A DNA stretch of 26,090 nt from IMG/VR virus record IMGVR_UViG_3300025697_001088, positions 1 through 26,090 of that record; one strand, given 5' to 3'. Numbering within the stretch: position 1 is the first letter of the stretch; every line of letters begins with the position of its first letter. The position numbers were made by a program, and so were the translations under genes. A model generated the notes under the pieces. The model was given only the letters and a program-made list of their open reading frames with translations. It was not told the origin of the DNA and did no database searches. Of this stretch, positions 1 to 26,090 are shown piece after piece. Origin of the DNA: a virus.

Positions 1-1480
1 CCACTCCTGTATCTTTTACTAAAGAAGCATTAGTAATAGCCCATCCTGTTTCGCCACCAATATATCCATCATCTGCAACGACAGTCCCTTTTACTGTAAA
101 AGTTGTCCCATCCCATGATATACCTTTTACTAAAGCACCAACCGCAACCGATCCTACCCTGAACTTATAAACAGTATCTTTTCCCATCCATATACCGTTG
201 CCTACTAAATATCCTGTAGGCAATGTTGATCCCATGGCAAAGGAAGGAGTAGTAGGGCTTAATAATACCGTATTGACTGCACCATCATATAATTTAATGG
301 TAAGGTTATGCCCCTCGATAGCTTGATCACTTATTCTTAAATACTGGCTTGCATCTAATATCCCGTTACCAGCATATAATCCAAATTCATTTGCCACACT
401 AAAAATACCATTCAGATTTCCAAGGCGTGTACGAACCGTTTGTCCTGTAGCTGGGTGGGCTGCCCATGATACTATTTGATGATAAGGGGAGTTCTCTGCC
501 ATATCTCCATCAATAGCATTGCTTTCAAGAAATCCGTTACCTGTTGTCCCATAATCTAAGGCAAGTGCTCCTATTGCTATTGTCGTTGCTGCTGTTGCGG
601 CTCCTGCATTAGGGGCTGCTGATCTTGTAAAGTTATATGTTTGCGTTTTTGCAGTTGTATCAGTAGACACCCACGCAACTGTCCCCCAACAGTCTGTGAT
701 ATCTAAAGCTGTTCCTGTACGACTAAATTGACGTAACCTAATAATATCCCCATCTACAAATACTTTAAAAGAATCAAATCCTATAAATGATTCCACTACC
801 AGTGTAGCTACTGCTGATGCCGCTGGAACCGTAAATACTGCTGCCAATGGGGCAACTGATTTACTTATTATCTGGCCTCCTGCAAGAGCTTGCTCCAAGT
901 CAGCGGTAAAGGATTTTGCATGTAGCTCCTCTGTATAGATATACCTAAAATCCGCTGCTCCAGCGTGGCTTATCCTCCATCCAGTTAGCTGACTTACATA
1001 CGTTTCGGAAGCAACATTCCCATAAAGATCAATACCTGCATTAGTAGTTGCTAATTTAATATCTGTTTCTGCTGCACCATAGTATAGATAACAAGCTGCA
1101 CTTCCTATTCTCATCAATGCGGAAGCACTACCTAAAGCATTACCATTAGCGCCAAAGTATAAATAGCCATCTGCTGTTGTTGCCCATAGATAATTAGCAG
1201 AGGCTCTGGTCATTTGTATTGCATGCCCTTTAAATTGTGTATTACCAGAAGTTCCTTCTATTACAACCGTTCCTGTAAGTGTAGGACTATTAGATAATGC
1301 TACCTTGGAATTTGTCGTCCCTGTTGTCCCTGTTACAGCGTTAAGATAATTAAGCTGTGTCCCTGTAGTACTAACCGGAACTATTCCTATTATAAAAGAA
1401 GGCATCTTGACCGGAAAGCCAAATACGGGGCTCTCTAAGGCCAGTAACGCTGCGGATATCAATTTTGTTGGTACTTCCAT
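1..1480 (-). CDS. Tail-fibre / tail tip protein, N-terminal part (runs off left edge)
   Basis: The minus frame is open from an ATG at 1480 to base 1, giving 493 codons with no stop, so the C-terminus lies outside the window. I translated it by hand. Residues 38-59 carry the low-complexity motif TGTQLNYLNAVTGTTGTT, followed by SPTLTGTVVI, which is the style of repeat found in phage fibre shafts. Later parts have VRTRLGNLNGIF, FGLYAGNG and YKFRVG...WDGTTFTVKG, a pattern seen in the distal regions of phage tail and host-specificity proteins. It is rich in Gly, Thr, Ala and Ser with few charged residues. It starts 5 bases after the stop of the upstream gene, so it shares that transcript. Role inferred: distal tail fibre or receptor-binding protein. 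The same shaft motif recurs in the fibre gene at 11289-12380. Confidence 0.75.
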   Translation of the reverse strand, partial: MEVPTKLISAALLALESPVFGFPVKMPSFIIGIVPVSTTGTQLNYLNAVTGTTGTTNSKVALSNSPTLTGTVVIEGTSGNTQFKGHAIQMTRASANYLWATTADGYLYFGANGNALGSASALMRIGSAACYLYYGAAETDIKLATTNAGIDLYGNVASETYVSQLTGWRISHAGAADFRYIYTEELHAKSFTADLEQALAGGQIISKSVAPLAAVFTVPAASAVATLVVESFIGFDSFKVFVDGDIIRLRQFSRTGTALDITDCWGTVAWVSTDTTAKTQTYNFTRSAAPNAGAATAATTIAIGALALDYGTTGNGFLESNAIDGDMAENSPYHQIVSWAAHPATGQTVRTRLGNLNGIFSVANEFGLYAGNGILDASQYLRISDQAIEGHNLTIKLYDGAVNTVLLSPTTPSFAMGSTLPTGYLVGNGIWMGKDTVYKFRVGSVAVGALVKGISWDGTTFTVKGTVVADDGYIGGETGWAITNASLVKDTGV

Positions 1481-1484
1481 TATC

Positions 1485-2597
1485 TTAATCGTTTATAATA
1501 TAATTTCCACTTTCATCTACTAAATAAGTAATACCATCTTCATCTACAATAAAAGTATAAGAAGAATCTACAATCTCTGGGGCCGGCACTTCTGGCTCTT
1601 CGACAATCGGACTTTCCTGATCAATAAATTTCTCAATCGTTTCAATCAGGAACCACTTTGAAGGATCTTCGCTGCTCCTCCCAATAACCTCTACTGTCCT
1701 TACCTCTTCCCCACCAAGATTAACAGTAATTTTAAGTGAGTTATTAAGAGATATCTGCTCATTAGCGAGCCCTGTGGATGTTTCTTCCTCTGCCTGTGGC
1801 AAAGGTACAATACTAGCAGGAGAAAATGTGCTTTTCCTCCAATCCATGTATATATATCGGTAAGAAATCTGAAACAATGTCTGTTGTAAATTGTTTATCT
1901 TCCTATTCTCCTGTGCTTCATAAATTACTATCGGAGGCATTTTAGGGGGAGCAGGAGCAAAATAGAAGTTTTCAATATTCATGGAATAATACGCTTCTTC
2001 AATAGAACACAATTCCTCCCACGTAACCCCTGCGACATCAAATCTCGGTTCTATATTAATATTGTAAGCTTTTGCTTTATAAAAACGAGTCCCGTTTGAT
2101 ACAATTTCATACATACTATAAGTCACCAAGCGATTCCATTCTTTTGTATTAGGAAAATAACCATAGCCAATGCCATACGCAACAGAGTTTTTAGCTCTCG
2201 CAATATCCATCTGATAAACAGGATTTTTATTATCCGTCCATATAAGTTTACCATGTACGACTTTTGCGTTATATATTTTATACAATTGATCGAAGCCTAT
2301 GTTATTATCCCTATCATAATAAACAACTGTCTGTGTGCGATCATCAATATCTATTTCAATGATCCATGATGCGCCATAATGAATATCTATATAAAAAACA
2401 TAGAGTTTTCTATTCTCTGCATCGATACAGTTACCGTTTAATAATATATTGGTTACATGGGATTCCCTCTCTGGATTAGCTGCCCCTGTCTCCTTTATAA
2501 ACCTTACAGAATGGAAATGTGATTTCAGCGCAACCGATTTGGTTGTTACTGCACTATTGTATGCAACTGAGAAATATTTCGCTAAATTATTACTCAT
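1485..2597 (-). CDS. Tail muzzle/stabilisation-like protein, C-terminal portion (second half of a split gene)
   Basis: This 370-residue protein starts at the ATG at 2597, whose A overlaps the TAA stop of the upstream gene (TAATG), suggesting translational coupling. A longer reading from a TTG at 2621 is possible but less likely. Near residues 60-145 it has NGNCIDAENRKLYVFYID, then SWIIEIDI and GKLIWTDN.NPVYQMDI. I recognise this as the block of crAss-like and other Bacteroidota podovirus tail stabilisation/muzzle proteins that says, in effect, 'event, readout, WTDG.NPP..I'. In those proteins it follows an N-terminal NTD..L....Y..ALN.RIGSSD motif, which here sits in the preceding gene. The C-terminal third is acidic and ends in a short repeat-like Thr/Val/Asp segment. 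Role inferred: part of the distal tail assembly. The family assignment is from memory of motifs. Confidence 0.6.
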   Translation of the reverse strand: MSNNLAKYFSVAYNSAVTTKSVALKSHFHSVRFIKETGAANPERESHVTNILLNGNCIDAENRKLYVFYIDIHYGASWIIEIDIDDRTQTVVYYDRDNNIGFDQLYKIYNAKVVHGKLIWTDNKNPVYQMDIARAKNSVAYGIGYGYFPNTKEWNRLVTYSMYEIVSNGTRFYKAKAYNINIEPRFDVAGVTWEELCSIEEAYYSMNIENFYFAPAPPKMPPIVIYEAQENRKINNLQQTLFQISYRYIYMDWRKSTFSPASIVPLPQAEEETSTGLANEQISLNNSLKITVNLGGEEVRTVEVIGRSSEDPSKWFLIETIEKFIDQESPIVEEPEVPAPEIVDSSYTFIVDEDGITYLVDESGNYIIND

Positions 2598-4684
2598 TAT
2601 GTTGAATATATATTTTCCCAATCCGTGTCTTCTATCCCTGCAAATCCAGTAGGTGTTAACTCATGATCTATCTTATAGGCAGTACCCCTTATCTCATGTC
2701 TGTATTCTGCAACTCCGCTATCTATGTCTATAAAGATACTATCTTCTTCTGCGTTTATGCTCACTATTGATTTATCCCATGTAACGCCCCCGTCATCTGA
2801 GTAATCCATGTCGTACTGATATCCTCTAATCCCTTTCCGATATACAGTAAGCCCATCAGTTAGTGTGACTTTTAAATCAAAAATATCGCCTTCAGGGGTA
2901 CTTGTCTGTATTAAACATTTTATAACATTCTCATTCTGTTGTGGGTTGCCTGCTATCGGAGTAAATGTAACACCATTATTTGTTGAACGGTGTATATCAG
3001 CCTGATGAGTACCAGATTCTTTAACAACAGCTAAGGCTATAGTATCAGTAACTTTAATAGCGTTTCCACAATCTCCCGCAAATTGGAGTGTCTTAGTGTA
3101 AGAAACAAAATCGTCATCGGTATAACACCAATCATAATTACAAATATATCCTATTCTCCCCGAACCAAGTATTACCATTTGGAAAATTGAATATGCTCCA
3201 TTTGGGTAAAAATAACCTAAATCACTCCAGCTAGCCCCAGAGTTAACACTTTTCCATATATGACCACTTGTATCTCCTGCGTATATTACTCCGCTTCCTG
3301 CATCACAAACAGCGGTCCAGTTTCCTAAAGGCCCATTCACTGCCTGATATCCATCATTTTCAACACTTAACAAATATTCATCTGTACTAAAAATAAATAA
3401 ATCATCTCTTATGTTAATTAAAGCATATGGGCTCCCAGAAAAGGAACCCTGTGCTCTTTCTGTCCAACTATCCCCATCGTTACTTGAATAAAAAAGTTTT
3501 TGATTTGGAGAGTCGGTTACTACCATTACATTGCTTGCATTTGAAGCGATTCCTACTATACCAACATTATCAACTAAGATACTGGTTGATTGTGTATAAT
3601 TAACGACATATCCAGTATCAGTTCCGTAAAGTACATCTTCATTGTCGAGTTTAGCAAAACAAGTCGGATTGCCTACCCCTGCACTACCTTCGCTTGTAAA
3701 AATAACACCATCGTCAGTAGATTTTAGTATCAATCCAGAAGGAGCTGTCCCTGCAAGTAAAGCAAAATCTGCTACATCGGTAATTAATGTTATTTCATTT
3801 GAACTCTCACCGTATCCTATATCATTATATGCTCTAACCCTATAATAATAAGCTGTACCTGAAGCAAGTCCCGTAACCTCATAAGCTAAGACATCGCCTA
3901 CATCCAAATCCTCATAGCCAACAATAAAGGAAGCAAATATAGCACTCGTAGATACGTCGAGTCTATACCCATCAGCACCCTCTGAAACCTCCCATAATGC
4001 GGTAAATGCGTCTACCAAAATATCCGTAGCATCAAGAGCTATTGGAGGCAATGGAGTCCCCTCTTCCTGCAACCAAAATAACCCCATCTCCTGTAATAGA
4101 TCAAAGGCAGCATCATACTTTCCTCCCGGTAATGCTTTGAATCCGCTTGAATTATCTGCACCTGTATTTGGTGTGAGCCAATGATCCGTCCATGGCTCTT
4201 TCATTGGTCCTCCTGCGATTAATGCGCCTCCAAGAAATGTCAATAGTTCATCAATATCTGCCTCAACAGGGATGCGCCATCCTTCGGGAGCAAAATCCAT
4301 TCCCATTGCCTGATCCCATGAATAAAGTCCTCCATAGATAGCCCTGTAATCTTCATCATCACCATAAACCTTGCTTCCAGCGTAATCTCCATCCCAATTC
4401 TTCTTCATCCATGTCTGACTGCCAATAGCCACTTCTTCATATCCGGAGTAAACAAACTGACCTCCAATAGCTCCTCCATAATAATAAAAAAATTCTGTGG
4501 TAACATCTATAAGAACAGGAATCTCCCCCTGTAATGTCTCTGCTCCTAAGTTTTCATTTTGAGTATCACTGCTCCCAATCCTTAAATTTAAAGCATCTGG
4601 ATAGTCATTCTCAGGCATTAACACAGGAGAATCATCCGTATTAAGCCCCCCTATTAGGCGTTTTATGTTTTTAAACTTAGTCAA
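2597..4684 (-). CDS. Muzzle-type N-terminal arm fused to FISUMP, Fn3 and BNR-propeller domains
   Basis: This 695-residue protein starts at TTG (4684); an in-frame TAA lies immediately upstream, so no longer start exists, and the next ATG (residue 23) would cut into a conserved motif. Residues 10-45 contain GGLNTDDSPVLMPENDYPD and ALNLRIGSSD, the N-terminal signature of Bacteroidota phage tail stabilisation/muzzle proteins. Residues 82-208 are a FISUMP domain (Fibrobacter major paralogous, TIGR02145 type): VAIGSQTWMKKNW, GLYSWDQAM, APEGWRIPVEADIDELL, GFKALPGG. Residues 212-303 are fibronectin type III (YYYRVRAYNDIGYGESSNEI). Residues 305-600 repeat S.DDG..W-like units (FYSSNDGDSWTE, IWKSVNSGASWSDLG, HRSTNNGVTF), a BNR/sialidase-type propeller. 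The C-terminus contains DYSDDGGVTWDKS. It ends in a TAATG overlap with the next gene. Probable role: an ornamented tail component that contacts the cell surface. Confidence 0.7.
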   Translation of the reverse strand: MTKFKNIKRLIGGLNTDDSPVLMPENDYPDALNLRIGSSDTQNENLGAETLQGEIPVLIDVTTEFFYYYGGAIGGQFVYSGYEEVAIGSQTWMKKNWDGDYAGSKVYGDDEDYRAIYGGLYSWDQAMGMDFAPEGWRIPVEADIDELLTFLGGALIAGGPMKEPWTDHWLTPNTGADNSSGFKALPGGKYDAAFDLLQEMGLFWLQEEGTPLPPIALDATDILVDAFTALWEVSEGADGYRLDVSTSAIFASFIVGYEDLDVGDVLAYEVTGLASGTAYYYRVRAYNDIGYGESSNEITLITDVADFALLAGTAPSGLILKSTDDGVIFTSEGSAGVGNPTCFAKLDNEDVLYGTDTGYVVNYTQSTSILVDNVGIVGIASNASNVMVVTDSPNQKLFYSSNDGDSWTERAQGSFSGSPYALINIRDDLFIFSTDEYLLSVENDGYQAVNGPLGNWTAVCDAGSGVIYAGDTSGHIWKSVNSGASWSDLGYFYPNGAYSIFQMVILGSGRIGYICNYDWCYTDDDFVSYTKTLQFAGDCGNAIKVTDTIALAVVKESGTHQADIHRSTNNGVTFTPIAGNPQQNENVIKCLIQTSTPEGDIFDLKVTLTDGLTVYRKGIRGYQYDMDYSDDGGVTWDKSIVSINAEEDSIFIDIDSGVAEYRHEIRGTAYKIDHELTPTGFAGIEDTDWENIYST

Positions 4685-4709
4685 TTAGCTTGTGTTTTTA
4701 ATTGTTTCT

Positions 4710-4892
4710 TCAAGGCTGATCGCTGTTGTGCTTTTTCACTTGATTTTGTAACTTATCCGAATGGTGCCTGTTTTTCGATAAATCTCTTAAATGCTTATCC
4801 CATCGTTCAGATATATTAATAGCACTCCCAATATAAATTCGTTCAGGTTTAATCTTACTTTGTATTTGATATATTCCAGATTGTCTTTTCAT
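4710..4892 (-). pseudogene. Truncated GIY-YIG homing endonuclease
   Basis: The 60-residue product has the two defining motifs of a GIY-YIG nuclease: SGIYQI near residue 5 and YIGSAINISERW near residues 20-31, including the conserved Arg and a following H..L......H...LQ helix. Intact GIY-YIG domains run to about 90 residues and need a catalytic Glu in a later helix. Here a TGA stop comes right after KKHNSDQP, so the Glu and any DNA-binding tail are absent. No continuation is visible in the other frames before the next gene. The start ATG overlaps the upstream stop by 4 bases (ATGA), so it is still in the operon. Such enzymes spread as free-standing homing genes in phage genomes. I infer a decayed or remnant copy, probably inactive as a nuclease. 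Confidence 0.75.
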
Positions 4893-5659
4893 CTTTTTGG
4901 AACCTGTGTATAACTCTGGTATAGCATTCTAAGGTACTCATCTGCCGTAAATATCGATTGGAATGAGGTTAATGCAGCAACAGATTCTTCGTGCTCCCTC
5001 TTTGCCCTCTCCTTTGTATTGTAAGCCACCCTATTGTCATTCTCAATAGATGACCATATAATATACGACCTAAGTGCGGGGATGGCTTCTCTTGGCACCA
5101 GAGAGGATCCATCTGTCTTCAATCCACTACTCAAATATTCAAGAACAATTTCTCCTCTGTTAATGGGTCCGGAGAATGCTATCTGCCCTTCTTCTCTGTC
5201 TATGCGGAAAAAATTAGTATCGATGCCACCAGGTAAACCATACAATCCCCCAACATAAGCTCCATTTTTAAAATGGTCTGAGAAAAAGATTGAATTAGAT
5301 ATGCCCTCCTCATCTCCACTATCCGTATTCCCTACTTCCGTTCCATCTTCAAACTCCCTTGGGAGTAGTATGCTGTCATTTTTTGTTATTACCCTGAGTT
5401 TTCCGTTAATTGGTATTCCAATTTTCAGCCAATCCACATAATCGCCAGGCAAATCAACAGTCTTCCCATCACTCATACGTAAATATACGACTTCGAGTGA
5501 AGATAAGTGCCATAATGAAAGTTCACCGAAGCCCTCTATTCCCAACTGTACATAGCGTTTATAATTACGCATCGTATAATCATTCATCCTGTTCAGAATA
5601 CTCATAACGATATATCTCATCGTTACTAACCCACTTGTCTTTGGCGAAACTAAACTCAT
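4889..5659 (-). CDS. Head-to-tail connector / tail ring protein (podovirus type)
   Basis: This 256-residue protein begins with an alpha-helical segment, then RYVQLGIEGFGELSLW (35-50), then VDLPGDYVDWLKIGI (68-82). The combination 'G...L', a short beta segment and LP.DYV.(Y/W).KIG is a signature I associate with ring or tail-tubular proteins of crAss-like and Cellulophaga podoviruses. The C-terminal third has LVPREAIPALRSYIIWSS and a helix rich in Glu and Lys (NTKERAKREHEES), which fits a connector that packs around the portal axis. It lies directly before the muzzle-like genes and after two other connector-like genes, matching the order expected for neck assembly. It starts 5 bases after the previous stop. 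The assignment to a connector rests on motif memory and context. Confidence 0.6.
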   Translation of the reverse strand: MSLVSPKTSGLVTMRYIVMSILNRMNDYTMRNYKRYVQLGIEGFGELSLWHLSSLEVVYLRMSDGKTVDLPGDYVDWLKIGIPINGKLRVITKNDSILLPREFEDGTEVGNTDSGDEEGISNSIFFSDHFKNGAYVGGLYGLPGGIDTNFFRIDREEGQIAFSGPINRGEIVLEYLSSGLKTDGSSLVPREAIPALRSYIIWSSIENDNRVAYNTKERAKREHEESVAALTSFQSIFTADEYLRMLYQSYTQVPKR

Positions 5660-5663
5660 CTGT

Positions 5664-6314
5664 CTATTGTATTACTTTATCATTCGCAATATCCGGTGCT
5701 TGTTTCTTACTCATAAGATCAATTACCTGACGTACTAAAATATCATCAGCCATACCGGGAATAACTATATCATCATAATCATCCATCTCTTCAATCGGGA
5801 CTATCAGCATAACATCAATACTTGCTATCTCCCCCACCGTGACAGGTAATCTCTCAATCTTTAACATGTGGCTCTCTTCTCCGGCACCTGTACTTAGGCT
5901 GTTTTGTTCGAGTCTGTATGTAGGAGTTGAGTCCATAGCATCCACATCCAGTTCAGCAAACACCACGTTTGCCGTTGCTTCTATGGGGGCAAATACATTT
6001 GAAGTATCATCATGGTCAGCAACTTGTCTAATTCCGGCTCCATCAGGCAATTGCATTGGAGCAAATGGGAGTAAAGCATTGGCAACGAGTCCTACCTGTG
6101 TCTCCATCTCAATCTCATACGTCTTGCTCCAAGAGTCCAACTGGCTGAAATCACTGAACTTCTTCCCATTCTGCCATGCGTTAAGCACTGTCTGGTTAAA
6201 AGCATCGGACAAATGTACCTTGACAATCTCAGGATGATACTTTCCCTTTCTGTCTCCGGCCTGATCTCCCTCAAACCAATCGATCACTGCGTCAACAATA
6301 TTTTGCTTCTTCAT
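5664..6314 (-). CDS. Structural protein of the neck/tail block
   Basis: This 216-residue acidic protein is the middle gene of a run of three (232, 216 and 256 residues) between the membrane-protein cassette and the muzzle genes. It starts with MKKQNIVDAVIDWFEGDQAG. Residues 30-75 form a likely helical segment (VHLSDAFNQTVLNAWQ). The C-terminal part contains MLIVPIEEMDDYDDIVIPGMADDILVRQVIDLM, cut here into LIVPIEEMDDYDDIVIPG and the following helix; this 'IVP.E...D...(I/M)P.G' strand-helix pattern recurs in structural proteins of Bacteroidota podoviruses as I remember them. No enzyme motif is seen. The start ATG is 1 base past the previous stop. Virion connector or ring component is inferred from position and pattern; the exact role is unknown. 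Confidence 0.55.
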   Translation of the reverse strand: MKKQNIVDAVIDWFEGDQAGDRKGKYHPEIVKVHLSDAFNQTVLNAWQNGKKFSDFSQLDSWSKTYEIEMETQVGLVANALLPFAPMQLPDGAGIRQVADHDDTSNVFAPIEATANVVFAELDVDAMDSTPTYRLEQNSLSTGAGEESHMLKIERLPVTVGEIASIDVMLIVPIEEMDDYDDIVIPGMADDILVRQVIDLMSKKQAPDIANDKVIQ

Positions 6315-6315
6315 A

Positions 6316-7014
6316 TTATCCTTGTTTTTGCTTTAATCCTGAATACTGCACAATATCTGACTCCCTAAGATTAACTCCAATATATTCAAGAATCATCCGA
6401 ATAAGAACGATATCCTCATCTTGAGGCCACTCAAATTCTACTGAATTAGTAGCATCATAAGTTATGTACCCATCTCCTGTTACATATACAAATGAAGGTT
6501 CTCTAGGCCATCTCCAATAATAAAAGTCAACACTGGTAATTGTTTTGGGATAGATATAAATACCATCCTGCCTCATTACGCCTATCGGATCCTTCACTGT
6601 AGGCCGTTTGGTGTAGTTTCCCCTGCGTTCTGCTGCTTGGGCATCTCTTAGTATCTCTACAGGACGTGGAAGCTCTGTGGCTACCTTATTGATTGTTTTA
6701 GAGTATCTATAAACAACAGTATCCCTATGAGCATAATCAGAAGGATATGGGAGAACTCCACCTGTCACAGGAGTATTTGAAAGATCCATCTTAAAGGCTT
6801 TCATGTCGTCCGTATTCTTTATCGTTATGTCGATGTGCTCAACCGGAACAGGACTACCGGGACTATACCCCTCTGGCAATCCATACTTCTTTCTATACAG
6901 GTCGATGTTGACAACTTTTATGAGCAATTTAAACCTCTCGGGAGTTATAATATTTCCAGCGAAATCTTTATTGCAGATGAAGCGTAATAATTCGTATGAT
7001 TCGAATAAGGTCAT
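6316..7014 (-). CDS. Connector/ring-like structural protein
   Basis: This 232-residue protein has an N-terminal helical part (FESYELLRFICNKDFAG, TPERFKLLIKVVNIDLYRKKYGLPEGY) and a beta-rich C-terminal part with DLSNTPVTGGVLPYPSDYAH, then VEILRDAQAAERRGNYTKRP, MRQDGIYIYPKTITSVDFYYWRWP and a closing helical segment (DEDIVLIRMILEYIGVNL). The LPYPSDY followed by a 'R...R..NP' type strand and (I/V)YP....V.FYY...P is a pattern of podovirus tail-tubular/ring proteins from Bacteroidota. It opens the three-gene neck block and follows the lysis-like cassette by 16 bases. The ATG at 7014 fits the family length. Function as a neck component is inferred, not shown by a catalytic motif. Confidence 0.6.
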   Translation of the reverse strand: MTLFESYELLRFICNKDFAGNIITPERFKLLIKVVNIDLYRKKYGLPEGYSPGSPVPVEHIDITIKNTDDMKAFKMDLSNTPVTGGVLPYPSDYAHRDTVVYRYSKTINKVATELPRPVEILRDAQAAERRGNYTKRPTVKDPIGVMRQDGIYIYPKTITSVDFYYWRWPREPSFVYVTGDGYITYDATNSVEFEWPQDEDIVLIRMILEYIGVNLRESDIVQYSGLKQKQG

Positions 7015-7030
7015 CTTATTGATTTTTTAA

Positions 7031-7162
7031 CTAATGTGTTTTATATAAAATAACTATTACTCCTATAGCCACTATTAAAAGAATCTCAACCCACCAACCA
7101 ACTATAAATCTAATCGGTGTCTTAACAACTTGAAATATCTTAAACTTCGTTTCCATTTTCAT
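7031..7162 (-). CDS. Small single-pass membrane protein
   Basis: This 43-residue ORF has a charged N-terminus (MKMETKFKIFQVVKTP), then one long hydrophobic span (FIVGWWVEILLIVAIGVIVI, about residues 19-38) and a short basic end. I choose the ATG at 7162 because it overlaps the TGA stop of the upstream gene (ATGA) and lies 8 bases after a strong ribosome-binding sequence, AGGAGGGAGG at 7171-7180. A second in-frame ATG at 7156 is too far from that site. It is the third gene of a run of small membrane proteins, consistent with a lysis or membrane accessory role. No family recognised. Confidence 0.65.
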   Translation of the reverse strand: MKMETKFKIFQVVKTPIRFIVGWWVEILLIVAIGVIVILYKTH

Positions 7163-7521
7163 TCTTCATTCCTCCCTCCTCTTTCAGTTGTGAACTGAAA
7201 TATATTACTGTTCATTACCTTAAATCTGGCATTGAATCCTTCATAAGCTTCTTTATATTTATCAGCAGTAAGACAAACAAAAGCATCAAGCATGGTCTCG
7301 GTATTCTCTCTATATAGCTCAACTGATTTTTTAGTGGCAAACTCATCCAATTCAGAATCAAGTTTCCCAAGTCTATAGCCAAAGACTCCTGCACCAGAGG
7401 CGCAAACTAATATGGTCACGCAAAGAGATACAACAGCATTTTTATACCACGCCTTAGTTTTTTCTAAAGCATCGAGAGCCTTTTCTGCTTTTGTAAAAAA
7501 GATGTCTTCCCGCTCACTCAT
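7159..7521 (-). CDS. Membrane-anchored protein of the lysis-like cassette
   Basis: This 120-residue protein has a charged, helical N-terminal segment (MSEREDIFFTKAEKALDALEKTK), one membrane span (about residues 28-49, VVSLCVTILVCASGAGVFGY) and a hydrophilic, probably helical C-terminal domain of 70 residues. That topology would suit a holin partner, spanin-like protein or antiholin, but no diagnostic motif is present. It lies 2 bases after the holin-like gene and overlaps the next small membrane gene by 4 bases. Its final codons contain the AGGAGG ribosome-binding site used by that gene. Oddity: the first seven residues, MSEREDI, recur at the start of an 11-codon ORF at 12377-12412, with only synonymous differences. 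Confidence 0.6.
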   Translation of the reverse strand: MSEREDIFFTKAEKALDALEKTKAWYKNAVVSLCVTILVCASGAGVFGYRLGKLDSELDEFATKKSVELYRENTETMLDAFVCLTADKYKEAYEGFNARFKVMNSNIFQFTTERGGRNEE

Positions 7522-7523
7522 GA

Positions 7524-7829
7524 TTATTTCCCTTTCAGTCCTAATTTAGTGGGAATATTTTTATCTGCAGCACTTGTCAGCTTCTTAAAGATAGCCTGAC
7601 CAGAGAACCCAAGGATCAACGCTGAGACTAATGTTATAGGATAAATAAGCACTAATGCCTCCCTGATAAATACTAGGGTAAATCCTATAAGAATATTCAA
7701 GGCAAAAGCAACAATATTTGTCTTTCTGAATATCTTCCATTCAAATTCCGGTTTTGGATAAACACCGTTTAACTGAAATCCAAGATAGATCAAACTACCT
7801 AAAAATACTGCCAAATAAAGTTCTACCAT
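7524..7829 (-). CDS. Holin-like small membrane protein
   Basis: This 101-residue protein has three hydrophobic spans (about residues 3-20, 39-57 and 59-77) and a basic, hydrophilic C-terminal tail ending NIPTKLGLKGK. Size, number of spans and charge distribution are those of phage holins, which open the inner membrane at the end of infection. The sequence FIREALVLIYPITLVSALILG resembles small membrane proteins I recall from Bacteroidota podoviruses, but I cannot name a family. A very strong ribosome-binding site, AGGAGG, sits 5 bases before the ATG and overlaps the stop codon of the beta-helix gene. No endolysin gene is adjacent, so the lysis role is inferred from topology and from the two small membrane genes that follow. 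Confidence 0.55.
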   Translation of the reverse strand: MVELYLAVFLGSLIYLGFQLNGVYPKPEFEWKIFRKTNIVAFALNILIGFTLVFIREALVLIYPITLVSALILGFSGQAIFKKLTSAADKNIPTKLGLKGK

Positions 7830-7838
7830 AATTACCTC

Positions 7839-10565
7839 CTATTTTGTTATACTAATTTTATCGTTAATCATTATAAATTTATTACCCCTCATGTTGATCG
7901 TCTGGACAGAAGTAGTAAAGCTCTCTTGCGACCCATAACTTGTTCCTTCTGAATTTGTGGCATAAGCCCGGATATAATAAAGAGTATTACTACTCAACCA
8001 CGACAAGACACAAGTAAATGCCCCTGTGCCACTTCCCGCAGGTACTATATTGTCGGATGTGGTGGGAGTTTCTGACGTTGAATAACATACGCCCCTAGTC
8101 GTCACAGAGCTTCCTCCATCGCCTGTTACGTTACCGCCCACGGCAGCATTAACAGAAGTATAAGTAGGTGTAGCCGTTGTTACGGTAGGAGCTGTTACTG
8201 CAACTTGATTTGATATTGTAATCACCTCGTCATCATATACCTCTGAACCATCAGATGCAGTGGCTCTAACAGTAACCGTGCCATCAGTGACAGCCGTAAT
8301 TGTACTGTCAGCTATAGTAGCAGAACCAGTTCCATTAGTTACTGTCCACACATGATTAGGATTTGAGGCATTTGTGGGAAGAGTAGCTGACTGCATTACC
8401 AATGAGCCATTATCTACAGTAATAGTAGTGGCTGCTCCGGCTCCACTTACCGTTATATTGGTAACAAGGATTCCAGCATCTTCAGTAACAGTACCATCTC
8501 CAAAAATTACCTTTGACGTAAAAGGAGTCAGGGTAAAAGTTGTAACAGTGGTCCCATCTATGTCCTCCATTACTCCCGTTGACGGTGTAGCTGTAAAATT
8601 TTTATCAACAAATGTATCATTGTACTTAAAGAAGAGTTCGTCCATACTCGAAGCTGAATAGTCTGAGGCTGTGGAGCTCTCTCCATAGTCGCCATCTCCA
8701 TCAAATTTTGATTCAAAACCAGCCAGATTATAGTAATTATACCCACCTCCCCATGCTTCGTCTATATTCATTATATATGAGTCAGTATTACCATCAATTA
8801 CTATCGGGTAGGCATGTTTATTATCATCGATAGAACCCTGCCTATATGTCTGGTCAGAGTAAGGATCTGTAAATAGAGGCAAGTCTGCTGCTCCAAGCTT
8901 TGAAGCCAAGGTCATTGTAAAGGCACGATCATAGCTACGATTCATATTATTTGTAAAATTACCTGTCACTAAAATATTATCATTAATAACATGGCCTCTT
9001 GCTCTGCCATCAACCGGAGCACTCTCAGAAAATACCAAGATACCCATTGCAGCATTAAAAACTGTATTATTAGTTACTGTAGCTTCCTGACATGAATTAA
9101 TAAATAAGCCGTGTCCTCCACAAAAAGCAATTGAGTTGCTGTCTATGGTAACAAGATCATCTCCATCTGTATATATACCATTTGCTCCGGTCCAATCTTC
9201 TTCGTCAACACCATTTCCAAGGCCGTAGGGTTGAGATGTTACGTGCATTATAATATTGTGCTTGATCTCTTTACCATGTTCACGACCTCTGTAAGAATAC
9301 ATTCCTCCACCATCTCCGGCATTAAGACAAATAGAGTCTAGGAAGTTCCATGAAATATCCATATCCTCTCCGGCCCACCTGATACCGTCATAACCACAAT
9401 GGGTAATTCGGCTCCTGGTTATTTGTGAATAATCAGCTTCAAGATGTACTCCTATCATATTATCCCATCCTGGCTTTCCTAAACCTATAGAATAACCTGA
9501 CCTTGTAATTGTATCATTACTAATAGTAGTATAGCTACAGTCATCTGCAAATATTCCAATATCATTCGAGTCACTTATATTGCTTTCATCTATGGTAATA
9601 TGGGTGGATGAGCTATTTGCTAATACACCGTACTCCCCTGAGTATTGAATTTCACAATTATTAACATCAACATAATCACAACCCGTTATTGTGAGGTTAG
9701 CATAATTAGCTCCTTCTATTCTTAAATTTTCAATTATGATATAATCAACATTATCCACTATGACTGCTTCGTCCCTTGATGCCGATGCAATTACATGGTT
9801 TGTTGGGCTATCAGCACAATAGATATAAATTACATCATCAATTATTGCCCAATCTCCATCCTGTACAAGAAAGTCAATGTGATTTTGTAGAAAGTATCCA
9901 TAGCCGTCTGGTGGTTGATCCATACCACTAAATGTTATTACAGTTCCACTAATACCACTTATTTGTCCTACTCCATTTCCTCCTTGATGAATACGAGCCA
10001 CTATTTCAGCCTCAACACCAGCATCACCTAAGTCAGAAGGAAAACCTAAAGCACCCATCTCATCATCATCCACAGTCGTAGATGACCAACTTTCTCCTAT
10101 GGGGACATCACTAGGCCAATTATAATACTGAGACATATAAGGGAACCTTCCTTTGGGTCTGTTTTCATCATCGAAGACAAATACATTAGGATTAGTTTCT
10201 GATGTAATCGCTTTATGGTATATGTTGCTACCATCTGATGTCCAGCTAGTCAATACCGTGAATCCTGATATTGTAGGGAGAGCACCTGTGCCATAGTCCC
10301 CATAATAAATTTCATTGCCACTTGTCCCTGAATTATCAATAGTTAATGTTTCATACCAAACATCACCACGTTTGAATAATACACTATCACCGGGAGAGGG
10401 GGCCTGAGTATTAACATAAGTTATTGTTGCCCATGCCAAAGCAGTAGTAAGTCCTGAGTCACCGTTATCGCCATCAGAGCTGCTAACATAATAGGTCTCT
10501 GCATTGGCTATCGAGCCTATAAACAGCAATAATATAAATAAGTATCTTTTCATAATTTTATTCAT
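7839..10565 (-). CDS. Secreted right-handed beta-helix protein with Ig-like and Fn3-like C-terminal domains
   Basis: I place the start at the ATG at 10565, which lies 7 bases after GGAGGG (10573-10578); a GTG at 10580 is also in frame. The product of 908 residues begins with a clear Sec-type signal, MNKIMKRYLFILLLFIG, ending SIANA before ETYYV. Then comes TYYVSSSDGDNGDSGLT and GDSVLFKRGDVWYETL, the usual entry of parallel beta-helix (pectate-lyase-like) proteins, and a long run of N-x-I/V-x-N rungs (roughly residues 240-640: NCEIQYSGEYGV, NSIAFCGGHGLFI, NTVFNAAMGI). After that are a bacterial Ig-like domain (about 710-800; VTVRATASDGS) and a Bacteroidota Fn3-like domain (TTRGVCYSTSETPTTSDN, YYIRAYATNSEGTSYG). 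Likely a glycan-binding or depolymerase tailspike, though a signal peptide is unexpected for one. Confidence 0.75.
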   Translation of the reverse strand: MNKIMKRYLFILLLFIGSIANAETYYVSSSDGDNGDSGLTTALAWATITYVNTQAPSPGDSVLFKRGDVWYETLTIDNSGTSGNEIYYGDYGTGALPTISGFTVLTSWTSDGSNIYHKAITSETNPNVFVFDDENRPKGRFPYMSQYYNWPSDVPIGESWSSTTVDDDEMGALGFPSDLGDAGVEAEIVARIHQGGNGVGQISGISGTVITFSGMDQPPDGYGYFLQNHIDFLVQDGDWAIIDDVIYIYCADSPTNHVIASASRDEAVIVDNVDYIIIENLRIEGANYANLTITGCDYVDVNNCEIQYSGEYGVLANSSSTHITIDESNISDSNDIGIFADDCSYTTISNDTITRSGYSIGLGKPGWDNMIGVHLEADYSQITRSRITHCGYDGIRWAGEDMDISWNFLDSICLNAGDGGGMYSYRGREHGKEIKHNIIMHVTSQPYGLGNGVDEEDWTGANGIYTDGDDLVTIDSNSIAFCGGHGLFINSCQEATVTNNTVFNAAMGILVFSESAPVDGRARGHVINDNILVTGNFTNNMNRSYDRAFTMTLASKLGAADLPLFTDPYSDQTYRQGSIDDNKHAYPIVIDGNTDSYIMNIDEAWGGGYNYYNLAGFESKFDGDGDYGESSTASDYSASSMDELFFKYNDTFVDKNFTATPSTGVMEDIDGTTVTTFTLTPFTSKVIFGDGTVTEDAGILVTNITVSGAGAATTITVDNGSLVMQSATLPTNASNPNHVWTVTNGTGSATIADSTITAVTDGTVTVRATASDGSEVYDDEVITISNQVAVTAPTVTTATPTYTSVNAAVGGNVTGDGGSSVTTRGVCYSTSETPTTSDNIVPAGSGTGAFTCVLSWLSSNTLYYIRAYATNSEGTSYGSQESFTTSVQTINMRGNKFIMINDKISITK
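10524..10540. repeat. 17-bp direct repeat, copy 1 (in signal-peptide codons of the beta-helix gene)
   Basis: CAGCAATAATATAAATA on the + strand is identical to 11266-11282. Both copies code for the hydrophobic core of the signal peptide (LFILLL) in consecutive genes and lie in the same reading register, so part of the identity could be shared coding constraint. Confidence 0.85.
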
Positions 10566-11292
10566 AAGGTGTCCCTCCACTTGCTAACCATGACCTTTCA
10601 GCACTTGATATTGCTTTTCCCCAAACACCTACTTTCTTAATACGACCACCTAAAAACTCATTACCCGTATCCCCTCCAATAAACATAGTAGAAGGATTAA
10701 TACTTGTATATGCGTCCTCGTTTGCACTGCCAGCCGCAATATTATTCCTATAGAAAGTAATCACCTCTGCATCCTTTACCATGATAACAGAGTACCACGT
10801 ACTTGCGGTCCACGTTACTGTAGTCCCTTCAGTAGCCACACCACCTATATACCAACGCATTTGATAGTCTGGTGGGGTATCATCACCTAAGTAGAACGCC
10901 CAACCGTTATAAGTACCCATAATGTTCTTCGCTGCTGCCGTAGAAACATCTGTTAAGTAGATAAAGGCAGAGACCGTAAAATCACCTGCTCTAGTAACAG
11001 CCCAATCAGCATGATCAGGCAAGGTGATAAATTCATCTACAGCATCACAAGCAAATCCATCGGTGCTATAAGTACCATTTGTAGCCGTTGAGTTATGAGC
11101 ACTCTCAGTATCTACAATAGTTCCACTCTCTTCATGAATATCATACCATGATATTAGACTTGTCTGTATAGTAGCAGGAGCAGATGATCCACTTGCAGTT
11201 CTCTGACTTGAAATAATTGAAGTAAATAGATCCTGACCGCTTAACGAGATAGTCAGAAATATAGCCAGCAATAATATAAATAGTTTTTTCAT
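10558..11292 (-). CDS. Secreted LamG / concanavalin A-like lectin domain protein
   Basis: The 244-residue product starts at the ATG at 11292, which overlaps the previous TGA (ATGA) and lies 8 bases after GGAGGG at 11301-11306. A longer ORF reaches back to 11316 but lacks such a site. It opens with a Sec-type signal peptide (MKKLFILLLAIFLTISLSGQ). The rest is one LamG/laminin-G-like jelly roll: SLISWYDIHEESGTIVDT, GFACDAVDEFITLPDHADW, FTVSAFIYLTDVS, WYSVIMVKDAEVITFYRN, FIGGDTGNEFLGGRIKKVGVW, ending GGTPYE. These domains bind glycans or cap larger adhesins. It sits between a fibre protein and a beta-helix protein that also carry signal peptides. Its last codons GGA GGG ACA form the ribosome-binding site of the next gene. 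Role inferred: glycan-binding accessory of the adsorption cassette. Confidence 0.75.
   Translation of the reverse strand: MKKLFILLLAIFLTISLSGQDLFTSIISSQRTASGSSAPATIQTSLISWYDIHEESGTIVDTESAHNSTATNGTYSTDGFACDAVDEFITLPDHADWAVTRAGDFTVSAFIYLTDVSTAAAKNIMGTYNGWAFYLGDDTPPDYQMRWYIGGVATEGTTVTWTASTWYSVIMVKDAEVITFYRNNIAAGSANEDAYTSINPSTMFIGGDTGNEFLGGRIKKVGVWGKAISSAERSWLASGGTPYE
10573..10578 (-). promoter_or_regulatory. Ribosome-binding site inside the end of the LamG gene
   Basis: GGAGGG lies 7 bases before the ATG at 10565 and decides that start over the GTG at 10580. It is also the Gly-Gly codon pair of the upstream protein's C-terminal GGTPYE. Confidence 0.7.
11266..11282. repeat. 17-bp direct repeat, copy 2 (in signal-peptide codons of the LamG gene)
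   Basis: Identical to 10524-10540 (CAGCAATAATATAAATA on the + strand), 742 bases apart. Recombination between the copies would fuse the LamG signal peptide to the beta-helix protein and delete the LamG gene. Confidence 0.85.
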
Positions 11293-12380
11293 TCCATTGT
11301 CCCTCCAATATCCCACCTGTCATTACCACAATATTTAGCAAAAGCCCATCCGTATTGAGTATTTAGATAAAGCGAATCTAATGGTGCATGGATAGTTACT
11401 CCTGCACCTTCAGCAAAATGAATTATTCCAGCTCCGCACATTTCAAAGTAAACTACTTGCTCCTTAACGAAAGCTACATCAGCATTAGGAGGTATTGTAA
11501 TCTCGATAACTGTTGCCTTTGTTAGATATAATCTTCTACCTGCATCAGTTAATACTAATGTATGTGCATCTGTATAGGCAGCCGTATCTGGGAGTAGTTT
11601 AACATAATAATCATCACCATCTATAGCATCCGCAGCCGTAAAATAAGTATCAAGCATATCTGCCGTATCTGCATCCGTTATTATTCTGGCACTTGCATTA
11701 GGTAGTGTAAATGTTTTCTCTGCTGCTAATGGCCCGGTGAACTTAGTAAATCCATTGCCCGTCCCTCCGTAAGCAGACCCTATGATCTGAGTCAGGGCAG
11801 CACTTCCGTTAAAGTTATTGCCGTAAATTGCTCTTGTTGTAGCCAATACCGTTGCTTTCCCTGCAGTAAGACTTGTTGCTGTACCTGATATATTAGTCCC
11901 AATTAATGCTGATGGAGTACCGAGTGCCGGAGCTGTTAAAGTGGGAGAAGCACTATAGACAAGGTTTGTTGTTGTCGTTCCAGTAGTTCCTGTGGCTGCA
12001 TTAAGATAGTTGAACTGCGTACCCGTAGATGTTACTGATACCGCACCTAATGTAAATGGAGTAGGTATTACTACTGTTCCAGTGAATGTAGGTGATGCTA
12101 CTGGTGCAGCCCCAGCCCAGGTCAATACCCCACTGCCGTTCGTAGAGAGAAACTGCCCATCAGTCCCATTTGTGATAGGAAACTGAAAGATTATTCCCGT
12201 CCCTGCCACATCTGCTACTTTTATTTGCGCAGTGCCACTTGTCGTCCCATATAAGGTGATAGACCCTGACGATGTACCCACTTTCCCTACATAGAGAGGA
12301 TAAGTGTAGCTGTTAGTGTATTGCGAAAATATTGCAATACTCATAAATACCGTAATCAATGTTAATAGTATCTTTTTCAT
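11289..12380 (-). CDS. Tail-fibre-like protein with a Sec-type signal sequence
   Basis: This 363-residue protein begins MKKILLTLITVFMSIAIFSQ, a textbook Sec signal sequence. Residues 75-150 are shaft-like: GQFLSTNGSGVLTWAG, ASPTFTGTVVIPTPF, and STGTQFNYLNAATGTTGTT (117-139), a motif also present in the fibre gene at 1-1480. The middle has TSLTAGKATVLATTRAI and GSAYGGTGNGFTKFTGP, both common in phage tail-fibre repeats. The C-terminal 100 residues have VIEITIPPNADVAF, GAGIIHFAEGAGVTIHAP, TQYGWAFAKYCGNDRWDIGG, the widespread C-terminal module of phage tail fibres ('P......G..V.f...GAG.iti....GvtI....l..qY...l...g.d.W.l.G'). It ends GGTME* with an ATGA overlap into the next gene. The signal peptide on a fibre is the odd part. 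Confidence 0.75.
   Translation of the reverse strand: MKKILLTLITVFMSIAIFSQYTNSYTYPLYVGKVGTSSGSITLYGTTSGTAQIKVADVAGTGIIFQFPITNGTDGQFLSTNGSGVLTWAGAAPVASPTFTGTVVIPTPFTLGAVSVTSTGTQFNYLNAATGTTGTTTTNLVYSASPTLTAPALGTPSALIGTNISGTATSLTAGKATVLATTRAIYGNNFNGSAALTQIIGSAYGGTGNGFTKFTGPLAAEKTFTLPNASARIITDADTADMLDTYFTAADAIDGDDYYVKLLPDTAAYTDAHTLVLTDAGRRLYLTKATVIEITIPPNADVAFVKEQVVYFEMCGAGIIHFAEGAGVTIHAPLDSLYLNTQYGWAFAKYCGNDRWDIGGTME
11301..11306 (-). promoter_or_regulatory. Ribosome-binding site inside the end of the fibre gene
   Basis: GGAGGG lies 8 bases before the ATG at 11292 and selects that start for the LamG protein. It encodes Gly-Gly of the C-terminal GGTME of the fibre protein, the same arrangement as at 10573-10578. 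Confidence 0.7.
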
Positions 12381-12412
12381 AATCTTTGTTTTATATCTTC
12401 TCGTTCACTCAT
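12377..12412 (-). pseudogene. 11-codon ORF matching the start of the 120-residue membrane protein (relic or leader)
   Basis: ATG at 12412 opens MSEREDIKQRL, then TGA at 12377-12379 overlapping the ATG of the fibre gene (ATGA). Its first seven residues equal those of the gene at 7159-7521, with four synonymous codon differences. It could be a remnant of a second lysis-cassette copy or a translated leader coupling the fibre gene. Too short for certainty. Confidence 0.4.
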
Positions 12413-12418
12413 GTTGTT

Positions 12419-12502
12419 TTATTTTAATAGCCAAGTCAAAGTAAAGTACCATGCAAATACTGCAAGGGATGTGAGCCATAATATTAAATGTAGTTTATTC
12501 AT
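12419..12502 (-). CDS. Very small hydrophobic peptide (27 residues)
   Basis: ATG at 12502 opens MNKLHLILWLTSLAV and runs as a single hydrophobic span rich in Trp, Leu and Phe, ending WLLK and stop at 12419. It sits alone in the 158-base gap between the 1099-residue gene and the fibre gene, followed 6 bases later by the 11-codon MSEREDI ORF. The order 'small membrane protein, then MSEREDI' repeats that of the lysis-like cassette at 7524-7829 and 7159-7521. No obvious ribosome-binding site apart from an A-rich stretch. It may be a real membrane peptide or a remnant. Confidence 0.4.
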   Translation of the reverse strand: MNKLHLILWLTSLAVFAWYFTLTWLLK

Positions 12503-12538
12503 TATCTTTTTATTTAGTTTACTTTAGTACCATAATCA

Positions 12539-15500
12539 CTAAGTTATTACTCCTTTTCCATGAGCATCCATAAATGCCTCAAAAGCATCTGTAATTATAT
12601 CGGCTTCGGCTTTAGTAAAATACTTTCCTGTGAATGATATAGCGTATTGTTTGCTTGACCATGTAGTAGCAGTTTTTCCGACAAAGAAGTTTCCACCATA
12701 CACCGCAAGCTGACCATCGGCCCTATCTATCAAGGTGACTTTATTTTTATCAACTCTTTGTGATACATCATTTCCTGTAACAATATACATCCCTTTTGAA
12801 TCAGTATTTGCAGGACGATCTTCAACTGCCGGATCATTCCTATTAATATCCCAAACAAGCACATCACCAGCTATTCGAGTCCATATAACAGTTTGGTCAA
12901 TATTACAACCAAAATCAGGAGTAGTCTCTTGTACGTTTGTACGAACATATATTCCATAACTTGCATCTTCAATTAAAAACTTTACTCCCTCTGTTAATGG
13001 GTCATAATTAGTATCTAATGCCTGATCTGTCCCATTCATCTCGTACCCTTCAAATTGTGTAAATGTAGGTGCACCAACTTTAGTACAATCATGTGACCTT
13101 TTAACCAAATTCCTCAATCCACTTTCTCCTGTTTCCTCTCCATGTAATACAATCGTATCAAATCCATCAGATAATGAGTCTAATGATAACCCATCCTTCA
13201 AAGTTTTTACAAGATTATCAATTATAAATATCTCACTTTCTGATAATGGAGTTACAAGACCGTTAATATATGCTAATGTTTCGGTTTGATATACATATTC
13301 AATCTCACTACTCCCATTATAGTTTTTAATTAATCCTTTATTGCCTAATAGATAACCCGTATTCTCCCATTTAGTAGTATCGGGGTTATAATTAGTTGCT
13401 GTTATTTTTAAAATTGATGGACGATTAAATACCACCTCTGGAAACAGAATATTCCCATATATAACTATTGAATCAAAAACCCACGTATCTCCATCATCAG
13501 AACTAACCCATTTTTCAAGATTACCCCCAATTAGCCCCTCATTCTTGCTTGATATTAGATAATATTCTAAATTTCCATCATCATTAACAATTAAAGCTGG
13601 AACTCCGTTGTTATTCATTCGGGTTGTTGCGCCAATGGCTTTCTTTACCCATGCTCCATCCTCATATTTTAATAAATAATAAGTATGGTCACAAATACCT
13701 GTATCATCATCACCTTCACAAAATGGAATATATACTTTATTACTACTATTAAGTGAGGCTGATGTTATCACAATAATTTTAGCCCCTGAATCATAAATTT
13801 TTATATCCGTTACAGTCAATATAACAGGAGGAGTTAATACATTATCTTCATAGTCCTTCCATGTAGTACCATCAAATTTAGCATAATAAATATGAGGTTT
13901 ATCGTACAATTTAGTCATATATCCGCAACTTGTAGCATGAACAATGTCGCCCTCTCCTTTATCAAAATGCCAATAAGCAAATTCCTGAAACACTTCAACA
14001 AAAGCACCCCAATTTGCTCCACTATCCGTTGTTTTTACATAACCCCATCTTTCCTGATCCACGTCAGTTGTTCTTTGATGAAAAAGATAGATTGTGCCAT
14101 CCGAAAATTGGATTGGCTGTGGATAAGTACCTCCCGTTGGACTTGCCATCGCTGTCCATGCTGTTATATCTTCTGGATTTGTTGATTTTGCATATTGAAT
14201 ATCGGACGTAACTGCACCATAAAATATATGGATATATCCAGAAGAGTCTATTAAAATAGAAGGATAGCAATGACCTAAATTAGTATTTACAATAGGATTT
14301 GTCCCTACAAAAACAGGATCAGACCATAATTTAGTTGCTTCTGTATAAACCATAATATAAGAATCAACATCATTCCCTTGATATATTATATATACCTTAC
14401 CCTTATAATACTGTGACCGTGGATGACCAATTACACTCCCTAATAAGCCTGCTGCCTCATGAGTAAAATAACCAAACATTGGATCAAGATCATTAGTATA
14501 TTGAAGTGTTCTCTTTAAATATTCACCAATTCTCGGAGTTGCCCATGAATAAATCTCATCCAGATAAGTTTGTTGATTTACAGAATTAGTAACCGCATGA
14601 ACAATATTTATATCTTTATAGTTTGCATTAAGCCAATAATCAATATTATCCTGATTTAATTCCAGTGAGTGCCAGTCAGTAGGATTACTTGCGTCATAAT
14701 GTGTTATATCCTCTCTCGCAAAATCATTCCATATTATTTCATTTGATCTATCCCATTGGCTATCAAGTGCAAACCTTACCAAAGCATCACATAAATTAAA
14801 ATTATCAGCGTTGCCAATAACATTTTTTTCAAAAGTATATGCCTTATACGGATATGTAGCTGTATTTGGAATGCTTGGTGAGGATACTGGACTGCCGTCA
14901 TCAGCATAAGGAATATATAGATAGACAGGCTCATTAGGTAATGCTTTATATAATGAATAGCCATTATTCATTGAATATTTTCCGCCAAAGGCTCCATAAC
15001 CTGTTGAATCACCACTATGAACCATAGTCAGATGATACCCATTTCCACTGGAATCATTTATTGCTAAATGTGAAGAACAAGGCCAATGAGCAACTAAATC
15101 AGAGTCGTCAGGGAACGCTTCGTGATTATAACATTTTAAATCATCAGCATCACTTAATATTCTATGAAAGATATAAGTATCAGAATGAGAAGATAGTGCT
15201 GGTTTAGTTGAACTAGCTCCGGTTGTCGCATTTCCATTACCTATATAAAACTCCATATCATTACCTAATGCTGGAAATGATCCCACAAAAGCTGTATCAC
15301 TCCCAATCTGAGTCCTGTTTATAAAGAACCTTACTTTTTTTGTTGTCTGGTTTATATCTAACCTTAAATAAAGATCACCAGAAGTATTAAAAACAACATC
15401 TGACTGAATTAAAACATTCGTTTCACTCGAATAGGCCAGTGCCAATAATTTACCTGTTGTTTGATTAGCTCTTATTCCATACTGACCATTATTGGCAGTC

Positions 15501-15838
15501 AAACAAATCTTCCCAAATAGATTAAATTCTGATGTTGTTAAAATTGTTTCACTCTTAACCCATCCACATATTGTAAAATCATTGTCTCTAATATCCAATA
15601 CTCCATTGTCGGAAAATTTAGCATATCCGGCTGCTGTTGGCTTTTTATAATAAGATGGTAGTAATGTTGGTGTATCCCCCACACTTGCAGGAAGCGTTAG
15701 GTCGTCTCTCCCCGTTGCTCTTAATGTAAGACTGTCTTCATCGTATAGGTGTTGCGCCCAGTAACTACTCCACGAGAAACTACTCGCACAAGGGACTTGT
15801 GGTCCAAATCTTCTTAGTCCTATTTGATTAAGTCCCAT
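12539..15838 (-). CDS. Large LamG / BNR-propeller adsorption protein, candidate polysaccharide depolymerase
   Basis: This 1099-residue protein has no signal peptide (MGLNQIGLRRFGPQVPC). Residues 45-240 are a LamG-like jelly roll (FTICGWVKSE, LYLRLDINQTTKKVRFFIN, EFYIGNGNATTG). Residues 250-300 add AHWPCSSHLAINDSSGNGYHL, a second LamG fragment. Residues 470-800 look like a BNR-type propeller with HPRSQYYKGKVYIIYQG, GHCYPSILIDSSGYIHIFYG, YAKSTNPEDITAW, YPQPIQFSDGTIYLFHQ and VSSDDGDTWVF; this pattern resembles BNR_4 (PF15892) proteins, which include ulvan-lyase-type enzymes and sugar-binding propellers. Residues 910-1099 form another lectin-like domain often seen in phage and marine proteins (FDTIVLHGEETGESGLRNL, GYEMNGTDQALDTNYDP). 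It starts 2 bases after the 110-residue gene. Role inferred: tailspike or head decoration that binds or cleaves host polysaccharide. Catalytic residues were not identified. Confidence 0.65.
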   Translation of the reverse strand: MGLNQIGLRRFGPQVPCASSFSWSSYWAQHLYDEDSLTLRATGRDDLTLPASVGDTPTLLPSYYKKPTAAGYAKFSDNGVLDIRDNDFTICGWVKSETILTTSEFNLFGKICLTANNGQYGIRANQTTGKLLALAYSSETNVLIQSDVVFNTSGDLYLRLDINQTTKKVRFFINRTQIGSDTAFVGSFPALGNDMEFYIGNGNATTGASSTKPALSSHSDTYIFHRILSDADDLKCYNHEAFPDDSDLVAHWPCSSHLAINDSSGNGYHLTMVHSGDSTGYGAFGGKYSMNNGYSLYKALPNEPVYLYIPYADDGSPVSSPSIPNTATYPYKAYTFEKNVIGNADNFNLCDALVRFALDSQWDRSNEIIWNDFAREDITHYDASNPTDWHSLELNQDNIDYWLNANYKDINIVHAVTNSVNQQTYLDEIYSWATPRIGEYLKRTLQYTNDLDPMFGYFTHEAAGLLGSVIGHPRSQYYKGKVYIIYQGNDVDSYIMVYTEATKLWSDPVFVGTNPIVNTNLGHCYPSILIDSSGYIHIFYGAVTSDIQYAKSTNPEDITAWTAMASPTGGTYPQPIQFSDGTIYLFHQRTTDVDQERWGYVKTTDSGANWGAFVEVFQEFAYWHFDKGEGDIVHATSCGYMTKLYDKPHIYYAKFDGTTWKDYEDNVLTPPVILTVTDIKIYDSGAKIIVITSASLNSSNKVYIPFCEGDDDTGICDHTYYLLKYEDGAWVKKAIGATTRMNNNGVPALIVNDDGNLEYYLISSKNEGLIGGNLEKWVSSDDGDTWVFDSIVIYGNILFPEVVFNRPSILKITATNYNPDTTKWENTGYLLGNKGLIKNYNGSSEIEYVYQTETLAYINGLVTPLSESEIFIIDNLVKTLKDGLSLDSLSDGFDTIVLHGEETGESGLRNLVKRSHDCTKVGAPTFTQFEGYEMNGTDQALDTNYDPLTEGVKFLIEDASYGIYVRTNVQETTPDFGCNIDQTVIWTRIAGDVLVWDINRNDPAVEDRPANTDSKGMYIVTGNDVSQRVDKNKVTLIDRADGQLAVYGGNFFVGKTATTWSSKQYAISFTGKYFTKAEADIITDAFEAFMDAHGKGVIT

Positions 15839-15840
15839 GG

Positions 15841-16173
15841 TTAACCTTGTTTAAGGAACCAAACTTTGAAAGTACATCCTTGTTGCGGAGTTAAGAGAGT
15901 ATATCTCCCCTCAAATGGAATATTCAGAGGATAGGTGTATGTGAGATATTTAGCTGCGACGGCTGCTACTACTCCTTCTACATGTCCACTAGGAGGCGTT
16001 ATCTGTTCTGACATAGCCCCCATTGTCCCTCCATCATCATCAAGGCTCATAAAGGCTGTTACAATCCTATCACCTAAATCATGTGCTGTACTGGTGATGA
16101 TGTCCCATACCTCGGGGCTTCCGGCACCACCATTGCCTACTGCTGCATCTTGAACTGAACTATTAAATCCCAT
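15841..16173 (-). CDS. Small protein of unknown function, first gene of the tail transcript
   Basis: This 110-residue protein (MGFNSSVQDAAVGNGGAGSPEVWDI at the N-terminus, in two parts) is neutral, rich in Gly, Ala and Thr, with no membrane span. The middle has ITSTAHDLGDRIVTAFMSLDDDGG and PPSGHVEGVVAAVAAKYLTY; the end is a beta-like GRYTLLTPQQGCTFKVWFL. It is the first gene after the hairpin terminator and immediately precedes the 1099-residue adsorption protein (2-base gap), with which it shares the N-terminal style 'MG(F/L)N'. It might be an anchor or adaptor for that protein, or a small head decoration protein. I do not recognise a family. Confidence 0.6.
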   Translation of the reverse strand: MGFNSSVQDAAVGNGGAGSPEVWDIITSTAHDLGDRIVTAFMSLDDDGGTMGAMSEQITPPSGHVEGVVAAVAAKYLTYTYPLNIPFEGRYTLLTPQQGCTFKVWFLKQG

Positions 16174-16248
16174 GACTTTACATTTTTACGTACATACTCA
16201 CTAACAATATTGAGCATAAAATTACGATATTATTTCTATATAAAAGAA

Positions 16249-16271
16249 ATGCAGGATATAAAATCCCGCAT
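16249..16271 (-). terminator. Rho-independent terminator after the head gene block
   Basis: On the minus strand ATGCGGGAT, loop TTTAT, ATCCTGCAT forms a 9-bp stem with one G-T pair, followed by TTCTTTTATA. It lies 38 bases past the stop of the 299-residue gene and 76 bases before the next start, in the longest gap of the head-tail region. I saw no convincing promoter box in the 16174-16248 gap that follows. Confidence 0.6.
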
Positions 16272-16308
16272 CTCCTGACATGAAAACACCTAGAATCGAG
16301 AAATAGAG

Positions 16309-17208
16309 TTATTTTGGATCGCCTTCAGAATCGACTTTACCAGTTAGTAAGACTGCTTTGATATCATCCTGAAAACCTGTATCGGCTTTATATAAGTTAA
16401 AGAGTGTGTCCAATGGTGTAGTCCCAACAGTTACCCTGCAAAGACTCCTGCCTTTCTTCTGCCCTTCTACTGTCCAGTACCACATCTTATCGGCAGGGAC
16501 AAAGCGTAGGAGGTGCTTGTCAATAACAGACTGTATATCAATGCGTATAGCCATCTCTGCATCATGCCCTTCCATGTCTGCCATGGCTAAGAACTTATCG
16601 AGATTACCGGGTTTAACCATCCTATCATCAAGGGCTACACGTACCTGTGCATCCTTTAGATTATCAACATTGGCAATACCCATGGCTTTTGCTATGTTCC
16701 TGATCTTTTCAACAGACAATCCCTTATCTGTATCGTAAACAAGGGTATCTACCTTTGCAGATTTCATTTTCTTTTCTGCTCTCTTTTCTGCTTCAGATAC
16801 AAGGTCCTCGAACATGAATTTTACAATAGGACCCTGGTTATCTCCTTCTTTACAGTAGGGAGACTTTTTGAGTAAGAAAAAGATCAATTCAATATCATTA
16901 CGTTGTAAAAAAGTAGAGCCTTTGAAGTTAAACTTCCTCGGGGTATATCTTTTTTCTCCCCTGTCAAGAGTTATCTCGTTCTCGAAATATCTCCATACCT
17001 CTATCCCTGAATCGGTTTTTACATCAGCTTTTAAGTCAAATGCAATAGAGTTTGGTTTGTCAGGTCTGCGATTATGCTTTAACCTGCTCTTAACAATCCT
17101 CGCTGGAGGATAAACTAACTTTACTGGAAATTTGCCGTGGAAATGTTTTTCAATTGCCTTAATCTCTGTTGGAGATAATTTGTACCGCTCATTATTCTTT
17201 TGTAACAT
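16309..17208 (-). CDS. Unknown protein downstream of the major capsid protein
   Basis: This 299-residue, Lys-rich protein has two parts. The N-terminal half (MLQKNNERYKLSPTEIKAIEKHF, then FPVKLVYPPARIVKSRLKH, RYFENEITLDRGEKRY, RKFNFKGSTFLQ) looks beta-rich. The second half is helical: LVSEAEKRAEKKMKSAKVDTL, KIRNIAKAMGIANVDNLKD, FLAMADMEGHDAEMAIRIDIQS. No membrane span, signal or catalytic motif is visible. The NVDNL..A..R.AL and 'MADMEGHDAEMAIR' segments resemble structural or DNA-associated phage proteins only loosely. It lies 66 bases after the major capsid gene and before the terminator, so it is the last gene of the head block. Role may be a head-associated protein (cement, inner-head or completion), which is inference from position. 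Confidence 0.55.
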   Translation of the reverse strand: MLQKNNERYKLSPTEIKAIEKHFHGKFPVKLVYPPARIVKSRLKHNRRPDKPNSIAFDLKADVKTDSGIEVWRYFENEITLDRGEKRYTPRKFNFKGSTFLQRNDIELIFFLLKKSPYCKEGDNQGPIVKFMFEDLVSEAEKRAEKKMKSAKVDTLVYDTDKGLSVEKIRNIAKAMGIANVDNLKDAQVRVALDDRMVKPGNLDKFLAMADMEGHDAEMAIRIDIQSVIDKHLLRFVPADKMWYWTVEGQKKGRSLCRVTVGTTPLDTLFNLYKADTGFQDDIKAVLLTGKVDSEGDPK

Positions 17209-17224
17209 ATCAGTGATTTTTTAA

Positions 17225-17260
17225 AGAGAATAGGAACAGCCATAAAGACTGCTCCCTCTC
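17225..17260 (-). terminator. Hairpin after the major capsid gene, possible attenuator
   Basis: On the minus strand GGAGCAG pairs with CTGTTCC around a 9-base loop, with outer GAGA/TCTC pairing possible. The tract after it (TTTAAAAAATC) is weak for termination, so it may only reduce read-through from the strongly needed capsid gene, or stabilise its mRNA end. Confidence 0.35.
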
Positions 17261-17274
17261 CTATGGTTAAATTA

Positions 17275-18654
17275 TTAGCTTGCTTCTAAGAGAACAAACT
17301 GGTTTCCTCCACGGAAATGTGCACCTACATGGCATCTCTGATAAGTATTCCTACTATCAAATTGAGTAACCTTCAGTCCTTCTCCTGCTCCACCTACCTG
17401 CCATACTTCCATTCTACGGCTGTATTTTCCAAGGGCACGATATCTTGTGCCAATAGAATCAACCATATTACCGGAAACAGGGTCTTTCTTCTTATTGATA
17501 GGCATAAACACACCAAGATTACGTGCGCTGTAACCGTCTGCTCCGTAGAGCTTCTTGTTATTAAATACACCCATTCTTTTTAGTAAGAAAGTCCTTTCTG
17601 ATTTACACAGATAAGTAAAGTTCACCGATGCACTAAGAGCATCGTTCTTGTTGAACAACACATCGTTAACAGCCTGTTTTGCAAACTGTATGTTGGTGTT
17701 AGCGAAGTATGTTTTTAATGAGTTCTCAATATCCTGATGAAGAGCTATTCCAAGTAGCCCGAGGATATAATTACCTGCAAACTCCCTGTCGAGGGTGTTA
17801 TCCATGGTATCAAACTCATCAACATCAAATGCTCCTGATGTAGAAGACTGCTCGTTACCTACTCTCCTGCAATAAGGAATAAGACCTTCTGTGGTCTTGA
17901 TTGCACCATAAGTAGGATCAGTAATTGCAGTGTTAGTTGTCCTTTTACCCCAAAGCAGAGCACCGTCAATACGGAGGGCCATACGATAATCAATGTCGAT
18001 CTGCCCTTTGAAATAGTATGCTGGAAGTGCCTGTCCTTTACTGGTAATAGTGATCCAATCCTGATTTACCATCTCAGTTCCGGTTACTCCAATACTTTCC
18101 TTGATGATCTGTGCGTCATTATCATACTCCCATGTACCTGATACGGCTCCTGTTGGCTGTCCTGATGCCTCGGCATAAGCGTTGGAGAAGATAACAAGCT
18201 CCATCCCTGCTGTAAGTGCAGGAAATTGATCTGTTACCTCATTAGGAGTTACCGTTACTACGGGTGCGCCCGGAACAGTGATATCAATCCCATCGGGAAG
18301 AACAGTTCCAACAACTTCATTAGGGAACATAATTTGGTCATTCTCCCTTAAATAGAAATTGTTGTTTACGTCAAGATCAGTTGGATCAAGCGTGAATTGA
18401 ATAACTGCGCCCACTGCGGGTTGTATTACTATATCAAGTACGTGAATTACCTCATGGATATGATTTTCTTCATAATGTCCATAAGTGTCATTTGCAACCG
18501 GCTTCTCAAATCCCATGGATCTGATTAGCTGGAAAAAGGATGCTCCCTGATCTCCAAACCTGCTAAATAGCACGTTGAGTTTTTCCGGTTTGTGAATATC
18601 AAATCCGGATACTATGTCAGAGGAATATATTTGAGCAATAGCTTCTGGTCCCAT
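17275..18654 (-). CDS. Major capsid protein
   Basis: This 459-residue protein sits exactly where a tailed-phage major capsid protein is expected: after the portal and scaffold genes. The N-terminus (MGPEAIAQIYSSDIVSGFD, FFQLIRSMGFEKPVANDTYGHYEENHI) matches the start of crAss-like and other Bacteroidota phage capsid proteins, as I remember them, and the beta-rich middle with alternating DPTDL..N..FYLRENDQIMFPN and 'GMELVIFSNAYAEASGQPTG' fits an HK97-fold core with an insertion. It ends with NQFVLLEAS. No N-terminal scaffold region or protease site is obvious. It would form the icosahedral shell. The identification is by context and pattern; the fold cannot be proved by eye. Confidence 0.8.
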   Translation of the reverse strand: MGPEAIAQIYSSDIVSGFDIHKPEKLNVLFSRFGDQGASFFQLIRSMGFEKPVANDTYGHYEENHIHEVIHVLDIVIQPAVGAVIQFTLDPTDLDVNNNFYLRENDQIMFPNEVVGTVLPDGIDITVPGAPVVTVTPNEVTDQFPALTAGMELVIFSNAYAEASGQPTGAVSGTWEYDNDAQIIKESIGVTGTEMVNQDWITITSKGQALPAYYFKGQIDIDYRMALRIDGALLWGKRTTNTAITDPTYGAIKTTEGLIPYCRRVGNEQSSTSGAFDVDEFDTMDNTLDREFAGNYILGLLGIALHQDIENSLKTYFANTNIQFAKQAVNDVLFNKNDALSASVNFTYLCKSERTFLLKRMGVFNNKKLYGADGYSARNLGVFMPINKKKDPVSGNMVDSIGTRYRALGKYSRRMEVWQVGGAGEGLKVTQFDSRNTYQRCHVGAHFRGGNQFVLLEAS

Positions 18655-18711
18655 TGTTTCTAATTTTTAAAATGAATGCTATTAAAATACATTGCCTCTT
18701 GTGTTACTGTT

Positions 18712-19938
18712 TTAACGATTCGACTCCATATCGAATGCTTTGTCTCTCTGTTGTTCTTCCGTTAAAGGCTCTCCTATTACGTCTGGCTGGTCTTTATTGG
18801 AAGGTGAAGGATTATGGTAAACTTTAAGGTATTCTTCATCCGTCATACTACGGGCACGCTCAAATACGGTGTGCACGATAGATGGGAGATTGTCATTAAT
18901 GTAACGACTCCTCATAAATGTAGCAACGCTAGTGACATTTGCTTCATTAACTTCCATTTGGTTGCTAACTGCGTAATCAAAAGCATCTTTCATAATAGCT
19001 TTCTGTGCCTCCTCCGGTATTACGAAGTTGACAATAGGCTCTTTAGAGTCCTTGATAGGGATCGGTAGTTTTGCAAAGACCTCTCCAATTTTTTCATTTA
19101 CCTTAGCCCATGATTCCTTCTGAGTCTTTTCAATCTCAGGAGTCCATTTCTTACTTGCGCCCGGCATTTCTTCCGGCTCTTCTGGCATTTTGATCTTCTC
19201 TTTGAGAGATAACAGGCTCGTCTTAGCTTTCTTTGCGTCTGAGGATGCGTCCATCATTCGCATGTCATAGCTGTGTCTAGCACTGTCAGCCTCTTCCTGA
19301 GTAATCTCTTCTGCCTCAACTTTCTTAGGGTCAAACTTACTTTTGTCCAAGTTGTATTTCGTCTCGAAATACGCACGTACTTTTGGTTTGTCGTTTGCCC
19401 ATTCAGGATTTTCAACAATATGATTCAGCACCAAAGCATCCATGGTATCCATGTTTGCAATATCGGTAGATGAATTTAACTGATTGAAAACATCAAAATT
19501 ACTGATCTTTGTTTCCCTCGAAAACTCATTAAACTTAGCTATGTCGTCACTGGCAAAGCTGTGTTTGGGCTTAATGCCTAGCTTAGTTGTAAGGTCCAAG
19601 TTCGCCTCTCTCAGGGTCTCCAGTTCCTTTAGTCTCTCAGGTATCTTTGCATTTTTAAAATCCTCAACTGTCTGAAACTGATCTCCGAACATCTCGTTCA
19701 GCATGCCAGCTTTGATAGTCTCTGGATTTAGTACGTCCTTTTTTTCGTCCGGCTTAATCTCATCCGGTTTAATCTCATCGGGCTTGATTCCGTCCGGCTT
19801 GATGTCATCAGGTTTTATGTCGTCTGGTTTAATTCCCAAATTCCCTTCCGGACCCTTGACTTTATTTATAATTTCTGCCGTTAACTCCTCATTACCGAGG
19901 ATTGAGTCAAATTCTGCATTACTGCCTGGTTCTGCCAT
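18712..19938 (-). CDS. Scaffold / capsid assembly protein with an IKPDx repeat linker
   Basis: This 408-residue, strongly charged protein (many Glu, Lys, Asp) lies between the portal and the major capsid genes, the usual place of a scaffold. Residues 36-65 are six copies of IKPDx (IKPDDIKPDDIKPDG...), a Pro-rich extended linker. Residues 70-250 are Lys/Glu-rich and likely helical (LKELETLREANLDLTTKL, EEITQEEADSARHSYDMRM, KKAKTSLLSLKEKIKMPE). Residues 290-360 are an additional helical block (EEAQKAIMKDAFDYAVSN, MRSRYINDNLPSIVHTVFERA). There is no catalytic motif of a capsid protease. It would be expected to guide capsid assembly and then leave or be trapped. Function inferred from position and composition. 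Confidence 0.65.
   Translation of the reverse strand: MAEPGSNAEFDSILGNEELTAEIINKVKGPEGNLGIKPDDIKPDDIKPDGIKPDEIKPDEIKPDEKKDVLNPETIKAGMLNEMFGDQFQTVEDFKNAKIPERLKELETLREANLDLTTKLGIKPKHSFASDDIAKFNEFSRETKISNFDVFNQLNSSTDIANMDTMDALVLNHIVENPEWANDKPKVRAYFETKYNLDKSKFDPKKVEAEEITQEEADSARHSYDMRMMDASSDAKKAKTSLLSLKEKIKMPEEPEEMPGASKKWTPEIEKTQKESWAKVNEKIGEVFAKLPIPIKDSKEPIVNFVIPEEAQKAIMKDAFDYAVSNQMEVNEANVTSVATFMRSRYINDNLPSIVHTVFERARSMTDEEYLKVYHNPSPSNKDQPDVIGEPLTEEQQRDKAFDMESNR
19744..19833 (-). repeat. Six tandem 15-bp units encoding IKPDx
   Basis: Six in-frame 15-base units (consensus ATNAARCCNGAYGAN on the minus strand) give IKPDD, IKPDD, IKPDG, IKPDE, IKPDE, IKPDE. Codons vary among units (AAA/AAG, CCA/CCT/CCG/CCC, GAC/GAT), so the repeat is kept at protein level and is not a recent slippage product. 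Copy number could vary between relatives. Confidence 0.85.
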
Positions 19939-19963
19939 TATTGTCTGCTTTTATTAGGTTTTA

Positions 19964-19971
19964 CAAATATA
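19964..19971 (-). promoter_or_regulatory. Possible Bacteroidota-type -7 box before the scaffold gene
   Basis: TATATTTG matches the TAnnTTTG -7 box, 25 bases before the ATG at 19938 in the short gap after the portal gene. I see no clear TTTG-type -33 element about 20 bases upstream, so it may be chance. Confidence 0.25.
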
Positions 19972-19978
19972 TGTAATT

Positions 19979-22288
19979 TTAAGCAGTAGCCTGTGCCGGT
20001 TGTGTGGCTCCTGCTGTCTTCGCTACATCGGTAAGGATTCCCATTTGAGTTTCTTTTCCCAATTTTTCCATTTCCCGGTTATGTTCTTTTTCTTTATATT
20101 TATCATCAATCGCTGCCTCAGCCTCGTAAAGCTCAATTGCCAACCTTTTTTCCAACTCAGCCTCATCTGCCTTTAGCTTACTCTTTAGCTTGTCAGATTC
20201 TTGTTGTCGCTTGCCATCGAGTTGCATATTTTCTCTTTGGAGTTTAAGCTGTTTTTCCTCGTTCTTCTGTATCCTGTAATTCAACATTGCCTCTGCAACT
20301 TTTAAAGACCCGGACTCAAGTAACCTCTCGATCATCAAGAAGTCTGGAAGAGAAATCCCTTTCTGCCCATCCTTACCTGGTTTCATCGCATTTATCGCTG
20401 CCTGTTTTATTGAATCCTTCCTCTCCTTGGTAGGACGTGCCTCGTACTTGATAGAATAATTCGCATCTACCGTATCCGCTCCTACGCTTATAATCTGCAC
20501 TCCCTGCTTCCCTATTACTGGCATATACCCCTTATAAGCCTCTTTGTCGTGTTTGATAAGTAGTTGAAGCCTTAGAGATATATTCTTAGCTGTTTTCTCT
20601 TTAATGGTGACGTATGCGCTATAAATAGGTCTGAGAGCATTGTTTGTTGCTGCAAGGGCAAGCTCTGAGCCTGCTACTGATTGTTCCGGGTTAGGACTTG
20701 AGGCATCTGCAATCTGGTTTATTCCAGTAAGCTCCCTTATTGCCTCTGTGTTAATCTTAAATACAGTTACAAATTCAGCAAGCTGTGTCCCTATCCCTCC
20801 TTCAAGCTCCTGTATCGGTCTGTATCCTCCCGGTGTATTTGGAATACCCTTATGTGTTGTGGCTTTGAAAATAAGATTACCTGTCTGTTGTCGTATCTTC
20901 AATAACTCCAATGGCTCCATCTTATTCCCTCCCAGCTTCATGTTCTGCAATGCTGTGAACTCAATAGCAACTCCCGAGGGTGCAGCTTTAGCAATAGCAT
21001 TTTGAAGTCTATAAAAGGCAAGTGCCATCTGGTGTAGATGAGGCTCTGCAAGGTCAACGAGCGATCTGTAAGGAAGTTTATAGAGGTGATATGATAGTTC
21101 TACTTCTTTTTTGCCCGGGCGAGGGATGTCGTACTGCATTCCAAAATCATAAGAAGTGTCCGTTCCTACTATCCACTTGCACTTGTAAACAGTTTTAATA
21201 TCATACTTTTTTGTTTTCCTAGTCTCCGTGTCATATACTTTCCCCCACTTCTCGTTGTATGAGAGCTCATTTCCATATTTTGTTTTTCTCTTGGTGCGAT
21301 ACTCGCTATTTACGCTTTTCCATTCTGCGTCAACGACATTTACAAGGAAGCTATCATAGTTCCCAATGTGTGTTTCTTCATCAAATTCAAAATTTCCACT
21401 AGAGACTACATTCCCGTTTAGTCCATCATAAGTGCCTGCAAGTTCCCTGAGCATACTCTCTTCAATACCGGGAATCAGACTGCGAAGTTCTGATATAGGA
21501 ACTTTTATTATTTCTCCAGCATACTCCATGTTTCGGTGATCCCATGACTTAGAATACTGCCCTATGAACATTTCAGGGTCAACATATCTTACACGTACTT
21601 TCTTGGTGTACTGGTCAACAAAATCTTTCGTTGCGAGGCAATTTATAACACAAGCATCCCGAATAAGTTTCTTCTTAATCTCTTTCCAATCCGATATGTA
21701 GAATGAATAATCGAGTCCCTGCTCTATCTCTATCTCCTTCGCCAGTTTAAATCCTCCGGCTCCCTCATAAAGATTCAACTCTTCCATTGAGTCAGGAACA
21801 TAGTCAGCCGATTTGCCTAATCCAAGCCCTTCCTCTATCTGCTCCAATGTATCACGAAACTTCATTTTAAATGCCATGGCTAACTTAGCCTCTTCTTTCT
21901 CTTCTGATGCGGTGGGGTCAACGGCTGTGGCAACAACCTGGTGATCTGTCTGCTCCATCATGCCCTCTACTACCCTTAAAAACTTAGGCATAACTGACAT
22001 TACATCCCAATTGATGTTCATATATCCAGTTACCTCTGTCTTGGCAGAGCTATCATCCATTAATATTTTCTGGTATTGCAGTACGTTCTGAGTCCCATTG
22101 GCTAAATCTCTGAGAGACTGAAATTGGCTTACTGTGCTATATGGGATTGCTGTATGACCTTGCCTCCATTTCGAATACATGGCCTGACACCACTTCATTC
22201 CCCAATCTTCCTTTTTTTCTAACGGGTTAATGTCATCCTTTGGGAAGGGGTACGCTCCTTTATTGTATTTTTCTAAAGAGATAGGCAT
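19979..22288 (-). CDS. Portal protein
   Basis: This 769-residue protein follows the terminase large subunit (27-base gap), the standard place for the portal. The N-terminus YPFPKDDINPLEKKEDWGMKW (in parts), then KWRQGHTAIPYSTVSQFQSLRDLANGTQ, resembles crAss-like portal proteins (YPFP..., 'YANG.Q...KY') as I remember them. The middle is a mixed alpha/beta core with LTGINQIADASSPNPEQSVAGSELALAATN, a typical portal helix region. Residues about 680-750 form a very charged coiled coil (KQLKLQRENMQLDGKRQQ, DKLKSKLKADEAELEKRLA). The last residues are GATQPAQATA. It would form the dodecameric vertex that the terminase docks on, and would nucleate capsid assembly. Size is at the high end of portals, as in crAss-like phages. 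Confidence 0.85.
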   Translation of the reverse strand: MPISLEKYNKGAYPFPKDDINPLEKKEDWGMKWCQAMYSKWRQGHTAIPYSTVSQFQSLRDLANGTQNVLQYQKILMDDSSAKTEVTGYMNINWDVMSVMPKFLRVVEGMMEQTDHQVVATAVDPTASEEKEEAKLAMAFKMKFRDTLEQIEEGLGLGKSADYVPDSMEELNLYEGAGGFKLAKEIEIEQGLDYSFYISDWKEIKKKLIRDACVINCLATKDFVDQYTKKVRVRYVDPEMFIGQYSKSWDHRNMEYAGEIIKVPISELRSLIPGIEESMLRELAGTYDGLNGNVVSSGNFEFDEETHIGNYDSFLVNVVDAEWKSVNSEYRTKRKTKYGNELSYNEKWGKVYDTETRKTKKYDIKTVYKCKWIVGTDTSYDFGMQYDIPRPGKKEVELSYHLYKLPYRSLVDLAEPHLHQMALAFYRLQNAIAKAAPSGVAIEFTALQNMKLGGNKMEPLELLKIRQQTGNLIFKATTHKGIPNTPGGYRPIQELEGGIGTQLAEFVTVFKINTEAIRELTGINQIADASSPNPEQSVAGSELALAATNNALRPIYSAYVTIKEKTAKNISLRLQLLIKHDKEAYKGYMPVIGKQGVQIISVGADTVDANYSIKYEARPTKERKDSIKQAAINAMKPGKDGQKGISLPDFLMIERLLESGSLKVAEAMLNYRIQKNEEKQLKLQRENMQLDGKRQQESDKLKSKLKADEAELEKRLAIELYEAEAAIDDKYKEKEHNREMEKLGKETQMGILTDVAKTAGATQPAQATA

Positions 22289-22314
22289 ATCCTGATTCTA
22301 AATTTTAGGTAAAG

Positions 22315-24561
22315 TTAAATTTTTCTCTTTGAAGAATAGGTATGTTGCACCAGAAAACTATCCAAACTGTATTCAGCTTCTTCAAATTCCTCTGCCTCAT
22401 CATATACGCTATGAGTCCCAAGTAGTGCATACCCTCCGGCTGTAAAGAGGTCATAATTAGTCATGTCCTCCGGACCGTCAATATCCCTACATTCCTCCAA
22501 TATCTCAATATGAGTTTCTTCATCTGCCTCATTCTCTATCCATGTCATCCATTCTGTGAAGATATCCTGCTTTAACTTCTCTGAACTAGAGCCTCCAGGA
22601 GTCTTACTGAACTCGAATGTTTTAGGGTCAATCTTATATCGGAGATAGCCCGCATATCCTCTATCTGTGAAGTAATCCCAGAGGTACGGAACATTGATCT
22701 CCGGAAACATCTTAACTCCATAATAGATGCACATCATAAGCATATCCTCTCCATACACGGCCTTATCAAACATCCTCACAGCATAGGTGCATACAAATTT
22801 CCTTTTCATGGAAAAATCACCATCCTTTAACTGCCCTTTTCGAATTACGGCTCCACCTCCTTTTGATTTCCTATTTCCTGCTGTCTTATTGAACTTAAAT
22901 GGGTCGCCTCCTGCTACTCCCCAATGGGCATTCCCGGGCATCCAACACTCAGCGTCATCACTCCAATATTTTCTGTTTGCCTCAACCTCATTAAATTGGT
23001 GACTGACTCTGAATTTCCCATTCTTGTTCAATACAAACTCAACCTTAGTGTCTTTCTCATTATCCTTCCATGCAAAATTCCCTCTGGCAACAGGCTGTTT
23101 TGTTAATTCCATATCATCAATATATCCTTCCAGCTTCAGCATATTAAACCCTGATGACTTCTGAGATGTTCTAAAGCACTCTGCAAGGCGCATAGGATAT
23201 AGTCTTATTTCACCAGAGAGAGAATCTTGATTACTCAAATATCCCTTTCTCCTATTAAGTAAGAACTCTCTTGCTCCAATCTTATATCCTGTATAATTTG
23301 CCTGTGCTTTGGTAGGATTGCCTACTATGCTAATTCCATATTGGTCAATGAATCCTTTAAGTCCCTCATAGGCAGGAATAAATAATACTGCAAGCCCGGA
23401 TGGTGTCTGCCCGTTTGGTGTGCGCTCATAATAATCACTAAGTTTACATAGAGCCTTAAAGTCCTTACCCCCACCTTTCTCCATCTCCCCTACTGTAGAT
23501 GTTTTTACTGTAAATCCGATTATATCAGCTCCATCTACCAAGCATTCTTTTACTACCTCATGTCGGGTTAAACAACTGACTCCTTTTTTTAACCGGCCAA
23601 TCTCATCATCGTGGTGAAAATATAATTTTGTTCCCTCATAAGCTGTCTCATCTGCGTTCCCAAAATCAACTCCTGACTCTAATCCTAATTCTGCCATCAT
23701 TAGAGCACCCTTAGAGCTTAATCTCTTAGCAGGAGGGGTAAATGATAGTTCTGTCTTTGGAGAGGTAGAACCCTCATAATTCGGTTTAAAGAAGAATGGT
23801 AATTTTTTCCATGGAGCAACCAAGTGCCGGAGGAAGCATATCTTGGACTTATCATCATTCATGGATTGAATACCACCTCTGGCATTTATGGTCCGGCTTA
23901 TGATCTCATAATTGATACACTCTCCCTTGTATGTAGCACCCTCTCTACGATGTTTAGGATAGATAAATCCATAAAACAATCTCTTCTTAAAATCATACCA
24001 ATCACAATTGCCCTTATCGTCCCTTTTTGCAAAACCCTCTTCATCTACCCTTGGAGAAATAGTCTCTGTTTGTATTTTACGAGCGAATAAGAAGAATTTT
24101 CTGTCTCGTTCTTTATAGTCCGGCAATCCAATATCAATATGCCACCATGCACAATAGAAATAATGCCATCCATCAATATATGTCGGTACTCCATTGTTGT
24201 AAAACCAATAGCCATAAAGCCTTCGTTTCCATTGTAGCTTTATGAACTCAATCTCTTCTGCATATATGTCTTGGTGTACTTCTAACTCCTCCCATATCTC
24301 ATCAAGGGTCTCAAATTTACGCTGTAATTCTTTTAATCTTCTGAGAAGCTTGGGAGGCTTAAACATCTGCTTCTCTGCCGGTATTCCCCAATTATCTATG
24401 AGATGAGGCTCTGGGGGGAGAGGAAGTTTTATCTCAATAGGAATAAGGTCCTTGTCGTCAATATTAACCCAAATGCTTTTAGGGGCATCCTGATATCCGG
24501 CAAGTATCTGTGGACTCACCTCTTTGTGATAACGCTTAATTAACGAGAGGCTGTTCCCCAT
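22315..24561 (-). CDS. terL: Terminase large subunit (DNA packaging ATPase-nuclease)
   Basis: I take the ATG at 24561 (748 residues; a TTG at 24579 would add six). Numbering is from that longer form. The ATPase half shows a variant Walker A-like region, KHRREGATYKG (209-219), a Walker B-like KLYFHHDDE (318-326) and a coupling-motif candidate TVKTSTVGEM (357-366). The nuclease half has the first acidic residue in WGVAGGDPF (D559), a central FPEINVPYLWDYF, and a closing NYDLFTAGGYAL (D710) of the RNase H-like fold. The protein drives genomic DNA into the prohead and cuts concatemers. It overlaps the upstream gene by 26 bases and precedes the portal. The Walker A lysine position is occupied by Ala, which is unusual. 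The function is still well supported by the order of motifs and context. Confidence 0.9.
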   Translation of the reverse strand: MGNSLSLIKRYHKEVSPQILAGYQDAPKSIWVNIDDKDLIPIEIKLPLPPEPHLIDNWGIPAEKQMFKPPKLLRRLKELQRKFETLDEIWEELEVHQDIYAEEIEFIKLQWKRRLYGYWFYNNGVPTYIDGWHYFYCAWWHIDIGLPDYKERDRKFFLFARKIQTETISPRVDEEGFAKRDDKGNCDWYDFKKRLFYGFIYPKHRREGATYKGECINYEIISRTINARGGIQSMNDDKSKICFLRHLVAPWKKLPFFFKPNYEGSTSPKTELSFTPPAKRLSSKGALMMAELGLESGVDFGNADETAYEGTKLYFHHDDEIGRLKKGVSCLTRHEVVKECLVDGADIIGFTVKTSTVGEMEKGGGKDFKALCKLSDYYERTPNGQTPSGLAVLFIPAYEGLKGFIDQYGISIVGNPTKAQANYTGYKIGAREFLLNRRKGYLSNQDSLSGEIRLYPMRLAECFRTSQKSSGFNMLKLEGYIDDMELTKQPVARGNFAWKDNEKDTKVEFVLNKNGKFRVSHQFNEVEANRKYWSDDAECWMPGNAHWGVAGGDPFKFNKTAGNRKSKGGGAVIRKGQLKDGDFSMKRKFVCTYAVRMFDKAVYGEDMLMMCIYYGVKMFPEINVPYLWDYFTDRGYAGYLRYKIDPKTFEFSKTPGGSSSEKLKQDIFTEWMTWIENEADEETHIEILEECRDIDGPEDMTNYDLFTAGGYALLGTHSVYDEAEEFEEAEYSLDSFLVQHTYSSKRKI

Positions 24562-25168
24562 CTTGTTGTTTTTTAGCAATGTCTTCCGGACGTAAATTTA
24601 GTCTCTCATCTTCCATATACCTAAGCATTGCGTCTTTTAAGTAGGGATTATTGTCATGATTCAACATATCCAATAGGTTCTCTTCAAGGTCTGCTTGGAT
24701 AGATTTCATCTCCTTCAGGTTCTTTGTCTCTCCTTCAGCTATCTCCAACATGAGGTTGTAATAGCTTGTCTCCAAGGTGATCTGATATGCATATTTGTAA
24801 TTCCTATGCATGCGCACGAACTCTATAATCTTGGCATTTACTATTTTATTATTCCCTCTCAAAAAATCCTCAACCGGAGGAGAGAAGTCCCCCCCTGCAA
24901 TAACCTCAAAGCCGGAATCATGGCATGCCTCTAATTTCCTTTTCAATATGTCCGTGGTGTATTTCTTACGGTACGGAGACATGCGATCATAAACACAAAA
25001 GATATACTGCAGAAGTTTTGTATTGTCAATACCTACTCCCGGATCCTTGCGAAAATCTTTATGCCTTGCTAGTTCTTTGTAATGCTTTAAAATACTCGCT
25101 CCCTCCGGTACCTTGGTAGGATCGAAAAGCATCTGTGTGAACTCTTTTTGGTGAAATGACGAGATCAT
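24536..25168 (-). CDS. Protein in the terminase small-subunit position
   Basis: This 210-residue protein is largely helical and charged (ASILKHYKELARHKDFRK, MSPYRKKYTTDILKRKLEACHDSGFEV, EIAEGETKNLKEMKSIQADLEENLLDM), with no enzyme motif. It ends within the terminase large-subunit gene (26-base overlap with the ATG I chose there), so the two are coupled. Terminase small subunits have this place and a helical composition, and recognise the packaging site. I do not see a clear helix-turn-helix. The mid-part FLRGNNKIVNAKIIEFVRMHRNYKYAYQ could be the oligomer core. It starts with 4 bases overlap (ATGA-type) to the co-chaperonin-like gene. The small-terminase call is positional only. Confidence 0.45.
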   Translation of the reverse strand: MISSFHQKEFTQMLFDPTKVPEGASILKHYKELARHKDFRKDPGVGIDNTKLLQYIFCVYDRMSPYRKKYTTDILKRKLEACHDSGFEVIAGGDFSPPVEDFLRGNNKIVNAKIIEFVRMHRNYKYAYQITLETSYYNLMLEIAEGETKNLKEMKSIQADLEENLLDMLNHDNNPYLKDAMLRYMEDERLNLRPEDIAKKQQDGEQPLVN

Positions 25169-25863
25169 GTTTTTGCTAGTATATGTCTTCTCTGAACTCT
25201 GAAATATGGTTTGCCTCCGTCAATCTTCGCATGTAAGCTGTACTGGATAAGCACATCGGTAACTCTCCTCATAACAACAATATCTCCCTCTGCGATGTTC
25301 ACCCCCTTGTCGGAAGCTCCCTCATCAACATACTCCTCATTCGGAATACCTACATATCTGACCTTGCCATAAACAACATCAATATTACTCGGTTTTGTGA
25401 ATACCACAGGCTCTAATCCAAGCTTCTTCATCCTATCCTCATTCCTTATAAGTTCTGGATTATCGTGTGGCTCAATCAGGCAGTATCCATTACAGGGAAT
25501 GATCTTTTCTCCTCTGATGAGGCAATAGATATTCTGATAGGTTATGAACACATATCGCTCTCCGTTCTCAATGAAATACTTATGATTTTCTTTTTTGAAG
25601 GCATTGACCACTGCTAAGTAATAAACGATAACCTTATCGCCTATTTGCGTTTCCATTGGTGTCAACCATGGCAAACCATCATTAGCCACCCCTGTGTACC
25701 TCAAATGGCTCGGGAGTCCTACTACTTCTCCCGATACTGTTACGTGTTTTTCGCCATCATAGCTGGTATCAATATACAATTCGCCTCCATTATTGAGTTT
25801 TATACTGTCGTTCTCCGCATCTAAGCGGATGAGCACGTGATTGCCGAATGTTTTCTTGTTCAT
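25165..25863 (-). CDS. Tandem GroES-like (co-chaperonin) protein
   Basis: This 232-residue protein can be read as two GroES/Cpn10-like domains. Domain 1 (about 8-118): HVLIRLDAENDSIKLNNGGELYI, then VSGEVVGLP, then IGDKVIVYYLAVVNA and a closing ERYVFITYQNIYCLI. Domain 2 (about 121-232): IIPCNGYCLIEPHD, then VYGKVRYVGIPN, KGVNIAEGDIVVMRR, KPYFRVQRRHILA. Each follows the GroES order 'first strand V..., GG-type loop, .GEV..VG, .GD.V..., closing .....IL.'. Single-domain GroES has about 97 residues, so this is a duplicated form with long insertions in place of the mobile loop. T4 gp31 is a known phage co-chaperonin that helps fold its capsid protein; a like role here is an inference. It overlaps both neighbours by 4 bases. 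Confidence 0.65.
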   Translation of the reverse strand: MNKKTFGNHVLIRLDAENDSIKLNNGGELYIDTSYDGEKHVTVSGEVVGLPSHLRYTGVANDGLPWLTPMETQIGDKVIVYYLAVVNAFKKENHKYFIENGERYVFITYQNIYCLIRGEKIIPCNGYCLIEPHDNPELIRNEDRMKKLGLEPVVFTKPSNIDVVYGKVRYVGIPNEEYVDEGASDKGVNIAEGDIVVMRRVTDVLIQYSLHAKIDGGKPYFRVQRRHILAKT

Positions 25864-26090
25864 ATTCTGCCTGTTTGTTCTGCTTTTAATTTATCTGCCT
25901 TTGCCTGGTAGTCCTTGTTTTTAACGCATGTTAATTTGCCATCAATCTCCACAAACTTAATTTCCCCCCTCTTCTCCATTACCTCAAACTTGTGTTTCAT
26001 TGCTCTCTTATCTTTTCGAGATAATGAGTTCCACATCGGTACTTCGTGTTGATGTAGATTGATATTCTGCCCGTGGTAATTTATGATTGT
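25860..26090 (-). CDS. C-terminal part of a small unknown protein (runs off right edge)
   Basis: The minus frame is open from base 26090 to a TGA at 25860-25862, giving the last 76 residues. It is basic and helical in look (PMWNSLSRKDKRAMKHKFEV, VMEKRGEIKFVEIDGKLTCV, DYQAKADKLKAEQTGRI). It overlaps the ATG of the tandem GroES-like gene (ATGA), so both are in one transcript. An internal ATG at residue 19 would give a shorter protein, but the frame stays open to the edge. No family recognised; possibly a small DNA-binding or structural helper. Confidence 0.6.
   Translation of the reverse strand, partial: TIINYHGQNINLHQHEVPMWNSLSRKDKRAMKHKFEVMEKRGEIKFVEIDGKLTCVKNKDYQAKADKLKAEQTGRI

Follow-up and report, generated by a model that had tools for sequence, protein, structure and literature searches.

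A podovirus tail muzzle probably encoded in several pieces, with variable accessory domains at the cuts

Two overlapping genes near one end of a metagenomic virus record raise the question of whether a tail muzzle, the nozzle that gates the tail at its tip and a conserved single chain in crAss001, can be encoded in separate pieces loaded with extra domains. We analyzed the whole 26,090-base record (hereafter, the window), in which these genes (gene 1 and gene 2) had been predicted to be one muzzle divided between two polypeptides. The window phage is related to marine Bacteroidota podoviruses. Its closest cultured relatives by terminase are ctfjg026 (about 33% identity) and the Flavobacterium elemo phages (about 29%), and on account of these nearest terminases its host is likely to be a member of the Bacteroidota. 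As a reference we used phi38:1 gp097, a single-chain muzzle of 1,324 aa whose residue numbering is followed throughout, together with an HMM built from seven single-chain muzzles. In hhalign comparisons, gp097 matches crAss001 gp44, the muzzle solved in PDB entries 7qok, 7qol and 8ckb, over residues 1-161 (residues 1-159 of gp44; E 1.5e-5) and in the C-terminal part (residues 1049-1332 of gp44; E 5e-9). The crAss001 muzzle is a hexamer in which a ring-joining domain is combined with a seven-bladed propeller, a pair of IG domains and a crass fold; IG1, at residues 163-292 of gp44, separates propeller blades 2 and 3, and muzzle length varies through insertions into the IG2 and crass regions (PMC10172136). 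The features of the locus are given in Table 1.

Table 1. Coordinates of the two muzzle genes, their parts and the gene downstream of them in the window
Feature	Position	Strand	Remarks
Gene 1	2597..4684	-	695 aa, TTG start; muzzle N-terminus followed by accessory domains
Muzzle arm, ring-joining N-terminus	4511..4684	-	aa 1-58; phi38:1 residues 1-46 aligned
FISUMP (Fib_succ_major)	4058..4432	-	aa 85-209; Pfam E 6.6e-19
Fn3 domain	3788..4045	-	aa 214-299; Pfam E 1.1e-6
BNR/propeller-like region	2900..3673	-	aa 338-595; sub-threshold Pfam and BLAST
TAATG at the gene 1/gene 2 junction	2595..2599	-	stop and start codons overlap by one base
Gene 2	1485..2597	-	370 aa, ATG start; phi38:1 residues 68-280; 40-aa tail
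Muzzle residues 68-154	2187..2435	-	aligns to crAss001 gp44 before IG1, i.e. early propeller
Putative CBM5/12 (chitin-binding-type) insert	2004..2150	-	tentative; aa ~150-198, flanked by muzzle residues 155 and 169
Muzzle residues 168-280	1626..1958	-	E 3.6e-16; IG1-equivalent by position
Fibre-like gene	2..1480	-	493 aa or more, incomplete at the contig end; directly downstream of gene 2

Gene 1 does open with a muzzle arm, as the original prediction had it. The match is short (about 46 residues), scores 17.9 bits against the single-chain-only HMM, where 500 shuffled sequences reached at most 3.4 bits, and has an E value of 1.4e-4 when the window's own record is searched. The reciprocal search agrees. 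An HMM built from the gene-1 arms and run against 5,346 six-frame ORFs retrieved the gene-1 arms; ranked below these, the only other sequences to pass the inclusion threshold were N-termini of single-chain-type muzzles, namely those of L017, ctfjg026 (its first piece), Gundel_1 and phi38:1 (1e-5 to 0.0075). As for the domains proposed for the rest of the protein, FISUMP and Fn3 are recognized by Pfam, and the BNR matches stay below its threshold (BNR_2 0.0098, Sortilin 0.058), the region being common to the window and gene 1 of L002 at 40.5% identity. Gene 1 is adjoined upstream by a truncated GIY-YIG homing endonuclease gene (4710-4892, minus strand, 60 aa, Pfam 1.4e-7); an intact 270-aa GIY-YIG/NUMOD3 gene occupies this position in L011, and in L004 a GIY-YIG gene is located between two ring genes.

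The junction of the two genes is exactly as predicted, with gene 2 starting on the last base of the gene 1 stop codon. Gene 2 has no Pfam match. It aligns to the single-chain muzzle HMM with an E value of 4.8e-21 and matches PHROG 14478, a virion structural family that, judging from the crAss001 alignment, would contain the muzzle of podoviruses of the Cellulophaga type. A conserved insert of about 50 residues stands at its propeller/IG1 junction and is a locally better-predicted stretch of an otherwise low-confidence model. Foldseek relates this stretch to ChtBD3 domains (target TM score 0.55-0.68 over about 46 residues), and the orthologous insert of L013 has a sub-threshold Pfam match to CBM_5_12 (E 0.0033). 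Since a PDB profile search with the insert did not support the CBM5/12 identity, the resemblance to a chitin-binding module is tentative.

Three ring-like genes (4889-7014), two of them with PHROG matches, precede genes 1 and 2 in the window. The order of muzzle after ring genes is similar in phi38:1, Panino, Gundel_1, phi13:2 and crAss001, and the synteny of capsid, ring proteins and genes 1-2 agrees between the window and its relatives. Further upstream, three genes (7839-12380, minus strand) have signal-peptide-like starts, e.g. MKRYLFILLLFIGSIANAETYY and MKKLFILLLAIFLTISLSG, which are unusual for virion proteins; two of the three have relatives in L002.

Relatives were obtained by scanning IMG/VR with gene 2, and eight distinct ones reach gene 1: L002, L004, L007, L008, L011, L013, L014 and L015 (L003, L005 and L006 repeat the L004 sequence; L012 and L016 repeat that of L011). 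The first split is kept in all eight, at 52-64% identity, with gene 1 immediately upstream of gene 2 in every case. Behind gene 2 the relatives have a phrog_644 gene of about 140-150 aa followed by a third muzzle gene, which is present in the seven out of seven whose contigs reach that far; the window has the fibre-like gene instead. The third gene encodes 881-1,009 aa (the contig end cuts the L007 copy), has a PHROG match, and its profile matches the muzzle from residue 288 almost to the C-terminus with an hhalign E value of 6.1e-36, the corresponding values being 1e-7 for the arm and 6.6e-19 for gene 2. Because the window contig ends in the fibre-like gene, a third piece is predicted for it from the relatives. 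We followed the fibre-like gene to one contig, L035, which belongs to another phage type and is without a muzzle.

Placed on the single-chain HMM, the pieces of the clade tile the muzzle almost without overlap or gap: the gene-1 arms cover residues 1-56, gene 2 covers 60-286 (in one member the match begins at residue 49) and the third gene covers 286-1213. The claim that two polypeptides do the job of one is therefore superseded by a muzzle in three pieces, with everything from about residue 286 onwards encoded downstream of gene 2 and a small gene. Gene 2 had been taken for the whole block missing from gene 1; it does carry residues 68-280, and roughly 1,000 further residues lie in the third gene of the relatives. 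Each muzzle segment was found once in the records of the window and seven relatives, some of them incomplete, and hence no second or intact muzzle was seen in these eight records. Homology to the muzzle family thus spans the arm, the early propeller and the IG1 region in the window, and the C-terminal parts in the third gene of the relatives only; where the family has a single polypeptide, there are two genes in the window and three in the relatives. PDB sequence searches with the pieces returned no muzzle. The AlphaFold models were poor (pLDDT 52 for gene 2 and 43 for the third gene of L014), and Foldseek searches with them gave no significant match for the propeller, IG and crass folds and did not return the crAss001 muzzle. 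No relative of the third gene turned up when contigs of prokaryote genomes were scanned with it. We also observed that a ring protein of L013 (6944-8023) contains an inserted domain of about 100 residues that resembles an insert in the third gene of L004 (12191-15166), an insert absent from L002; the domain is apparently a mobile decoration common to two different tail proteins.

Could the first two genes still be read as one fused polypeptide, through programmed frameshifting or stop readthrough? The reading frame of gene 2 would permit it, as it stays open ahead of the ATG and reaches back across the end of gene 1. The spacing at the junction, however, varies between -8 and +9 nt in the nine members, with three showing a gap instead of an overlap, and the nine share no slippery site, an X-XXY-YYZ heptamer occurring in one of them only (L015). 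These observations argue for separate coupled genes rather than a frameshift, and the third piece would be left out of any fusion, as another gene stands in front of it. We therefore regard a fusion as very unlikely; with start and stop codons that overlap or directly adjoin, the genes are presumably translated in a coupled way. Still harder to believe is that the split reflects gene decay or a mistake in assembly. The window does come from a metagenome and breaks off close to the locus, with a truncated GIY-YIG gene just upstream, yet the split is shared by eight distinct relatives on other contigs, their frames are intact and their cores are conserved.

The explanation we consider highly probable is that the clade descends from a phage with a single-chain muzzle gene of the kind seen in phi38:1 (gp097) and crAss001 (gp44), and that this gene was interrupted at two loops. 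The first cut would separate the ring-joining arm from the propeller, after about residue 56; the second would fall at about 283/286, near the end of IG1, a placement made by position only since the alignment stops at crAss001 residue 159. Gene 1 would then provide the arm, gene 2 the early propeller and IG1, and the third fragment, beyond the contig edge here, the rest, with the three chains most likely folding together into one muzzle. Each cut would leave a free C-terminus that hosts exchanged modules (FISUMP, Fn3, BNR, Lcl_C, LRR, BACON, Ig-like) and may carry them outwards, so that the co-assembled pieces would display binding domains. To go by the domain names, these modules probably bind polysaccharide or protein of the host surface. 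One may prefer to see gene 1 as a fibre or adhesin anchored to the tail rings by a muzzle-like arm, leaving gene 2 and the third gene as an armless muzzle, given that only about 46-58 residues of gene 1 are homologous to the muzzle and that most of the protein consists of accessory domains that vary among relatives. We find this improbable: gene 2 and the third gene have no arm, no other copy of the arm occurs in the records searched, the arm ends on the muzzle about where gene 2 starts, and the two genes are neighbors in every relative.

The content of the cuts fits the muzzle in pieces with modules on its new C-termini. Accessory domains sit on the C-terminus of the upstream fragments and differ among relatives. 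FISUMP is present in gene 1 of every relative and is thus not a recent cassette; the variable content begins after residue ~210, with Fn3 and BNR in the window, Fn3, an Lcl_C-like domain and BNR in L002, Lcl_C in L004, LRR in L007, Fn3 and a second FISUMP in L011, Fn3 and Lcl_C in L013, Lcl_C and a second FISUMP in L014, and a second FISUMP and Fn3 in L015. Gene 2 ends in 40 unrecognizable residues in the window, in an Fn3 array in L002 and L013, in one Fn3 in L014 and in BACON in L011, and has no assigned domain at its end in the remaining relatives. With core and cassette boundaries set by a simple motif rule, all 28 pairs have matching cores (mean 57% for gene 1 and 65% for gene 2), whereas the cassettes match in 17 of the 28 pairs for gene 1 and 9 for gene 2. 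Fn3 copies at the first and second cuts resemble each other, which fits shuffling between sites. The idea that a domain cassette entered the gene and created the junction is upheld as far as the split gene, the restart and the surface-type domains at the break are concerned; it does not hold for the timing, as FISUMP and the split are old and fixed in the clade and the variable part comes after residue ~210. In L008 (8163-10004), gene 1 is itself made of two ORFs, one with arm, FISUMP and Fn3 and the next with two Lcl_C domains, the break falling at a domain boundary.

FISUMP and DUF1566/Lcl_C have been reported as targets of diversity-generating retroelements, DGRs (PMC4159848), and we considered for this reason that gene 1 might be a DGR variable protein. 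This was rejected, as neither a reverse transcriptase nor the repeats were found: there was no RVT_1 in five clade records, several of them fragments, and no repeat of at least 30 bases that could form a template/variable pair within positions 1-7100 of the window.

Cuts are also found elsewhere in the muzzles of Bacteroidota podoviruses. One at about residue 1076 occurs in phi13:2, ctfjg026 and L041. In the Baltivirus phi13:2, gp120 covers the muzzle to about 1076 and continues with Big_9/cadherin-like domains, and gp121 covers 1078-1321; both are annotated as structural proteins by similarity to phi8:3, the split being unremarked. The annotations of the Cellulophaga phages reportedly derive from a proteomics paper. 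In ctfjg026, a gene labelled "putative glycosidase" lies between the two muzzle pieces. About 13 further contig groups have a cut at about 1165-1230, where a first gene reaches to that point and a piece of about 110 aa covers residues ~1225-1322 (E 1e-4 to 7e-14). An accessory gene of about 450-900 aa separates the two in nearly all of these groups; L072 has a very long first muzzle gene instead. In the unannotated records L048-L068 and L072, the genes of about 110 aa that follow large accessory genes are C-terminal muzzle pieces. In a quick muzzle tree made from partial columns, the window clade forms a monophyletic group with a long branch, and the cuts at ~1076 fall on separate branches among uncut relatives, which suggests that muzzles were cut several times independently. 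The muzzle of Maribacter phage Panino (L010, 7521-11434) is annotated as two ORFs, and its HMM match shifts frame at about residue 951, which is either a real break or a sequencing frameshift.

Four cut regions are thus seen (~56, ~283, ~1076 and ~1165-1230). A core part of the tail seems to have taken on a second use, that of a stand on which such domains are displayed. We lean towards the view that cutting the muzzle at propeller and IG loops, with exchangeable receptor-binding modules on the C-termini, is a general and repeatedly evolved strategy of Bacteroidota podoviruses, which would make the tail-tip gatekeeper itself, and not just separate fibres, a modular host-recognition platform of several chains. 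If the muzzle still works when cut at several loops, these loops define sites for foreign binding domains on the tail tip. This would also explain why its pieces are annotated as hypothetical or structural proteins with no relation to one another, and would open the way to testing whether host-surface recognition is a task of the gatekeeper. Cultured phages with a comparable split, such as phi13:2, offer a direct experimental system.

Muzzle insertions and split phage enzymes are known already; a split muzzle with domains at the cuts seems to be undescribed, as we found no account of one in the open-access literature. Like the muzzle of the window clade, crAss001 gp44 follows ring genes, and its N-terminus and early propeller align to the single-chain relatives, but it is one chain of 1371 aa, whereas the clade is cut at about 56 and, in the relatives, about 283, with domains on the new C-termini. 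The muzzles of phi38:1 (gp097), Tenacibaculum phage Gundel_1 and the Flavobacterium elemo phages (phrog_14478) are homologous, and all three clade pieces map to them; there, in contrast, the muzzle is single-chain. Aeromonas phage Aeh1 encodes one enzyme as separate functional chains, nrdA-a and nrdA-b, which are unspliced, with a homing endonuclease as the intruder (PMC3653736). One protein is likewise encoded as separate chains here, but the intruders are display-type domains and genes in a structural protein rather than a homing endonuclease in an enzyme. In phi13:2 (gp120/gp121) and ctfjg026, too, the muzzle is divided between two genes, and the break is marked by accessory domains or an accessory gene; the difference is in the place of the cut, about 1076 as opposed to about 56 and 283 in the window clade.

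Follow-up and report, generated by a model that had tools for sequence, protein, structure and literature searches.

What is the function of a double GroES-like protein that a virus encodes directly beside its terminase genes? This question is raised by an open reading frame close to the end of a linear virus record of 26,090 bases, the whole of which was analyzed here and is referred to as the window. A previous sequence-only reading had proposed that the product of this frame holds two Cpn10-like domains with enlarged loops and that it acts as a phage co-chaperonin in the manner of T4 gp31. The frame is indeed a gene on the minus strand, encoding 232 amino acids that are conserved in 30 further distinct IMG/VR relatives aligned with it and on a contig of a metagenome-assembled genome (MAG). 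Its place beside the terminase was also borne out, as it is followed by a conserved 210-aa gene, the gene of the terminase large subunit (TerL) and the portal gene:

25860..26090, minus strand: conserved small open reading frame upstream of the tandem gene, open at the window end, with an ATGA overlap with the tandem gene
25165..25863, minus strand: tandem Cpn10 (GroES-like) protein, 232 amino acids, ATG start (open reading frame, AlphaFold2 model, PDB match and Pfam Cpn10 matches in the family)
24536..25168, minus strand: conserved 210-aa gene directly downstream of the tandem gene, candidate small terminase subunit by position
22315..24579, minus strand: TerL (phrog_6681, E 8e-74)
19979..22288, minus strand: portal protein (phrog_6547, E 1.4e-69)
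17275..18654, minus strand: virion structural protein of 459 amino acids, probably the major capsid protein (phrog_13704, E 8.5e-22; capsid role from position)

The tandem gene shares 4-nt ATGA overlaps with both the preceding gene (25860-25863) and the following gene (25165-25168), and the three genes are thus probably translated in series. The 210-aa gene gave no Pfam match and no credible PHROG match; it lies on the same strand within 2.1 kb downstream of the tandem gene in 23 of 28 loci and was not found in the other five, two of which end within 1.1 kb. Judging from its position, the 459-aa probable capsid protein is a plausible folding client of the tandem protein. Additional genes in the window comprise a 408-aa acidic protein between the portal and capsid genes (18712-19938), which carries a short repeat of the KPDDIKPDEI type near its start and is scaffold-like by position, a short open reading frame (4710-4892) whose start resembles GIY-YIG endonucleases by eye and which overlaps the next structural gene by 4 nt, and a secreted-looking protein of 913 amino acids (7839-10580) with repeats resembling a parallel beta helix, by eye a possible tail spike or depolymerase. 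In two related loci (L010:2498-7994 and L020:1288-8001), the tandem gene, the 210-aa gene and TerL are separated by blocks of other genes, which by eye resemble methyltransferases and glycosyltransferases; these insertions make the terminase region look like a hotspot for cargo genes.

The tandem protein consists of two Cpn10 (GroES) domains in one chain, each half of which matches Cpn10 by both profile and fold:

25510..25863, minus strand: N-terminal Cpn10 domain D1, residues 1-118 (VIA and hhalign)
25165..25509, minus strand: C-terminal Cpn10 domain D2, residues 119-232, plus stop codon (folded alone and hhalign)

The AlphaFold2 model of the whole protein, with a 31-row alignment as input, reached a pLDDT of 90.4 and a pTM of 0.84. 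When it was compared to the PDB with Foldseek, 7ekq_R ranked first over the whole length (E 1e-6, TMt 0.65), followed by GroES and Cpn10 chains, and VIA-align superposed 7ekq_R on residues 1-232 of the model with a Z score of 11.7 (180 residues aligned, rmsd 5.7). This chain is a tandem-size component of the Chlamydomonas chloroplast co-chaperonin-ClpP complex; its length (194) and the portion of PMC8889267 covered here point to CPN20. D1 (approximately residues 1-119) aligned to single-domain GroES/Cpn10 chains with VIA Z scores of 8.0-9.7, compared to 6.3 for the best non-Cpn10 row, and to gp31 (1g31_A) with 7.9. D2 folded alone with a pLDDT of 87.5 in AlphaFold2 and found Cpn10 in Foldseek (E 4.7e-5); co-chaperonin chains filled the first 16 of its VIA rows (Z 6.5-9.3), with a Z score of 5.8 for the row that followed, and gp31 scored 6.5. 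In the predicted monomer, neither half therefore has a fold unrelated to the Cpn10 barrel.

Profile comparison led to the same assignment. Using an alignment of E. coli GroES and 14 phage Cpn10s as the hhalign reference, we obtained E values of 1.9e-7 for D1 (probability 93.7) and 1.7e-7 for D2, while the two domains matched each other with E 3e-5; the best E values among 60 column shuffles each were 0.033 (D1), 0.0024 (D2) and 0.016 (D1 versus D2). The window protein by itself gave no Pfam match even at E<=10. Within the family, 20 of the 31 members gave a Pfam Cpn10 match at E<=0.1, the lowest E value being 4.9e-9, and in one record (G014, locus L060) Pfam Cpn10 matched both halves of a single open reading frame, with 22.2 and 12.6 bits. 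A phmmer search against PDB sequences returned only chance matches (MCM21, E 0.02), and the A1 profile performed no better; these matches were rejected because the fold and the Cpn10 profiles disagree with them.

The protein belongs to a family that is conserved across phages upstream of the terminase. A single-protein scan of IMG/VR with the window protein matched only a contig bearing an identical copy, and a tblastn search with the window protein and its relative L059 against 50,697 phage records found nothing. In total, 39 loci were reached through TerL and then by alignment, from which 31 distinct sequences were aligned, including the window and partial copies; another relative lies on a 72.7-kb contig (C255) that was assigned to a Prolixibacteraceae MAG. 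Named phages were connected with the family through TerL, Elemovirus gp30 and hhalign: family members of 180-200 amino acids adjoin terL in Callevirus (Pervagoviridae), Baltivirus (Pachyviridae), Elemovirus, Panino and a Manatee Spring phage. As the alignments of the window family and of the named phages matched with a probability of 98.2 (E 3.9e-14), the window protein and those of the Cellulophaga, Flavobacterium and Maribacter phages are, by sequence profile, one family. The named members include gp089 of Cellulophaga phage phi38:1, gp096 of Cellulophaga phage phi18:3, gp30 of Elemovirus and CDS0088 of Maribacter phage Panino. All four lie beside terL in genomes that also encode a single Cpn10, and they are shorter than the window protein and have a smaller roof insertion. 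The phi18:3 protein, a 200-residue 'Chaperonin cpn10', was also the best viral match. In Gundel_1 (Pachyviridae), neither a tandem nor a single Cpn10 was found by the A2 search, which likewise missed the tandem in W05 and W02.

The named relatives with a recorded host infect Flavobacteriaceae; together with the Prolixibacteraceae MAG contig, this suggests that the hosts of the family are probably Bacteroidota. In the records covered here, the named members are labelled only 'cpn10', 'co-chaperonin GroES' or 'hypothetical protein', with the two domains unmentioned. The covered text of PMC8776804 lists a 'chaperonin cpn10', which may be either the single or the tandem gene, among the core proteins of Pervagoviridae, and a proteomic study of phi38:1 (PMC13288928) reports GroEL among the methylated phage proteins and does not name the tandem protein in the text covered here. 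Among the open-licence PMC papers searched, none came up that describes a phage Cpn10 in tandem form.

In order to bind a chaperonin, GroES uses its mobile loop, the IVL tripeptide of which contacts GroEL. The loops of the two domains are located as follows:

25756..25806, minus strand: D1 mobile-loop region, residues 20-36, with the tripeptide L29-Y30-I31 at 25771-25779
25642..25713, minus strand: enlarged D1 loop at the roof position, residues 51-74, with invariant P51, P65 and W66
25423..25458, minus strand: extra D2 helix, residues 136-147, directly before the D2 mobile loop (DSSP on models)
25381..25425, minus strand: D2 mobile-loop region, residues 147-161, with a less conserved motif

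In hhalign, the D1 loop falls opposite GG-IVL of E. coli GroES. Its tripeptide is hydrophobic at positions 29, 30 and 31 in 20, 18 and 20 of 20 close relatives, respectively, and is preceded by G26 in 18 of 18 letters among these relatives. Very similar motifs, e.g. SGNLYIP and DGGIIIP, occur in the loops of single-domain phage Cpn10s. In the model, the D1 mobile loop is below average in confidence (pLDDT 81-82), and residues 151-160 of D2 form the least confident block overall (pLDDT 60). The D2 loop is hydrophobic at positions 150, 152, 153 and 155 in 20, 15, 17 and 18 of the 20 close relatives; among distant relatives, a tripeptide is clear in some (L030, L070, L059) and was not seen in L067, L069, L071 and L072. 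The loops give no clear support to the earlier proposal that one of them perhaps serves GroEL and the other a phage client: D1 keeps a GroES-like tripeptide in nearly all close relatives, and D2 carries a looser version of it. In contrast, the enlargement of the loops was substantiated by the insertion at the D1 roof position, with its invariant P65-W66, and by the extra helix in D2. A roof hairpin is absent at the same place in the single-domain Cpn10s of phages. The same contrast exists in Arabidopsis, where, according to the covered text of PMC4242682, the Cpn20 domains possess the roof loop and their Cpn10 partners lack it.

We searched the records behind the loci for further co-chaperonins with Pfam Cpn10 and with the phage Cpn10 alignment, and based the count on the 22 records with a tandem gene that are approximately 60 kb or longer, namely 16 IMG/VR records (G001, G005, G007-G009, G011, G013-G022), the MAG contig C255 and five named phages (MW202828, Elemovirus elemoE, Panino, phi38:1 and phi18:3). 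A second Cpn10 gene is present in 17 of these 22 records, which are related rather than independent, of unproven completeness and viewed here without a random-phage comparison. The nine long records closely related to the window (G001, G005, G007, G008, G009, G011, G013, G014, G015) all have one; no convincing second Cpn10 was found in G016, G017, G018, G021 and G022. The Pfam Cpn10 search matched 17 of 25 records, but the match in G017 is the tandem itself. The second Cpn10 is single-domain in 16 of the 17 records; in G020 it is a further tandem (L077/L103) with two Pfam stretches, located immediately upstream of the other tandem gene. Records shorter than about 59.9 kb are fragments and do not enter the count; among them, G002 and G012 hold a single Cpn10, and none was found in G003, G004, G006, G010, nine other short records or the 26-kb window, itself a fragment. 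A 124-aa open reading frame overlapping a tandem start (L065:5627-6001) is possibly a diverged single Cpn10 (phrog_3188, E 0.0015; no Pfam match) and was not counted. In locus L071 (5474-6666), two different tandem Cpn10 genes of 171 and 226 amino acids lie back to back, so that a single phage has four Cpn10 domains; two Pfam Cpn10 stretches with 58.9 bits in all were found in the first of these genes.

GroEL is encoded in five of 21 records searched, from which the MAG contig C255 was excluded: G019, MW202828, elemoE, Panino and phi38:1. As a base rate, PMC5332604 gives, in the text covered, chaperonins in 7 of 2,429 reference viral genomes, a figure that does not refer to Cpn10. In most genomes, the tandem gene goes with the terminase genes, and a large distance usually separates it from the single Cpn10 gene. 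In G019 (L070), one strand carries the single Cpn10, GroEL, the tandem, two small genes, TerL and the portal gene; within L070:4197-12303, GroEL, the tandem Cpn10, a 222-aa gene, TerL and the portal gene form one operon, and the single Cpn10 gene immediately precedes GroEL.

From the fold, the conservation, the loop motif and the co-occurrence, we propose that the gene encodes a Cpn20-like phage co-chaperonin for host or phage GroEL that probably acts as part of a mixed lid with a single Cpn10; we assign this reading a probability of roughly 0.6. The tandem protein would be a lid subunit on the GroEL of the host, or on that of the phage where one is encoded, during folding of a head protein. 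As most records do not encode GroEL, the partner chaperonin would in those cases have to be the host's. What makes a mixed ring probable is the additional Cpn10, in nearly all cases with a single domain, in the genomes of most related phages; since this pair corresponds to the chloroplast arrangement, a mixed lid is proposed here as well. Three tandem chains and one single chain would add up to seven domains and match the seven-fold GroEL ring, and the enlarged roof loops may face the folding cage. The part of the gp31 analogy that stands is thus a plausible co-chaperonin role, while a simple stand-alone replacement of GroES does not agree with the second Cpn10 of most long relatives. Some findings argue against this reading: the D2 mobile loop has diverged and follows an extra helix, the window, although a fragment, holds no single Cpn10, and in most genomes the tandem gene is linked to the terminase and not to the single Cpn10. 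Moreover, the five of 22 long records without a convincing second Cpn10 imply that the mixed ring is not universal, or that the partner is host GroES or too diverged.

These five records also speak for an alternative in which the tandem protein alone would cap GroEL, with three or four chains providing six or eight domains, and the single Cpn10 would form a lid of its own, used for different clients or at a different stage of infection. The usual distance between the two genes would fit such a division, as it suggests different timing, and Cpn20 of plastids and apicoplasts works as a homo-oligomer; in the covered text of PMC3542282, apicoplast cpn20 of P. falciparum is reported to replace GroES in E. 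coli. We nevertheless consider this alternative unlikely: neither six nor eight domains would fit the seven-fold symmetry of GroEL, 17 of the 22 long records contain a second Cpn10, and the single Cpn10, GroEL and tandem genes stand together in L070.

It is improbable, in our assessment, that the Cpn10 fold has been recruited for head assembly or packaging, e.g. as a ring structure at the portal or as a partner of the terminase, and no longer serves as a GroEL lid. The position beside the 210-aa gene and TerL is constant in divergent phages, the canonical Cpn10 elsewhere in the genome could do the chaperone work, and the D2 mobile loop has diverged alongside large conserved insertions (P65-W66), all of which would suit such a change of function. 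Against it stand the GroES-like D1 tripeptide kept in nearly all close relatives and the direct linkage to GroEL in L070. Additionally, the phi18:3 record marks 12 proteins as structural by 'experimental MS/MS proteomics', a set that contains neither gp096 (the tandem) nor gp080 (the single Cpn10); this argues against a permanent part of the virion and is still compatible with a transient assembly factor.

Very improbable, finally, is a ring of tandem and single chains that caps host ClpP and shields phage proteins as in Chlamydomonas, where CPN11, CPN20 and CPN23 are described as a heterotetramer on the axial side of the chloroplast ClpP core (covered text of PMC8889267, which also cites a reference whose title states that proteolysis is inhibited), since the best PDB match, 7ekq_R, although derived from a ClpP complex, reflects which tandem co-chaperonin has a solved structure and not a common target.

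Returning to the mixed lid as the preferred reading, a more far-reaching version can be put forward only tentatively: a large group of Bacteroidota phages may have evolved a tandem-plus-single GroEL lid of its own, an asymmetric 3+1 ring of seven domains that arose independently of chloroplasts and reshapes the cage for a head protein. Some lineages would then have gone further, with two back-to-back tandems (L071) or, in five phages, a GroEL of their own. Overall, the data suggest that these phages customise the folding cage for their head proteins, and they offer a specific function for a gene that is conserved among cultured marine phages (Callevirus, Baltivirus, Elemovirus) and labelled only 'cpn10' or 'GroES'. 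In the papers covered here, tandem co-chaperonins are described from chloroplasts and apicoplasts, where the fit of a double-domain subunit to a seven-fold chaperonin is a standing question; the phage pair provides a simple, independent system in which the mixed 3+1 ring can be tested as a general answer.

Among known systems, the closest precedent is plastid Cpn20 and not T4 gp31, which the sequence-only reading had cited. In Cpn20 of plastids and apicoplasts, as in the phage protein, one chain comprises two consecutive Cpn10 domains, and the compartment or genome also provides a single-domain Cpn10 as a distinct protein. According to the covered text of PMC4242682, three Cpn20 and one Cpn10 are proposed as the dominant plastid ring; PMC3542282, in the part considered, refers to functional mixed rings containing seven Cpn10 domains, given there as a tentative solution to the symmetry mismatch. 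The CPN11/20/23 complex of Chlamydomonas would also yield seven domains if composed of one single and three tandem chains. The phage protein differs from Cpn20 in that it is phage-encoded, lies in a head and packaging operon and shares about 20% identity with 7ekq_R; as far as sequences and models tell, it also has a larger D1 roof loop, an extra D2 helix and a diverged D2 mobile loop. With T4 gp31, it shares the phage-encoded Cpn10 fold and a presumed role in folding of head proteins, but gp31 has one domain (a chain of 107 residues), whereas the phage tandem has two and is accompanied by a single Cpn10 in most long relatives. Bacterial GroES has the Cpn10 barrel in common with both halves and GG-IVL aligned with the D1 loop, in contrast to which the phage protein is tandem, diverged in its loops and phage-borne. 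Tandem Cpn10 proteins and phage co-chaperonins were each already known, and it is their combination, a tandem phage Cpn10, that is described here.
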